64,000 nt of DNA from an uncultured SAR86 cluster bacterium. GTDB taxonomy: Bacteria; Pseudomonadota; Gammaproteobacteria; Magnimaribacterales; Magnimaribacteraceae. Position 1 is the first letter of the stretch. Each line of letters begins with the position of its first letter. Location of the stretch: NCBI GenBank assembly GCA_902532015.1, contig CACAGI010000002.1, positions 1 to 64,000 of the forward strand, read 5' to 3'. Under the pieces are notes generated by a model that searched no databases, was not told the DNA's origin, and saw only the letters and a program-made list of their open reading frames with translations. The translations under genes and the position numbers were made by a program. Shown in pieces: positions 1 through 64,000 of this stretch.

Positions 1-1
1 T

Positions 2-1252
2 GGAGTGCCTATCTTAGGAACTTCGCCTGACTCAATTGACTTAGCTGAAGATAGAGGTAGATTTCAAGAGTTTGTGAATAAGTTAAACTTCAAACAACCT
101 CCTAATGGTATTGCGACTAATTTAAAAGAAGCAATGCAGGTGTCAGATGCAGTGGGTTTCCCATTGGTTGTCAGGCCTTCTTATGTGCTTGGAGGAAGAG
201 CAATGGAGGTAGTATATAAAAAGTCTGACTTAGAAAATTATCTAATTGAAGCCGTTCAAGCTAGCGAGAAAAGCCCTGTTTTATTGGATGGATTTCTCAA
301 CCAAGCAATTGAAATGGATATAGAAGCAGTGTGTGATGGAGAAGATGTAGTGATAGGCGGAATCCTTCAGCACATTGAACAAGCTGGAATACATTCAGGG
401 GACTCTGCATGCTCCTTGCCTCCCTATAGTCTTTCTAATGAATTGATAGAAGAAATTTCTAATATGGTCAAATCAATAGCCATAGAGATAAAAGCTGTAG
501 GTCTAATAAATGTTCAGCTCGCCTATCATCAAAATACCCTTTTCTTACTAGAAGTTAATCCTAGAGCTTCAAGGACAATACCATTTGTCTCGAAATGCAT
601 AGGCAAGTCTTTAGCTAAAATCGGTGCTTTATGTATGGCTGGCATTTCTTTGAAGGATCAAAGTTTTATAGAAGAAATTGTTCCTCCATATTACTCTGTA
701 AAAGAAGCCGTTTTTCCTTTTACTAAATTTCTGGGAGTAGATCCTATTTTAGGTCCAGAAATGAAATCTACTGGAGAGGTTATGGGAGTTGGTTCTAATT
801 TTTCTGAAGCATATGCTAAAGCTCAGTTGGGTGCAGGAGAAAAAATTCCCGATTCTGGTTCTGTTTTTTTAAGCGTAAGGGATTCAGATAGACCTTTCGT
901 AGGAGATTTAGCTAAAGAATTTTATGACTTAGGATTTAAGATAATTGCAACAAAAGGAACTGCAAGATCTATATCAGAAGCAGGCATACCTGTAGATGTA
1001 ATAAAGAAAGTTGCAGAAGGGAGACCTCATGTAGTAGATGCTATGAAAAATTCAGAAGTAAATCTCATTGTGAATACAACTGAAGGCAAACAATCTATTG
1101 AAGATTCTGCTTCTATAAGAAGAACTGCTTTGGAAGAAAGAATTTACTGTACTACCACAATAGAAGGAGGAAGGGCCGTATGTTCTGTTTTACGTAATAA
1201 AGATCTATGGTCTGTGGAGCGTTTACAAGACCTTCATGCTAAAATTAACTAG
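2..1252 (+). CDS. carB: Carbamoyl-phosphate synthase large subunit, C-terminal part (5' end outside window)
   Basis: C-terminal 416 or so residues of the large subunit that makes carbamoyl phosphate for pyrimidine and arginine synthesis from ammonia (supplied by CarA), bicarbonate and ATP. The reading frame is open at the left edge, so the first GTG at base 5 is internal; the family is about 1,070 residues long. Visible are most of the second ATP-grasp half ([11 protein letters not shown], then [17 protein letters not shown]) and the C-terminal MGS-type regulatory domain from about residue 285 ([19 protein letters not shown]). The gene ends two bases before greA, as expected for the conserved carAB-greA operon. 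Nothing looks broken apart from the window edge. Confidence 0.97.
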
Positions 1253-1254
1253 CT

Positions 1255-1725
1255 ATGAATCCTATGACAAAGGAGGGAGAATCTCTCCTAAGAGAAGAAT
1301 TAAAGAGGCTAAAAAATGAAGAGAGGCCTAAGATTATTGACGCAATATCAACTGCAAGAGAATTTGGAGACTTAAAAGAGAATGCAGAATATCATGCTGC
1401 AAAAGAGCAGCAAAGCTTAACTGAAGCTAGGATTAAAGATATTGAGATTAAATTAAGCAATTCACAAGTTATAGATATTTTAAATATTGAAGCTTCCAAG
1501 AAAGTAATATTTGGAACCACCATTACTGTAATAAATTTTGATTCCAATAAATCTGCCCAATACAAAATTGTTGGTGAAGATGAGGCAGATGCTAATTTAG
1601 GAAAAATTTCATATGCTTCTCCTTTAGCAACTCAAATGATAGGTAAATTTGAAGGAGATGTTATTAAAGTAGAAACACCAGGTGGGGCCACAGAGTATGA
1701 AATTGAAAAGGTTGAATACATATAG
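1255..1725 (+). CDS. greA: Transcription elongation factor GreA
   Basis: GreA rescues arrested RNA polymerase by inserting its coiled-coil tip into the secondary channel and stimulating cleavage of backtracked RNA. At 156 residues the length is typical. The N-terminal coiled coil carries the acidic tip motif [15 protein letters not shown] (about residues 40-54), and the C-terminal FKBP-like domain ends in [17 protein letters not shown] at 1255 fits the family N-terminus and lies two bases after carB, so the two are probably cotranscribed. rlmE follows after three bases. Confidence 0.97.
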
Positions 1726-1728
1726 AAA

Positions 1729-2331
1729 TTGCCTAGATCTAAATCAAATTATAGAGATGGTGATGCCTTCACAAGGATGTCAAAAAAAGCTGGCTATAGA
1801 TCTAGGGCATCACTTAAGTTAAAAGAGATTTTACAAAAAGATCTTTCAGTCAAAAAAGGTATGTCTGTTATTGATTTAGGATCTTTTCCAGGAGGATGGA
1901 CACAAGTAGTTAAGGAGAAGGTAGGAGAAAAAGGCACTGTTATTGGAGTAGATATCCAAAATATCAAAGAAATTGAAGGTACGTTTTTCATAAATAAATC
2001 TATATCGCAGCTTGAAGATAAAGATTTCAAAGAATTCAAAGAAAAAATCCCTTTTGACCTTGTTTTATCTGATATGGCCCCCAATATTAGTGGTATACGA
2101 GAAAAAGATGATGCTCAAATCATCTATCTCGTAGATAACGTTTTATCAGTTATTGATAATTTTTTAACAGAAGATGGTTCAACGCTGATAAAAGTATTCC
2201 AAGGTGAGAGTTTGGACTATACTACGAAAGCCTTAAGAGATAGATTTAAGACTTGTAAGGTTTGTAAACCTAAGGCGTCTAGGTCAAACTCCAGAGAAAC
2301 TTACATAATAGGAAAAGGATTAAGAAAATAA
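1729..2331 (+). CDS. rlmE: 23S rRNA (uridine-2'-O)-methyltransferase RlmE
   Basis: SAM-dependent 2'-O-methyltransferase (FtsJ/RrmJ) acting on U2552 (E. coli numbering) in the large-subunit A loop. The 200-residue product has the family start [28 protein letters not shown], split by no insertion, a SAM-binding loop ([14 protein letters not shown]) and the downstream [11 protein letters not shown] motif. TTG at 1729 is the only start that keeps the full N-terminus. The stop overlaps the ftsH start by one base (TAATG), suggesting translational coupling; the rlmE-ftsH pair is widely conserved. Confidence 0.96.
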
Positions 2332-4229
2332 TGAGCGAATTAGTTAAGAATTTATTGATGTGGTTATTCATTGCTATAACCATGTTTTCTGTTTTCAGCA
2401 ATTTTAATCAAAAGTCTGCAGTGCAAGAACTTTCTTATTCAGAGTTTATATCTCAAGTAGAGAGTGACCAAGTGTTGAGTGTTGAATTTTCTTCAGATAA
2501 TTATACGCTCAAAGGAAAAACCGTAAATGGAGAGAGTTTTGAAACCGTCAGACCGCCTTTTTTACAGGATGATCTAAGTGAAATTCTTTCTGATCATAGA
2601 GTAGCTGTAATTGGAGAAAGACCTGAAGAACAATCTATCTTTAAACAACTTTTAATAGCAAGCTTTCCAATTCTAATAATTCTAGCTGTGTTTATATTTT
2701 TCATGAGACAAATGCAGGGAGGTATGGGAGGCAAGTCTGGTCCTATGAGCTTTGGGAAAAGCAAAGCCAAAATGTTAGATGGCGGAAAAGTTAAAACTTC
2801 TTTTGCAGATGTAGCTGGTATAGAAGAGGCAAAAGAAGAAGTCCAAGAAGTGGTTGATTTCCTAAGAGACCCTTCAAAGTTTCAAAAACTTGGAGGAAAA
2901 ATACCTACGGGTATCTTGATGACTGGCTCTCCCGGAACAGGAAAAACACTATTAGCGAAAGCTATAGCAGGAGAAGCGGGAGTACCTTTCTTTAGCATTT
3001 CAGGTTCTGATTTTGTGGAAATGTTTGTAGGAGTTGGAGCTTCAAGGGTAAGAGATATGTTTGACCAAGCTAAGAGACAATCTCCTTGTATCGTATTTAT
3101 TGATGAGATTGATGCTGTAGGAAGACACAGAGGCGCTGGAATGGGTGGAGGACATGATGAAAGAGAACAAACCCTTAATCAGTTATTAGTGGAAATGGAT
3201 GGTTTTGAGGATAACCAAGCAATAATTATTATCGCAGCAACAAATAGACCTGATGTATTAGATCCTGCACTTTTAAGGCCTGGGAGATTTGATAGACAAG
3301 TGGTTGTGCCTTTACCAGACATTAGAGGCAGGGAACAAATATTAAAAGTACATATGAAAAAAGTTCCTATTTCAGAGGATGTTGACGCTTCTCTTTTAGC
3401 AAGAGGCACTCCCGGATTTTCAGGAGCTGACCTAGCTAACTTAGTTAATGAAGCTGCATTGGTAGCAGCCAGAACTGCAAAAAAGTTAGTTGGAATGGAA
3501 CAAATGGAATTCGCAAAAGATAAAGTCATGATGGGTTCTGAAAGAAGATCAATGGTTATGTCTGATGAGGAGAAACTTAAAACAGCTTACCATGAATCTG
3601 GGCATGCCATTGTTGGAAGGAGTTTAAAAGAACATGATCCTGTCTACAAAGTAACAATTATTCCAAGAGGAAGAGCTTTAGGAGTAACGATGTTCTTACC
3701 TGAGGAAGATAAGTACAGTTACAGTCATCAAAGTATTTTGGATAGAATTTGTGGTCTTTACGGTGGAAGAATAGCTGAAGAAATCATTTACGGAGAAAAG
3801 GGAGTTACCACAGGAGCTTCTAACGATATCGAAAGAGCAACGGAGTTAGCACATAACATGGTCACCAAATGGGGATTATCTGAAAAATTAGGTCCTATAA
3901 AATACGGCGATGAAACTGATGAGCCTTTCTTAGGGAGATCTGCTGGCACTTCAAAACAAGGTATTTCTGATGAAACTGCTGCTGAAATTGATAAGGAAGT
4001 TAAGGAAATATTAGAAAATTGTTATAAAAATGCTAAAGATATTCTAGAAAAAAATGTTGACGCTTTGCATAAAATGTCTCAAGCCTTAATGGATTATGAA
4101 ACGTTGGATGTCGATCAAATAGATGACATTATGGCTGGAGGAGATCCAAGAGCACCTAAGTCTACAGAAGAACCTCCTTCTAAAGATTCTAAAGGAAGCT
4201 CTGTCGGAGACGCTGCAGAACAGAGCTAG
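2331..4229 (+). CDS. ftsH: ATP-dependent zinc metalloprotease FtsH
   Basis: Membrane-anchored AAA+ protease that degrades unassembled membrane proteins and regulators such as LpxC. The 632-residue protein has a first transmembrane segment at about 7-24, a periplasmic domain, a second segment at about 106-125, Walker A GSPGTGKT (199-206), Walker B IVFIDE (about 254-259), the second region of homology, and the zinc site HESGH (421-425). The C-terminus is a low-complexity acidic and serine-rich tail. It ends the carB-greA-rlmE-ftsH run. In many gammaproteobacteria folP would follow; here glmM is next. Confidence 0.98.
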
Positions 4230-4273
4230 AGAAATTTATATAATATAATCTAGACTTAAAAACTTCTTTGATC

Positions 4274-5641
4274 ATGACTAGTCCTATTCCAATAAAGAAA
4301 GATCAATCTTTAAGGTCTTTAAGGCCTTTGAGTGAGGATAGAAGATTTGGCACAGATGGTATAAGAGGGCCTGTTGATTCAACTATGAATCCTTTGTTTG
4401 TAACTAAATTAGGATGGGCTGCAGGAACAGTTTTATTAGAAGAGGGCATATCCAGGGTACTCATTGGAAAGGATACTAGAATTTCAGGTTATATGCTTGA
4501 ATCAGCTCTACAGGCTGGCTTTATTTCTTCTGGAATGGATGTAATTCTCTTGGGTCCATTACCAACTCCCGGTGTTTCTTATTTAGCTAACTCAAATAAA
4601 CAAGCAGGAGTTGTTATCAGTGCATCACATAATTTATTTGAAGATAATGGTATTAAATTTTTTAATAAAGATGGGCAAAAATTTTCATCAGAATTAGAAA
4701 AAAGAATAGAGACTAAATTAACCCAAGAAATTAAGCCTGTAAAATCTCTCAACCTTGGTAAAACCACAAGGATGAATGATGCTCAAGGCAGGTATATTGA
4801 ATTTTGTAAATCTAATTTTAAAGATCTAGATTTGAATGGTTTATCAGTACTCTTAGATTGTGCTCATGGAGCTACCTATTCTGTTGCACCTAAAGTCTTT
4901 GAGGAGCTTGGAGCCAAGGTACATACAATAGGCACAGAACCTGACGGAATTAATATCAATCAAAATTGTGGCACCACTAATCCTGAATACATACGTGAAG
5001 AGACGCTCAAAGGAGAATATGACCTTGGAATATCTTTTGATGGAGATGGGGATAGGATTCTTTTAGTTTCAAAGGCCGGACGAGTATTAGATGGAGATGA
5101 TCTTTTATATATTCTATCCAAACAACTTAATGAAGACAGTGGGATCGTTGGGACTTTGATGACTAATAAAGCTCTTGAACTTCATCTTGAAAAGGAGAAT
5201 ATAAGATTCAATAGAGCAGATGTAGGTGATAAATACGTCCTTCAAAGACTTTTAGATGAAGGTTGGTTGCTTGGAGGAGAGCCATCAGGTCATATAATAT
5301 GTTTAGATGCTGCTCAAACTGGAGACGCAATAATAGCAGCTTTGAAACTCTTAGACGCTCTTAAACATGATAAGTTTAATGTAGATGAATCAGTAAAAGA
5401 ATTTAAAAAATTTCCACAAACCTTGATTAATTTATCGGTAGATAATCCTAATAAAATCATTCTTAATGATAAATTTTGGTCTGAAGTTACTACTATAGAA
5501 AGTAGATTAAAAGAAAAAGGTAGAGTTTTAATAAGACCCTCTGGTACAGAACCTCTTATTAGAATTATGGTTGAATCAGAAAATGAAAAAGACTCAGAAG
5601 ATTATTCGAATAGACTTGCAGACTTAGCTTCTAAGTTATGA
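4274..5641 (+). CDS. glmM: Phosphoglucosamine mutase
   Basis: Interconverts glucosamine-6-phosphate and glucosamine-1-phosphate for UDP-GlcNAc, hence peptidoglycan and LPS. The family motifs are present: FGTDGIRG near the N-terminus, the phosphoserine loop SASHN (Ser118 counted from ATG 4274), the metal loop DGDGDR and the C-terminal RPSGTEPLIR. I chose ATG 4274 over an in-frame TTG six bases upstream. Two oddities are an N-terminal extension of roughly 20 residues before FGTDGIRG, and SASHNL where the family usually has SASHNP. A TATAAT-like box at 4239-4244 may belong to its promoter, but no convincing -35 is seen. The end overlaps tpiA by four bases (ATGA). Confidence 0.95.
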   Translation: MTSPIPIKKDQSLRSLRPLSEDRRFGTDGIRGPVDSTMNPLFVTKLGWAAGTVLLEEGISRVLIGKDTRISGYMLESALQAGFISSGMDVILLGPLPTPGVSYLANSNKQAGVVISASHNLFEDNGIKFFNKDGQKFSSELEKRIETKLTQEIKPVKSLNLGKTTRMNDAQGRYIEFCKSNFKDLDLNGLSVLLDCAHGATYSVAPKVFEELGAKVHTIGTEPDGININQNCGTTNPEYIREETLKGEYDLGISFDGDGDRILLVSKAGRVLDGDDLLYILSKQLNEDSGIVGTLMTNKALELHLEKENIRFNRADVGDKYVLQRLLDEGWLLGGEPSGHIICLDAAQTGDAIIAALKLLDALKHDKFNVDESVKEFKKFPQTLINLSVDNPNKIILNDKFWSEVTTIESRLKEKGRVLIRPSGTEPLIRIMVESENEKDSEDYSNRLADLASKL

Positions 5642-6366
5642 TAATTGCTAACTGGAAGATGAATGGGTCCAAAGAACTCATCGAAGTTTGGTTAAATTTT
5701 GTTTCTAAAAATATCAAAATTATTGATGGAAAAGATTGTATCTTTTGCCCACCAAGTTGTTATATAGACTTTTCTAAGCATCTTATAGAAAAAACAAATC
5801 AAAGCATCAGACTAGGATCTCAAGAGTTAGATTCATTACTGTCTAAACCTTTAACAGGTGGGATTACTGCAGAGATGTTGGTAGAAGTCGGTTGTAGTTT
5901 CGTGATTATTGGTCATTCAGAGCAGAGAATTCATTTAAATGAAAGTAATGAACTTCTTTCAAATAAGCTGGTAAGCGCCATAGATAACAACCTCACACCC
6001 ATTTACTGTGTAGGAGAAACTGCAAAGCAAAAAAAATCTAATCAAACTAAAGAGGTTCTTTTGGAGCAGTTAGATGTTATTCAAAGTCAAATAATAGATA
6101 AATGTATAATAGCCTACGAACCAGTATGGGCTATTGGAACTGGAGAAAGTGCTGAGATTTCTTATATAGAAGAAGTTCACTCTTTCATTAAAGAAGAGTT
6201 TAAAAATACAACTGATTTCTCAAAAGAGATTTCAGTAGTGTATGGAGGTAGTGTAAACTTGGAAAATTACAAGGAAACTTATAACTCAAGTCAAGTAGAT
6301 GGGCTGCTTATAGGGGGAGCTTCTTTAAATCACAGCACATTTACAAAAATATATAATATGTCATAA
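5638..6366 (+). CDS. tpiA: Triosephosphate isomerase
   Basis: Glycolytic and gluconeogenic enzyme interconverting dihydroxyacetone phosphate and glyceraldehyde-3-phosphate. All catalytic elements are visible: ANWKMN with Lys7, the electrophile His93 in IIGHSEQR, the general base Glu161 in AYEPVWAIGTG followed by the mobile loop, and the phosphate-binding VYGGSV and GGAS loops near the C-terminus. The 242-residue length is slightly short for the family but complete. The ATGA overlap with glmM implies coupled translation. tpiA between glmM and secG is the Pseudomonas-type order. Confidence 0.97.
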   Translation: MIIANWKMNGSKELIEVWLNFVSKNIKIIDGKDCIFCPPSCYIDFSKHLIEKTNQSIRLGSQELDSLLSKPLTGGITAEMLVEVGCSFVIIGHSEQRIHLNESNELLSNKLVSAIDNNLTPIYCVGETAKQKKSNQTKEVLLEQLDVIQSQIIDKCIIAYEPVWAIGTGESAEISYIEEVHSFIKEEFKNTTDFSKEISVVYGGSVNLENYKETYNSSQVDGLLIGGASLNHSTFTKIYNMS

Positions 6367-6369
6367 ATT

Positions 6370-6675
6370 ATGGAAAACTTACTCACATTCATTTACATAG
6401 TTATATCTATCTCGCTGATTTTGTTGATATTGTTACAACAAGGAAAAGGTTCAGACATAGGAAGTGCTTTTGGAGGAGGTTCTAGCAATGCTATGTTTGG
6501 TTCTGGAGGTCCCTCAAACCCTCTTACTAAAGTTACAGCTATTTTATCTGCCATATTCTTAATACTCAGTCTCTCGATAACGTATTTATCTAGAAATTCT
6601 GGAGATGAAGCTCTTGAAGTTGAAATACCAACAATAGAAGAGACTGGCATTTTACCTGAAAATAATCCTGAATAA
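6370..6675 (+). CDS. secG: Protein translocase subunit SecG
   Basis: Small accessory subunit of the SecYEG translocon. The 101-residue protein has two hydrophobic segments (about 3-21 and 52-71) separated by the characteristic glycine-rich loop LLQQGKGSDIGSAFGGGSS (about 20-38). The C-terminus is a short acidic tail. It starts three bases after tpiA and is followed after seven bases by tRNA-Leu, so the tRNA is probably made from the same transcript, as in the conserved secG-leuU order. Confidence 0.95.
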   Translation: MENLLTFIYIVISISLILLILLQQGKGSDIGSAFGGGSSNAMFGSGGPSNPLTKVTAILSAIFLILSLSITYLSRNSGDEALEVEIPTIEETGILPENNPE

Positions 6676-6682
6676 TCTTGAA

Positions 6683-6768
6683 GCCGAAGTGGTGGAACTG
6701 GTAGACACGCTACCTTGAGGGGGTAGTGAGCTTTGCTCGTGGAGGTTCGAATCCTCTCTTCGGCACCA
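6683..6768 (+). tRNA. tRNA-Leu (anticodon GAG)
   Basis: An 86-nt class II tRNA. The acceptor arms GCCGAAG and CTTCGGC pair perfectly, the discriminator is A, and CCA is encoded at 6766-6768. The anticodon stem CTACC/GGTAG closes the loop TTGAGGG, giving GAG. The long variable arm and the GGTTCGAATCC T arm are present. This position and anticodon match leuU after secG in E. coli. Confidence 0.97.
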
Positions 6769-6777
6769 TAAACTTTC

Positions 6778-6806
6778 TTGACCGCTTCTCGTCATAAATC
6801 TATACT
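6778..6806 (+). promoter_or_regulatory. Sigma-70 promoter for the initiator tRNA-rimP-nusA-infB transcript
   Basis: TTGACC at 6778-6783 and TATACT at 6801-6806 are separated by exactly 17 bases, a near-consensus sigma-70 promoter. It lies in the short gap between tRNA-Leu and the initiator tRNA, about 14 bases before the mature tRNA 5' end. E. coli also has a promoter before metY driving rimP-nusA-infB. Confidence 0.7.
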
Positions 6807-6819
6807 TCGCTCCCTTTGA

Positions 6820-6896
<77 letters not shown>

Positions 6897-6901
6897 ATGA
6901 T

Positions 6902-6923
6902 AAGCCCTATGTGGGCTTTTTTT
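6902..6923 (+). terminator. Short terminator-like hairpin between the initiator tRNA and rimP
   Basis: AAGCCC (6902-6907) pairs with GGGCTT (6913-6918) across a five-base loop, followed by a run of T ending at 6923. It begins six bases after the tRNA CCA and ends 12 bases before the rimP start. It may partly terminate the tRNA transcript and so attenuate the nusA operon. Confidence 0.6.
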
Positions 6924-6934
6924 GTAAAAGAGAA

Positions 6935-7378
6935 ATGGATAAGAATTATATAAAAGAAATATTAGACAAAGACGTTCAATCTTTGGGATGTGAGATATGG
7001 GGAATCGAATTCTTTGGAAAACAAAAGAACCAGACCCTTAGAATTTATATTGATAATAAAAATGGAATATCTATAGAAGATTGTGAAAAAGTTAGTAAAC
7101 ATGTTATTAAATTATTAGATGTAGAAAATGATTTTTCGAATAAGTACCTTTTAGAAGTTTCATCTCCTGGTCTAGAAAGAAAATTCTTTTTTAAAGATCA
7201 GTATCTTCGTTATATTAATTGCTCAATTAAAGTTAAATACTTCAATGATTTAAACAGAAAAATTTCTATCAAAGGAACGCTTTCAGAAGTAACGCAAAAA
7301 GGTCTGATAATACAGAATAGTGATAAACACCAAAAGGTTCCTTTTTCTTCTATTATTCAAGCAAATCTTATAATGTAG
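6935..7378 (+). CDS. rimP: Ribosome maturation factor RimP
   Basis: RimP (YhbC) assists maturation of the 30S subunit. The 147-residue product carries typical motifs: VQSLGCEIWGIEF near the N-terminus, LRIYIDNKNGISIEDCEKVSK, split across the first domain, and LEVSSPGLERKFFFKDQY at the domain junction. ATG 6935 is preferred to an in-frame GTG at 6911 because that GTG lies inside the preceding hairpin and gives no family-like residues. rimP-nusA-infB is a conserved operon; nusA starts ten bases downstream after an AGGGG Shine-Dalgarno sequence. Confidence 0.93.
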   Translation: MDKNYIKEILDKDVQSLGCEIWGIEFFGKQKNQTLRIYIDNKNGISIEDCEKVSKHVIKLLDVENDFSNKYLLEVSSPGLERKFFFKDQYLRYINCSIKVKYFNDLNRKISIKGTLSEVTQKGLIIQNSDKHQKVPFSSIIQANLIM

Positions 7379-7388
7379 GGGTTATATT

Positions 7389-8861
7389 ATGCAAAACGAG
7401 ATTTTATTAGTCGCTGAAGCTGTTTCTGGAGAGAAAGGGCTACCAAAAAGTTCTATTTTTGAAGCAATAGAAATGGCATTAGCTACAGCAACAAAAAAAA
7501 GGTATGAAGAAAACTCTAATATAGAAGTCGAGATAGATCCAGTTACAGGAGACTACCAAACATTTAGATTATGGACAGTTGTTTCAGACGAGGATTTAGA
7601 AGATGAAGGTATTGAAATTACACTTTCTAAAGCAAAGACCACAGATGAAGAATTAGAGATAGGTTCATTTGTTCGAGATAAGGTTGAAAATGTTGAGTTT
7701 GGAAGAATTGCTGCTCAAGCTGCTAAACAGGTCATTGTTCAAAAAGTACGAGAAGCTGAAAGAGCTCAGGTTGTAGAGAAGTATCGTTCTGTTTTAGGTG
7801 AATTAGTTAATGGAACCGTAAAAAAGGTAACTAGAGAGTTCTTAATAATAGATTTAGGTGATGGAGCAGAAGCAATTCTTTCCAGGAATGAACTCATTCC
7901 TGGAGAAGTTTTTAGAATTGGAGATCGTTTAAGAGCTGTACTGCAAGAAGAAGAAAAAGAAAATAGAGGGCCTCAGTTGGCATTAAGCAGGAGATGCCCT
8001 GAAATGGTAGGAGAGTTATTCAAACTAGAAGTTCCTGAAATATCTGAGCAAGTTATTGAGATAAAAGCTATAGCTAGAGATGCGGGGTCAAGAACAAAAA
8101 TAGCAGTAAAAACAAATGATAACAGAATTGATCCAGTTGGAGCTTGTGTTGGAATGCGAGGCTCTAGAGTGCAGGCAGTTTCTAATGAACTTGGCAATGA
8201 AAGGTTGGATATTGTCATATGGGACGATGACCCTGCTCAATTACTAATTAATTCTATGGGGCCTGCTGAAATCACTTCCATAGTGCTTGATGAAGTAAAG
8301 GGGACAATGGATGTTGCAGTTACTCAAGATACCCTTGCTCAGGCAATTGGAAAAAGTGGTCAAAATGTAAGGCTGAGTAGTCAAATAACTGGATGGAAGC
8401 TAAATGTTATTGATGAGGACACTGCTCAGGATAATGAAGCAGAGAAAAATCAGAATGAATCCTTAACATTGATGGAAAATCTAGATGTAGATGAAGGGTT
8501 AGCCCAGACTCTTATAGAGCAAGGGTATAGAAGTTTAGAATCAATATCTTCTGCGTCACCTGAAGATTTGATAGACATAGAAGGTTTTGACACTGAAATA
8601 GCTGAATTATTAATAAATAGAGCTAAAGAGACTCTTCTAACGCTAGCAATGCAAATAACTGATGAAGAAGGAGATTCTAATGATTTAATGTCCGTAGAAG
8701 GTATGGATATGACTTTAGCACTAGAATTGAGTCAAAAAGGAATTAACGATAGAGAGGAGCTGGCTGAACAGTCGATAGAAGAGCTTATTAATTTAATTCA
8801 AATATCTGAAGAAGATGCAGGGGAATTAATTATGAAGGCTAGGGCTCATTGGTTTGAATAG
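7389..8861 (+). CDS. nusA: Transcription termination/antitermination factor NusA
   Basis: RNA polymerase-binding factor that modulates pausing, termination and antitermination. In order: the N-terminal polymerase-binding domain (about 1-130), an S1 domain (about 135-200, GELVNGTVKKVTREFLIIDLGDGAEA in pieces), KH1 and KH2 (GACVGMRGSRVQAV; IGKSGQNVRLSSQITGW), and two C-terminal acidic helix-hairpin repeats (about 360-490). At 490 residues it matches the long gammaproteobacterial form. An AGGGG box precedes the ATG at 7389. Confidence 0.97.
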   Translation: MQNEILLVAEAVSGEKGLPKSSIFEAIEMALATATKKRYEENSNIEVEIDPVTGDYQTFRLWTVVSDEDLEDEGIEITLSKAKTTDEELEIGSFVRDKVENVEFGRIAAQAAKQVIVQKVREAERAQVVEKYRSVLGELVNGTVKKVTREFLIIDLGDGAEAILSRNELIPGEVFRIGDRLRAVLQEEEKENRGPQLALSRRCPEMVGELFKLEVPEISEQVIEIKAIARDAGSRTKIAVKTNDNRIDPVGACVGMRGSRVQAVSNELGNERLDIVIWDDDPAQLLINSMGPAEITSIVLDEVKGTMDVAVTQDTLAQAIGKSGQNVRLSSQITGWKLNVIDEDTAQDNEAEKNQNESLTLMENLDVDEGLAQTLIEQGYRSLESISSASPEDLIDIEGFDTEIAELLINRAKETLLTLAMQITDEEGDSNDLMSVEGMDMTLALELSQKGINDREELAEQSIEELINLIQISEEDAGELIMKARAHWFE

Positions 8862-8873
8862 TTAAAAGATTTT

Positions 8874-11225
8874 ATGGCAAATATAAGCGTAGAAAAACTA
8901 GCAACTGTTATAGGCTCAGCTCCTGAGTTACTTCTTTCTCAGATGCAAGAGGCAGGTTTAACACATTCCGAGCTATCTGATGAAGTTACGGATTCAGATA
9001 AGAAAGTTTTGCTAGATTTTCTAAAAAATCAACAAAGTAAAACAACTAAAACAATTTCCCTTAATAAAACAAAATCAACTAAAACAGACAAGGATTCAGG
9101 TTCAGTTGCTATAACCAGAAAAAAAATATCTAAAGATACGACCACTAGTCTTGAAGAAAAAACAAAAAAAACATCAACTACCATAGATTTTGAAGAGATA
9201 GAAAGAAAAAGACAGGCTGGTGAAAATCAAAAACAAGTAGAAGAAGATAAAAGAAAACAAAACCAGGAACAAAAGACCCTTATTACAAGAAGAAAAGCTA
9301 AATCCAAAGAATCACCTTCTCCCTCTAAAGAAGAAAAACAGTTTGTAAAATCTAAGAAACCTCTAAAGACTCCAAAGCCGGATCTTTCAAAAAAAGAAAA
9401 GAGAGAGCTGGAAGGGGAAAGTTACCTCTCAAATGTAGAAAAGCAAGAATTTGAAAGGCCTAGTGAATTCATTTCTAAAACAATAGAAATCCCAGAATCA
9501 ATTACTGTTAGTGAATTAGCTCAGAATCTATCTATTAAAGGTGCTGAAGTGGTTAAAAAGTTAATGTCTATTGGGGTTATGGCAACTTTGAACCAGGCTT
9601 TAGATCAAGACACAGCAATACTAGTCACCGAAGAATTAGGTCATAAAGGTGAACCTGCCGAGAGAGTAGAAGTTGAAGATAAATTAATGGAACTTGTTAC
9701 TTATGAAGGAGAAGAAGAAAAAAGAAATCCAGTAGTCTCAGTTTTAGGTCATGTAGACCATGGCAAGACAACATTATTAGACTATATAAGAAAAGCCAAC
9801 GTAGCCGAAGGCGAAGAGGGGGGGATTACTCAAAAGATAGGAGCTTATCAGGCCAATACTGAATTAGGTACCATCGCCTTTGTAGACACTCCTGGACATG
9901 CTGCATTCTCTGAAGTTAGAGCCAGAGGAGCAAACTCTACAGATATAGTTATATTAGTTGTTGCTGCTGATGACGGTTTGCAGCCACAAACAGAAGAGGC
10001 CATAAGTCATGCTAAGGCCGCAGAAGTCCCTATTGTTGTTGCAGTCAACAAGATAGATAGAGATGAAGCTGACATTGAAAAAGTAAAAACAGAATTATCT
10101 AATAAGGAATTGATCCCAGAAGATTGGGGCGGCCAGACTCAATTTGTTCCAATTTCAGCGCTAAAAGGAGATGGAGTCAAAGAACTTCTTGAAGCGGTTG
10201 CACTTGAAGCTGAAGTCTTAGAGCTTAAAGCCCATCATAAAGGTCCAGCATTTGGAATTGTTTTAGATTCTACAACTGAAACTGGAAAAGGAGCTGTTGC
10301 TACCATTTTGGTACAAAAAGGGACTTTAAAAAAAGGAGACACGATATTAGTAGGTGATCAAACCAGAAAGGTAAGAAGTCTAATGGATGAAAATGGTAAT
10401 AATTTAAATTCTGCAGGACCTTCTGTTCCTGCCTCGATAACAGGACTTGATCAGCCTCCTAGAGCAGGAGATGAGTTTATAGTTGTGACTAGTGAAAAAA
10501 TGGCAAAAGAAATATCGATGAAAAGGGCAGAAAAGTCTAGAGAGGAACGTCTAGCAAGAAACCAAATTTCTAATTTAGAGATGTTATTTGATTCTGAGCT
10601 CTCAACTAGCAGCATTTTAAATGTTGTCTTAAAGTCAGATACTCATGGATCTTTGGAAGCTATCATTGGTTCTCTAAAGAACTTAGAGAATGATGAAGTT
10701 AAGATAAATTTAGTCCATGAATCGGTTGGTTCAATTAATGCAAACGATATCAATTTAGCTTTAACAACAAATTCGTTTGTAATAGGTTTTAATGTTAGAG
10801 CCGATTCTGCAGCAAAGAAATTAGCTGAAAAGGAATCTATAGAGATATTGTACTACGGCATAATTTATGACCTTATTGACGGTATGAAGGTAGCTATTGA
10901 AGGCCACCTAAAACCCGATGTTAAAGAAGAAATATTAGGAACAGCAGAGGTAAAAGATCTCTTTAAATCTCCAAAATTTGGTCTTATAGCTGGATCAATT
11001 GTTATTGAAGGGACCATAAAAAGAAATAAACCTATAAGAGTATTGAGAGATGATATAGTCATATTTGAAGGAGAATTGGATTCTCTAAAACGTTTTAAAG
11101 ATGATGCTAGTGAAGTTCCTATGGGTACTGAATGTGGAATTGGAGTTTCTAATTATAAAGATGTTCAAGTCGGCGATAAGATAGAAGTATTTGATAGAAT
11201 AGAAGTTAAGAGAACTTTAGATTAA
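8874..11225 (+). CDS. infB: Translation initiation factor IF-2
   Basis: GTPase that brings initiator tRNA to the 30S subunit. The 783-residue protein has an N-terminal IF2-N module, a long lysine- and glutamate-rich linker (about 55-200), and a second IF2-N module (about 205-255). The G domain contains G1 GHVDHGKT, G3 DTPGHAAF and G4 NKID, and domains II to IV follow. The linker is AT-rich and low complexity. The gene abuts rbfA, which starts on the base after the stop codon. It lies downstream of nusA in the standard order. Confidence 0.98.
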   Translation: MANISVEKLATVIGSAPELLLSQMQEAGLTHSELSDEVTDSDKKVLLDFLKNQQSKTTKTISLNKTKSTKTDKDSGSVAITRKKISKDTTTSLEEKTKKTSTTIDFEEIERKRQAGENQKQVEEDKRKQNQEQKTLITRRKAKSKESPSPSKEEKQFVKSKKPLKTPKPDLSKKEKRELEGESYLSNVEKQEFERPSEFISKTIEIPESITVSELAQNLSIKGAEVVKKLMSIGVMATLNQALDQDTAILVTEELGHKGEPAERVEVEDKLMELVTYEGEEEKRNPVVSVLGHVDHGKTTLLDYIRKANVAEGEEGGITQKIGAYQANTELGTIAFVDTPGHAAFSEVRARGANSTDIVILVVAADDGLQPQTEEAISHAKAAEVPIVVAVNKIDRDEADIEKVKTELSNKELIPEDWGGQTQFVPISALKGDGVKELLEAVALEAEVLELKAHHKGPAFGIVLDSTTETGKGAVATILVQKGTLKKGDTILVGDQTRKVRSLMDENGNNLNSAGPSVPASITGLDQPPRAGDEFIVVTSEKMAKEISMKRAEKSREERLARNQISNLEMLFDSELSTSSILNVVLKSDTHGSLEAIIGSLKNLENDEVKINLVHESVGSINANDINLALTTNSFVIGFNVRADSAAKKLAEKESIEILYYGIIYDLIDGMKVAIEGHLKPDVKEEILGTAEVKDLFKSPKFGLIAGSIVIEGTIKRNKPIRVLRDDIVIFEGELDSLKRFKDDASEVPMGTECGIGVSNYKDVQVGDKIEVFDRIEVKRTLD

Positions 11226-11543
11226 ATGCCTTCCCCAGATTTCAAGAGATCTGATCGAATTTCAGACTTAATTAAAGAAGAGATATCCAATATTTTATGC
11301 TTTGAAGTAAAAGACCCTCGTGTAAAAGGTTTAACTGTATTAAAAGTAGAACTATCTCCAGACATGAAAAAATCTTACATTTTCTTTTCTAGCTCTAATA
11401 GTTTTAGTGATTTAGATGTTGAAGAAATTTTAGAAGGACTTGAAAAAGCAAAAGGCTTTATTAGAAGAAAGTTAAGCAGCAATCTTAATCTAAGGAGAAC
11501 CCCAGAAATTTATTTTAAACAGGAATCGCTTCGGCAAATATGA
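11226..11543 (+). CDS. rbfA: 30S ribosome-binding factor RbfA
   Basis: Cold-shock-type ribosome assembly factor that binds 16S rRNA near helix 1. The 105-residue product is a single KH-like domain with family motifs RSDRISDLIKEEISNIL, DPRVKGLTVLKVELSPDMK and a C-terminal LRRTPEIYFKQ. It is slightly shorter than the E. coli protein, lacking part of the flexible tail. It is immediately adjacent to infB and overlaps truB by four bases (ATGA), so translation is likely coupled. Confidence 0.95.
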   Translation: MPSPDFKRSDRISDLIKEEISNILCFEVKDPRVKGLTVLKVELSPDMKKSYIFFSSSNSFSDLDVEEILEGLEKAKGFIRRKLSSNLNLRRTPEIYFKQESLRQI

Positions 11544-12406
11544 ATGGTTTCTTATTAATTGATAAGCCTAAAGGGGTTACTTCTGCTAATTGCGTCTATC
11601 AATTAAGAAAATTCTTAGGAATTAAGAAGATAGGACATTGTGGCACCCTAGATCCTCTGGCAACAGGATTGTTACCAATCTGCTTAGGAGAGGCTACCAA
11701 ATTCAGCTCTTTTACAACTGATTTAGATAAAACTTATGAAGTGGAAATAAAGTTTGGAATAGAAACTGATACAGGAGATATTGATGGTGACATTATTTCT
11801 AAGTGTAGTAATAATTTTAATGAAATTGACGTTAAAAGTGTTCTGAGACAGTTTACGGGTTCTCAGATGCAGACACCTCCTATGTTTTCTGCTTTAAAAA
11901 TTAAAGGTAAACCTCTTTATAGCTGGGCCAGAAAAGGTGTTTTTTTATTAAGAAAAGAAAGAAATATTGCTATTCACCAGATAGACTTATTAGATTTTGG
12001 ATATGATTATGTTAGATTAAGAGTTTCCTGCACTAAAGGAACATACATTAGAAGTCTAGCGGAATCCATCGGCAGAGCTCTTAACACAAAAGCTATAGTT
12101 TTTTCTTTAAGGAGAGTAGGCATTGGTGAAATTAAATCTGGAGACATGATTGATATGCCTAAAGGACAATTTTGTGATCTTTCTAGTTCTTTATTGCCAA
12201 GTGATTTTCTTCTAAAACACTTGTCTAAGGCTATTTTAGATCAAGAAGATGCAAAAAAAGTTAGAAATGGGCAATCAATAGACTATAATGCGCAACTTGA
12301 AAAAAAAGGATTAGTAAGAATATATACAAATAAGAGTTTTATGGGTATTGGTGAACTGAATACATCAAATAGACTATCTCCTAGAAGACTAGTAGCTATA
12401 AATTAA
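11540..12406 (+). CDS. truB: tRNA pseudouridine-55 synthase TruB
   Basis: Makes pseudouridine 55 in the T loop of tRNAs. The 288-residue protein has the start GFLLIDKPKGVTS and the catalytic motif GHCGTLDPLATGLLPIC with its Asp at about residue 39. YSWARKG and the RVSCTKGTYIRSLAE motif follow, then a short C-terminal PUA-like part. The ATGA overlap with rbfA fits the operon. rpsO follows after a 27-base gap. Confidence 0.96.
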   Translation: MNGFLLIDKPKGVTSANCVYQLRKFLGIKKIGHCGTLDPLATGLLPICLGEATKFSSFTTDLDKTYEVEIKFGIETDTGDIDGDIISKCSNNFNEIDVKSVLRQFTGSQMQTPPMFSALKIKGKPLYSWARKGVFLLRKERNIAIHQIDLLDFGYDYVRLRVSCTKGTYIRSLAESIGRALNTKAIVFSLRRVGIGEIKSGDMIDMPKGQFCDLSSSLLPSDFLLKHLSKAILDQEDAKKVRNGQSIDYNAQLEKKGLVRIYTNKSFMGIGELNTSNRLSPRRLVAIN

Positions 12407-12433
12407 ACTTAATTATTGAAATAGGAAAAAAAA

Positions 12434-12703
12434 TTGGCATTAAGTACATCAAATAAGAAAGAGATTGTTTCTAAGTTTTCGCGAACAGAAAATGATACGG
12501 GATCACCAGAAGTCCAAGTTGCTTTATTGTCAGCCAATATAGATGCTTTACAGGCACATTTTAAAGCCAATGCTAAAGATCACCATTCCAGAACAGGCTT
12601 AATAAGAATGGTTAATCAAAGAAGAAAACTTCTTGATTACATAAAGTCTTCAAAACCAGATACATACAGTAAATTAATTACTGACCTAGGTTTAAGAAGA
12701 TAA
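12434..12703 (+). CDS. rpsO: 30S ribosomal protein S15 (TTG start)
   Basis: Primary 16S rRNA-binding protein of the small-subunit platform. The 89-residue length equals that of E. coli S15, and conserved blocks are clear: [22 protein letters not shown], in two parts, then [22 protein letters not shown]. Keeping the family N-terminus ([11 protein letters not shown]) requires TTG at 12434, preceded by GG and a run of eight A. No ATG fits. It sits in the conserved truB-rpsO-pnp order. Confidence 0.96.
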
Positions 12704-12743
12704 ATCATATTTATTCAAATCTTTTAATCAATAAAAATAAAAT

Positions 12744-12761
12744 GCATGAAATTTGTCATGC
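12744..12761 (+). promoter_or_regulatory. Hairpin in the pnp leader
   Basis: GCATGA (12744-12749) and TCATGC (12756-12761) form a perfect six-base-pair stem with a six-base loop, 21 bases before the pnp start codon. E. coli controls pnp through RNase III processing of leader stem-loops. This one is short, so the parallel is only suggestive. Confidence 0.35.
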
Positions 12762-12782
12762 GAGGAATATATAGGAAATAAA

Positions 12783-14867
12783 ATGGAAAGTTATAAAAAA
12801 ATAATAAATTTAGGAGATCAAGAGATCATCTTAGAAACTGGCAAGGTCGCAAGACAAGCCACTGGAGCAGTATTAGCAACTTGTGGAAATACACAAGTTC
12901 TAGCAACGGTAGTAGTGGGAAAAGCTCCAGGTGAGCATCAGGACTTTTTCCCATTAACTGTTAATTACCAAGAAAAAACTTATGCAACAGGGAAGATTCC
13001 TGGCGGTTTTTTTAAAAGAGAAGGCAGACCAACTGAAAAAGAAACATTAACTTCTCGACTAATAGATAGACCTTTAAGACCTTTGTTTAATGATGATTTT
13101 CTTTATGAAGTTCAGGTTATTTGTACAGTCGTATCTTCGGATAAAGATGTGGATCCAGATATCCTATCTTTCATAGCTGCATCTGCTGCTATCGGCATAT
13201 CTGGTTTACCTTTCAACGGTCCTTTGGGTGCGGTTAGAGTAGGTTTTGTAGAAGGTCAATATTGCTTAAATCCAAGAAGAAGTGAGCTAGAAGATTCTTT
13301 GCTGGATATGGTGATAGCAGGAAGTGATTCTGCGGTAATAATGGTCGAATCAGAAGCCAAAGAACTATCTGAAGATCAGATGCTTGGGGGTATTCTTTTT
13401 GCGCACCAAGAAATGCAAGTAATAATAAGTGCTATTAAAGAAATGGCTTCAGAGGTAGGGAAACCAACATTTGAATATGAACCAAAGACTTTGGATAAAG
13501 ATCTAGTAGATACTATCAAAGATTCTTATTCAGATTTAATTTCTGACGCTTACCAAATTCGAGATAAACAAGAAAGAGTTCAAACTCTCAATCAGTTAAA
13601 AGAAAAAATTACAGAAGATCTTGTTAATGAAGAAGAAGATTCTCCAAAAAGCTCGGATCTAATGGATGTTTTCAAAAAAATAGAAAAAACAATAGTTAGA
13701 TCCAATTTAATAAAGGGTGAGCCAAGAATAGATGGAAGAGACTTAGATACTGTAAGACCTCTCTTTATCGAAGCTGGAGTTTTGAAGAATACTCATGGAT
13801 CTGCTTTATTTACTCGAGGAGAGACACAAGCACTTGTTGCTGCTACTTTAGGTTCTCCCAGGCAGGCACAGCTTATTGATGCTTTAGAAGGAGAGTTTAA
13901 AGACCAATTTATGCTTCATTATAATTTTCCTCCTTATTCTGTAGGGGAAGCAGGATTCATGTCGGGTCCAAAAAGAAGAGAGATTGGCCACGGGAAACTA
14001 GCAAGAAGGGCTTTGGAGGCTGTTTTACCTTCTCCAGAAGACTTTCCATATACCATTAGAGTAGTTTCAGAGATCACTGAATCAAATGGTTCAAGTTCAA
14101 TGGCTAGTGTTTGTGGATCAAGTTTAGCTCTTATGGATGCAGGAATCCCTATGAAAGGTCCGGTTGCTGGAATAGCTATGGGTCTAGTTAAAGAGGAGGA
14201 TGGCTTTGCTGTAATTACAGACATACTTGGGGATGAGGATCATCTTGGCGATATGGACTTTAAGGTTGCAGGAACTGAAGAAGGTATTACTGCACTTCAA
14301 ATGGACATAAAGATTGACGGTATTACTGAAGAAATTTTTGATGTTGCGCTTGAAAAAGCCCAAAACGCAAGAGCTATCATTTTGAATAGTATGAATGAAG
14401 TCCTCTCTGCTTCTAGAGAAGAATTATCAGATAAGGCCCCTCAGGCAGTAGTAATCCAAATAAATACAAAAAAAATACGAGACGTTATAGGCAAAGGTGG
14501 AGAAACTATTAGAGGCTTAACGGAAGAGACCGGAGCGATTATAGAAGTAGAGGATAGCGGCAAGGTTACAATTTATGGAGACACACCTGAATCCAGAGAG
14601 AGTGCTTTAAGGAGGATAGAAGAAATAACTGCCGAGCCTGAAGTAAATAAGATTTATACAGGAACGGTAGCAAATATAATGGACTTTGGTGCATTTGTAA
14701 CAATCATGCCTGGAAGAGACGGTTTAGTGCATGTTTCTGAGATTTCAGAGGAAAGAGTAGAGAATGTCTCAGATTATTTTGTTGAAGGCGAAGAAGTAAA
14801 GGTAAAAGTTTTAGAGGTTGATAGGCAAGGTAAGATACGTTTAACCATGAAAGGATTAGAAGACTGA
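12783..14867 (+). CDS. pnp: Polyribonucleotide nucleotidyltransferase (PNPase)
   Basis: Phosphorolytic 3'-5' exoribonuclease and degradosome component. The 694-residue protein contains two RNase PH-like domains: the first with [22 protein letters not shown], read in parts, and the second with [11 protein letters not shown] and [16 protein letters not shown]. An alpha-helical linker separates them, followed by a KH domain ([13 protein letters not shown]) and an S1 domain ([15 protein letters not shown]). ATG 12783 follows an AGGAAAT Shine-Dalgarno sequence. An in-frame TTG at 12753 lies within the leader hairpin and was not used. Confidence 0.98.
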
Positions 14868-14869
14868 AA

Positions 14870-14890
14870 ATTTGTAAATTCTTTACAAAT
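14870..14890. repeat. Perfect 9-bp inverted repeat after pnp
   Basis: ATTTGTAAA (14870-14878) and TTTACAAAT (14882-14890) are exact inverted copies separated by TTC. They begin two bases after the pnp stop. No T run follows, so this is unlikely to be a complete intrinsic terminator by itself. It could be a 3' stabilising hairpin or an operator. Confidence 0.5.
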
Positions 14891-14939
14891 ATGGTAGATC
14901 AAGTTTGTTTTAATCAAAATCATCTAGTTAAATATGTAT

Positions 14940-14965
14940 GTCCAGATTTATCTGGGCGTTTGTTT
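14940..14965 (+). terminator. Probable terminator downstream of pnp
   Basis: GTCCAGAT (14940-14947) and ATCTGGGC (14950-14957) form an eight-base-pair stem with one G-T pair and a two-base spacer, followed by GTTTGTTT. The T tract is interrupted, so efficiency may be moderate. It separates the pnp operon from the small gene at 14986. Confidence 0.5.
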
Positions 14966-14985
14966 AGCTAATAAATGGGTGAAAT

Positions 14986-15204
14986 ATGAATGCTTTAAAT
15001 AATATAAGAGACATCATTGGATCTTTAACTGGAATCATAGTTTCTTTAGTTGCGTTGGGAGTTGCAGCTGGAGTAGTGTTTGGTTCTGGTGTTCCTTTTG
15101 TTGGTGGAGTTCTAGACAACTTACTTGGTCTTGTTAACACTTTAGGTGGAGAAGGCTTAGTAGGACTAATTGTTCTAGCGGTTCTGCTGGACATGTATAG
15201 ATAA
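14986..15204 (+). CDS. Small two-helix membrane protein, paralogue 1 (unknown family)
   Basis: I do not recognise this 72-residue protein. Two hydrophobic stretches (about 10-32 and 57-69) flank the polar segment FGSGVPFVGGVLDNLLGLV, followed by LGGEGL. The next small gene, at 15286, has the same core: FG-S/T-GVPF-x-GG-V/I-LDN, then LG-G/S-EGL. Conservation of this central motif between two otherwise divergent neighbours argues that both are real. The start is supported by GGGTGA seven bases upstream. A strong terminator follows, so it is probably a single-gene transcript. No signal peptidase site or peptide-export partner is visible. A structural membrane peptide or a bacteriocin-like peptide are both possible. 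Confidence 0.72.
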   Translation: MNALNNIRDIIGSLTGIIVSLVALGVAAGVVFGSGVPFVGGVLDNLLGLVNTLGGEGLVGLIVLAVLLDMYR

Positions 15205-15225
15205 GTCTCTTCTTAGCTATCATTG

Positions 15226-15261
15226 GAAAGGGGGCCGTAAAGGTACCCCTTTCTTTTTTTT
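15226..15261 (+). terminator. Intrinsic terminator after small membrane protein 1
   Basis: GAAAGGGG (15226-15233) pairs perfectly with CCCCTTTC (15246-15253) across a 12-base loop, followed by eight T. This is the strongest Rho-independent terminator in the window. It lies 22 bases after the first small gene and 25 bases before the second. Confidence 0.88.
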
Positions 15262-15285
15262 GGGCTAAAGTAAAGGGGGAGAAAT

Positions 15286-15519
15286 ATGTTAGATATGATG
15301 AACAGAGTTGGCAGTGCTTTGTGGGAAATCACAAAATTTTTGTCTTTAGTAGTTGCAGTTGCAATACTAATCTCAATGTTATTTGGTACAGGTGTCCCTT
15401 TCTTTGGAGGGATACTAGATAATACCAAATTAGTTATAGATGCTCTTGGTTCTGAAGGCCTTGGTTTAATTATTGCAATTATAATTATCCTTAGTGTTTG
15501 GAACTCTAGATCTAATTAA
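15286..15519 (+). CDS. Small two-helix membrane protein, paralogue 2 (unknown family)
   Basis: A 77-residue protein related to the one at 14986, with matching core FGTGVPFFGGILDN and LGSEGL. The first hydrophobic segment is about residues 16-34, the polar motif about 33-46, and the second hydrophobic segment about 60-71, ending in a short basic tail. An AGGGGGAG Shine-Dalgarno sequence sits just upstream of ATG 15286, the strongest seen in the window, implying high expression. Flanking terminators isolate it from both neighbours. I cannot name a function; the order pnp, paralogue 1, paralogue 2, hydrolase is not one I know. Confidence 0.75.
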   Translation: MLDMMNRVGSALWEITKFLSLVVAVAILISMLFGTGVPFFGGILDNTKLVIDALGSEGLGLIIAIIIILSVWNSRSN

Positions 15520-15533
15520 AAAAAGGATTTTTT

Positions 15534-15564
15534 AAAAAAAGGCACCTTTTCGGTGTCTTTTTTT
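15534..15564 (+). terminator. Intrinsic terminator after small membrane protein 2
   Basis: A run of A leads into GGCACC (15541-15546), which pairs with GGTGTC (15552-15557, one G-T pair) across a TTTTC loop, followed by seven T. Flanking A and T runs extend the stem. It ends 11 bases before the hydrolase start. Confidence 0.85.
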
Positions 15565-15575
15565 ACAATCTACTT

Positions 15576-16367
15576 ATGGAAAATTTAGTTAATATAAAAG
15601 ATGGTATAAAGATAGGTTTAGCTGGTACGAGAGACCTTGAAGGAGATCTTTTCATTCCCCCGGGTGATGAAAAGAAGAGACCAGCTATTTTGATAGTTCA
15701 TGGAGGCGGCTGGAGGGAAGGAGACAGAAAGCAGTTAAGGGGATATGGCATATTATTAGCTAGAGAAGGATTTGTATGTCTTTGCAGTTCTTACAGGTTA
15801 TCTACAGAAGATATTTGGCCAGCTCAAATTCAAGACGTTAATTGTGCCATTCGATATTTAAAGTCAAATAGTGAAGATTTAGGCATAGATCCAGACCGTA
15901 TTGGCATAACAGGAAATTCAGCCGGAGGTCATTTATCTTTAATGGCTGGCCTGAAAGATTATGACAAAAATTTTGAAGGAGAGGGAGGTCATGCAGAGTT
16001 CAGCTCAGAAGTTAAAGCCATATGTGCAATATACCCGCCTGCAAAGATAAGAAAAATAGAGAATACCGACCCAATTATTGATGCTTACAGAATGCTCATG
16101 GGAGATGTAGATCAAGAAGAATATGACAAGGCTAGTCCTATTTTACAGATTAAAGAAGATTTTCCTCCTACGATGTTAGTACATGGTTCGTCAGATAGTG
16201 TGGTTAGGTTACAAGACTCAACAGACTTATATCAAAAACTGAAGGAAGAAAATATACCTGCAGAATTACATATCTTCTCTGAAGAAGATCATGCTTTTGA
16301 TTCAGCAAGAGGTTATGGGAGATCTGTTGCTGAACTACAACATCTATTCTTTAAGAAATATCTCTAA
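15576..16367 (+). CDS. Alpha/beta hydrolase, esterase/lipase type
   Basis: A 263-residue serine hydrolase of the BD-FAE/esterase-lipase group. The oxyanion motif HGGGW is at 42-46, the nucleophile elbow GNSAGG has Ser115, and the rest of the triad is likely Asp207 (HGSSDSVV) and His239 (EEDHAF). There is no signal peptide, so the enzyme is probably cytoplasmic. The substrate cannot be read from the sequence; carboxyl esters and short peptides are known substrates in this group. It stands alone between a terminator and a minus-strand block. No clear Shine-Dalgarno sequence precedes ATG 15576. Confidence 0.88.
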   Translation: MENLVNIKDGIKIGLAGTRDLEGDLFIPPGDEKKRPAILIVHGGGWREGDRKQLRGYGILLAREGFVCLCSSYRLSTEDIWPAQIQDVNCAIRYLKSNSEDLGIDPDRIGITGNSAGGHLSLMAGLKDYDKNFEGEGGHAEFSSEVKAICAIYPPAKIRKIENTDPIIDAYRMLMGDVDQEEYDKASPILQIKEDFPPTMLVHGSSDSVVRLQDSTDLYQKLKEENIPAELHIFSEEDHAFDSARGYGRSVAELQHLFFKKYL

Positions 16368-16409
16368 CTATTCTTCGAAAGAGCTATTTTCTTCAAACTT
16401 ACTATCTTT

Positions 16410-16544
16410 TTAGAAATCTTCTTGCGCTTGCCCTTGTAAGATTTCCTTTAAGAATCCCCAAAACCTTAAGAGTATATGTGCTTTGTAATATACCCAAAAT
16501 AAAAAAGAAATTATTATTAAAAGCCCTGTTATTAAATACCACAT
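16410..16544 (-). CDS. Possible 44-residue single-helix membrane protein
   Basis: The stretch 16368-16586 between the hydrolase stop and tRNA-Met holds only this ORF. It reads MWYLITGLLIIISFLFWVYY followed by a basic and amphipathic tail ending in QAQEDF, giving one transmembrane helix with a hydrophilic C-terminus. The hydrophobic-then-charged layout is gene-like. There is no clear Shine-Dalgarno sequence and I recognise no homologue, so it may be chance in AT-rich DNA. It could be cotranscribed with the upstream tRNA-Met. Confidence 0.3.
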   Translation of the reverse strand: MWYLITGLLIIISFLFWVYYKAHILLRFWGFLKEILQGQAQEDF

Positions 16545-16586
16545 AGAAATTTAGAATATTTGAAGAGGTATATTAATTTTATAGAT

Positions 16587-16663
16587 TGGTGGCTATGGAA
16601 AGACTTGAACTTTCGACCTCAGCATTATGAATGCTGCGCTCTAACCAGCTGAGCTACATAGCC
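16587..16663 (-). tRNA. tRNA-Met, elongator (anticodon CAT)
   Basis: A 77-nt tRNA on the minus strand. GGCTATG pairs with CATAGCC in the acceptor, followed by A73 and an encoded CCA. The anticodon loop TTCATAA gives CAT. The GGCTAYGTAGCTCAG start matches elongator tRNA-Met rather than the lysidine-modified tRNA-Ile or the initiator. It lies downstream of ychF on the same strand. Confidence 0.93.
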
Positions 16664-16708
16664 GTGATGCGGATTTTAGAGATGACTGAACGTAAAGTCG
16701 AGAAGCGA

Positions 16709-17797
16709 TTACACATTAAATCTAAAATGCATAATATCTCCATCTTTAACTAAATATTCACTTCCTTCAGATCTAAGCTTACCAGCTTCTTTGGCTCCGC
16801 CTTCGCCATTAAATTCGATAAAATCGGAATAAGAAGTAGTTTCTGCTCTTATGAAGCCTTTCTCGAAATCAGTATGTATAACTCCTGCAGCTTTAGGAGC
16901 TGTAGACCCTTCTCTTATAGTCCAAGCTCTTACTTCCTTTTCTCCAGCTGTAAAGTAAGTCAATAACGAAAGCATCTTGTAGCTTTCTCTTATAAGTTTG
17001 TTTAGGCCAGGTTCTTCCATTCCTAATTCTCTCAGGAATTCTAAACCTTCATCTTTTTCCAGCTCAGCTACCTCTGCCTCAAGCTGGTTACACATTGATA
17101 TAACAGACGAACCATTATTTTTTGCACAACCTATTAATTGTTCTAGTAAAGGGTTATCAGCATCTAAATCTTCTACATTCCCTAAATAAAGGCATGGTTT
17201 AACTGTTATCAACTGGAGGTCCTTAAAGTACTCCTCATCATCAGTAAACACTTTAGAGTTTCTTCCCATTACACCTTTATTAAGGTCAGCTGATAACTCT
17301 TCAAATTTTTGCTTGGTTATTAATACTTCCTTATCTCCAGATCTAGAAGCTTTTTCTAATCTTAGAATAGCGTTTTGGAGTGTTTCAAGATCTGCAAGTA
17401 ATAATTCTGTTTCTACAGTCTCTAAATCAACAACAGGATCAATCTTATCGTGGACATGAGTTATATCTGAATTTTCAAAACATCTAACTACATGAATGAT
17501 AGCTTGAGTTTCTCGTATATGTGATAAGAATTTATTACCTAATCCTTCACCTTCAGAAGCTCCTTTCACTAAACCTGCAATATCTACAAATTCAGTTGTA
17601 GTAGGTATAACTTTTTCAGGATTAACAATTTCAGCTATTTTTATTAACCTTTGATCTGGAACAGGAACAATACCCTTATTTGGCTCAATAGTACAAAATG
17701 GAAAATTTTGAGCTTCTATGCCAGCAGCTGTTAATGCATTAAAAAGCGTTGATTTGCCTACATTAGGAAGGCCAACTATTCCACATTTAAGACTCAT
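16709..17797 (-). CDS. ychF: Redox/stress-linked ATPase YchF (OLA1/Obg-like)
   Basis: P-loop protein of the Obg family that binds ATP and associates with ribosomes. At 362 residues it has the typical length. Motifs are G1 GLPNVGKST (about 9-17), the switch region DIAGLVKGASEGEGLGN, a coiled-coil insertion (about 130-200) and a C-terminal TGS domain (FTAGEKEVRAWTIREG and later GDIMHFRF). The start overlaps the end of pth by 11 bases, giving coupled translation of the conserved pth-ychF pair. Confidence 0.97.
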   Translation of the reverse strand: MSLKCGIVGLPNVGKSTLFNALTAAGIEAQNFPFCTIEPNKGIVPVPDQRLIKIAEIVNPEKVIPTTTEFVDIAGLVKGASEGEGLGNKFLSHIRETQAIIHVVRCFENSDITHVHDKIDPVVDLETVETELLLADLETLQNAILRLEKASRSGDKEVLITKQKFEELSADLNKGVMGRNSKVFTDDEEYFKDLQLITVKPCLYLGNVEDLDADNPLLEQLIGCAKNNGSSVISMCNQLEAEVAELEKDEGLEFLRELGMEEPGLNKLIRESYKMLSLLTYFTAGEKEVRAWTIREGSTAPKAAGVIHTDFEKGFIRAETTSYSDFIEFNGEGGAKEAGKLRSEGSEYLVKDGDIMHFRFNV

Positions 17798-18383
17798 CTT
17801 TCTTTACCTCGGAGGAATGAAGTTTCATTATGGTTTTTTCCCAACCATTAATAACTAAACTTTCTATCAACTGTAAAGAATCTCTCATTTTATCTTCCAT
17901 TTTCATTCTTTCTGATTCAGAAGCTTTATTTAATACATATGAGACAACATCTTTCTCTTTACCGGGATGACCAATACCTATCCTTATTCTTTTAAAAGAC
18001 GAATCCCCATTTAGATGATCAATAATATTCCTAAGACCATTATGGCCACCATGGCCACCGGATTCTTTAAGTCTAATACAACCATTTCCTAAATCTAGTT
18101 CATCATGAACAATCAATATTTCATGATTCTCCACTTCAAAGAACTTCTTAGCTTTTGATACAGATAGTCCACTTTCATTCATGAATAAGTCTGGAATACA
18201 TACGATCACATTACATTCATTAATGTTTAATTTAGCACAGTAACCATTTACTAATTTTTCTTTTTCAAGAGATATTTCGTATTTATTACAAAGCATCCTA
18301 ACAAAGTCAGAACCAGCATTATGACGAGTGTTTTCATATTCTTTTCCAGGATTGCCTAGACCTACTAATAAGAGTGAGTTCAT
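17787..18383 (-). CDS. pth: Peptidyl-tRNA hydrolase
   Basis: Releases tRNA from prematurely dropped peptidyl-tRNA. The 198-residue protein has the N-terminal motif GLGNPGKEYENTRHNAG with catalytic His21. Downstream are FMNESG, the HDELD motif, the GGHGGHNGLRNI loop and RIRIGIGHPG. It lies between rplY (26 bases upstream) and ychF (overlapping) in the conserved prs-rplY-pth-ychF order. Confidence 0.97.
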   Translation of the reverse strand: MNSLLLVGLGNPGKEYENTRHNAGSDFVRMLCNKYEISLEKEKLVNGYCAKLNINECNVIVCIPDLFMNESGLSVSKAKKFFEVENHEILIVHDELDLGNGCIRLKESGGHGGHNGLRNIIDHLNGDSSFKRIRIGIGHPGKEKDVVSYVLNKASESERMKMEDKMRDSLQLIESLVINGWEKTIMKLHSSEVKKDES

Positions 18384-18409
18384 AGATTTAAAGGAACCAA
18401 GAAGACTAT

Positions 18410-19129
18410 TTACTCAGATTTCTCTTCTGAATTTTCAGAATCTCCAGAGTCTTCAGAATCACTTCCTCCTTTACCTTCAGTAGTTTCTTCGCCTTCTTCG
18501 CCTTCTTCGCCTTCTTCAGGCTCAACAACTTCAGGTTCAATTTCAAGGATCTTAGCCTCTGCTACTGAAACAACAGCTTGGTCTCTGTCTTCTCCAAGGG
18601 CTAAAGCAGGTATTTCAACACCTTCAGGAAGGTTAAGTGCGGAAAGGAAAATAGAATCTCCTATATCTAGACTTTCTACATCAACTTCTAGGTACTCCGG
18701 TAAGTTAGAAGCTAGACATGTAATATCTATGTCATTTATAAGCCGAGAAATTACACCACCATGCATCTTAACTCCAACACAAGATTCTTCATTTATAAAT
18801 CTAATCGGAACAGAAATACTAATTTTAGTATCTGGATCTACTCTCATTAAGTCAGCATGAAGTACTCTTTGAGTTGCTGGATGTCTCTGTATTTCTTTAA
18901 CAATAACATTTTGCTCTTTACCAGAAATTGATACGGAAAGTATCTGAGTAGCAAACCCAGGAATTTCAGAAGCTTTGGCTATATCTTTTTCTAATATCGA
19001 TATTCTAAGTGGCTCTTCTTTACCTCCATAAATAACAGCAGGAACAGACCCAGCTCTTCTTAACTGTCTACTTGAGGATTTTCCTTCTACTTCTCTATTT
19101 TCTGCATTTAAGTTTACTTGTTCAGACAT
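18410..19129 (-). CDS. rplY: 50S ribosomal protein L25, general stress (CTC) form
   Basis: 5S rRNA-binding protein of the long CTC type. The N-terminal L25 domain spans about 1-90 (SSRQLRRAGSVPAVIYGG; HADLMRVD), and the C-terminal TL5/CTC domain about 95-190. A tail of glutamate, glycine and serine runs from about 195 to 239 and is not part of either domain. The coding DNA for this tail contains a nine-base tandem repeat. It starts 12 bases after prs on the same strand. Confidence 0.95.
   Translation of the reverse strand: MSEQVNLNAENREVEGKSSSRQLRRAGSVPAVIYGGKEEPLRISILEKDIAKASEIPGFATQILSVSISGKEQNVIVKEIQRHPATQRVLHADLMRVDPDTKISISVPIRFINEESCVGVKMHGGVISRLINDIDITCLASNLPEYLEVDVESLDIGDSIFLSALNLPEGVEIPALALGEDRDQAVVSVAEAKILEIEPEVVEPEEGEEGEEGEETTEGKGGSDSEDSGDSENSEEKSE
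18485..18511. repeat. Nine-base tandem repeat inside rplY
   Basis: TTCTTCGCC is repeated three times exactly, and a fourth imperfect copy follows. On the coding strand it encodes repeated Gly-Glu-Glu in the acidic tail of L25. The unit is a multiple of three, so slippage would change tail length without a frameshift. Confidence 0.8.
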
Positions 19130-19141
19130 TCTCTTTCTCCA

Positions 19142-20101
19142 CTATAAGAACATTGCACTTATAGATTCTTCATTGTTAACTCGCCTAATTGCTTCAGCTA
19201 AAGTAGGCGCCATAGTGATAATTCTTATTTTTTCACAGTTACGCGCTTCTTCTGAGAGCGGTATAGTATCTGTTACAACCAATTGATCAAGCTTTGATTT
19301 AGAAATTTTTTGAATTGCATCACCAGAAAGTACTGGATGAACTATGTAAGCATATACTTTAAGTGCCCCTTCAGCTTTGAGAGCATCAGCTGCATTGCAT
19401 AAAGTGCCCGCAGTATCAGCTATGTCATCAACAATGATACATTCTTTATCTTTCACTTCACCAATTACATTCATCACTTCTGATTGATTAGCTTCGTCTC
19501 TTCTTTTATCAATAATTGCAAGATCACTTAGACCCAATACTTTTCCTAAAGCTCTTGATCTGACAACGCCCCCTACATCAGGGGAGACAATTAAATGTTT
19601 ATCTGAATTCAGTTTTTGTATGTCATCTCTCATCACTTTAGTTCCATAAACGTTATCTACTGGAATATCAAAGAAACCTTGAATCTGTTCAGAGTGGAGC
19701 TCCACAGTTAACACTCTATCTATTCCTGATCTTTCTAAAATATCTGCCATAACTTTGGCACTAATTGGCACTCTTTCAGACCTAACTCTGCGATCTTGGC
19801 GAGCATATCCATAATAAGGAATTACAGCAGTAATTCTTCCCGCTGAAGATCTTCTTAAAGCATCAACCATAATTATTAATTCTAATAGGTTATCTCCTGC
19901 AGGCGCAGAAGTAGGTTGTATCAAGAAAACGTCTTTTCCTCTAACATTTTCCTGGATGCTTATACTTATTTCTCCATCACTAAAGGTAGTAACTTTAGCG
20001 TTACCTAATTTCATACCCAGTTGATCTGCTATTCCTTTAGATAAATCCGGATTACCATTTCCTGAGAAGAGAACTAAGCCATTTCTAGAAGAATTTATCA
20101 T
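19142..20101 (-). CDS. prs: Ribose-phosphate pyrophosphokinase
   Basis: Makes PRPP from ribose-5-phosphate and ATP for nucleotide, histidine and tryptophan synthesis. The 319-residue protein shows [20 protein letters not shown], in two segments, the [11 protein letters not shown] motif, the flexible loop and the PRPP-binding [14 protein letters not shown] set the start at ATG 20101, which gives the family length. A longer frame to 20197 would translate the tRNA-Gln gene. AGGG lies upstream of the chosen ATG. Confidence 0.96.
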
Positions 20102-20121
20102 GTATATTACCCTATAGTTTT

Positions 20122-20196
20122 TGGCTGGGGTGGCTGGATTCGAACCAGCGCATGGCGGCATCAAAAGCCGCTGCCTTACCGCTTGGCCACACCCCA
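20122..20196 (-). tRNA. tRNA-Gln (anticodon TTG)
   Basis: A 75-nt tRNA on the minus strand, TGGGGTG paired with CACCCCA, discriminator G as expected for Gln, and encoded CCA. The anticodon loop CTTTTGA gives TTG. It sits in the 113-base gap between ispE (18 bases upstream) and prs (20 bases downstream) on the same strand, so it is probably processed from the operon mRNA. Confidence 0.96.
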
Positions 20197-20214
20197 ACTT
20201 TCTAAGCGCGTATT

Positions 20215-21027
20215 TTATTCTATTATTTGCATTAAAGGTGAACGTTCTAAGCTTTTTACTATAACACCATCAGGAAATTCCTGGTTCGCAGCTGTTGCTT
20301 CTTCTAATGAAGCAAAAGAAACAAATATTGAAGAACCTGTCCCTGATAGCATAGGTATACCTATATTTTTTAGTTTTGAGAATATTTGATCAACTTCTTC
20401 ATAAGAGTTTCTAGCCCATTTTTCGAAACTGTTGAAACCCCCAATAGATGAATATTCTTTATATGTGTAAGGTTTAGAAAAGATTGGAGATAACGCTTCA
20501 AAAGCTGTTTTAGTGCTTATCTGAGTTTTAGGCATGAAAAGTAAGTGCCATTGTTCATAAAAATCTATTTTAGAAAGTTTTTCTCCTCGACCTTCAGCCC
20601 AAGCCCCTTGACCAAAAATAAAAAAAGGTACATCAGAACCTAATTCTAAAGACATATCTTGTAATTCTGCCTGAGTAAGTCCTAAATTCCATAATTTATT
20701 TAAGGCAACCAGTGTTGCAGCAGCATCTGAGCTTCCTCCTCCAAGTCCTTTTTGTAGAGGTATATGCTTTTGTAATGAAATTTTAACCCCTTTTTTACAA
20801 TTAGATTTTTCTCTTAATAAATAAGCAGCTTTTAAGACAAGATTATCTTTTATAGGATCTATTTCTTTTAACTCAATTTTTTCTTCATCAACCTCGAAGG
20901 TTAAGTGATCATAAAGATTAATTAAGGTAAAAATGGTTCTTAAATCATGAAATCCATCATTTCTTTTAGCAGTCACTTGAAGATGTAAATTTAATTTAGC
21001 AGGAGCTTTAACTAAAATTTCATTCAT
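20215..21027 (-). CDS. ispE: 4-diphosphocytidyl-2-C-methyl-D-erythritol kinase
   Basis: GHMP-family kinase of the MEP pathway to isoprenoid precursors. The 270-residue protein starts with the typical [22 protein letters not shown], read in two parts, and has the ATP loop [17 protein letters not shown] (about 90-106) and the C-terminal [12 protein letters not shown]. It overlaps the end of lolB by eight bases. The order lolB-ispE-prs matches E. coli and Pseudomonas. Confidence 0.96.
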
Positions 21028-21544
21028 ATATTTTTTTATTAAAGATTATGAGTTCGTAATTTGAAGTCTTAAGGCTTATTTTAGAAGGTAGAAATTCATT
21101 TTCATTTTTAAATTCTTTAAAAACTTCTAAATCGGCATAAGCAGATAGATCGCTTTGTTTCCCTATAATTATTTGAATGAAATCACTTACTTTAAGCACA
21201 GAAAATTTCAGGTTTAATTCATCTTGATTAGTTTCTGAGATTAATTTATTTAAATCAAGATCTTCTCTAATATCTAGTAGCAATTCTTTTTCAGGAAGTA
21301 AGTAACTCTTACCAATATTAAATTTCACTAAATTTCTTTTCTTTTCTAAAAAGAAGTAGCCTGTTTCCTTGCTATCCTTCATTGAAAGCTTAAACTTGCC
21401 TTCAAGTGAAAAATTATTAGTAATGTCCACGTAGTTGTTTTGGTATGGTTTTATTGAACCAGATGTAGAAATACAACTTATAAGACAAAGGTTAATTATC
21501 AAAATATGAATTAATTGATAACCCTTTTTTATATAATTTTTCAT
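21020..21544 (-). CDS. lolB: Probable outer-membrane lipoprotein receptor LolB, divergent
   Basis: Position between ispE and prfA is that of lolB. From ATG 21544 the 174-residue product starts MKNYIKKGYQ and has a hydrophobic stretch ending in the lipobox LISC, so it should be a lipoprotein. The pattern NFSLEGKFKLS, then GYFFLEKKRNLVKFNIG, and a C-terminal LKTSNYELIIF resembles the LolB beta-barrel order. Identity is low and it is shorter than E. coli LolB. LolB would accept lipoproteins from LolA and insert them in the outer membrane. An in-frame TTG at 21571 lies closer to prfA and is less likely. hemA, usually next to lolB, is not here. Confidence 0.65.
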   Translation of the reverse strand: MKNYIKKGYQLIHILIINLCLISCISTSGSIKPYQNNYVDITNNFSLEGKFKLSMKDSKETGYFFLEKKRNLVKFNIGKSYLLPEKELLLDIREDLDLNKLISETNQDELNLKFSVLKVSDFIQIIIGKQSDLSAYADLEVFKEFKNENEFLPSKISLKTSNYELIIFNKKIYE

Positions 21545-21574
21545 AATTAAATAGAATATTGAAGGTTTCAAACA

Positions 21575-22663
21575 ATGATTGAAAGCATTTTATCTAAATT
21601 ATCTGAGGTTTCAGAAAGGTATCTTGAGATAGAAAATCTTCTCAGCCAACCAGACATTACCTCCGATCAAGAAAAATATATAAGATTATCAAAAGAATAC
21701 TCTGATCTTTCTCCAGTTGTTAAAGCCTTTAAGGATTATGAAAAAACCGAATCTGCTTTAGATGAAGCAAGACAGCTGATTAAGGACGCAGACCCAGACA
21801 TAAGAGAGATGGCTGAAATTGAGATTCAAGATTTAACAACTTCCATTTATTACCTAGAGCTAGAAATTAAAAGATTGCTACTTCCTAAAGACCCTGACGA
21901 CTCAAAAGATGTTTTTTTAGAAGTTAGAGCAGGGGCGGGAGGAGATGAGGCAGCTCTTTTTGCTGGAGATTTGTTTAGGATGTATTCAAGATTAGCAGAA
22001 AGAAATAACTGGAATATGGATATTGTGAGTATTAGAGAAGGAGATCATGGTGGTTATAAAGAATTAGTTACAAGAATAGAAGGCTCTGACGTTTACAAGC
22101 AGTTAAAGTTTGAAGCTGGAGTGCATAGAGTACAGAGAGTTCCTGCAACTGAATCTCAGGGAAGAGTGCATACTTCGGCATGTTCAGTTGCAGTTCTTCC
22201 TGAAATGGATGAGATAGATGAAATAAATATAGATAAAAATGATCTTCGCGTAGATACATTCAGGGCTTCTGGAGCCGGTGGACAGCATGTAAATAAAACA
22301 GATTCTGCTGTTAGGCTAACTCATATCCCCACTGGGATTGTTGTAGAGTGTCAAGACGGCCGTTCCCAGCATAAAAACAAAGAAAAGGCATTATCTCTTC
22401 TGCAATCAAAGCTGTTAGAAGCAGAAAGACAAAAGAAAGATTCGGAACAGGCAGAAAATAGGAAGGTAATGGTCGGTTCTGGAGATCGATCTGAGAAAAT
22501 AAGGACCTATAATTTTCCACAAAACAGAATAACTGATCACAGGATAGAGATGTCAGTACATAATTTACCAGCCTTTTTAGATGGTGATATGAAAGAAATG
22601 ATTTCTTCATTGTTAGAGGAAAATCAAGCTAGAGCTTTAGCAGACTTAGAATCTAAGAGTTGA
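21575..22663 (+). CDS. prfA: Peptide chain release factor 1
   Basis: Recognises UAA and UAG stop codons and triggers peptide release. The 362-residue protein has the codon-recognition tripeptide PAT (190-192) and the catalytic GGQ (235-237) in ASGAGGQHVNKTDS. A GAAGG box precedes ATG 21575. The divergent lolB start is 30 bases away or less, so the promoter must sit inside lolB. The end overlaps prmC as TGATG, coupling RF1 to the enzyme that methylates its GGQ glutamine. Confidence 0.98.
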   Translation: MIESILSKLSEVSERYLEIENLLSQPDITSDQEKYIRLSKEYSDLSPVVKAFKDYEKTESALDEARQLIKDADPDIREMAEIEIQDLTTSIYYLELEIKRLLLPKDPDDSKDVFLEVRAGAGGDEAALFAGDLFRMYSRLAERNNWNMDIVSIREGDHGGYKELVTRIEGSDVYKQLKFEAGVHRVQRVPATESQGRVHTSACSVAVLPEMDEIDEINIDKNDLRVDTFRASGAGGQHVNKTDSAVRLTHIPTGIVVECQDGRSQHKNKEKALSLLQSKLLEAERQKKDSEQAENRKVMVGSGDRSEKIRTYNFPQNRITDHRIEMSVHNLPAFLDGDMKEMISSLLEENQARALADLESKS

Positions 22664-23499
22664 TGAGTGTTGTAAATTCTCTTGAGCTTATCAATCGGCT
22701 CACAAAAGAGAACCTAGATAAATACTGTTCAAAAGCAGATGTTGAATTAATAGTATTGTATATATTAGACATCAAGAGGAGCGAGCTCTATAGAAGTAAT
22801 CCTAGTGTAGATAAAGTTCAATTAAAAAAGATTAAGAATTTTATTGAAAGAAGGAATTTAGGAGAGCCAATTGCCTATATGCTGTGCAATAAGGGATTCT
22901 GGAATCTTGACTTTATTATCAATCCAAGTGTGTTGATACCAAGACCGGAAACAGAACTACTAGTTGAAAAAATATTATCTTTCTATAATTCGAAGCCTTT
23001 GAAGCTACTTGATTTAGGAACGGGAAGCGGAGCTATTGGGCTATCTTTACTTTCAGAGCGCCCTACTTGGGAAGTATATTGTTCCGATTTATCTTTTGAT
23101 GCTCTGAAAGTTGCAAAAGAAAATAAGGAAAATAATTTAGTAAATGCTCATTTAATTAATGCAGATTGGTTGAGTGCATTTGAGAATAACTCTTTTGATA
23201 TTATCGTTTCTAACCCACCCTACGTTGATAAAGATGATACTAGGTTACTTGGAGACGGAGTTTTGTATGAGCCTAACGAAGCCCTTGTTGCTAAAGAAAG
23301 AGGTTTAAGTGATTTAAAACATATTATTAAGCACGCTAAAGCATACCTCAAAGGCAGTGGCTGTCTTCTCGTTGAGCATGCTCCTGAGCAGTCTAAAGAA
23401 GTGATTGCTCTTTTTAAAAATTTTTCTTATGAAAGCATAAGACTATTTAAAGATTTGAATGGAGATGATAGGGTCTCTTTTGGAAGAATTGAATCCTAA
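22663..23499 (+). CDS. prmC: Release factor glutamine methyltransferase PrmC
   Basis: N5-methylates the GGQ glutamine of RF1 and RF2 using SAM. The 278-residue protein has the N-terminal helical domain, the SAM motif LLDLGTGSGAIGLSL (about 105-120) and the catalytic NPPY in IIVSNPPYVDKDD. ATG 22663 is preferred over an in-frame TTG at 22660. The stop is shared with the start of the next gene (TAATG), so a GH84-type enzyme is translationally coupled to it. Confidence 0.96.
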   Translation: MSVVNSLELINRLTKENLDKYCSKADVELIVLYILDIKRSELYRSNPSVDKVQLKKIKNFIERRNLGEPIAYMLCNKGFWNLDFIINPSVLIPRPETELLVEKILSFYNSKPLKLLDLGTGSGAIGLSLLSERPTWEVYCSDLSFDALKVAKENKENNLVNAHLINADWLSAFENNSFDIIVSNPPYVDKDDTRLLGDGVLYEPNEALVAKERGLSDLKHIIKHAKAYLKGSGCLLVEHAPEQSKEVIALFKNFSYESIRLFKDLNGDDRVSFGRIES

Positions 23500-24617
23500 T
23501 GAAAAAAGGTTACATTGAAGGTTACTACGGAAGACTTTTCTCTAAAGAAGAGAGAGAGAGGGTGATCAATCATATGGGAAATCTAAAAATGGATTTTTAT
23601 ATTTATGGACCTAAAGAAGACCCCTTCCACAGACTTAATTGGCAAAACCTTTATCCAAAGAAACAATGTGACGATTTAAAGGCTTTCCTTAGATCTTCTG
23701 CTAAAAACAATATAAAGCCAGTATTCGCGTTATCTCCAGGAATGAGTATGGATGTTGGGTCAAAAAAGGATCTACAAGGTCTTAAAAATAAAATTAATCA
23801 AGCTAAGAAAATGGGTTTTAAGCATTTTGCTATTTTTTTTGATGATTTAGATCAAAAAAAGGATCAGCACTTGGCTTCTTCTCATGCGGAAGTACTCGAA
23901 TTAGTATATGCACTGATTAAAAACCTTAAAAATTCTTCTTTAATGTTCTGCCCCACAGTTTATTGCAATAGCTTTGCTAAAGGAGATTTGTTAAATAATA
24001 AATATCTTTTAAGTTTAGCTTCAAAGGTAAACAAAAATATACCTATACTCTGGACGGGAAGAGAGGTTGTGAGTCGAAACATTAAAGATAATGATATATA
24101 TTCATTAAAAAAAATTTTTAAGAACCCAGTCGTCATTTGGGATAATTATTATGCTAACGATTATTGCTCAAATAAGTTTTTTATTGGTTCTTATAAGGGC
24201 AGATCTTTTTCAAAAAAAACAGTTTCAGCAATTGGTTTGAATCCAACTGGTATGCCAATAACTGATTGCATTATTCTAGATAGGTTTCTATTGAAGAAAA
24301 GTACTTCTCAAATATTAAAAGATTATGGAATACCGAAGTCCTTTATGAAGATATTTCCATACTTTGAAGGGCCGTTCATGAGCACAAATAATAAGTTAAA
24401 TATCAAGACTATTGAAAGACTTCAAAAATCGGAAAAAGAACTTTGTATAGATTGGAAAAGTGACTTGCAACTAGAATGGTCTCAACATCTATGGAGATTT
24501 TTTGGAGATCTACATCTTCTTAAAAAGCAAATTAACAAAGAAAGTAAAAAGAAGCTTGAACAGTTTGTTAAGCGAAGATATTCTGAACCGCTTTCTCAGC
24601 AATTATTAGACGAATAG
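23499..24617 (+). CDS. GH84 family beta-N-acetylglucosaminidase (O-GlcNAcase-like)
   Basis: The 372-residue protein closely follows the catalytic domain of human and bacterial O-GlcNAcases. It has GYYGRLFSKEER (8-19), YGPKEDPFHR, LSPGMSMD, the double-aspartate motif FFDDLD with Asp115 and Asp116, CPTVYC, LWTGREVVS and VIWDNYYANDY (212-222). These residues bind the N-acetyl group and catalyse substrate-assisted hydrolysis in GH84. No signal peptide is seen, and the frame starts directly at the barrel, so it should be cytoplasmic. Most characterised bacterial GH84 enzymes are exported, so this is unusual. Possible substrates are GlcNAc-bearing proteins or GlcNAc/muropeptide fragments. The start overlaps the prmC stop by one base and an acyl-CoA ligase follows after ten bases. 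Confidence 0.88.
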   Translation: MKKGYIEGYYGRLFSKEERERVINHMGNLKMDFYIYGPKEDPFHRLNWQNLYPKKQCDDLKAFLRSSAKNNIKPVFALSPGMSMDVGSKKDLQGLKNKINQAKKMGFKHFAIFFDDLDQKKDQHLASSHAEVLELVYALIKNLKNSSLMFCPTVYCNSFAKGDLLNNKYLLSLASKVNKNIPILWTGREVVSRNIKDNDIYSLKKIFKNPVVIWDNYYANDYCSNKFFIGSYKGRSFSKKTVSAIGLNPTGMPITDCIILDRFLLKKSTSQILKDYGIPKSFMKIFPYFEGPFMSTNNKLNIKTIERLQKSEKELCIDWKSDLQLEWSQHLWRFFGDLHLLKKQINKESKKKLEQFVKRRYSEPLSQQLLDE

Positions 24618-24627
24618 GAGACTATAT

Positions 24628-26250
24628 ATGTTAGGAAATATGATGAACAATCAACTGCTTATTTCAGGAGTTATTGAACATGCTGAAAAATATCATAGTG
24701 ACGCAGAGATTGTTTCAAGAACTGTAGAAGGACCTATACATAGATATACTTATTCAGATGCAGCTAAAAGGTCAAGAAAGCTTGCGAATGCATTAGTTAA
24801 TTTAGGTCTTAAAGAAGGCGATACTGTTGGAACTCTGGCATGGAACACGTTTCGACATTTTGAATTATATTTCGGCGTCTCTGGTATTGGATGTGTCGTG
24901 AATACAGTAAATCCGAGATTATTTCCTGAACAATTAACTTACATTATAAATCATGCTGAAAATCAATATCTTTTTATAGACCTTTCGTTTGTAGAGTTAG
25001 TTGAATCGCTAGAATCTAGCTTTGACAGTATCAAAGGAGTCGTAATTTTAACTGACAAAGAGAATATGCCTGATACCAGCTTAAAAAATGTTATTTGTTA
25101 TGAAGATCTTATAGAACAAGAATCTGAAGAGTTTGATTGGCCTAGTTTTGATGAAAATACTGCTTCAAGTCTATGTTATACGTCTGGCACCACAGGAAAT
25201 CCTAAAGGTGTTTTATATTCTCATAGATCAACTATTCTGCATACATGGATAGTAAGTTCTGGGAACGTAGCTAAGGTTTCGAGTTCGTCATCAATTCTTC
25301 CTGTTGTGCCTATGTTCCATGTTAACGCATGGGGCATACCTTATGCTGGTGCTATGTTTGGAGCAAAGTTGGTTTTTCCTGGTCCTGCTTTAGATGGAGC
25401 CTCAATCTATGAACTTATAGATTCTGAAAAACCAGATCTATTGATGGGAGTTCCAACTGTATGGTTAGGCTTGTTGCAATATTTGAATGAAACAAACCAA
25501 ACTTTAGATTGTGTAGATACTGCTTTGGTTGGTGGAGCTGCAGCTCCAAGAGCTATGATTCAAGAATTTGAAGAAAAGCATAACGTGTTTCTTATGCACG
25601 GTTGGGGAATGACAGAAATGAGTCCTTTAGGGACCGCTACTGTCAAAACTAAACAAATGGATGATATGAACCTAGAAGATAGATATGATCTGCAACAAAG
25701 ACAAGGTAAAGCTTTCTTTGGTGTTGATATGACTATAGCTGATGATGAAGGCAACGAATTACCTCAAGATGGGGTAGCTTTTGGTAGATTGCTCGTAAAA
25801 GGACCAACAATAGTTGATACTTATTTTAAGAGCGAAGAAAGTGCCAAAGATGAAAATGGATGGTTTGATACTGGAGATGTTGCAAAAATTCACCCTGAAG
25901 GATACATGGAAATTGTTGATAGAAGTAAAGATGTTATCAAATCAGGTGGAGAATGGATAAGTTCTATAGATCTTGAAAATGCAGCAGTAGGACACCCGGG
26001 CGTTGCAGAAGCTTGCGTTATTGGAGTTTTACATGCCAAGTGGGACGAAAGACCTTTACTTCTCGTGGTCAAAGCAAATAACGAAGACCCGTCCAAAGAT
26101 GATATAAACAATTACTTAGAGGACAAAGTTGCCAAATGGTGGCTTCCTGATGACATAATTTTTGTAGAAGAGTTGCCTCATACTGCAACAGGAAAACTTT
26201 TAAAAACAGGCTTAAGGGAAGATTATAAAAATCATTTAATCAATAAATAG
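24628..26250 (+). CDS. Acyl-CoA ligase (fatty-acyl-CoA synthetase, AMP-binding)
   Basis: A 540-residue ANL-superfamily enzyme that would activate a fatty acid to acyl-CoA through an acyl-adenylate. The P-loop is [11 protein letters not shown] (184-194), followed by [10 protein letters not shown], the hinge [22 protein letters not shown] (two parts) and catalytic Lys523 in ATGKLLK. It resembles AlkK-type medium/long-chain ligases. AGGAG overlaps the end of the preceding gene. A MaoC-type hydratase follows after nine bases, so the pair may act in fatty-acid use. Confidence 0.92.
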
Positions 26251-26259
26251 GAGAAAAAT

Positions 26260-26715
26260 ATGATTGGGTTAGTTCCAGCAGACAAATTAGCGGATTATGT
26301 GGGTAAAGAGATCGGTTCTTCAGAATGGTTTCAGGTCGATCAAGATAGAATTGATCAGTTTGCTGATGCAACCTTAGATCATCAGTTTATACATGTTGAT
26401 TCTGAAAAGGCTACCCCTTTATTTGGTTCAACAATTGCTCATGGATTTCTCTCTTTGTCTTTAATACCTCATCTAACTGCTCAGGCCGTGCTTGCACCGG
26501 AAAACTTGAAACATGTTTTCAACTATGGATTAGATAAAGTAAGGTTTGTTAACCCAGTAAACGTAGGTTCTAAGGTAAGAACTCATAGTAAAGTTGTATC
26601 AGTTGATGATAAGGGTGACGGACGTTATTTAATGAAAACTGAAGTAGTAATGGAAATAGAAGGGCAAGAGAAACCAGCTTACGTGGCAGAAACTTTGTCT
26701 ATGTTCATAACTTAA
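26260..26715 (+). CDS. MaoC-like (R)-enoyl-CoA hydratase
   Basis: A 151-residue hot-dog-fold protein with the hydratase-2 motif FADATLDHQFIHVDSEKA containing the Asp/His pair (about 37-45). FGSTIAHGFLSLSLIPHL follows. Enzymes of this family hydrate trans-2-enoyl-CoA. The AGGAG-like box upstream and short spacing link it to the acyl-CoA ligase gene. The chain-length preference cannot be judged. Confidence 0.9.
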   Translation: MIGLVPADKLADYVGKEIGSSEWFQVDQDRIDQFADATLDHQFIHVDSEKATPLFGSTIAHGFLSLSLIPHLTAQAVLAPENLKHVFNYGLDKVRFVNPVNVGSKVRTHSKVVSVDDKGDGRYLMKTEVVMEIEGQEKPAYVAETLSMFIT

Positions 26716-26731
26716 CTTCTAATATTGTCCC

Positions 26732-27316
26732 GTGGCTAATTTCCCCTCTAAACTTAAAGACAGGGCTGTCAAAAGAGCAATAAATACCCTCAAGAAAGAT
26801 AAAAGAGTAGAGGCAATTAATCTTTCTGCTATAGCTAATGAATTAGATGTTAGTCTTGAAGACCTTCAAACCTACTACTCTTCTATAGAAGATATTTTCC
26901 TTAAAGCTCAAAAAAGGGACTGGGACTCACTGCACAGGTATTGGGATAAACAAATTAAAAAAGCTAAAACTCCTGGCGATTATAAAAATGCCTTTGAAGC
27001 ATTTTTTGAAAGATTTGTAGATAGTTTAAGTGATGATGCAGATTTAATGTTAGAGATGTCTTGTTATTTACCGGCCTGCATCAAGTACAGAGAAAGAAAT
27101 AGAAAGAAAGTTAGAAAAAAGTTTCTTTCTCTAATTAAAAGAGGGTGGCCCGGAAAGGATGATAAAGTTCTGGAAAGGCAGACAGAATTAATCACAATTA
27201 TCTTTTACGGATTCGTTGATCATGTGGTTCATATTAAAAAAATAGAGCGACTTAAGCTGTTAAGAGACTTTAGAAATATGATTAATTTGCAACTACAAGA
27301 TAGAAAGTTTTTTTAG
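26732..27316 (+). CDS. TetR-family-like regulator, tandem copy 1
   Basis: A 194-residue protein beginning at GTG 26732. The N-terminal third has a TetR-type helix-turn-helix (LSAIANELDVSLEDLQTYYSS followed by IEDIFLKA), with residues about 30-50 as the DNA-binding unit. The rest is helical and basic. It ends in NLQLQDRKFF. The next gene is a paralogue of the same length with the shared RGWPG/KGWPG, RQTEL/RQTDL and LQDR-x-FF elements. Location after the acyl-CoA ligase and hydratase suggests control of that operon, possibly with acyl-CoA as ligand. This role is inferred. Confidence 0.72.
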   Translation: MANFPSKLKDRAVKRAINTLKKDKRVEAINLSAIANELDVSLEDLQTYYSSIEDIFLKAQKRDWDSLHRYWDKQIKKAKTPGDYKNAFEAFFERFVDSLSDDADLMLEMSCYLPACIKYRERNRKKVRKKFLSLIKRGWPGKDDKVLERQTELITIIFYGFVDHVVHIKKIERLKLLRDFRNMINLQLQDRKFF

Positions 27317-27317
27317 T

Positions 27318-27902
27318 ATGGATAAAAAGACACAAAATAAAGTTAGAATTATAGAGAAAACCTTTGAATCTATTAAAAAGGACAATAAAGGTTTAGCTAA
27401 CGTCTCTCTTTTAAGGGTTGCTGAGGAGCTCTCTATGCCCTATGAAGAATTAACCTCTTTTTTTCTTACCATAGAAGATATTTATTTTAATGAACAAGCA
27501 AGATCTAATAGAAAAATAAAACAGTTTTTAGAGAAAGGACTTTCAGAAGTTAAGACTGCAAATGATGCTAAATACCTATTTGAAGAGATAATCAGACTGT
27601 TTGTTCAAGACTTGCCGGATTATGCCGATGTGGTTTGGGCAGCTACGCCGTTTTTACCTAAATGTTTAGAAGAAAGGATAAGGATGAAGACTTATTTAAA
27701 GAAAAATTTTAAACGAATAATAAAAAAAGGTTGGCCAGGAAAAATTGAATCTGTTTTAGATAGGCAAACTGACTTAGTAATTTTATCTTTTTACGGATTA
27801 TATGAGTATTGTGCTAGGACAAAGAAAAAGGATAGGAAGGCTATTCTTGAAGATTTCATAAACATGCTTAACCTCCATCTTCAGGATAGGTTATTCTTTT
27901 AA
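27318..27902 (+). CDS. TetR-family-like regulator, tandem copy 2
   Basis: A 194-residue paralogue of the preceding gene, starting one base after its stop. The helix-turn-helix region reads [20 protein letters not shown], then [10 protein letters not shown]. The C-terminal part shares [24 protein letters not shown] and [10 protein letters not shown] with copy 1. Clear divergence indicates an old tandem duplication. The two products may form a heterodimer. The end overlaps the convergent gatB by 12 bases, so no terminator separates them. Confidence 0.72.
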
Positions 27903-29339
27903 TCTCTCTTTTAAAATTTGATTGACTTGAGCGGGGTTCGCCTTACCTTGAGACTCTTTCATTACTTGCCCAACAAAGAAACCGAATAGTCTATCTTTTC
28001 CTGCAAGATATTGTTTAAGTTGATCCGGGTTTCCATCTATTACTTTATTGACCATAGATTCAATTTCCGATAAATCAGTAACTTGCTGCAATCCTTCTTT
28101 TTCAATGATGGCATCTACTTCATCGCCTGTAGACCACATCTTTTCAAAGACTTCTTTAGCTATCTTGCCTGAGATAGTTGTATCTTCTATTCTTATAATG
28201 AGTTGACCTAACTGTTTAGCTTTAATCTTTGAGTCTTGAATAGTTAAATTTTCCTTATTTAGTTCAGCAGAAAGTTCCCCCATAACCCAGTTAGCAGAAA
28301 GTTTAGCTGCTTTAGACGTTTTACTAACTATTTCAAAGAAGTCAGCTAAGTCTTTATCTGCTGCAAGAAGGGAAGAGTCATATTCGCTAAGATCATATTC
28401 ATTTACAAACCTACATTTCTTTTCGTCAGGCATTTCGGGCATTTCCTTCAATACCTCTTCAATAAACTTATCTTCTAATACAACTGGTAACAAGTCTGGC
28501 TCTGGAAAGTATCTGTAATCGTTTGCAAATTCTTTAGTTCTCATTGGTCGCGTTGTATTTAGTTGAGAATCATAAAGTCTAGTTTCCTGAGTGATTGTAT
28601 TTCCTGTTTCAATTTCATCAATTTGTCTTTCTATCTCAAACTGTATTGCTTTTTCAACAAATCTAAATGAATTCACATTCTTAGTTTCTGTTCTTGTACC
28701 TAATTCTTTTGAGCCTATCTTTCTTACTGAAACATTTGCGTCACATCTCATTGAACCTTCTGCCATATTTCCATCAGAAATTTCTAGATATCGAATAATG
28801 GAATGAATTGATTTCAAATAAGCAACCGCTTCAGCAGGAGAACTGATATCTGGTTCGGATACGATTTCTATCAGAGGGGTACCTGCCCTATTTAAGTCAA
28901 TTCCGGATTGTCCTTCAAAATCCTCATGTAGTGACTTTCCTGCGTCTTCTTCAAGATGTGCTCTAGTAATTCCTATCTTCTTACTTGATCCATCTTCTAA
29001 CTCTATATCTAAGAAACCATCCTCAACTATAGGCTTATCCATTTGACTTATTTGATAACCTTTGGGGGAATCTGGGTAAAAGTAATTCTTTCTTGCAAAA
29101 CTAGTTGGGGTATTGATATTTGCATTTAAGGCTTTTCCAAGCTTAACAGCCATTTTGAGAACTTCTGCATTAAGAACAGGAAGAACTCCAGGTAGAGCTA
29201 GATCAATATTACATGCTTGGGTATTAGGAAGGGCACCAAAATGGGTACTAGCACCAGAAAATAGTTTCGAATTAGTCGCAAGTTGTACGTGGATTTCTAA
29301 TCCTATTACTGCTTCCCAAGACTTATTGTAAATTGTCAT
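27891..29339 (-). CDS. gatB: Aspartyl/glutamyl-tRNA amidotransferase subunit B
   Basis: Subunit B of GatCAB, which converts Glu-tRNA(Gln) and/or Asp-tRNA(Asn) to the amide forms. The 482-residue protein starts with [22 protein letters not shown], in two parts, contains [19 protein letters not shown] and ends in the helical YqeY-like tail. It overlaps gatA by one base. A tRNA-Gln(TTG) is present in this window; whether a GlnRS also exists elsewhere is unknown. Confidence 0.97.
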
Positions 29340-30796
29340 TATTTAACCTCAGGCAATTTCTTATGCCAGTCTGTTACTTTTTGGAACTGGTGTGTAGCTT
29401 GTAATAATTCGGCTTCTTTCAATGAATTCCCAACAAGTTGTACTCCTAGAGGTAATCCTTCATGGTGGCCGGAGGGGAAAGAAATACCTGGTAAGCCAGC
29501 TAGATTAGCTGGTATGGTAAATATATCTTGTAGATACATCTCAATAGGGTCATTACTCTTTTCTCCCGATTTAAAAGAAGTGTCAGGTGTAGTTGGTGAC
29601 AAGATAACATCAACAGACTTAAAAGCTTCATTAAAATCATTCGCCACCAATCTTCTACATTTTTGTGCTTTTAAGTAATAGGCATCATAATATCCGGCAG
29701 ATAGAGTGTATGTTCCGATTAATATTCTTCTTTTGACTTCCGGACCAAATCCTTCTTCTCTAGTTCTCATATATAAATCTTCTATATCTTTTGGATTTTC
29801 GCATCTATATCCATATCTTACCCCATCGTATCTTGATAAATTTGCAGAGCATTCCGCTGGAGCTATTATGTAATATACAGGTAGCGATAGGTCTACATTA
29901 GGTAACGATATTTCATGAATTTCAGCTCCTAAATCTTTAAACGTTTTAATTGCTTCTTTCGTTGAGGATTCAACATGCTTTGGTAGATCTCTTTCAAAAA
30001 ATTCCTTAGGTAAACCTATTTTCATGCCTTTAATTGGCGAATTAATATTTTTTAAAAAGTTAGGAACTTTTTCGTTTAAACTCGTGGAGTCTTTAGGGTC
30101 ATGACCTGACATGGATGCAAGCAATAGGGCTGAATCTTCTGCAGATCTAGCTAAAACACCTCCCTGATCTAAGCTGGAAGCAAATGCAATCATTCCATAC
30201 CTCGATACCCTTCCATAAGTTGGTTTTATACCTGTTAGACCACAGAGAGCTGCCGGCTGTCTAATTGACCCGCCTGTATCTGTAGCTGTTGCGGCTGAAG
30301 CTAGTTGAGCTGAGACGCAGGCTGCAGATCCTCCTGAAGAGCCGCCTGGAACATATTCCTTATTCCAAGGATTTTTTACAGGCCCAAAGTAACTTGTTTC
30401 ATTTGAAGATCCCATAGCAAATTCATCCATATTAGTTTTTCCTAAGATAACAACTCCGTCTGCAGACAAATTGTTTACTACTGTAGATGAATAGGGCGCT
30501 TTAAAATTTGATAACATCTTTGAACCACAGGTTGTAAGGATGTTTTCGGTACAAAAAATATCTTTATGAGCAATAGGGATACCATCCAAAGGTAGAGCGC
30601 TATTAGATTTGTATCTTTTATCTGATTCTTTTGCTTGCTTAAGGGCTAAGTCTGCAGTTACTGTGATAAAACTATTAATACCCTCATCAAAATTAGAAAT
30701 TCTATCTAAGTAATGTTGAGTAAGTTCGGTAGAGGATAAAGAGCCTTCTTTTAACTGATTTAATTGCCCTATTAGAGACAGTTCATGAATTTCCAT
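29339..30796 (-). CDS. gatA: Aspartyl/glutamyl-tRNA amidotransferase subunit A
   Basis: Amidase-signature subunit that releases ammonia from glutamine for GatCAB. At 485 residues it has the typical length. The Ser-cisSer-Lys triad elements are [10 protein letters not shown] (Lys), [10 protein letters not shown] (cis-Ser) and [13 protein letters not shown] (Ser). It lies between gatC and gatB in the standard gatCAB order, three bases after gatC and with a one-base overlap to gatB. Confidence 0.98.
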
Positions 30797-30799
30797 CTT

Positions 30800-31096
30800 T
30801 TAGTTTTCCCCTTCAATAACTTTAGGAACTAAGAATAGTCCGGATTTTACAGAGGGAGCTGTTTCTTGAAGTTTTTCTCTTTGATCCTCTTCTGTTACTT
30901 CATCAGGTCTTGTTGGTTGAGAAAGATTTAATGGATGTGACATAGCTTCAACTTTACTAGTTTCAGCTAAATTAAGTTTTTCAAATAAATCCAAGATCTT
31001 CTCTAACTCTCCCTTTAAAGAAGGAAATGAATCTTCATTAATGTTTATTCTAGCTAAATATGCTATTTCGTTTAGTTCTTTGTCACTTAAAGCCAT
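30800..31096 (-). CDS. gatC: Aspartyl/glutamyl-tRNA amidotransferase subunit C
   Basis: Small subunit that wraps around the GatA-GatB interface. The 98-residue protein has the family pattern: an N-terminal helix with IAYLARINI, LEKILDLFEKL in the middle, and a C-terminal APSVKSGLFLVPKVIE. It is the first gene of gatCAB and diverges from mreB across a 130-base gap, an arrangement also seen in Pseudomonas. Confidence 0.94.
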   Translation of the reverse strand: MALSDKELNEIAYLARININEDSFPSLKGELEKILDLFEKLNLAETSKVEAMSHPLNLSQPTRPDEVTEEDQREKLQETAPSVKSGLFLVPKVIEGEN

Positions 31097-31190
31097 ATGT
31101 CATTGTAATATCTTATGAAAAAAAAGGTGCGTAATGTATCATATTGTAGCTTGCTCAAAAACATCGCTGTTGTTAGAGTGTTGGACTATT

Positions 31191-32264
<1,074 letters not shown>

Positions 32265-32313
32265 ATTTATTTAAAAGATTTCATTCCTCTTCTCTCCTAA
32301 GTATTATTAGATA

Positions 32314-33174
32314 ATGCGAAGAAGAGAACATAAAGTATCATACTTAAGCAGTGAAGCAATATTTGCTATACCTGCAATGAAACCCTCTAGGGTAATTCTT
32401 TCTTTGCTTGTTTGTGTCTCTTTAATATTGTCTGATATCTTTTACGAATCTTCTTTTAAGATTAGAGGTTACGCGCAAGATTTATTTATGCCTATAGGTG
32501 CAATAGTCAACATCCCAGCAGATATAATTATTTCAATTCCAGACTCTTTAAAGACAAGATCTCAATTAAAACTTTCTTTAGAGAGAGCTGAAGAAGAGAA
32601 CAAAAAATTAAAAGTAATTAATCAATTCCTTCATAAAGTTTCTAAAGAAAATGAAGAATTAAATACTTTATGGTCCTCTGCTAGATTAAATTTAGATAAT
32701 TACTCTTTTGTAAGAAAACGCTCTATCTCCTCAAGTGAATATCAACCTTTACTAATTGTAGATGTAGCCTTTAACAGTAATCTAGGTATTAATGATGCTC
32801 TACTTAGTTCCAGTGGACTAATTGGAAAGATAGTATCTTTAGGTTTATTTAGTGCAGAAATTATGCTCTTACATGATGTGAGATCATCGATTCCTGTTGT
32901 TACAGAAATATCAAAATTGCATGCTAATGTTAGAGGTAGTGGCATAGGAAGGCCTGGAAGCATTGAATATATCAAAAAGACAGCCTCTTATGAATTAGGT
33001 GAAAAGGTTTACACTTCCGGCATAGCTGGACTTTTCCCTGAAGGAATATTGGTTGGTGAAATAACCTCAATAGAAGATCTTGCTGATAGTGAATTCCTAA
33101 ATGTAGAAGTATCTTTTGTACAATCTCCATTTAACCAAGACTTCTACTTAGTTTACACAGATGAAAAGAGATAA
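32314..33174 (+). CDS. mreC: Cell shape-determining protein MreC
   Basis: Periplasmic scaffold linking MreB to the elongation machinery. The 286-residue protein has a cytoplasmic N-terminus, a transmembrane helix (about 24-42), a coiled coil (about 85-115, rich in leucine and glutamate) and the beta-rich MreC domain. That domain contains VVTEISKLHANVRGSG and YTSGIAGLFPEGILVGEI. It overlaps mreD by 14 bases. Confidence 0.95.
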   Translation: MRRREHKVSYLSSEAIFAIPAMKPSRVILSLLVCVSLILSDIFYESSFKIRGYAQDLFMPIGAIVNIPADIIISIPDSLKTRSQLKLSLERAEEENKKLKVINQFLHKVSKENEELNTLWSSARLNLDNYSFVRKRSISSSEYQPLLIVDVAFNSNLGINDALLSSSGLIGKIVSLGLFSAEIMLLHDVRSSIPVVTEISKLHANVRGSGIGRPGSIEYIKKTASYELGEKVYTSGIAGLFPEGILVGEITSIEDLADSEFLNVEVSFVQSPFNQDFYLVYTDEKR

Positions 33175-33667
33175 AAAGAATCAGTTGTTAATCTTTTTAA
33201 CACTTTTTATAGCTTTATACGTTGATAGCTATCTTTTTCCCTCAGAATACTTATCAACTAAGCCTACCTTTGTATTATTAACCTTGATCTATTGGAATAT
33301 GGCTTTGCCAGATCGAGTAGGCATAACGGCTGCATTATCCTTTGGTATCTTTGTAGATTTGATTGAAGGCACTTTGTTAGGTCTACATGGAATTCTTTTT
33401 GTATTAATAACTTATGTTTGCCAAAGATTCTTTTATCAATTTAGAGTATCACCTCTATGGCAGCAATCATTTATTCTTTTCTTTTTATTCTTTCTATACA
33501 AACAAGTATTCGCTTTGGACTTTATTAATATAAACCAAGATTTAACTAATCTTTCAGATAGAACATTTCTTAAGAATTCTTTTTTATATGCATTATTTTC
33601 TTCGTTAACTTGGCCACTTATACTTTTACTTCTTAGGTATTACAGAAGAAGGTGGGTAAAAAATTAA
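33161..33667 (+). CDS. mreD: Rod shape-determining protein MreD
   Basis: Integral membrane partner of MreC. The 168-residue protein is strongly hydrophobic, with about five predicted transmembrane segments, and shows the family pattern PTFVLLTLIYW and GIFVDLIEGTLLGLHG. The 14-base overlap with mreC supports coupled translation. In related bacteria maf and rng lie between mreD and yhdP; here yhdP starts seven bases after mreD. Confidence 0.92.
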   Translation: MKRDKKNQLLIFLTLFIALYVDSYLFPSEYLSTKPTFVLLTLIYWNMALPDRVGITAALSFGIFVDLIEGTLLGLHGILFVLITYVCQRFFYQFRVSPLWQQSFILFFLFFLYKQVFALDFININQDLTNLSDRTFLKNSFLYALFSSLTWPLILLLLRYYRRRWVKN

Positions 33668-33674
33668 AATACTA

Positions 33675-36600
33675 GTGAACAAGGTAATTTCGATAGTTTT
33701 ATCAATAATTGGGTTGTCTATTGGCGTTGTAGTTCTGATGTCTATACTTTTAACATCTGAAAAGAGCCTTAAATTCTTATTGAATTTAAATCAAGACTTT
33801 AGTGTGGATTTAAATTTAGTTGATAGCTATTGGCATCCATATAAACCAAGCATACTAATTGATACTTTATCTATTGAAACAAGCATGGAAGGGGATCAAT
33901 TATTAGACATAAAAGAATTAAAGATCAAGTTCAATCTACTTTCTTCTTTCCAAGGCGATTTAATTGATGGTTTATATTCTCGAGATATAGATCTTTTTAT
34001 TAATGCTTCATCAAAAGATAGTCAATTGAATATCAATGATCTGTGGTTTTACCTCTCTACTATAAAAAATTTAAGAATTGATAAATTTACGATAAAGGAT
34101 TCTGGCAATTATTTAAATTCTTTAGAAGGAGAGTTGTCTTCATTTACATCTGAGTCTGGTTCATCCCAAGTAAGTTTCGCAACTCAAAATAAAAATGGAG
34201 GCCGTCTAGAACTTAGAATGCATTCCATTGCAGGCTCTTCATCCCTACGAGATTATAAGGGTTTTTTTACCTCCTCTAACTTTGGTTTAGATAAAGAAAT
34301 CGTAAGTCAATTATGCATAGATTGTCCTGGTGGTACTTTAGATAGCAAATTTTGGTTTACTCTTATTGATTTAAAATTAGTGCAGTTATCCGGAGATCTT
34401 AAATTTCAGCTTAACTATAATTTTGATTTCATCGATTCAATAAATGCTAGCATTGAATTAGAGGACCAAAGAAATAGTGTTTTTAGAATCTCTTCTTTTA
34501 TAAACGACAATCCTTCAAACAGAATTCCAGAAATATTTACTTCAATTGCCGATGAAGAATTAGTATTTTTTATTCCAACAATAGAGTTAGGAAAAAATAG
34601 ATTATCTAACAAATTGCAGCATCTTTTTAATTTACCAAAAGATCTAATTTTAGAAGGTAATATTAATAATCTTATTTTTGTACCATATGATTCGTTGCTA
34701 TTAAAAGCTAATTTTAAAGAATTATCTTTAAAATTAGATGATTTATCTATTTCAGGGCTTGAAGGTAGTTTTAATTCTGATCAAAGTATATCCAGATTAA
34801 CTATCGACACTCCTTATGTGCATATTGATTTAGATGGTCTATTTGATAGCCCCCTTACTTTCAATAATCTAAGATCTGTATTAGATGTTGAATTAATAGA
34901 TAAAAAGATATCTGTTTCCAATTCCTTCTTTGAAGGAACTTATAATCAGACTCTTATTAAAGGCAATATAAATTTATTTCCTAGTCCAATTGATGATAGT
35001 GGTGATTTATCATTAAAACTCAATGTCGGTGATTTAAATTATTTAGAAGCATTAAAACTGTTCCCAAATTTAACTTATATTCAGACAACTAAAGATTGGT
35101 TACAAAACTCAATAACCTGTGGTGCTTTGCAAGAATTTTCTTTTATTTATAGAGGTCCTCTAGACAATGAATATAATAACTCTAGCTTATCTTTTCTGTC
35201 TAAAGGCCTTTTTCAAGATTCTTGTATCACTATAAATGATACATCTATAAAAAATATAAGTCTTATTGCAAATATTAATAATTCAACTTTTCTTGGAGAG
35301 ATACTAGATGGTGATTTATATGGATCTGGGGTCAAAGGAACTATTAAGACATTTAAGGATAATAATTTCTATTCGTTAGATCTCAAAGGTGATGTTAAAG
35401 GTCCTTTAACAACTTTGTTAAGTTTATCAGGTTTAAATCAAATCTTTGATACACAAGAAGAATCTGGAGAGCACTATACAAATTTTTATTTTAATAGTCC
35501 TTTAAGCTCCAAGCTAGATATTTTAGGGCAAGATTCGAGCCTTATATTAAAAACTGCAATTAAGGGAGGAAACTTTCACAACAAAGCTACAGAGTTGTAT
35601 TTTTCTGACCTTTACTCGTCTATAGAGTATGACAGCTCGAATGGCGTTAAAGATGGTTTTGCTACGATCAGAATAAATGATATCCCAGTTAAATTTGATA
35701 TCAAAAAAGCAATAGCAAAAGGTAACAACTCGTTTAGCACTCTGTTGGTTTCTGAAGATTTTTTCTCGCCAACTAAGTTGTTAACTTCTTTTAATGCCAA
35801 AAACAATGTTCGTGGTTCTTCAAAATTTAAAGTAAAGCTTTCCTTTTCATCTTTTATTAAAGGACAGTCTTTTATTGATCCTGAAATTGAAGTTTTATCC
35901 AATCTAAAAGGTATTGAGATTAATTTACCTGAACCATTTGCAAAATCAAAAGATTCTCAAATTAATTTCAGGTTAGCTTTTACATTTCCTTTAAAAAAAC
36001 CACCCTTGTTAAGCTTTAAATACGGGGATCTATTTAGAGGAAAATTTGAGTTCTTGAATAACACAACTCAAGGATTTGTTATTGCTGGAAAGAAAAAGCA
36101 AAGCATTTCTATTGAAGATGAGAGGGTTTTGTTAGTAGGAGAGCTACAAAAATTAGACTTAGGATCTTTAATTTCTTCAGGAGTATTTCAAGAAGAAGGT
36201 ATAGGTAATTTTTTTATAAAAGATTTGTTTGTTCAAGAAACAAATCTTTCTAATTTGAGCTTATTAGAGACTCAATATAAATCTTTTAGAACAAAAGAAG
36301 GTATTGAATATAAATTTATAAATAAGGATTTAACTGGAATACTTTTGGTACCAGAAGATAGTAATAGAAATTTATTTTTTAAATTTGATTTCATAAATAT
36401 TAATCAATCTGCAGATGGGTCCAAAGATTACTTTCTTTCTTTATACAATAGTGTTAACACTGAATTTGATTTTAGTACAAAGGAAATTTTCTTAAATGGC
36501 AGGAATTATGGAAACTGGGAATTCTCAATTTTACCCGAAAGTAACAGGCTGATTCTTTACAATATCAAAGGAGTTTATGGAAAATGGGGCCTTAGAAATA

Positions 36601-37328
36601 ATATGGAAGACAAATCTTCCCTTGAGATTCGTAAGAGTCCTATTGGATGGACTTCCAGTCTAAAGACAAATATTTATTCTGGATCCCCTGAAAAAGCTAT
36701 GTTGCAAATAGGCATTAAACCAAATTTTGAATTAGATCTAATAAGTTTAGATGCTGATTTAAACTGGGACAACCTTCCCTGGTTATTTGATTTCAATGAA
36801 ATTTCAGGAGAAATAACAACCAATCTTAAAGGGTTAACAATTATAAATAGTGAAGACTTAGATAGTACAAACAATATTTTAAGGTTAGTTAATATTTTCA
36901 ATATAACTGACTCATTTGAAAAAGTTACTAATTTAGATTTTAGAAAGTTATATAAAAGAGGATTTACAGCTGATAGCGTTACAGGAAGATTCAAGATAAA
37001 TAAAAAAAGTTTGGAGATAGAAGAGCCTGTTTTATTTAAGAGTGGCTCAAGTCAATTTTTATGGAGTGGAAAAATTTCTAGAGATCGCAAAGGAAATTTA
37101 GATCAACTTAATTTAGAAGTAATTATGACCCTACCTTTAAGGGAGTATTTACCTGCTTATGCTTTAGTCTTCGGTGGGCCTATTACAGCAGGAATTGTTT
37201 ACATAGCGGGCAAAGCTTTTCAAAAAAATCTAGATAAGTTAAGTTCCGGAAAGTGGGCAATTAAAGGAACTGCTTCTGAACCAGAGACAGAATTTAATGG
37301 TTGGTTTGAAGAAAATACTGAAAAGTAA
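33675..37328 (+). CDS. yhdP: YhdP-family AsmA-like envelope protein
   Basis: A 1,217-residue protein with one N-terminal transmembrane helix (about 4-26) and a very long beta-rich periplasmic region, typical of YhdP/TamB/AsmA bridge proteins. In E. coli, YhdP, TamB and YdbH together support phospholipid transport to the outer membrane. Identification rests on size, architecture, the C-terminal motif FQKNLDKLSSGKWAIKGT and its location after mreBCD. The start is GTG 33675. The last codons lie in a hairpin shared with the convergent rpoN. Confidence 0.88.
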   Translation: MNKVISIVLSIIGLSIGVVVLMSILLTSEKSLKFLLNLNQDFSVDLNLVDSYWHPYKPSILIDTLSIETSMEGDQLLDIKELKIKFNLLSSFQGDLIDGLYSRDIDLFINASSKDSQLNINDLWFYLSTIKNLRIDKFTIKDSGNYLNSLEGELSSFTSESGSSQVSFATQNKNGGRLELRMHSIAGSSSLRDYKGFFTSSNFGLDKEIVSQLCIDCPGGTLDSKFWFTLIDLKLVQLSGDLKFQLNYNFDFIDSINASIELEDQRNSVFRISSFINDNPSNRIPEIFTSIADEELVFFIPTIELGKNRLSNKLQHLFNLPKDLILEGNINNLIFVPYDSLLLKANFKELSLKLDDLSISGLEGSFNSDQSISRLTIDTPYVHIDLDGLFDSPLTFNNLRSVLDVELIDKKISVSNSFFEGTYNQTLIKGNINLFPSPIDDSGDLSLKLNVGDLNYLEALKLFPNLTYIQTTKDWLQNSITCGALQEFSFIYRGPLDNEYNNSSLSFLSKGLFQDSCITINDTSIKNISLIANINNSTFLGEILDGDLYGSGVKGTIKTFKDNNFYSLDLKGDVKGPLTTLLSLSGLNQIFDTQEESGEHYTNFYFNSPLSSKLDILGQDSSLILKTAIKGGNFHNKATELYFSDLYSSIEYDSSNGVKDGFATIRINDIPVKFDIKKAIAKGNNSFSTLLVSEDFFSPTKLLTSFNAKNNVRGSSKFKVKLSFSSFIKGQSFIDPEIEVLSNLKGIEINLPEPFAKSKDSQINFRLAFTFPLKKPPLLSFKYGDLFRGKFEFLNNTTQGFVIAGKKKQSISIEDERVLLVGELQKLDLGSLISSGVFQEEGIGNFFIKDLFVQETNLSNLSLLETQYKSFRTKEGIEYKFINKDLTGILLVPEDSNRNLFFKFDFININQSADGSKDYFLSLYNSVNTEFDFSTKEIFLNGRNYGNWEFSILPESNRLILYNIKGVYGKWGLRNNMEDKSSLEIRKSPIGWTSSLKTNIYSGSPEKAMLQIGIKPNFELDLISLDADLNWDNLPWLFDFNEISGEITTNLKGLTIINSEDLDSTNNILRLVNIFNITDSFEKVTNLDFRKLYKRGFTADSVTGRFKINKKSLEIEEPVLFKSGSSQFLWSGKISRDRKGNLDQLNLEVIMTLPLREYLPAYALVFGGPITAGIVYIAGKAFQKNLDKLSSGKWAIKGTASEPETEFNGWFEENTEK

Positions 37329-37343
37329 TTTAATTTACTTTTC
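37320..37343. terminator. Hairpin covering both stop codons of yhdP and rpoN
   Basis: GAAAAGTAA (37320-37328) pairs perfectly with TTACTTTTC (37335-37343) across a six-base loop. The yhdP TAA (37326-37328) is in one arm, and the rpoN stop (37330-37332, minus strand) is in the loop. A-rich and T-rich arms could serve as a bidirectional terminator where the convergent genes are one base apart. Confidence 0.55.
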
Positions 37344-38619
37344 TTACTCTAGTTGAGCCAATGCCCGCCTCTTCTCTGTACTTAGTTACTGTCCTTCTTG
37401 CAATACTTATTAGATATTTTGTAGATAATAAGGTTCGTAAATTTTCATCACTTAAGGGCTGATCTGAGTTCTCTTCAGAAATTAATAAAGCTATGAAATT
37501 TTTTAACTCCTTAGGTGTTACGTCCTTTCCTTCTGCACTCTTATTCACTTTCCTTTGCAGCAATTTCTTAAGAGGAACTAATTTATCAGGCAATTGAATA
37601 TATTTATTTTTTACAATTCTTGAAACGGTAGATTCACTAATTTTTAGAGCTTTAGCTATTTCTTTGTTGGTGATAGGCTTTCTATCAGATTTATTATTAA
37701 GATATTCACTTTGTCTAGTCAATATATATTGACCAACAAGAAAAAGAGTTTGCTGTCTTCTCTCTAGTCCCATCAAGAAAGACTTCGCTTCTATAATTTT
37801 TTCTTTGTCTGAAGATTTAATTTCAAGTTTAATTGTTTCTAAGAGTTCTTTATTCATGAAATCATCATTCAAAGTAACCTGCCAGACATTCTTTTGAGAG
37901 ACGGCAATTAAATCAGGCCGTACGTATAAATTGTTGTTGGACCCAAAATTTAAGCCCTGATTAAAATTAAGTTTATCTACTTGAGTCTTAATTTCAGGAC
38001 TGAGGTCTTCAGCTTTTATTTCTTTATTTATTAAAGCTTTAAGCGATTTAAGGATGTTTTGTTGCTGATCTTTCCCTATATCCAAATTAAAAACTTGAAT
38101 TTCTAAAGACTCCTGAATAGTTCTGAAAGCGCAACCAGGCGGATCAAAATTTTGAATTAGATTAAGTACGGATTCTATTTTTGATTCATCTATATTGAAA
38201 TTAAAATCTTCATGAACAATTCTTTTAATATCTTCGTATTCTAATTCTGGATCTAATCTCCCATTGTCTAAAATTGAATCAATTATTATTTCTCCTATTA
38301 AGATCTCATAATCTTTTAATGGTGAGATCTCTAACTGTTCCAATAATTTGTCTTGTAAATCCTTATTTTGTTCAATAGGAATTTCAATGAATTGATTGCT
38401 GAGGTCTGGCTTTATGTTATTTCTTAATTTATCAGAAAGAAATTCATCTCTAAAGTGTATTAATTTCTTATTATTAGAATCTTTGCAGAACTCAGCTATT
38501 AATTCATCTAAGTTTGATCTAATTTCAAAGCCACTAAGGGATAAGAGTTCAATTTGTTTTTGCAAATTTAGAGTTAGATTTAATGATAGTTTTTGTTTTT
38601 GTCTAAGAGTTTGTTTCAC
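37330..38619 (-). CDS. rpoN: RNA polymerase sigma-54 factor
   Basis: Alternative sigma factor for -24/-12 promoters that need AAA+ activators. The 429-residue protein is about 50 residues shorter than in E. coli. A leucine- and glutamine-rich region I is present (LRQKQKLSLNLTLNLQKQIE), but lacks the usual TPQL wording. The helix-turn-helix has ESTVSRIVKNKYI, and the RpoN box ARRTVTKYRE is at 407-416. The motif after the helix-turn-helix reads LVPLKKLL rather than the usual LKxFF. It follows lptB in the conserved lptA-lptB-rpoN order; hpf and ptsN do not follow. Confidence 0.95.
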   Translation of the reverse strand: MKQTLRQKQKLSLNLTLNLQKQIELLSLSGFEIRSNLDELIAEFCKDSNNKKLIHFRDEFLSDKLRNNIKPDLSNQFIEIPIEQNKDLQDKLLEQLEISPLKDYEILIGEIIIDSILDNGRLDPELEYEDIKRIVHEDFNFNIDESKIESVLNLIQNFDPPGCAFRTIQESLEIQVFNLDIGKDQQQNILKSLKALINKEIKAEDLSPEIKTQVDKLNFNQGLNFGSNNNLYVRPDLIAVSQKNVWQVTLNDDFMNKELLETIKLEIKSSDKEKIIEAKSFLMGLERRQQTLFLVGQYILTRQSEYLNNKSDRKPITNKEIAKALKISESTVSRIVKNKYIQLPDKLVPLKKLLQRKVNKSAEGKDVTPKELKNFIALLISEENSDQPLSDENLRTLLSTKYLISIARRTVTKYREEAGIGSTRVRKVN

Positions 38620-38622
38620 TTT

Positions 38623-39342
38623 TTATTTAAAGTCTTTGCCTAGGTATACATCTTTTACTAATGGATCTTTACTAACATCCTCAGGTTTACCTTCAGCAAT
38701 TAGCTTTCCTTGATTAATTATTAATACTTGATCGCAAATTTGCATAGTATCTCGTACGTTATGATCACTAATTAATACACCAATATTTCTAGATTTAAGC
38801 TTTTTGATAGTTTCCTTTAGTTCTGAGACTGCTATTGGATCTATACCAGCAAAAGGTTCATCCAATAATACGAATCTTGGTTTTGATCCCAATGAACGTG
38901 CAATTTCTGTTCTACGTCTTTCACCTCCAGAAAGCTTTATTCCCAAAGTTTCTGAGAATTCGTTTAGATTGAATTCATCTAATAGATTATTTAATTCATT
39001 ATGCATTGAGTCATGATTTAAATCATTTCTCTGTTCTAATGCTGCAAGTATATTTTCTTTGACAGTCAACCTTCTAAATATAGAAGCTTCTTGTGGAAGG
39101 TAAGATAATCCCAAGCTAGAACGTTCAGAGATATCTTTTCCACTTATATCTAAAGAGTCTAATTTTATAGACCCAGAATCCTCTTTCAACAAGCCTGCTA
39201 TTATGTAAAATAAAGTGGTTTTACCAGCTCCATTTGGCCCTAACAGACCTAGGGTATTTCCTGAAAGCATATTAAATGAAATATCTTCTACAGCTATTTT
39301 CTTAGAGTATTTTTTGCTAATACTTTTGACGGATAATTTCAT
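38623..39342 (-). CDS. lptB: LPS export ABC transporter ATP-binding protein LptB
   Basis: ATPase of the LptB2FGC complex that extracts LPS from the inner membrane. The 239-residue protein has Walker A GPNGAGKTTLF (about 34-44), the Q loop in SYLPQEASIFRRLTV, signature LSGGERRRTEI, Walker B FVLLDEPFAG and the switch His in LISDHN. It overlaps the upstream lptA-like gene by four bases and ends three bases before the rpoN start codon. Confidence 0.97.
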   Translation of the reverse strand: MKLSVKSISKKYSKKIAVEDISFNMLSGNTLGLLGPNGAGKTTLFYIIAGLLKEDSGSIKLDSLDISGKDISERSSLGLSYLPQEASIFRRLTVKENILAALEQRNDLNHDSMHNELNNLLDEFNLNEFSETLGIKLSGGERRRTEIARSLGSKPRFVLLDEPFAGIDPIAVSELKETIKKLKSRNIGVLISDHNVRDTMQICDQVLIINQGKLIAEGKPEDVSKDPLVKDVYLGKDFK

Positions 39343-39974
39343 GAATTAATAATCGTTGCATTTATAGATTTTATTACTGTATTTTTCTTTAGATCATAAT
39401 GTATCTCTTCAGAAATAATCTTCATATTGTCTTCATAAAACTCAGCTTTTCCCTCTAGCAAAATTAAATCTTTCGATGGAAATAATTCAATTTTATTAGC
39501 TTTACCTTTATTTATTCTTGAACTCGAATCTATTTTATATAAATTAGCATTTTTAAATTCGATTTTGATATTCTCCTTTGATGTTTGGTCTATTACAACG
39601 CTTGAAGAAACAATCTCAATGTTATCAATCTTCAATTGAGTTTTTTCTTCAGAAAAGACAGATGAACCTTTAAGGTTTCCATTCAGACTTTGAGCCTTTA
39701 AACTGATATTTTTTTCATTGAAACTAAATTCCCCTTCAACATCACCTACTAAAGTAATATTTTTAGTAGTTAAGTCCATAATTCCTGTGTTTGATCGAAG
39801 GACAAGCTCCTCAGTACTTTGCTCAAAAGCAATATATGAAAAGTTTATCAATTCGATATTGTTTTGAAAATCTAAAGAGTCGTTCGCAGAAGCTAGAATT
39901 GAAGATGAGTTTGTCAGTATAGATACTCCAATTACTACAGCTACCTTAGTCGTTAAATATCTTAATTTACTCAA
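39339..39974 (-). CDS. lptA: LptA-like periplasmic LPS transport protein
   Basis: A 211-residue protein with a signal peptide (basic start, hydrophobic core, likely cleavage after ILASA at about residue 30) and a beta-rich OstA/LptA-type body. The C-terminal pattern KANKIELFPSKDLILLEGKAEF, read in two parts, followed by IISEEIHYDLKKNTV resembles LptA. Location directly before lptB supports this. Identity is low, and LptC has a related fold, so it could be a hybrid or a replacement for both. The standard neighbours lptC and kdsC are missing between it and kdsD. Confidence 0.65.
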   Translation of the reverse strand: MSKLRYLTTKVAVVIGVSILTNSSSILASANDSLDFQNNIELINFSYIAFEQSTEELVLRSNTGIMDLTTKNITLVGDVEGEFSFNEKNISLKAQSLNGNLKGSSVFSEEKTQLKIDNIEIVSSSVVIDQTSKENIKIEFKNANLYKIDSSSRINKGKANKIELFPSKDLILLEGKAEFYEDNMKIISEEIHYDLKKNTVIKSINATIINS

Positions 39975-39975
39975 T

Positions 39976-40944
39976 TTAAACTAGTCCGGCTTCTACTAAA
40001 TCATGCATTCTAATTAACCCTATTGGTTTTTTCTTTTTATTTACTACAACTAAAGAATAAATCTGATTCTCTTGCATCACTTTAATTGCTTCAGTTGCAA
40101 GAGATGAATAAGTTATGGTTTTTGCTTTTTTAGACATTAATTGTGAAATAGGAGCTTCTAACAAGTCTACTTTCTTGTTGAGAGCTCTTCTAAGATCTCC
40201 ATCTGTAAAGATACCTTTTAAGGCTGATTTTTCTATTACCAAAGCTACACCCAATCCTTTAGAGCTTATTTCAATAAGAGTTTTAGCCAAACTATCATTA
40301 GGCAATACTATTGGAAGCTCTTTGTCTTTCTTCATAATGTCTTCAATCTTGAGTATTAGACTTCTACCAAGTTTTCCTCCTGGATGCGATTTAGCAAAAT
40401 CATCAGCTTCAAATTTTTTAGCTTCCAATAAAGCTACTGCTATGGCGTCTCCCAAAGCTAGCGAAGCCGTAGTGCTTGTAGTCGGAGCTAAATCTAAAGG
40501 ACAAGCCTCTTCAGAAATACCTGTGTCTATGTTTAGGCATGAACTTTTAGCAATGATTGAATCTTTTGATCCCGTAATTGAAAAAAATTCACAGCCTAGG
40601 TTCTTTAAATAAGGCAATAAATCAATAATTTCTTTGCTTTGACCTGAATGAGAAAATATTAAGACTTTATCTGACTTGTGAATTCCACCTATATCTCCAT
40701 GTAGCGCTTCAGCAGCGTTTATGAAGTTAGAGGGAGATCCAGTGCTAGATAATGTAGCAGAGACTTTTTTTGCGATATGGCCTGATTTTCCAATACCTAA
40801 AGTAATAATTTTCCCTTTAGTCTGTATTAATTTATCGCACATCTCATTAAATTCATTACCAATTGATTTTGCTAACTTTTCTAGTCCCTTTGCCTCTATT
40901 CTTATTGTTCTTCTTCCAACATTAAGGTGATTATTTTTTTTCAT
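39976..40944 (-). CDS. kdsD: Arabinose-5-phosphate isomerase KdsD
   Basis: Converts ribulose-5-phosphate to arabinose-5-phosphate, the first KDO precursor for LPS. The 322-residue protein has an N-terminal SIS domain (IITLGIGKSGHIAKKVSATL; STGSPSNFINAAEALHGD; IFSHSGQSKEI) and two C-terminal CBS domains (from about residue 205). It starts 19 bases after yrbG ends and stops one base before the lptA-like start. KdsC, the next pathway phosphatase usually encoded beside it, is absent here. Confidence 0.96.
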   Translation of the reverse strand: MKKNNHLNVGRRTIRIEAKGLEKLAKSIGNEFNEMCDKLIQTKGKIITLGIGKSGHIAKKVSATLSSTGSPSNFINAAEALHGDIGGIHKSDKVLIFSHSGQSKEIIDLLPYLKNLGCEFFSITGSKDSIIAKSSCLNIDTGISEEACPLDLAPTTSTTASLALGDAIAVALLEAKKFEADDFAKSHPGGKLGRSLILKIEDIMKKDKELPIVLPNDSLAKTLIEISSKGLGVALVIEKSALKGIFTDGDLRRALNKKVDLLEAPISQLMSKKAKTITYSSLATEAIKVMQENQIYSLVVVNKKKKPIGLIRMHDLVEAGLV

Positions 40945-40963
40945 AATTTTCTAAGTTTTAAAA

Positions 40964-41914
40964 TTAATAAGCATAAATGAGCGAAATAAAATAGATACTC
41001 AAGAATAATATACTAAGTGAAAGGCTAGCTCTCCTAGTTCGCTTAGATAGCATAAATATATAGGTACAAAATATTAATGTTATTCCAAAAAGAATCACGA
41101 GTAAGCTTGACCATTCCGAATATTCCCACCCTTCAGACATCCTGCTATTAACAAAAAGTCCGGGAATTGCTAATACACATAAGCCATTAAATATATTTGA
41201 ACCTATTAAAGTACCGGCTACAGCTTCATACCTACTTTTAAGCGCCAAGGAAACAGATGCTGCTATCTCAGGTAGGCTTGTACCTATTGCTAAAACTGTA
41301 TAACCAATGAACAATTGACCTAAATTGAAATTATTTAAAATAAGATTTGCACCAGTGGTAATAAGCCAGGCAGCAAAAACTAAACACAGCAATGAAATCA
41401 CTAACTTTATAAAACTATTTTTTTTCGAAGACTCAGTATTTTCTATATCAGACATTATTTTATTGTTCTTGTACCAATAATAAATAACGGAAAATAATGC
41501 TGTTAGTAAGACTATAGAAGAAATGATAGTAAATGGATCGATTGCTATGACGCACCAAACTAATAAGCTAGAAAGCATTAGAATTAGTAAGTTCTTGTTA
41601 ATAGAATTAGGTTGCGAAGTTTTTTGTTTTTTTAACGAAACTACAAATAGCATCGAACCAAATACAAGTGATAGATTGGCCACATTTGAGCCAATTACGT
41701 TTCCTATTACCATAACACCTTGACCTTCTAAGGAAACAAAAAAGGTTGTGAGCATTTCGGGTGCAGAAGTTCCAAAAGCTATTACTGTCGAGCCAATAAG
41801 GAAGGGCGACATTCCAAATTGTTTAGCTGCCAAAACAGAGTACTTTTCTAATTTCTCAGCACTAATCCATATTAGTGCAATGCCCGAAATTATGGATACA
41901 AAAGCTAATGTCAT
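40964..41914 (-). CDS. yrbG: Calcium/sodium antiporter YrbG
   Basis: Inner-membrane cation exchanger of the CaCA family. The 316-residue protein has about ten transmembrane segments and the two inverted alpha-repeat motifs, GSTVIAFGTSAPEM (about 41-54) and YTVLAIGTSLPEIA, whose acidic residues bind the cation. The next gene in the run is kdsD, as in E. coli. It diverges from mlaC across an 86-base gap. Confidence 0.95.
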   Translation of the reverse strand: MTLAFVSIISGIALIWISAEKLEKYSVLAAKQFGMSPFLIGSTVIAFGTSAPEMLTTFFVSLEGQGVMVIGNVIGSNVANLSLVFGSMLFVVSLKKQKTSQPNSINKNLLILMLSSLLVWCVIAIDPFTIISSIVLLTALFSVIYYWYKNNKIMSDIENTESSKKNSFIKLVISLLCLVFAAWLITTGANLILNNFNLGQLFIGYTVLAIGTSLPEIAASVSLALKSRYEAVAGTLIGSNIFNGLCVLAIPGLFVNSRMSEGWEYSEWSSLLVILFGITLIFCTYIFMLSKRTRRASLSLSILFLSIYFISLIYAY

Positions 41915-41939
41915 AATCTTTATAGACTAAACTATTTAA

Positions 41940-41955
41940 TTGAGACAAATCTCAA
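41940..41955. repeat. Inverted repeat overlapping the mlaC promoter region
   Basis: TTGAGA and TCTCAA are exact inverted copies separated by CAAA. The repeat ends four bases before the TATAAT at 41960-41965, so a bound protein would block the promoter. No known operator is recognised. Confidence 0.4.
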
Positions 41956-41959
41956 GTGT

Positions 41960-41965
41960 TATAAT
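41960..41965 (+). promoter_or_regulatory. Putative -10 box for mlaC-murA
   Basis: A consensus TATAAT lies 35 bases before the mlaC start, in the divergent gap with yrbG. A good -35 at normal spacing is not evident; TTAATT with an 18-base spacer is the best candidate. Confidence 0.45.
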
Positions 41966-42000
41966 AATCCTAAAACGTAACTTATTCACATTTATCTCCA

Positions 42001-42609
42001 ATGAGAAACACATTTAAACGACTTATATTATTGACTATTTTTACAGCCAATAGTTTTCTCATTTCTGCAGAAAATATATCAGCTCATGAGTATGCTGAGA
42101 AAACTCACGATAATATAATTAAGATTTTAAGAACTAAGAATACTTTATTTGAAGAAAATTCGGAGCTATTTATCGAGGAAATTAGTAATGCTTTTAGTCC
42201 TATAGTAGATTTTAAAAGAATAGCCAGAAATGTTATGGGGAAGCATTATAAAGATTCTAATCTTTCACAAAAAGAAAGATTTTCTGAGGCTTTCAGGACC
42301 AGTTTGTTAAATACCTATTCAAAAACTTTAATTGAGTTTAAAGACGAAAAAATAATAGTTTTACCACCTAAGAATAAATCGAAATCAATAAATAAGGCAA
42401 AGGTTCATATCGAAATAGTTACATCCTCCAAGCGTTATCCTGGCGTCTATAGCATGTATTTAGATGAGAATAATGAATGGAAGATAATAAATATAGTAGT
42501 AAATGGTATTAATTTAGGATTAACCTTTAGAAGCCAATTCTATTCTTTGATGGAAAAAAATAACAATGATATAACTATCGTAATAGATAAATGGATAACA
42601 TCTGTATAA
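42001..42609 (+). CDS. mlaC: MlaC-family periplasmic phospholipid carrier
   Basis: Soluble carrier shuttling phospholipids between the outer membrane MlaA complex and the inner-membrane MlaFEDB transporter. The 202-residue protein has a signal peptide (likely cleaved after FLISA, about residue 23) and MlaC motifs: FSPIVDFKRIARNVMGKHYK (two parts), LSQKERFSEAFRTSLLNTYSKTL (two parts) and a C-terminal WKIINIVVNGINLGLTFRSQF (two parts). MurA starts on the base after its stop. mlaF, mlaE and mlaD, usually upstream, are absent; yrbG lies directly next to it. Confidence 0.92.
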   Translation: MRNTFKRLILLTIFTANSFLISAENISAHEYAEKTHDNIIKILRTKNTLFEENSELFIEEISNAFSPIVDFKRIARNVMGKHYKDSNLSQKERFSEAFRTSLLNTYSKTLIEFKDEKIIVLPPKNKSKSINKAKVHIEIVTSSKRYPGVYSMYLDENNEWKIINIVVNGINLGLTFRSQFYSLMEKNNNDITIVIDKWITSV

Positions 42610-43869
<1,260 letters not shown>

Positions 43870-43877
43870 TAATTATC

Positions 43878-44504
43878 ATGGAAGACGCTCAAGATTCATT
43901 AATACTGGCTTTACCCAAAGGAAGGGTTTTTGAAGATATCATCCCTATGCTCAAGGGTAGCGAATTAGAACTACTTGATGATCCAAATAAAACAAGAAAA
44001 TTACTCTTAGATACAAAGAATAGTAAGTTTAAAATATTATTAGTAAGAGGCTGGGATGTACCAACGTATGTAACTGCAGGAGCTGCGCATTTAGGAATTG
44101 TAGGAAAGGATATATTAATTGAAAAAGAATCTGAGGAATTTATTGAATTAAAGGATCTAGAGATAGGTAAATGCAGACTATCTTTAGCAGGTAAGAAGGA
44201 CTTACTGCTTGGCTCAACTAGGATGAAAATAGCTACTAAGTACCCCAAAAGTTCTATTAAATTTATGGAGTCAATAGGGATACAATCAGAAATCATTTAT
44301 TTACATGGAGCTCAAGAAATTGCTCCATTATTGGGTTTATCAGATGCAATTATTGATCTAGTCGAAAGCGGAAATACCCTAAAGGACAATGGGTTACATG
44401 AAATACAAATGATTAGAGAAATTTCTACAAGATTGATTGTCAACAGAGCTGCTTTGAAGACAAAATCTGGATTAATTAATGAACTTTTAGAAGTATTTAG
44501 TTAG
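43878..44504 (+). CDS. hisG: ATP phosphoribosyltransferase, short form
   Basis: First enzyme of histidine synthesis, joining ATP and PRPP. The 208-residue length marks the short HisG form, which needs the HisZ regulatory subunit; hisZ is not in the window. Motifs include ALPKGRVFED, GAAHLGIVGKDIL and the PRPP-binding DAIIDLVESGNTLKDNGL. murA-hisG-hisD is the Pseudomonas-type order. hisD begins four bases after the stop. Confidence 0.95.
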   Translation: MEDAQDSLILALPKGRVFEDIIPMLKGSELELLDDPNKTRKLLLDTKNSKFKILLVRGWDVPTYVTAGAAHLGIVGKDILIEKESEEFIELKDLEIGKCRLSLAGKKDLLLGSTRMKIATKYPKSSIKFMESIGIQSEIIYLHGAQEIAPLLGLSDAIIDLVESGNTLKDNGLHEIQMIREISTRLIVNRAALKTKSGLINELLEVFS

Positions 44505-44508
44505 ATAT

Positions 44509-45801
44509 ATGTTGTTAGAAGAGTTAAATATATCAAATGCTGGATTTGAATCAGATATTTCTAATTTTTTATCAAAGAGAGATTCGGCAGATAAGGAAGT
44601 TATATCATCTGTATCTGAAATAATTAAAGACGTTTCGTTAAGAGGAGAAGAGGCACTCGTAGAAATAACAAAAAAGTTAGACAACTATGTGATAGAAGAT
44701 TTTTTCATTTCAGAAGAAGAAATAAATGCTAGCTTTGCAAGGATTGATAGAAAGATTATTTCTGCGTTAGAGTTTTCTTTCCAAAATATAATTGAATTCC
44801 ATTCCGCTTGCAGGGATTCTCTCAACTTAGAATCCAGTAACTCTGAAGTAACAAGGTCCTTTAAGCCAATAAAAAGTGTTTTGTTGTATGCTCCTGGAGG
44901 TAAAGCTTCATATCCTTCATCAGTATTAATGGCAGCTGGTCCGGCTATTGCGGTTGGAGTAAAACAGTTATTTCTTACAACACCTTCCATCGGAGGTCAT
45001 ATAAATGATTTGACCATTGCGGCTGCAAAAATAGTTGGTATTGACAAGATTGCAAGGCTAGGCGGCGCTCAAGCGATAGCTGCTTTCTCTTTTGGAACAA
45101 AAATTATTCCTAAAGTAGACAAAATAGTAGGCCCGGGGAATGCCTATGTTGCAGAAGCGAAAAGGCAATTATTTGGTAAAGTAGGTATTGATTCAATTGC
45201 AGGGCCGTCTGAAATAGTTATTTTAGCCAATGAAACATCCTCGCCAGAAATAGTTGCTTGGGATCTTATGGCCCAAGCAGAGCATGATGAAGATGCTAGT
45301 ACAATCTTAATTAGTACTTCAGATAAAATTACTGAAGAAATAAAAGAGATTATAGAAAGTGAATTACCAAACCTCGAAAGAGCTGAGATCATCAAATCTT
45401 CAATGAACAGTAATGGTTTAATAATACAAATAGAAGATCTAAAACAATCTATAGAACTTATTAATAGATTAGCGCCAGAGCACCTTCACTTAGCTTTCGA
45501 TAATAAACAGATAGATACAAAGGAAATTATTGCAGGAATAATTCTTGAGGGAGAAGATTCTGCTGTTTCTTTTTCTGACTATGTCTTAGGACCAAGCCAT
45601 ATACTGCCTACTAATTCTAGTGCCAGATTCAGCTCACCTTTGTCTGTAGAAGATTTTATTGTTAGCTCATCAAAAGTCATCTTAAACTCTGAACGCAATA
45701 AAGATTCTTACAATGAATTAGTTGAAAATACTTCGATAATTGCCAGAGCAGAAGGTTTAACGGCTCATGCTATATCCGCTGAAAAGCGAAGAAAAGATTA
45801 A
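44509..45801 (+). CDS. hisD: Histidinol dehydrogenase
   Basis: Zinc- and NAD-dependent enzyme carrying out the last two steps of histidine synthesis. The 430-residue protein has YAPGGKASYPSSVLM, KIVGPGNAYVAEAK, GPSEIVILA and the metal/catalytic segments QAEHDEDA and RLAPEHLHLAF. The end overlaps the convergent degS by four bases. hisC, which can follow in Pseudomonas, is absent. Confidence 0.97.
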   Translation: MLLEELNISNAGFESDISNFLSKRDSADKEVISSVSEIIKDVSLRGEEALVEITKKLDNYVIEDFFISEEEINASFARIDRKIISALEFSFQNIIEFHSACRDSLNLESSNSEVTRSFKPIKSVLLYAPGGKASYPSSVLMAAGPAIAVGVKQLFLTTPSIGGHINDLTIAAAKIVGIDKIARLGGAQAIAAFSFGTKIIPKVDKIVGPGNAYVAEAKRQLFGKVGIDSIAGPSEIVILANETSSPEIVAWDLMAQAEHDEDASTILISTSDKITEEIKEIIESELPNLERAEIIKSSMNSNGLIIQIEDLKQSIELINRLAPEHLHLAFDNKQIDTKEIIAGIILEGEDSAVSFSDYVLGPSHILPTNSSARFSSPLSVEDFIVSSSKVILNSERNKDSYNELVENTSIIARAEGLTAHAISAEKRRKD

Positions 45802-46865
45802 TTCTGATCTCCTGAAATGAGCTTTAATTTTAAAGTTTCTCTGTTTCTCAATACGTCTATGAATACCAAATCACCTGGTTTTGATCTGGCAAAAGTTTTG
45901 AAAAGATTTTCGTAGGATGCTTGTTGACCATTAATTGATAAGATTAGATCATCTTTAGTCATTCCTGAGTTACTTGCAGGACTATCTTGAACTACTTCTG
46001 ACACTACAAGTTGACTGTTTTCTAGTAGATCGACTTGATTGATACTAAATCCTAACCATCCTCTCTTCACCTCACCATATTGAATAAGATCACTGATAAC
46101 ATTTAGAGCAACAGAAGAAGGGATAGCTAGGCCTACACCTTCAGAGCCACCAGACGTTGACCTTATGATAGTGTTAATCCCTACCAATCTACCATTTGTA
46201 TCAATTAAAGCTCCACCAGAATTACCCTTATTTATTGAAGCATCCGTTTGCAAATAATTTGAGTAAGGATTGTCATATTCTCTACCAGTTGCACTTATTA
46301 TTCCCATGCTTACAGATTGACCTAATCCATAGGGGTTACCGATCGCCAATACTACATCTCCAATTTTGACAGTATCAGAATCTTCAATTTCAATTGAAGG
46401 AAATGCTTTATTTCCTAAATCTACTCTGAGCACCGCAAGATCTGTACCTTTGTCTATACCAATAATTTTGGCATCAAGTATCCTTCCATCAGATAACTCA
46501 ACAATTATATTTAGATTCTTATCTCCAATCACATGCTGATTAGTTAGAATGTAACCATCTGAACTAAAAACTACTCCAGATCCCAGACTCGTTTTTATTT
46601 GGTTTCTTTTTTTACCAAATATGGAATCTATATTTTCAGTCTGTCTATATTTCCTTTCATTTATTAATTGTTCACTGAAAATATTTACAACTGCAGGAGA
46701 TGCTTTTGAAACAGCTGTATTGTATGAAAAGGACACAGTGCTAATGGCTGGATAATCTTTTTTTTGAAATAGGTCAAAAAATTTTAATAAAATTATTGCC
46801 AAAGCAAAACCAATCAGGAATGAGATTATTATTTTACTGCTAAGTTTTAGAATGTTTAATTTCAT
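45798..46865 (-). CDS. degS: DegS/AlgW-type periplasmic serine protease
   Basis: Membrane-anchored protease that starts sigma-E activation by cleaving the anti-sigma factor RseA/MucA. The 355-residue protein has one N-terminal transmembrane helix (about 11-30) and a trypsin-like domain with His111 (TNQHV), Asp142 (GTDLAVL) and Ser216 (GNSGGAL). A single PDZ domain (about 255-345) follows. One PDZ and an anchor distinguish DegS from DegP. No sigma-E gene is in this window. Confidence 0.93.
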   Translation of the reverse strand: MKLNILKLSSKIIISFLIGFALAIILLKFFDLFQKKDYPAISTVSFSYNTAVSKASPAVVNIFSEQLINERKYRQTENIDSIFGKKRNQIKTSLGSGVVFSSDGYILTNQHVIGDKNLNIIVELSDGRILDAKIIGIDKGTDLAVLRVDLGNKAFPSIEIEDSDTVKIGDVVLAIGNPYGLGQSVSMGIISATGREYDNPYSNYLQTDASINKGNSGGALIDTNGRLVGINTIIRSTSGGSEGVGLAIPSSVALNVISDLIQYGEVKRGWLGFSINQVDLLENSQLVVSEVVQDSPASNSGMTKDDLILSINGQQASYENLFKTFARSKPGDLVFIDVLRNRETLKLKLISGDQN

Positions 46866-46959
46866 AACTCTTTCATCATAATTTAACTAAATACACTCTA
46901 AATGGGTATTTTTTATTATTTTTTTATTTAATTATGATGGATAATTTATCAAGTTCTAG

Positions 46960-46988
46960 TTGAATATGCTGTTTGTAGGCATTAAAAT
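46960..46988 (+). promoter_or_regulatory. Sigma-70 promoter for rplM-rpsI with GC-rich discriminator
   Basis: TTGAAT (46960-46965) and TAAAAT (46983-46988) are separated by exactly 17 bases. The next bases, GCGCGCGCTGC, form an unusually GC-rich discriminator in very AT-rich DNA. Such discriminators are typical of ppGpp-controlled ribosomal promoters. The 5' leader to the rplM start is about 45 bases. Confidence 0.65.
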
Positions 46989-47041
46989 GCGCGCGCTGCT
47001 TTAAATACCTATCAATTTAAAATTTTTTGGACATTACCAAA

Positions 47042-47470
47042 GTGAATACACAAAGTTATAAACAAACAGATATACAAGAAAATTGGATATTATTAGATGC
47101 TAAAGGTAAGACTTTAGGAAGATTTGCTGCACAAATAGCCAAGATTTTGTCAGGGAAAAATAAACCTGAATACACACCTAATGCTGACATGGGTGATTTT
47201 GTAGTTGTTGTTAATGCGAAAGATGTTCATGTGAGCGGTAAAAAAAGAGATCAAAAAAGATATTATAGGCATTCTGGTTATCCTGGAGGCATTCAATCAA
47301 AGCTTTTAGGGGAAATGTTAGATAGTTCCCCAAGCGAAGCTATTAAAAGCGCTGTTAAAGGTATGTTACCAAAGAGCAAGTTAGGTAGAAAAATGTTTTC
47401 TAAGCTAAAAGTTTATGACGATTCTGAACATCCTCATATAGCTCAGAATCCACAATTAAGAGATCTATAA
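47042..47470 (+). CDS. rplM: 50S ribosomal protein L13
   Basis: Early-assembly large-subunit protein. From GTG 47042 the product has 142 residues, matching E. coli. An in-frame TTG at 47027 would add five residues. Conserved segments are [20 protein letters not shown] (about 15-34), [19 protein letters not shown] and the C-terminal [17 protein letters not shown]. rpsI follows in the universal rplM-rpsI pair. Confidence 0.96.
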
Positions 47471-47493
47471 AAATTATAAGCAAGGGAAAAAAA

Positions 47494-47880
47494 TTGGAAC
47501 AAATAATAACCGTAGGTAGAAGAAAAACCTCGACCGCTAGAGTCTTTTTGCAAAAGGGAAAAGGCGAGATAACAGTAAATAAGAAGAAGCTAGAAGATTA
47601 TTTCGGTAGAGAAGTTGCTCAGATGGTGGTTAAGCAACCATTGGAGACAGCTGATTTAACTAAGGGTGTTGATATTAAAGCCACTGTCTCTGGAGGGGGA
47701 AGTTTTGGACAAGCTGGTGCTATCAGGTTAGGCATAGCTAGGGCTTTAGTGGAATTTGATGAGGATCTTAAACCAGCTCTAAAAAAAGAAGGTTTTTTAA
47801 CAAGAGACTCAAGGAAGGTTGAGAGAAAGAAAGTGGGTTTAAGGAAAGCAAGAAAAAGACCTCAATACTCTAAAAGGTAA
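47494..47880 (+). CDS. rpsI: 30S ribosomal protein S9 (TTG start)
   Basis: Small-subunit head protein whose basic tail reaches the P site. The 128-residue protein has [12 protein letters not shown] near the start, [20 protein letters not shown] (about 66-85) and the C-terminal [12 protein letters not shown]. The start must be TTG 47494, preceded by GGG and seven A, very similar to the rpsO start region. petA starts two bases after the stop. Confidence 0.96.
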
Positions 47881-47881
47881 T

Positions 47882-48478
47882 ATGCAACCAAAATCTCCTC
47901 CTAACCCAGGTAGAAGAAAATTTCTAATTACAGCAACCTCTACTGTTGGTGCAATAGGTATAGCCGGTGCAGCTGTGCCTTTTATATCTGCATTTAATCC
48001 AAGTGCTAAAGCAGAGGCAGCTGGTGCCCCAGCCATTGCTGACATAAGTAAGTTGGCTCCAGGAGAAATGATTATCGTAGAATGGAGAGGTACTCCCATT
48101 TATGTGGTGAAACATTCTCAAGAATCCATGAATGAAATTAATAAAAATCTAGAACGACTAGCCGACCCAGATTCAAATACAGAAGTTCAACCTCAATATG
48201 CAAAAAACGAATACCGTTCACGCAAACCTGGAATTTCTGTTTTATCAGCTGTTTGCACCCATTTAGGATGCGCTCCGAAATACTACCCTCAACTAGGTGT
48301 CGTTGATTTTGATTCAGATTGGCAGGGAGGATTCTTTTGCCCATGTCACGGTTCAAAATTTGATTTAGCTGGAAGAGTTTATTCAGGAGTTCCAGCTCCT
48401 GATAATTTAGCTGTGCCCCCACACTATTTTAAATCTGATGACATTTTAGTCATTGGAGAAGACGGAGATATAGCTTAA
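47882..48478 (+). CDS. petA: Ubiquinol-cytochrome c reductase, Rieske iron-sulfur subunit
   Basis: Rieske protein of the bc1 complex. The 198-residue protein has a Tat-type N-terminus with twin Arg11-Arg12 (GRRKFLITAT) and a hydrophobic anchor (about 21-38). The 2Fe-2S ligands lie in CTHLGC (Cys125, His127) and CPCHG (Cys153, His156), and Cys130-Cys155 is the likely disulfide. It is directly downstream of rpsI and overlaps petB by one base. Confidence 0.97.
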   Translation: MQPKSPPNPGRRKFLITATSTVGAIGIAGAAVPFISAFNPSAKAEAAGAPAIADISKLAPGEMIIVEWRGTPIYVVKHSQESMNEINKNLERLADPDSNTEVQPQYAKNEYRSRKPGISVLSAVCTHLGCAPKYYPQLGVVDFDSDWQGGFFCPCHGSKFDLAGRVYSGVPAPDNLAVPPHYFKSDDILVIGEDGDIA

Positions 48479-49716
48479 TGGTTACTAAAATAATGAATTG
48501 GTTTGATGATAGATTGCCCATAACTGCAACTATTGAAAGACACCTCACTAAATATCCTGCTCCTATAAATATGAATATTTGGTATCTTGCCGGTGTGCTC
48601 CTTGTTGTTGTTTTGGTCATACAGCTAGCTTCAGGTATTTGGCTTTTGATGAATTATGAGCCAACTGCAGAAGGGGCTTTTGCATCCATTCAATACATAA
48701 TGAGGGATGTTGAGTATGGCTACATAATTAGATATATGCATACTACAGGAGCTTCAGCCTTCTTTGCTCTTATTTACTTGCACATGTTCAGAGGCATGAT
48801 GTACGGTTCTTACCAGAAACCACGAGAACTGTTGTGGGTTTTAGGCTGGATTACCTATCTTCTTTTATGCATGCTCGGCTTCACTGGTTATGTTTTGCCT
48901 TGGGGCCAAATGTCATTTTGGGCTGCTCAAGTAATTATGTCACTTTTTGGTTCCATACCCTACTTCGGAGAAGATCTTCTAACCTGGATAAGAGGAGACT
49001 ACCTAATTTCAGGAATAACTCTTAATAGATTATTTGCATTTCATGTAGTTCTATTGCCTTTAGCCTTAATTGCAGTTGTCTTTGTTCATATCCTTGCTCT
49101 TCATGAAGTTGGATCAAATAATCCTGATGGTGTCGATGTTAAAAAATTTAAGGATGAAGATGGTATTCCTCTAGACACAAAACCGTTTTTTCCTTATGAC
49201 GTAATGCACGATCTTTATGCTATAGGTGTTTTCTTAATATTCTTTGTTACTATTATGTTCTTTTATCCTGATGGTGGAGGGTACGTTATAGAATATGTGA
49301 ATTATGAAGCAGCAGATAATTTAAAGACCCCCGAACACATTGTTCCATCTTGGTATTACACTCCTTTTTATGCAATGTTACGAGCCGTCACATTTCCATT
49401 GTTCGGTCTTTCTGCAAAGTTTTTAGGATTTGTGGTAATGGCTGCAGGGATAGCTATATTTGTTGCTTTACCATGGTTAGATAGGAGCCCGGTAAAATCT
49501 ATAAAATATAAAGGTATCTATAGTAAATTCTTTTTGACTTTATTTGTCATTAGCTTTTTTGTATTAGGTTATTTAGGCACTGTTACGTCCACACCAGCCC
49601 GAACTTTAGCAGCACAAATCTTTACAATAACTTACTTTGCTTATTTTTTATTGATGCCCATTTATTCTAAATATGAAACCTGTAAACCTGTGCCTGATAG
49701 GGTAAGGCTATCATGA
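48478..49716 (+). CDS. petB: Ubiquinol-cytochrome c reductase, cytochrome b subunit
   Basis: Quinone-oxidising and -reducing membrane subunit of bc1. The 412-residue protein has about eight transmembrane helices and the heme-binding histidines in RYMHTTGASAFFALIYLHMFRG, read in two parts, and FAFHVVLLPL. The Qo motif appears as PEHIVPSWYYTPFYAMLRA, close to the usual PEW form but with PEH. It overlaps petA by one base and petC by four. Confidence 0.97.
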   Translation: MVTKIMNWFDDRLPITATIERHLTKYPAPINMNIWYLAGVLLVVVLVIQLASGIWLLMNYEPTAEGAFASIQYIMRDVEYGYIIRYMHTTGASAFFALIYLHMFRGMMYGSYQKPRELLWVLGWITYLLLCMLGFTGYVLPWGQMSFWAAQVIMSLFGSIPYFGEDLLTWIRGDYLISGITLNRLFAFHVVLLPLALIAVVFVHILALHEVGSNNPDGVDVKKFKDEDGIPLDTKPFFPYDVMHDLYAIGVFLIFFVTIMFFYPDGGGYVIEYVNYEAADNLKTPEHIVPSWYYTPFYAMLRAVTFPLFGLSAKFLGFVVMAAGIAIFVALPWLDRSPVKSIKYKGIYSKFFLTLFVISFFVLGYLGTVTSTPARTLAAQIFTITYFAYFLLMPIYSKYETCKPVPDRVRLS

Positions 49717-50528
49717 AGTTTTTCTCTTTAGTTTTATTATTCTTTTCAATTTCACTAAGCTCTGCTAGCGGAGCCCCATGTGGAAAATATTTATCTGAAG
49801 ACGGATTAGTAGAAGGAGAATGTGATTCTGCTGAAGTCGATGCCTTTGATATAGCCTCTCTTCAAAGGGGAGCTCAAATATATATGAATTATTGCTTAGG
49901 TTGCCACTCTTTAAAATACGCTAGATATAAGAGAGTTTCTGAAGATCTAGAGATACCATTAGAAATGTTTCAAGCTAACCTTGTTTTTGGTGATCAAAAA
50001 CTAGGAGATTTAATTCATATTGGAATGGAGTCAAAAGAATCTAAAGAATGGTTTGGAAACGCGCCACCTGATTTAACTTTAGAAGCTGGTCTTCGAGGTC
50101 CTGACTGGATATATACTTATTTAAAAAGCTTTTATATTGATGATTCAAGACCATTAGGTGTAAACAATAAAGTCTATGAAAACGTAGGTATGCCTCATGT
50201 TTTGATAGGAATGCAAGGTGAGCAATTTTCTGTCTGCAAACAGATTCCTGATATTGCTTCTAATGGTGGCATAAAGCAAGATCCTTTAACAGGAGTGCAG
50301 TTGACTATAGAGAAATGCGGTTTTCTTGAGGTAAGGCAAGGAACAGGCACTCAAACGGTCGAAGAATTTGATCAATCTATGAAAGATCTAACGAACTTTC
50401 TAGCGTATATGACTGATCCTATGAAAAAAGAGAGAGAAACTATTGGGGTTTATGTTCTTTTATATTTATTTATATTTACAATTTTGAGCTATCTTCTTTA
50501 CATAGAATTTAAAAAAGATCTTCATTAA
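49713..50528 (+). CDS. petC: Ubiquinol-cytochrome c reductase, cytochrome c1 subunit
   Basis: Periplasmic c-type cytochrome of bc1, passing electrons to soluble cytochrome c. The 271-residue protein has a signal peptide (cleavage around ASG, residue 20), the heme motif CLGCH (61-65) and a C-terminal membrane anchor (about 248-265). The distal Met ligand is not assigned with certainty. ATGA overlap with petB; sspA follows, as in Pseudomonas. Confidence 0.96.
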   Translation: MKFFSLVLLFFSISLSSASGAPCGKYLSEDGLVEGECDSAEVDAFDIASLQRGAQIYMNYCLGCHSLKYARYKRVSEDLEIPLEMFQANLVFGDQKLGDLIHIGMESKESKEWFGNAPPDLTLEAGLRGPDWIYTYLKSFYIDDSRPLGVNNKVYENVGMPHVLIGMQGEQFSVCKQIPDIASNGGIKQDPLTGVQLTIEKCGFLEVRQGTGTQTVEEFDQSMKDLTNFLAYMTDPMKKERETIGVYVLLYLFIFTILSYLLYIEFKKDLH

Positions 50529-50547
50529 TTTTTACCTGGAGTAATTT

Positions 50548-51183
50548 ATGGTATCCCTTAGCAACAGAACATCAATGGCATTATTTTCCGATCCTTTAGA
50601 TCATTACAGTCACAGAGTAAGGATTGTTATGTGTGAAAAAGGTGTTACTAGTGAAATCATTGACACAGATTCTAATAATCTTAGTTCTGAAATATTAGAA
50701 GTTAGTCCGTATGCAGAATTACCTGTCTTAGTGGATAGAGATGTATGTTTGTATGATTCAGTTATTTTAATGGAGTATTTAGACGAAAGATTTCCGCATC
50801 CTCCTCTTCTTCCCGTATATCCAGTTTCCAGAGCACATATAAGATTATTCATTCAAAGAATACAAAGAGATTGGTGTGATATTTTTGATAGTTTAATGGA
50901 TGGAGTCCCTGAAGCTAAAGCAAAAAAGATGAGAACAGAATTAAAATCACAAATTCTAAGCATGTCACCAATATTGAAGGAAAAAGAGTTTTTTATGTCG
51001 GATGAATTTAGTTTAGTTGATTGCTGCATAGCTCCAATTTTATGGAGATTGCCCCTTATAGGTATAGAACTACAAAAAGATGCTAAAACAAAGCCTGTTT
51101 ATGAATATATGCAGAGAGTTTTTACAAAACCCTGCTTTGTTAACAGCCTTTCTGAATTAGAAAAAGATATCAGAAATGCTTAA
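50548..51183 (+). CDS. sspA: Stringent starvation protein A
   Basis: GST-fold RNA polymerase-associated protein. The 211-residue product has the thioredoxin-like N-terminal half (ALFSDPLDHYSHRVRIVMCEKG, two parts; SPYAELPVLVDRDVCLYDS) and a helical C-terminal half. GGAG precedes ATG 50548. Location after petABC supports the call. sspB, its usual partner, is missing; the convergent lpoA gene begins three bases away. Confidence 0.93.
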   Translation: MVSLSNRTSMALFSDPLDHYSHRVRIVMCEKGVTSEIIDTDSNNLSSEILEVSPYAELPVLVDRDVCLYDSVILMEYLDERFPHPPLLPVYPVSRAHIRLFIQRIQRDWCDIFDSLMDGVPEAKAKKMRTELKSQILSMSPILKEKEFFMSDEFSLVDCCIAPILWRLPLIGIELQKDAKTKPVYEYMQRVFTKPCFVNSLSELEKDIRNA

Positions 51184-51200
51184 GAGTTAATTTAAGTATT
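51175..51200. terminator. Hairpin at the sspA/lpoA convergent stops
   Basis: AATGCTTAA (51175-51183) pairs with TTAAGTATT (51192-51200), with one G-T pair and an eight-base loop. The sspA stop is in one arm and the lpoA stop (51187-51189) is in the loop, like the yhdP/rpoN hairpin. No long T run follows. Confidence 0.35.
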
Positions 51201-52341
51201 CATATTTTCCATTTTTAATCTTAAAAATTATTGAGTTACGTTTGATAGTATTATCTTTAAAAGTTATTTTTCCTGTAAGCCCCTTATAAGCAGTTTTATT
51301 TAAATTTCTTGAACCTTCCATCAAAAGTGCTATCTCAAAAGCATCGTATCCTATGGCAAAATTTCTAGTTTTGTTATTTAGAGTATTTAAATCACTCGGA
51401 AGAGGCAAGGGAAGCATGAAAGGAATATCTATTGAAATTACATCTTCAAGATCCTTATCATTCTTAAGAAATTGACTATCTCCCTTCCAATCATTAGCTA
51501 AGAATACTTTCATTCCTTCATAATAATTATAATCTAGAGCAGGTTTAAGACTTCTTGCCTCTTGAGTGCTAACTGATAGGAACAAAGCATCTATATCCTC
51601 TCTTGTTCTAGGCTGAAGATTCAAATCTACAGATAGCATCCTTGATAATTTGCGTTTTCTCTTAAGGCTTTGTTCTAACAACAACAAATATGAGAATATG
51701 TACTGGCCAGATTCAGTTTTATCGAAGGTCCTGTATTCCGCAGTTTCTTTATTTAATTCTTCTTCCCAAAATTTTCCTATTTCATATTTATCTTTAGTAA
51801 TCTCATTGTCTATAACCATAGTAGTTTTACTAAAAGATCTCATATAGTTGATTAATTTGTATTTATCATCATTCCTATTTACACGAAATTGCCTGAAGTT
51901 TTTTAGAGCTGATCTGTTATCAAAGTCAGAAATAAGAAGCACATCTCTATTTGCAAATTTATTCAAGCATAATTCGTAAGGTTTAGTTTCAAAAGAATCT
52001 TTCAGAAGAAAGATAAAATTGTAAGCACTTCGGTCAAGCACAAGAGAACAAGAATTAGCCTTATTTAAGTTAATAAATCTGATGTTAGGGAAGTATTTAT
52101 ATTTATCAGAAAATGAGTAGAAGTTGGTTAAAAGGCCTTTAACTTCATCTGGGAAAGGTTTTGTGCTTTTAGAATTAGAGAAATATATAACATTTATATC
52201 TCTTGGTAGGGAGTTTAGTTTATAGTTTATTTGAGGTTTCTCTATTATACGTTCCTCAAAATTACTTAAGGTGACATTTTTAGGATTACTCGAACAACTA
52301 AATAAAATTAATAATATGATTACATTAAATAAAACTTTCAT
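51187..52341 (-). CDS. lpoA: Penicillin-binding protein activator LpoA, short form
   Basis: Outer-membrane lipoprotein that activates PBP1A in E. coli. The 384-residue protein has a lipoprotein signal ending in LFSC (about residues 13-16). The C-terminal domain follows the periplasmic-binding-like LppC fold (DALFLSVSTQEARSLKPAL, then NYYEGMKVFLA and FAIGYDAFEIALLM). It diverges from rsmI as yraM does from yraL. LpoA proteins usually have a long N-terminal helical-repeat domain and exceed 600 residues; most of that is missing here. Confidence 0.82.
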   Translation of the reverse strand: MKVLFNVIILLILFSCSSNPKNVTLSNFEERIIEKPQINYKLNSLPRDINVIYFSNSKSTKPFPDEVKGLLTNFYSFSDKYKYFPNIRFINLNKANSCSLVLDRSAYNFIFLLKDSFETKPYELCLNKFANRDVLLISDFDNRSALKNFRQFRVNRNDDKYKLINYMRSFSKTTMVIDNEITKDKYEIGKFWEEELNKETAEYRTFDKTESGQYIFSYLLLLEQSLKRKRKLSRMLSVDLNLQPRTREDIDALFLSVSTQEARSLKPALDYNYYEGMKVFLANDWKGDSQFLKNDKDLEDVISIDIPFMLPLPLPSDLNTLNNKTRNFAIGYDAFEIALLMEGSRNLNKTAYKGLTGKITFKDNTIKRNSIIFKIKNGKYEYLN

Positions 52342-52349
52342 TCTTAGCT

Positions 52350-53195
52350 GTGGACAATAACTTAGGTACTCTATACGTAGTTTCTACACCAATTGGTAAT
52401 CTAAATGATATTACGAATAGAGCAATAAAAATACTAAACAAAGTTGATATTTGTGCAGCTGAAGATACAAGAAAGTCATCTCAACTATTTAATGCTCTTA
52501 ATATTGAAACAAAACTCACTTCTTATCATAAATTTTCTGAAAACACTAAAACTAATGTTTTAATTAATAAAATCCTTGAAGGAAAAGATGTTGCAATAAT
52601 AAGCGATGCAGGAACGCCTTTGATTTCAGATCCTGGAAGATACTTGGTTAATGCAGCGATTGAAAAGGGCATTAAGATAGTTCCTATTCCTGGTGTTACT
52701 TCAGCAATAACTGCTCTGAGTATTTCCGGATTTAACATTGATAAGTTTCATTACTTTGGATTCCTTCCTAGAAGAAAAAATGAAAGATTAGCTTTAATCA
52801 AAGAGATATGCGCCTCTGGAATAACTTCGGTAATCTTTGAATCTGGAAAAAGGATAGGAAATTTATTAAATGAAATCTCTCAAGAGCTTCCAAGTGAAGT
52901 GCAAATATTGGTTGCTCGTGAGATGACAAAAATTTACGAAACCTTTTACAGGGGAACAGTTGTCCAGATTCTGGAACAATTAAACTCAACAAACTATGGA
53001 ACAAAAGGAGAATTTGTTTTAGTTATCTCTGATTTTGAAAAGTTGCAAGAAGATGAATTTTCAGAAGAAGACAATAGAATTATGGATTTACTTTGGGACT
53101 CATTGACCCAAAAAGAAGCCTTATCTTTGGGTTCAAAAATTTTAAATAAGAAGCGGAACTATCTGTATAAAAAAAAGATAGAAAGCAAAAAATAA
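52350..53195 (+). CDS. rsmI: 16S rRNA (cytidine-1402 2'-O)-methyltransferase RsmI
   Basis: Modifies C1402 in the ribosomal decoding centre. The 281-residue protein has TLYVVSTPIGNLNDIT, AAEDTRKSSQL, ISDAGTPLISDPGRYLV and IPGVTSAITAL, typical of the tetrapyrrole-methylase-like fold. The start is GTG 52350, only eight bases from the divergent lpoA start. rnpB lies 46 bases downstream, as in Pseudomonas. Confidence 0.96.
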   Translation: MDNNLGTLYVVSTPIGNLNDITNRAIKILNKVDICAAEDTRKSSQLFNALNIETKLTSYHKFSENTKTNVLINKILEGKDVAIISDAGTPLISDPGRYLVNAAIEKGIKIVPIPGVTSAITALSISGFNIDKFHYFGFLPRRKNERLALIKEICASGITSVIFESGKRIGNLLNEISQELPSEVQILVAREMTKIYETFYRGTVVQILEQLNSTNYGTKGEFVLVISDFEKLQEDEFSEEDNRIMDLLWDSLTQKEALSLGSKILNKKRNYLYKKKIESKK

Positions 53196-53229
53196 AATTT
53201 ATAAATTTATTCTTTACTTTAATTCAATA

Positions 53230-53235
53230 TATAAT
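53230..53235 (+). promoter_or_regulatory. -10 box for RNase P RNA
   Basis: Consensus TATAAT ends six bases before 53242, where the RNase P RNA 5' strand of helix P1 begins. That matches the usual -10 to start distance. The -35 region (TTTATT, 53206-53211) is weak. Confidence 0.6.
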
Positions 53236-53241
53236 TTACTA

Positions 53242-53567
53242 GAGCTAGCTAGATAATCGCTCTTAATTGAGAGGAAAGTCCGGGCTCCTTTGGACAAGAC
53301 GCCAGGTAACTCCTGGGAGATGTAAATCTACGGAAAGTGCAACAGAAAATTAACCGCCTAAATTTAGGTAAGGGTGAAAAGGTGTGGTAAGAGCACACCG
53401 CATATCAGGTAACTGAATATGGCAATGCAAACCCCGTCTGGAGCAAGACCAAATAGAAGTTCGATAGTTTGTCCTAACTGAACTTGGGTAGGTTGCTTGA
53501 ATCTTACGGTGACGTAAGATCTAGATGAATGATTATCCTAGACAGAACCCGGCTTACAGGCTAGCTC
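53242..53567 (+). ncRNA. rnpB: RNase P RNA, bacterial class A
   Basis: Catalytic RNA that matures tRNA 5' ends. The P1 ends pair as GAGCTAG (53242-53248) and CTAGCTC (53561-53567). The universal segments GAGGAAAGTCCGGGCTC, GGTAAGGGTGAAAAGG, AACCCCGTCTGGAGCAAGACC (split here) and ACAGAACCCGGCTTAC are all visible in order. The remainder of the 53196-53737 intergenic stretch holds its promoter, an unstructured AT-rich tail and the mraZ operator. A TTACTT/AAGTAA hairpin lies just after it without a clean T run. Confidence 0.97.
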
Positions 53568-53669
53568 AAATCCTTCAAATATCTTACTTTTTAAGTAACG
53601 ATTCAACAAATTTTCTTTTTTTAAATAAAAGGTGTAATTAAATTTTAATTTATGCTGGCAATTTTAAAT

Positions 53670-53699
53670 AAAGTGTGTAAAAGTGTGTAAAAGTGCAAC
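53670..53699 (+). promoter_or_regulatory. MraZ operator: three tandem AAAGTG boxes
   Basis: AAAGTG occurs at 53670, 53680 and 53690 with an exact ten-base period, matching the one-helical-turn spacing of known MraZ boxes. The array ends 38 bases upstream of the mraZ ATG. MraZ represses its own operon by binding such repeats. Confidence 0.75.
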
Positions 53700-53737
53700 A
53701 AAATGTAGCTGTTGTAAATGTACTTTTTATAGAAAAA

Positions 53738-54217
53738 ATGAGTTTAGGTATATATGGATCCAGTACACTCACTCTTGATACAAAGGGAAGGGTGATCATT
53801 CCTGCGCGATATAGAGAGCTACTAAGACAAAGCTGCCAGGGTGAAATGGTTATTACTAAAGATCCTCAATATCCTGCTTTAATGATATATCCAGGTAAAT
53901 CTTGGAAAGAAATTTCAAAAAAATTCGAAGCTCTTGGCGGATTAAATCAGAAAGTTAGACCAATACAGTGGAAGGTATTGGGAAATGCTTCAGTCACCGA
54001 ATTTGAGGTTACTGAAAGGATGACTTTATTGATTCCTCAAATACTTAGAGAATTTGCTAATCTTGTTTTAAAAGCACAAGTAGCTCTTATAGGAATGGGC
54101 TCAAAATTTGAATTATGGAATTTAGATAATTGGGAAAAGAAACAATCCGGTTTGGAAATCCCTGGTGAGGATTTAATTGATAATCTCCCACCAAGTCTGG
54201 AGGAAATACCGTTTTGA
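53738..54217 (+). CDS. mraZ: Transcriptional regulator MraZ
   Basis: AbrB-fold DNA-binding protein that controls the dcw cluster. From ATG 53738 the product has 159 residues with two tandem SpoVT/AbrB domains (TLDTKGRVIIPARYRELL and later TEFEVTERMTLLIPQILREF). A longer frame from GTG 53693 would start inside the operator and was rejected. The stop overlaps the rsmH start (TTGA). It is first in the dcw cluster, as usual. Confidence 0.94.
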   Translation: MSLGIYGSSTLTLDTKGRVIIPARYRELLRQSCQGEMVITKDPQYPALMIYPGKSWKEISKKFEALGGLNQKVRPIQWKVLGNASVTEFEVTERMTLLIPQILREFANLVLKAQVALIGMGSKFELWNLDNWEKKQSGLEIPGEDLIDNLPPSLEEIPF

Positions 54218-55098
54218 GTAATTCAACTCACGAAGCGGTAATGACAGAAGAAGTGTTAGAGAACCTTATCCTTTCAAAAAAGGGACTTTATGTAGATTGC
54301 ACTTTTGGATCAGGAGGACACTCCTCTAAAATTCTTGAGCATTTAGACAAAGAAGGAAAATTAGTTTCTATGGATAAAGATAGAAACGCAACAAATCTGC
54401 TATCAGAAGAATTCATAAAAGATTCAAGATTTAAAATCATAAATGATTCTTTCAGTAAGCTATCTTCATATATAGACAAAGAAACAGCACATGGTGTGCT
54501 TATTGATTTAGGTATTTCATCGACTCAATTGGATGATTCTGAAAGAGGTTTCAGTTTCCAGACAGATGGCCCTTTAGACATGAGAATAGATAACTCTCAA
54601 GGTATATCTGCTGAAGAATGGGTAAATACAGCTTCTAAGAAAGATATAGAAGACGTTTTTTGGATTTTAGGTGAAGATCGTTTTTCTAGAAAGATCGCAA
54701 AGAAGATTTGCGAGACAAGAATTAAAAATCCAATAAGAACTACTAAAGAGCTTTCTGAAATTGTTATATCAGCTGTTTCAAAGAAATCTAAGAAACATCC
54801 TGCAACAAATATCTTCAGAGCCATTAGGATGAAAATCAATGAAGAACTTGAGGAATTATATAAAGTTTTAGAAGAATCTAGTTATGCATTGTGTTTTGGA
54901 GGTCGTCTTGCAGTAATAAGTTTTCATTCTATTGAAGACAGGATAGTGAAGAGGTTTATTCAAGGTAAGGATCGACGCTATTCTTCTATTAACTTCAATT
55001 ATATTGGAGACAAATTTATAAAGCCTTCATTAGAAGAAATTAAAAAAAATCCCAGAAGCAGAAGTGCAATTCTTAGGGTTGCCGAAAAGGTGATGTAA
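54214..55098 (+). CDS. rsmH: 16S rRNA (cytosine-1402 N4)-methyltransferase RsmH
   Basis: N4-methylates C1402, the same nucleotide modified by RsmI encoded just upstream. The 294-residue protein has HEAVMTEEVLENL, the SAM loop YVDCTFGSGGHS, GVLIDLGISSTQLDDSERGF and the C-terminal ISFHSIEDRIVKRF. TTG 54214 keeps the conserved HxxV start, so I prefer it to ATG 54241. Four-base overlap with mraZ and one-base overlap with ftsL. Confidence 0.96.
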   Translation: MSNSTHEAVMTEEVLENLILSKKGLYVDCTFGSGGHSSKILEHLDKEGKLVSMDKDRNATNLLSEEFIKDSRFKIINDSFSKLSSYIDKETAHGVLIDLGISSTQLDDSERGFSFQTDGPLDMRIDNSQGISAEEWVNTASKKDIEDVFWILGEDRFSRKIAKKICETRIKNPIRTTKELSEIVISAVSKKSKKHPATNIFRAIRMKINEELEELYKVLEESSYALCFGGRLAVISFHSIEDRIVKRFIQGKDRRYSSINFNYIGDKFIKPSLEEIKKNPRSRSAILRVAEKVM

Positions 55099-55385
55099 TG
55101 GAAAACATAAGACTTAATTTAATTCTAGCTCTTCTTTTTATAATTGCCTTTACAAGTTCTCTTGCTTTAGTACTTCAGACTTATGAATACAGAAGTTCAT
55201 ATTCAGAATTAGATAAATTAAAGTTAGAAAAAGAGGATTTGTATTTTAAATCAAGCATCTTGATTGAAGAAGTTGAATACTATAAGAACCATATTTCCTT
55301 AAGAGAAGTTGCATTAAATAGTCTAGGTATGAGGCTACCTATTGCAAAAGAAAGAAATGTAATTCCAAGAGGGGAAGGCTCATGA
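55098..55385 (+). CDS. ftsL: Cell division protein FtsL
   Basis: Bitopic divisome protein working with FtsB and FtsQ. The 95-residue product has a short cytoplasmic start, one transmembrane helix (about 7-28) and a periplasmic coiled coil (about 35-70). A typical C-terminal SLREVALNSLGMRLP follows. TAATG overlap with rsmH and ATGA overlap with the next gene. In other gammaproteobacteria ftsI follows; here ftsQ does. Confidence 0.92.
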   Translation: MENIRLNLILALLFIIAFTSSLALVLQTYEYRSSYSELDKLKLEKEDLYFKSSILIEEVEYYKNHISLREVALNSLGMRLPIAKERNVIPRGEGS

Positions 55386-56041
55386 AATTTTATTTTATGC
55401 TCTTTCTATCTTCTATATTAGTTTTGGGTTGTTCTCAAAATATAACAAGATCACTTTATAAATCGATAATAATTACGTCAGATAAAGAAATAATTTCAGA
55501 TTTAGAAGGTTTAGAAACAAATTTATTGAAACATCTCAATAATCCATCTATCCAAAACTTTTCTATAGAAGATATTTTTGAAGGTACTTGGCTATCTTCC
55601 ATTAAAACTAGTCATTTATTTGATAAATCTATTTCTGTAGAGATAAAAGAACACCATCCCATAGCAAGCATAGATAAAGATAGATATATAACTCAGTCAG
55701 GAATTTCTATTTTTCCTAAAGGTAAATATAAAGAATTAAGATTAATAAACATTAGAGGTCCAGAAGATTCCATACTGAACCTAATTGATCAATCAAGAAA
55801 CCTACAGGCAAAACTTAATAGGGTTGACCTAAGAGTAATAAGTTTCGAGTTAAAGAATAAAGATCAGTTAACAGCTAAAGATAATTCTGGAACAGAATAT
55901 ATCTTTTCAAAAAAGGAATTCCGGGTTCAGCTCGAACGTCTCGAGGATTATATCTCGTTCGAACTGAACTCAGGAAAAACAGATCATATCAGATATATAG
56001 ATTTTAGATATAACAATGCTATTGCAGTTTTTTATAGCTAA
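55382..56041 (+). CDS. ftsQ: FtsQ-like divisome protein with lipobox-like N-terminus
   Basis: A 219-residue protein in front of ftsA-ftsZ. The POTRA-like part (about 25-90) and the FtsQ beta domain are recognisable: WLSSIKTSHLFDKSISVEIKEHHPIASI (in parts), ITQSGISIFPKG, and the C-terminal RYIDFRYNNAIAVFY, which corresponds to the FtsQ VDLRY motif. Unlike ordinary FtsQ it has no basic cytoplasmic tail. The protein begins MKFYFMLFLSSILVLGCSQN, which looks like a lipoprotein signal with Cys17. The start overlaps ftsL by four bases, ruling out a longer N-terminus. A short membrane anchor remains an alternative to lipidation. Confidence 0.8.
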   Translation: MKFYFMLFLSSILVLGCSQNITRSLYKSIIITSDKEIISDLEGLETNLLKHLNNPSIQNFSIEDIFEGTWLSSIKTSHLFDKSISVEIKEHHPIASIDKDRYITQSGISIFPKGKYKELRLINIRGPEDSILNLIDQSRNLQAKLNRVDLRVISFELKNKDQLTAKDNSGTEYIFSKKEFRVQLERLEDYISFELNSGKTDHIRYIDFRYNNAIAVFYS

Positions 56042-56058
56042 TAAGTAAAGGAGTAGGC

Positions 56059-57285
56059 ATGAGTAATGTGAGCAGAAACGAAATGTTAGTTGGGGTAGAT
56101 ATAGGAACTTCTAAAGTTGTCTCAATTGTAGCAGAGACTAGAGGTAATACTTTAGAGGTTATAGGCCTAGGAACACATGCTTCTAAAGGTTTAAAAAACG
56201 GAGTTGTAGTTGACATCGACTCAACTACAAATGCTATCAAACGATCAATTGAAGAAGCAGAAAGCATGGCAGGATGCCATATTGGTTCTTGTTATGTCGG
56301 TATCTCTGGTAGCCATATAAATGGTTTAAATTCAGAGGGAGTGGTTCCAATTAAAGATGGAGAAGTACGATATGGAGATGTAGACAGAGTTATTGAAACA
56401 GCGCAAGCTATGGCAATACCAGCTGATCAAAGGTTACTACATGTACTTCCAAGAGATTACATTATTGATAAGCAAGATGGAATTAAGGAACCTTTAGGAA
56501 TGGCAGGTTCTAGATTAGAGGCGAAAGTTCATTTAGTAACATGCAGTGAAAATTCCTCACAAAATATACATAAATGTATAAATGCCTCTGGTCTTGATGT
56601 AGAAGCTTTTGTACTAGAGCAGTTAGCTTCTAGTTATTCTGTCCTTACAGAAGACGAAAGGAATTTAGGAGTTTGCTTAATTGATATTGGAGGCGGAACA
56701 ACAGACATTGCAGTTTTTGTTGATGGATCTATATGTTTCACAGATGTAATACCGATAGCAGGAGATCATGTAACTAATGATATTGCTCAAGCTTTGAGGA
56801 CTCCTCCTACTGAAGCAGAGAGCATTAAACAAAAGTATGGATGTGCCGTCAGCTCAATGACTAAACCAGAAGAAATTATGATGGTTCCTGGAATGGGAGG
56901 TAGGCAAGAAAGAGAATTATCTAGACAGGCTCTAGCTGATGTATTGGAAAGAAGGTATGTTGAAATATTTAGCATGGCTCAACAAAAATTAAGTTTAAGT
57001 GGATTTGACCAGCTTATACCTGCAGGTATAGTCCTTACTGGGGGAGCTTCAAAGGTAGAAGCTGCATCTGAGTTGGCAGAAGAAATATTTCATGCTCCAG
57101 TAAGAATGGGTTCACCACATTCAGTTGAAGGATTCTCTGAGATCTTGAATAACCCAATATATGCTACTGCAGTAGGCTTACTCTTATACGGACAAAAACA
57201 GTTAGAAGAAGATCACATGAATTATATTCATAGAGATAGGAATATCTTAAATAGAATTTCTAGATGGTTTGGTGGCAACCTTTAA
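56059..57285 (+). CDS. ftsA: Cell division protein FtsA
   Basis: Actin-like protein tethering FtsZ to the membrane. The 408-residue protein has phosphate 1 VGVDIGTSKVVSIV, phosphate 2 CLIDIGGGTTDIAVF, the adenosine motif IVLTGGASKVEAAS and a C-terminal amphipathic helix (ILNRISRWFGGNL) for membrane binding. A GGAG box lies upstream of ATG 56059. ftsZ follows after 18 bases with its own GGAG-like box. Confidence 0.97.
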   Translation: MSNVSRNEMLVGVDIGTSKVVSIVAETRGNTLEVIGLGTHASKGLKNGVVVDIDSTTNAIKRSIEEAESMAGCHIGSCYVGISGSHINGLNSEGVVPIKDGEVRYGDVDRVIETAQAMAIPADQRLLHVLPRDYIIDKQDGIKEPLGMAGSRLEAKVHLVTCSENSSQNIHKCINASGLDVEAFVLEQLASSYSVLTEDERNLGVCLIDIGGGTTDIAVFVDGSICFTDVIPIAGDHVTNDIAQALRTPPTEAESIKQKYGCAVSSMTKPEEIMMVPGMGGRQERELSRQALADVLERRYVEIFSMAQQKLSLSGFDQLIPAGIVLTGGASKVEAASELAEEIFHAPVRMGSPHSVEGFSEILNNPIYATAVGLLLYGQKQLEEDHMNYIHRDRNILNRISRWFGGNL

Positions 57286-57303
57286 TAAACGGAGATAATA
57301 GAT

Positions 57304-58458
57304 ATGAGTGAATGGGAAATAGTTGAAGAAGTAAAAGAAAATGCTTCTATAAGAGTAATAGGAGTTGGTGGAGGGGGAGGTAATGCTGTGCAACACATGG
57401 TTGAAGGAGGTATAGAAGGTGCTGAATTCATATCAGTTAACACTGACAGACAGGCATTGGATAAGAATGATGCTGGAACAAAGTTAATTTTAGGAAAAGA
57501 GATAACAAATGGACTAGGAGCTGGTGCTAATCCAGAAATTGGTAGAGAAGCTGCCTTAGAGGATAGAGATAAACTTAGGGATATGCTTAAGGGTACTGAT
57601 ATGGTATTTATAACTGCCGGAATGGGAGGTGGAACGGGAACAGGAGCTGCACCTATTGTAGCTCAGGTTTCAAAAGAACTGGGAATCTTGACAGTTGCAG
57701 TTGTGACAAAACCTTTTGAATTAGAAGGCAATAAGCGCATGAAAATAGCTCAAGAGGGTATTAAAGAATTAGTAGATGAAGTTGATTCTTTAATTACTAT
57801 ACCAAACCAAAAATTATTAGAAGTTTTAGGAGAAGATTGCAGTATGTTAGAGGCTTTTAAGCAAGCTAACGACGTTTTAGGAGGAGCAGTAAGAGGCATA
57901 TCAGATATCATAGTTAGGCCAGGGCTAATAAACGTAGATTTTGCAGATGTTAAAACTGTTATGTCTGAAAAAGGCACTGCTATGATGGGTACTGGCACAG
58001 CAACAGGGCCAGATAGAGCTAGAATTGCTGCTGAACATGCCGTTTCAAGCAAACTTCTTGAAGATATAAGTTTAAAAGATGCGAAAGGGGTTCTTGTAAA
58101 TATAACTGCTGGAGCTGATCTTTCTTTGGGAGAGATACAAGCTGTTGGTGATTGCATAAACAATTTTGCTTCTGAAGAGGCTATTATTGTTACTGGAACT
58201 GTAATGGATGAGAATGCTAGTAATGATTTAACAGTTACTGTTATTGCTACAGGTCTTAATTCTTCTTTGCAAAGTGTTTCGACAAAAAATAACCAAAGAG
58301 TTCAATCTTTAACTGAAAGACAACCTTTGCCCCTAAGTGATGCAGCTCAGCAATTATTAGAAAATCCTCCTTCTATAGAGAAAGTAATAACTAAAGATTC
58401 TGAGATTGAAGATGATTATTTAGATATACCATCTTTTGTTAGGACACAACTAGATTAA
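57304..58458 (+). CDS. ftsZ: Cell division protein FtsZ
   Basis: Tubulin-like GTPase forming the Z ring. The 384-residue protein has the nucleotide loop VGGGGGNAV, the tubulin signature [13 protein letters not shown], the T7 loop [11 protein letters not shown] and a short linker. The conserved C-terminal peptide [14 protein letters not shown] matches the form that binds FtsA and ZipA. ftsI follows after 11 bases, whereas lpxC is the common neighbour. Confidence 0.98.
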
Positions 58459-58469
58459 TCAATCAGTCG

Positions 58470-60122
58470 ATGCCTTCCTCGAGATTTTTATATTCTTCAG
58501 GAAGGATAGTTTTTGTCCAGATCCTTTTTGTTCTTGGTTTTTTGATACTTGTAGCAAGGTTGATCTATCTCCAACTTTTCCAAGATGTTTTTTTAGATAG
58601 TCAAGTTTTATCTAGGTCACATTCAGAATATTCTCTACTAGCTCCAAGGGGAAGGATATTAGACAGAGAGAATAATATATTAGCCTTTGACGTAATAAGC
58701 TATTCAATTGGAATAGACTTCTCTAAATTTAATAAAACCCAAAAATCTATTTCTGTATTATCAGAAATATTAAATATACAAGAAGCAAGTATTTTAGGCT
58801 CAATTAACAAACAAAATAAAGGTTATAGAGAAATTATTAGGAATATTAGTCCCAAAACTAAATTAGCCCTAGAAAAACAAAACATTAAAGGTTTATATTT
58901 TAAAAAGAATCTAAGAAGAACTTATCCTCAAAAAAATACTACTGCTCATGTTGTCGGTTTAACTGATATTGATAGAAATGGAATACAAGGAACAGAGTTA
59001 GTCTTTAATAATGAACTTGAAGGTAAGGAAGGTAAATTTGTAGGCGTAAAGGGTTCGGGTAATACCAAGATAGAAGGAGAAAGAAGAGAAGCTAGGCCTG
59101 GAAATGATATTGCCCTTACCATTGATATCAATTTTCAGTCTATTGCTTACCATCAATTAAATAAAGCTATTGATAAATATAAAGCACTCTCAGGATCCGT
59201 AGTTATAGTGCAACCAAAGACTGGTGAGATATTGTCTTTGGTAAGTTATCCTTCTTTCAATCCTTTAAATAGAAAAAATATTAAAGATATGTCTATCTTT
59301 AGGAATAGGGCTTCTATAGATGTTTTCGAACCTGGTTCTGTATTAAAACCTATAGCTATGTCTGCAATTATAGAATCGCGTAAAGAAAACCTAGATTCTA
59401 TAATCGAAACTTCTCCGGGATGGATAGAGGTGTCTGGCTATAAAACAAGTGACTTTAAGGATTATGGAAAACTAAATCTTTCTCAAATAATCTCATTATC
59501 AAGTAATGTTGGAATGGTTAAGCTTTGTTCTAATCAAGAAATAGAATATTTAACTGACTATTATAAGAAGTTTGGTATAGGCGAATATCCAATAAGCATC
59601 ATGTTACCTGCTAGAGAAGGATTTTTGCCACACCATAGTGAATTTACTCTTAGAGATAAAGTTAGTTCTTGTTATGGATATGGACTGACTTTATCTGCCT
59701 TGCAGATCGCTCAAGCATATATGGTTTTTGCTAATGATGGTTATTTTAAAGAGTTGAGACTATTCAAAGATAAGTTATTTGAATCCAATCAAGAGACACA
59801 AGTCATTTCTCATGAAACTAATAGGATAATAATTAAAATGCTTGAAGAGACTGTTAATTCAAACACTGGAACAGCTAGAGCGGCCAGGATTGAAGGAAAA
59901 ACAGTAGCTGGAAAGACTGGAACCGCAATGGAATCTTTAGAAGAAAACACTTCTTATACAGCAACTTTTTCAGGGTTTGTTCCATCAAATGACCCTGAAT
60001 ATCTTGCTGTTGTAGTTTTGCATGGCCTAAAGGGAGAAGAGTCTTCTGGTGGCAGGGTTGCTGCTCCTGTTTTCTCAAACATAATGCATGAAATATATTT
60101 GTTAAATGATTTAGAAATATAA
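58470..60122 (+). CDS. ftsI: Peptidoglycan D,D-transpeptidase FtsI (PBP3)
   Basis: Septal transpeptidase. The 550-residue protein has one N-terminal transmembrane helix (about 12-34), a dimerisation/pedestal domain and the transpeptidase domain. Ser290 is in SVLK (290-293), SSN at 344-346 and KTG at 482-484, so the active site is intact. ATG 58470 lies 11 bases after ftsZ. murE begins one base after its stop. Confidence 0.97.
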   Translation: MPSSRFLYSSGRIVFVQILFVLGFLILVARLIYLQLFQDVFLDSQVLSRSHSEYSLLAPRGRILDRENNILAFDVISYSIGIDFSKFNKTQKSISVLSEILNIQEASILGSINKQNKGYREIIRNISPKTKLALEKQNIKGLYFKKNLRRTYPQKNTTAHVVGLTDIDRNGIQGTELVFNNELEGKEGKFVGVKGSGNTKIEGERREARPGNDIALTIDINFQSIAYHQLNKAIDKYKALSGSVVIVQPKTGEILSLVSYPSFNPLNRKNIKDMSIFRNRASIDVFEPGSVLKPIAMSAIIESRKENLDSIIETSPGWIEVSGYKTSDFKDYGKLNLSQIISLSSNVGMVKLCSNQEIEYLTDYYKKFGIGEYPISIMLPAREGFLPHHSEFTLRDKVSSCYGYGLTLSALQIAQAYMVFANDGYFKELRLFKDKLFESNQETQVISHETNRIIIKMLEETVNSNTGTARAARIEGKTVAGKTGTAMESLEENTSYTATFSGFVPSNDPEYLAVVVLHGLKGEESSGGRVAAPVFSNIMHEIYLLNDLEI

Positions 60123-60123
60123 A

Positions 60124-61575
60124 ATGATGGATTCAAAAGATTTTATGCCAGAATTAGTAAGATCTACTAATTTTAAAAATTGTAAAATTACTAGCCTTCA
60201 CCTAGATAGCAGAGAGGTAAAGAAAGGAGGTGTATTTTTTGCAATCAAAGGCAAAAACCTAAGTGGAATTGATTTTATTGAAGAAGCAAAATCTAAAGGC
60301 GCTGAATTAATCATCTCGGAGGAATTAGTCAAAGATAAGGAGGTAATACATTGCAGTGATCTTAAACAATTGTTAGGAAAATTTTCAACAAGGTTTTACT
60401 CCTCTCCTAGTAAGAAATTAACAACTTTTTGTGCGACTGGGACTAATGGAAAGACAACTTCTGTAGAGGCTTATTCAAAAATCTGCAAAAATCTGGGTAA
60501 ACAATGTGGCTATTTAAGCACCATTGGTAAATCGGTAGATGGTAAAAAAGTTAATGAGCCTTCTCCTCTAACAACTCCAGACCCAATTTCATTAAATAAA
60601 AGTTTCTCTGAGATGTTATTAAAAGGAACTACTCATGCTGCATTCGAAGCTTCTTCTCATGGCTTAGACCAGGGTAGATTATCGGGGATAGACATAGATT
60701 ATGCTGTACTGACTAGTTTTTCTCATGATCACCTCGATTACCATAAATCTATAGAAGAATATGGAAATTCAAAAAGGTTACTATTTAAAGAGCTTAAACC
60801 TAGCAACTCATTTATTCAGATTGATAGCGAATTTGGAAAAAATCTTTATGAAAATCTTCTAAAAGATGGAGCTGAAGTTTTCAGTGTATCTTTAAAAGAA
60901 GAATCAGACTTTTACGCTTCATTCCAGAAGAATAATGACTCTTTAGAAGTTAACTTTAAGTCGCCTTATGGATCGTTTGAATTTACTTTGGGAACTATTT
61001 CAAGGTATATAGCGTCAAATGTTATATGCTCTTTGGCAGCACTTTGTGTTGAAGGCATAGAGCTAAATGAGCTTGCAGGGTGTGTTTCTGATATTGCTCT
61101 TTCACAAGGCAGGTTAGAAGCTATTCGAATAGGCAAAGATATTTGCTATGTTGATTATGCTCATACCCCAGAAGCTCTAAAACACTCTTTATCAGAAATT
61201 AGGGAGTTTCATGAAGGAGAAATATGGTGCGTTTTTGGTTGTGGTGGAAATAGAGATAAAGAGAAGAGGCCTATTATGGGTGAAATAGCAGAGAATTATA
61301 GCGACCATGTAATAATTACTGACGACAATCCCAGAAATGAAGCTTCTACAAAGATAATGGCTGAGATATTGGAAGGAACTAAAAAATCTGCAACTGTAAA
61401 AACTATTTCAAATCGCAAAGCAGCAATTAAATTTACATTAGAAGAAATGGCTAAAAGAAAGAGTATGAATATTATGTTACTTGCGGGAAAGGGTCATGAG
61501 AATTATCAAATTATAGGATCTGAAAGAAAACCATTTGATGATAGAGAAACATTAATTTCCTTAGGTAGAAAATAA
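60124..61575 (+). CDS. murE: UDP-MurNAc-tripeptide synthetase MurE (meso-DAP type)
   Basis: Adds meso-diaminopimelate to UDP-MurNAc-Ala-Glu. The 483-residue protein has the substrate domain (LDSREVKKGGVFFAIKG), the ATP loop CATGTNGKTTS, EASSHGLDQGRL and the DNPR motif in ITDDNPRNEAST that specifies meso-DAP over lysine. A second ATG one codon on is an alternative start. murF starts five bases after the stop. Confidence 0.97.
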   Translation: MMDSKDFMPELVRSTNFKNCKITSLHLDSREVKKGGVFFAIKGKNLSGIDFIEEAKSKGAELIISEELVKDKEVIHCSDLKQLLGKFSTRFYSSPSKKLTTFCATGTNGKTTSVEAYSKICKNLGKQCGYLSTIGKSVDGKKVNEPSPLTTPDPISLNKSFSEMLLKGTTHAAFEASSHGLDQGRLSGIDIDYAVLTSFSHDHLDYHKSIEEYGNSKRLLFKELKPSNSFIQIDSEFGKNLYENLLKDGAEVFSVSLKEESDFYASFQKNNDSLEVNFKSPYGSFEFTLGTISRYIASNVICSLAALCVEGIELNELAGCVSDIALSQGRLEAIRIGKDICYVDYAHTPEALKHSLSEIREFHEGEIWCVFGCGGNRDKEKRPIMGEIAENYSDHVIITDDNPRNEASTKIMAEILEGTKKSATVKTISNRKAAIKFTLEEMAKRKSMNIMLLAGKGHENYQIIGSERKPFDDRETLISLGRK

Positions 61576-61580
61576 GAGTA

Positions 61581-62918
61581 ATGGAATTAAAAGATCTTGC
61601 TCTAGTTTCAAATGGTTTGTTACATGGAGATTCTTTAGAAATATCAGAATTTAGTATTGATACTAGGTCCGTAAAGGAGGGGGACGTTTATATTGCAATT
61701 AAAGGTAATAATTTTGATGGGCATGACTTTATTGAAGAAGCTGAAAATAAAAAAGCGAAAGCACTAATAGTAAATAAAGTTGTTAGATCTAATTTACCCT
61801 TTGTAGTTGTTAGCAATACGCTTAATTTTATGGAAGCCATAGCTGCGCATAATCGATCTTCTTTCAAAGGGAATGTTATTGGAATAACTGGAACCAATGG
61901 AAAAACAACATCTAAGCAAATTATTTCAAATTTATTATCGCAAATACATAAAACTCATAAGACAGAAGGAAATAAGAACAATCACATAGGTGTTCCTTTA
62001 TCTATGTTAAATATGGTGAATGAATATTTAAGCTCTGTGATTGAAATAGGTACTAGTCAAGTTGGAGAAATCAAGAGCCTTACCAGCCTCGTTAGGCCTA
62101 ATATAGCAGCTATAACGAATGTTTCTGCTGGACATCTAGAAGGTCTAAGAGATACAGATTCAATTGCAAAAGAAAAAGGAGATATTCTTCAATTTTCTGA
62201 TTCTGAAGGAGTGGCAGTTTTACCTCGAGATTCTAGTTTTTTTAATTCTTGGATTAATAGTACTAATGCAAAGAAGATAGTTAGTTTTGGTTTCCATAAG
62301 GATTCTGATTTTAGGGTTATGAGCCCTACAATTGATGTAGTAAATAATTTAACAAGTTTTCAGTTGATACATAGCGGTTATAGAGAAGAATGTTCAATAA
62401 ACGGCATTGGTATTCATAATTCTTTAAATGCAGCTATGGGGTTAGCAATTTGTTCTGTTCTAGGTTTAAATATTACAGAAGTTAAAGGTGCACTTCGCTA
62501 TGTAGATTTTCCAGAAAGAAGACTTTCTATTCATAAATCCATAGCCAATTCTATTCTCATAGATGATTCTTATAACTCCAATCCAGCCTCAATGAAAACT
62601 TCTATTGATGTTATAGATTCAATGAAGAACTATACAAAGATCTGCATATTTGGAGAAATGAAGGAGCTTGCAAAGGATTCACGATCTTTGCATTTAGATG
62701 CTTATCAATATGCAAAGGATAAGGTAGATTATTTTTACTGCTTAGGCGAAGACTGGAAGGATATTAGAGGTTTTGAAAATAAGAATTTCAAGATGTTCTC
62801 TAGTCACGAGGAATTATACGAGAGTGTTAAAGAATTAATAAATCAAAACACTGTAACACTTGTAAAAGGTTCAAGATCAACGAGAATGGATATTGTTGCT
62901 GATAAATTAAAAAATTAG
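61581..62918 (+). CDS. murF: UDP-MurNAc-pentapeptide synthetase MurF
   Basis: Adds D-Ala-D-Ala to complete the precursor peptide. The 445-residue protein has the substrate domain FSIDTRSVKEGDVYIAIKG (two parts), the ATP loop IGITGTNGKTTSK, EGNKNNHIGVPL and DDSYNSNPASMK. The order ftsI-murE-murF-mraY is the standard one. mraY starts three bases after its stop. Confidence 0.97.
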   Translation: MELKDLALVSNGLLHGDSLEISEFSIDTRSVKEGDVYIAIKGNNFDGHDFIEEAENKKAKALIVNKVVRSNLPFVVVSNTLNFMEAIAAHNRSSFKGNVIGITGTNGKTTSKQIISNLLSQIHKTHKTEGNKNNHIGVPLSMLNMVNEYLSSVIEIGTSQVGEIKSLTSLVRPNIAAITNVSAGHLEGLRDTDSIAKEKGDILQFSDSEGVAVLPRDSSFFNSWINSTNAKKIVSFGFHKDSDFRVMSPTIDVVNNLTSFQLIHSGYREECSINGIGIHNSLNAAMGLAICSVLGLNITEVKGALRYVDFPERRLSIHKSIANSILIDDSYNSNPASMKTSIDVIDSMKNYTKICIFGEMKELAKDSRSLHLDAYQYAKDKVDYFYCLGEDWKDIRGFENKNFKMFSSHEELYESVKELINQNTVTLVKGSRSTRMDIVADKLKN

Positions 62919-62921
62919 AAT

Positions 62922-64000
62922 ATGCTATTACCTGTATTTGAATACCTAAGTGAATTTTTTGGACCGTTTAGAGTAGTAGAGTTTCTATCTACAAGAGCAA
63001 TATTAGCGACTTTAACTTCATTGCTTTTTGCCTTAATTCTAGGACCAAAATTCATTAATAAAATGAAAGATATTCAAGTAGGTCAGGTTATAAGAAAGGA
63101 AGGCCCAGAAACCCACCTTTCTAAGCAAGGAACTCCTACTATGGGAGGAACATTAATATTAAGCTCTATATTCCTAAGTGTTTTGTTATGGGGAGACTTA
63201 GAAAATCGATATTTGTGGGTAGCTTTTTTAACAACTATTTCTTTTGGAGTATTAGGATGGATCGACGATAGATTAAAGATCAAACACAAGTCTAGCGATG
63301 GACTTTCAGCTTCTAGTAAGATCTTTTGGCAATCTGTGATAGCTATAGCAGCTTGCTCTTTTTTATTTTATAGTCATGAGAATATAAAAGAAGTTAGCTT
63401 AATAGTCCCTTTCTTTAAAGATATATCAATACCCTTGGGCATAGGCTTTATTTTTCTTTCTTACTTTGTTGTTTTAGGAACCAGTAATGCAGTTAATTTA
63501 ACTGATGGTTTGGATGGCTTAGCCATCTTACCTTGCGTGATGGTAGCTGCTGGATTAGGAATCATCGGGTATCTTGCTGGAAATATTATTTACGCTGACT
63601 TTCTAAATATCCCTTATTTGCCTGGAACCGGTGAGATGATTGTATTTTGTGGTGCTTTAGTTGGATCTGGAATAGGCTTCTTATGGTTTAATACTTATCC
63701 CGCCCAGGTTTTTATGGGCGATGTTGGATCTCTTTCTTTAGGTGCTGCTTTAGGCATAGTTACAGTTATCATCAGGCACGAGTATGTTTTATTAGTAATG
63801 GGAGGTCTTTTTGTTGTTGAAGCCCTGTCAGTTATTGTTCAGGTAACTTCTTATAAACTTACAGGTAAACGTATTTTTCAAATGGCTCCTTTACATCATC
63901 ATTACGAACTTAAAGGTTGGCCTGAGCCGAGGGTGATTGTCAGATTTTGGATAATTACTTTCATGTTAGTTTTACTTGGTCTTGCTTTATTGAGATTAAG
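62922..64000 (+). CDS. mraY: Phospho-MurNAc-pentapeptide transferase MraY (3' end outside window)
   Basis: Transfers phospho-MurNAc-pentapeptide to undecaprenyl phosphate to make lipid I. The frame from ATG 62922 runs to the edge with 359 complete codons and no stop, so only the last residue or two are missing. Family motifs include [18 protein letters not shown] (start), GTPTMGG, the DDR metal site in GWIDDRLKI, the [10 protein letters not shown] motif and the C-terminal [23 protein letters not shown] in two parts. It is highly hydrophobic with about ten helices. It continues the dcw cluster to the right. Confidence 0.96.

Follow-up and report, generated by a model that had tools for sequence, protein, structure and literature searches.

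A tandem pair of genes for small predicted membrane proteins in SAR86 bacteria, with an exchanged first member and relatives in marine viruses

Directly behind pnp in an uncultured SAR86 bacterium, two small adjacent genes, here called A and B, encode proteins built on the same plan. The window, i.e., the whole stretch of DNA that was analyzed, comprises 64,000 nucleotides of contig CACAGI010000002.1. A reading made from the sequence alone had proposed that the pair represents an abundant but undescribed family of membrane peptides, expressed separately and at a high level, and had raised bacteriocin-like or holin-like activity as possibilities. The question posed by this locus is therefore what kind of family A and B belong to, and what such proteins may do in bacteria and in the viruses in which relatives of A were found.

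The A-B locus and its expression signals

The features of the locus, in order along the window, were as follows.

14905..14933, plus strand: putative A-B promoter, TTGTTT-17 bases-TTAAAT; both elements largely conserved among 19 SAR86 loci, match to the consensus weak
14940..14957, plus strand: hairpin of the 5′ leader, GTCCAGA-TTTA-TCTGGGC, followed by conserved TTTGTTTA; covariation in the SAR86 leader alignment
14977..14982, plus strand: GGGTGA, the ribosome-binding site of A; almost invariant among 19 relatives
14986..15204, plus strand: gene A, 72 aa; predicted long membrane helix, VPFVGG loop, amphipathic helix, and short helix
15225..15254, plus strand: hairpin and T-run in the A-B spacer; the strongest terminator-like structure of the window
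15275..15281, plus strand: ribosome-binding site of B, GGGGGAG, read from the sequence
15286..15519, plus strand: gene B, 77 aa; predicted helical hairpin about a VPFFGG loop
15541..15557, plus strand: terminator-like hairpin after B, GGCACC-TTTTC-GGTGTC followed by a T-run, found by hairpin scan

Both open reading frames, of 72 and 77 codons, were confirmed on the plus strand, between pnp (stop at 14867) and a gene for an alpha/beta hydrolase (15576-16367). The two proteins are homologous to each other (BLASTP 4e-11, 32% identity across 56 residues). The proposed common motif, FG-x-GVPF-x-GG-x-LDN, was found in both of them, as was LGxEGL, which reads LGGEGL in A and LGSEGL in B. When the whole 1.16 Mb assembly was scanned for the DNA pattern of FG-S/T-GVPF, only two occurrences were detected, namely A and B. 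Codon-level conservation was clear, with dN/dS values of 0-0.23 for A and 0.03-0.12 for B, corresponding to purifying selection on both genes. The ribosome-binding sites that the sequence-only reading had assumed were also recognizable upstream of A and B.

AlphaFold2 predicted helices at residues 3-32, 39-55, and 58-71 of A (pLDDT 80, pTM 0.40) and at residues 2-33 and 40-76 of B (pLDDT 85, pTM 0.53). Together with hydropathy, these helices are compatible with small inner-membrane proteins. In both proteins, basic residues lie near the ends, chiefly at the C-terminus, while the middle is acidic, and for this reason both ends are probably cytoplasmic.

The putative promoter would give a transcript start at about 14940, and the leader hairpin may form the 5′ end of this transcript; alternatively, or in addition, it may serve as the terminator of pnp. 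In known cases, a 5′ hairpin acts as an mRNA stabilizer. Among the 19 SAR86 loci, two-sided changes were observed in 6 of the 7 pairs of this hairpin and 99% of the cells were paired, a result reached by none of 500 shuffles.

Each gene had been said to be followed by a terminator that is the best in the window. For the structure behind A this was borne out, as its hairpin and T-run reached -17.9 kcal/mol, the top value of the window scan (runner-up, -13.5), whereas the hairpin behind B, with a core of -7.3 kcal/mol, is real and moderate but not outstanding. Neither was picked up by a standard terminator scan, for which the limits set on loop and tail were probably responsible.

The claim of separate expression is doubtful and was borne out only in part. 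An intergenic hairpin was present in all A-B spacers examined, both in SAR86 and in SAR92/Porticoccaceae, its sequence having been completely turned over between families. A T-run followed it in most members of the window's family and of SAR92/Porticoccaceae; in distant SAR86 families, the hairpin was kept, the T-run was short or missing, and B started a few to about 20 bases further on. In the window itself, only about 24 bases separate the T-run after A from the start of B. This short gap, and the retention of the hairpin in distant families where no clear T-run follows, make it most likely that transcription of B depends on read-through from A. Compared with separate expression, an operon whose internal hairpin serves for attenuation or processing, so that A would be more abundant than B, fits better. 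High abundance of the proteins appears plausible, considering the 5′ hairpin, the ribosome-binding sites, the strong terminator, and the near-consensus promoters of the Thioglobaceae-like and viral copies described below.

Distribution in marine bacteria and viruses

The description of the family as undescribed was upheld by the searches performed. Scores of the A/B family exceeded the curated cut-off in neither Pfam nor NCBIfam, and no family match was obtained in PDB, PADLOC, or PHROG. A fold search with A retrieved nothing from PDB and a single viral hit, which was meaningless. Of the 46 viral members compared with PHROGs, none matched at E ≤ 0.01, and phrog_31219 and phrog_13833 were hit only weakly, and not significantly, by one or two of the viral proteins (E 0.25-0.67). 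No match was found for A by tblastn among 50,697 deposited phages or among plasmids, nor for four viral members among the same phages, in searches whose low-complexity filter may hide hydrophobic matches. A literature search, with most subscription papers outside its reach, yielded nothing on the family. A PADLOC match of a single member at E 0.037 was regarded as chance, as were the Rfam matches in the region, all of which remained below the gathering score.

Besides viruses, several groups of marine gammaproteobacteria yielded homologues. In a survey of 61 relatives, the family was present in 24 of the 26 SAR86 genomes that were at least 90% complete. A and B were adjacent in the SAR86 families sampled, in most of the genomes having both, and the pair is kept throughout the SAR86 order. 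The pair with its intervening hairpin was also observed in SAR92/Porticoccaceae, in two other neighborhoods. Wider sampling, with 369 genomes at the level of the class and 398 at that of the phylum, added almost no further relatives.

A-type genes without an ordinary B occurred in two more marine gammaproteobacterial groups, represented by loci L021-L035 and by the family of genome G368, which from its gene content looks like Thioglobaceae. In this Thioglobaceae-like family, 22 of 40 genomes carried an A-type gene, with one to three copies in tandem, located between ubiA and dapD where the neighborhood was read. The gene was absent from most members of genus g251 and from all sampled members of genus g119, whose genomes are small (1.0-1.6 Mb), mostly closed, and possibly those of symbionts; of the remaining genera, most were positive. 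In Thioglobus-like loci (L111:8229-9291 and L096-L100), two or three tandem A-type genes were seen, each with a conserved TTGACA promoter and a strong terminator.

In L021-L035 (e.g., L024:5278-5907), A is followed by a gene whose product, about 210 aa in length, has a membrane helix at either end and a long coiled coil. When its ends were joined without the coiled coil and compared with the B profile, hhalign gave a probability of 94% (single-comparison E 8e-8), as against 28% for the unjoined protein. It is possibly a form of B with a coiled coil inserted in the loop.

Two candidate functional links were tried and rejected. A fixed partner identified by gene neighborhood was dismissed, as the surroundings vary by lineage (pnp, ubiA-dapD, mutY, and others), and so was a link to proteorhodopsin, since rhodopsin was present in 3 of the 40 Thioglobaceae-like genomes as against 22 of 40 for the family.

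Viral relatives were obtained from IMG/VR by three profile scans, which gave 3 relatives with the window-type profile, at least 117 with a profile built on viral members together with distant SAR86 ones, and at least 170 with the Thioglobaceae-like profile. Eighty matches were retained from each of the two larger scans and then merged, resulting in at least 160 viral contigs and 84 distinct A-type proteins, with one copy per contig stretch fetched; some short contigs could be host fragments, and the viral assignment is firm only where named phage genes lie nearby. A pattern scan with the B alignment revealed no viral relatives of B.

The viral A-type genes were located between nrdA and nrdB, before the terminase gene, by the tail tube gene, near phoH, and by portal and head genes. 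Such unrelated positions imply more than one virus lineage and a moron-like placement. In 81 viral members, a sigma-70 match of at least 11/12 was found within 110 bases upstream of 27% of the copies, compared to 8% of the other open reading frames of the same contigs, and a terminator-like hairpin with 8 or more pairs was found for 30%, compared to 4% (Fisher p 4e-12), although these members are mutually related and the counts are thus not independent. Viral A-type genes with their own promoter and terminator in unrelated positions resemble "moron" cargo, and promoters of the sigma-70 type suggest that they are expressed early in infection, not late.

Two side observations concern the neighbors of the viral genes. 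In three viral loci (L104, L106, and L108), the gene right after the A-type gene also had a TTGACA...TATAAT-like promoter, and several host-type promoters thus seem to be used by these viruses. In the viral contigs L157-L198, a small gene of 103-130 aa adjoins the A-type gene inside the nrdA-nrdB interval; its PHROG is without function, and by our reading of the sequence it may be HesB/IscA-like.

Exchange of A at a fixed locus

It was evident that A does not follow the divergence of its surroundings. Within one genus, pnp was 97-99% identical, whereas identity of A went down to 47%, and several A types (MNALN.., MMENAK.., MGEMMDRIM.., and MDRMMSM..) were distinguished. The Spearman correlation with pnp identity was -0.10 for A and 0.72 for B among 24 genomes of the window's family. 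In the genomes used for the control comparison, A was again uncorrelated with pnp (-0.09), whereas B reached 0.69 and similarly long windows of the next gene 0.66-0.88. The jump in divergence begins at the start codon of A, behind a leader that is about 90% identical; between genomes G022 and G010, for example, the last 60 leader bases were about 93% identical, and A dropped to 48-63%.

The pnp tree was rejected for A, the likelihood dropping by 100 when it was imposed, as against 75 for B and 27-44 for control windows of similar length. The control windows also rejected the pnp tree mildly (p 0.005-0.024), indicating that recombination is general in the region and that A is extreme rather than unique.

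In six comparisons, dS of A, its synonymous divergence, was 0.25-0.47, as against 0.6-2.7 for rpsO and pnp, while in the others it was 1.0-3.1. Codon bias alone was rejected as the cause of the low values on account of these remaining comparisons; since low dS appeared only in some of them, allele exchange explains it better, and the low dS is probably another expression of that exchange. A is a mosaic allele at a fixed SAR86 locus, exchanged and diversified far more than its neighbors.

In the family tree, which was built from 157 sequences and 72 columns and whose deep forks are mostly uncertain, the B proteins of SAR86 and SAR92 formed a single clade, and the viral protein L156 fell near B. 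A of distant SAR86 families stood next to viral copies. The Thioglobaceae-like host copies (row S86A_L087 being the G368 gene) were nested within a virus-dominated clade, which suggests virus-to-host transfer. A recent transfer between viruses and SAR86 was not seen, the closest viral copies being about 50-56% identical to SAR86 alleles, and a type II allele had no viral match.

Possible functions and known systems

The reading preferred here, tentatively and with clearly less than even confidence, is that A and B form an inner-membrane hairpin for virus-host or virus-virus exclusion, with A as the variable part. According to this proposal, the host would constitutively make A as the major component and B as its minor partner, the latter by read-through of the leaky hairpin. 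Both proteins would lie in the inner membrane with their ends in the cytoplasm and would expose the VPF-GG loop and the amphipathic stretch at its outer face. There, much like a superinfection-exclusion protein, they would act on the entry of a virus or on its takeover of the cell, and A would set the specificity. Viral copies would be transcribed by the host polymerase early in infection and would keep out competing viruses or substitute for the host protein.

Allele diversity and the viral reservoir favor exclusion or recognition, with which the small, predicted two-helix plan also agrees, whereas near-universality in SAR86 favors a physiological protein and fits a core gene better than an immunity gene. 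Nor is exclusion helped by the distance of the nearest viral copies from the SAR86 alleles, a type II allele that lacks a viral counterpart, the absence of a PADLOC family match, or a tree with many forks unresolved and control windows that are themselves in mild conflict. A core physiological membrane protein, serving in membrane stress, energy coupling, or complex assembly and carried by viruses to sustain the infected cell, much as hli and psbA are by cyanophages, with exchange as a by-product of virus-mediated recombination, is the strongest rival, though a doubtful one. Presence in nearly all well-sequenced SAR86 genomes, purifying selection, the strong-expression signals, the near-consensus promoters of the several copies that one Thioglobaceae-like genus has in tandem, and wide viral carriage all agree with it. 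Divergence of A to 47% between congeners is, however, unlike usual core genes, the tree suggests the virus-to-host direction for the Thioglobaceae-like copies, and the rhodopsin link is absent. Local recombination hot-spotting beside a conserved leader, acting without selection on an ordinary unstudied membrane protein, could account for the position of the divergence jump and for the conflict in the control windows; it is improbable in view of the size of the effect, the several divergent A types within one genus, and the viral carriage.

Viral copies could also be class II holins or lysis regulators, the host copies being domesticated or neutralized relatives. The two-helix size and plan conform to this, and some viral copies lie right before the terminase gene, a position occupied by lysis genes in certain phages; but viral positions vary, no endolysin was among the named neighbors in the 20 neighbor clusters scanned, and the promoters point to early expression. 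This explanation is judged unlikely, and the holin-like activity raised earlier found no support for the host copies, which have their own expression signals. A secreted toxin, such as a two-peptide bacteriocin, would be in keeping with a tandem homologous pair, small-residue helix motifs, and allele diversity and is very improbable: neither an evident leader peptide of the double-glycine type nor an export or immunity gene was seen, the neighbors being pnp and the alpha/beta hydrolase gene, and the genes are conserved through an order and occupy a single site in the window's family. The suggestion of bacteriocin activity was therefore not sustained.

The broader claim, that a new family of viral exclusion or immunity hairpins resides in the core genome of dominant uncultured ocean bacteria as a highly expressed two-subunit system with A as its swapped specificity subunit, must be considered rather unlikely as a whole. 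If it held, the arms race between SAR86 and its viruses would have a hot spot in a gene of only 72 codons. SAR86, which is largely uncultured, ranks with SAR92 and Thioglobus-like bacteria among the most abundant bacteria of the ocean, and the encounters of these groups with viruses are poorly understood. Here, a small gene that was found in none of the phage and protein-family collections searched is common to abundant hosts and several uncultured virus lineages, and A displays the sharpest allele exchange among the genes compared at the locus. Such a gene offers a concrete, small target for the study of virus exclusion in the open ocean and possibly a marker linking viruses to hosts.

Imm of phage T4 and other superinfection-exclusion proteins are very small phage-encoded inner-membrane proteins of about two helices, transcribed early by the host polymerase. 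A-type proteins are likewise very small and phage-encoded, occurring in at least 160 viral contigs with terminase, portal, tail tube, RNR, and PhoH neighbors. In contrast, they have no sequence match to a described exclusion or defense family and occur in bacteria as a tandem pair conserved across an order, for which an exclusion role is proposed here. Class II holins are short two-helix phage membrane proteins, as the viral A-type proteins are predicted to be, but the latter have early-type promoters, variable positions, conserved chromosomal copies, and no match to a PHROG lysis family. The hli and psbA genes encode membrane proteins common to cyanobacteria and cyanophages and are exchanged between them, hli being also small and multicopy. 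A and B differ from these in their two-helix plan and non-photosynthetic host, without a chlorophyll-binding Pfam match or any sequence relation; the A-type gene, apparently exchanged between its carriers as well, shares with them that it encodes a predicted membrane protein common to marine hosts and their viruses.
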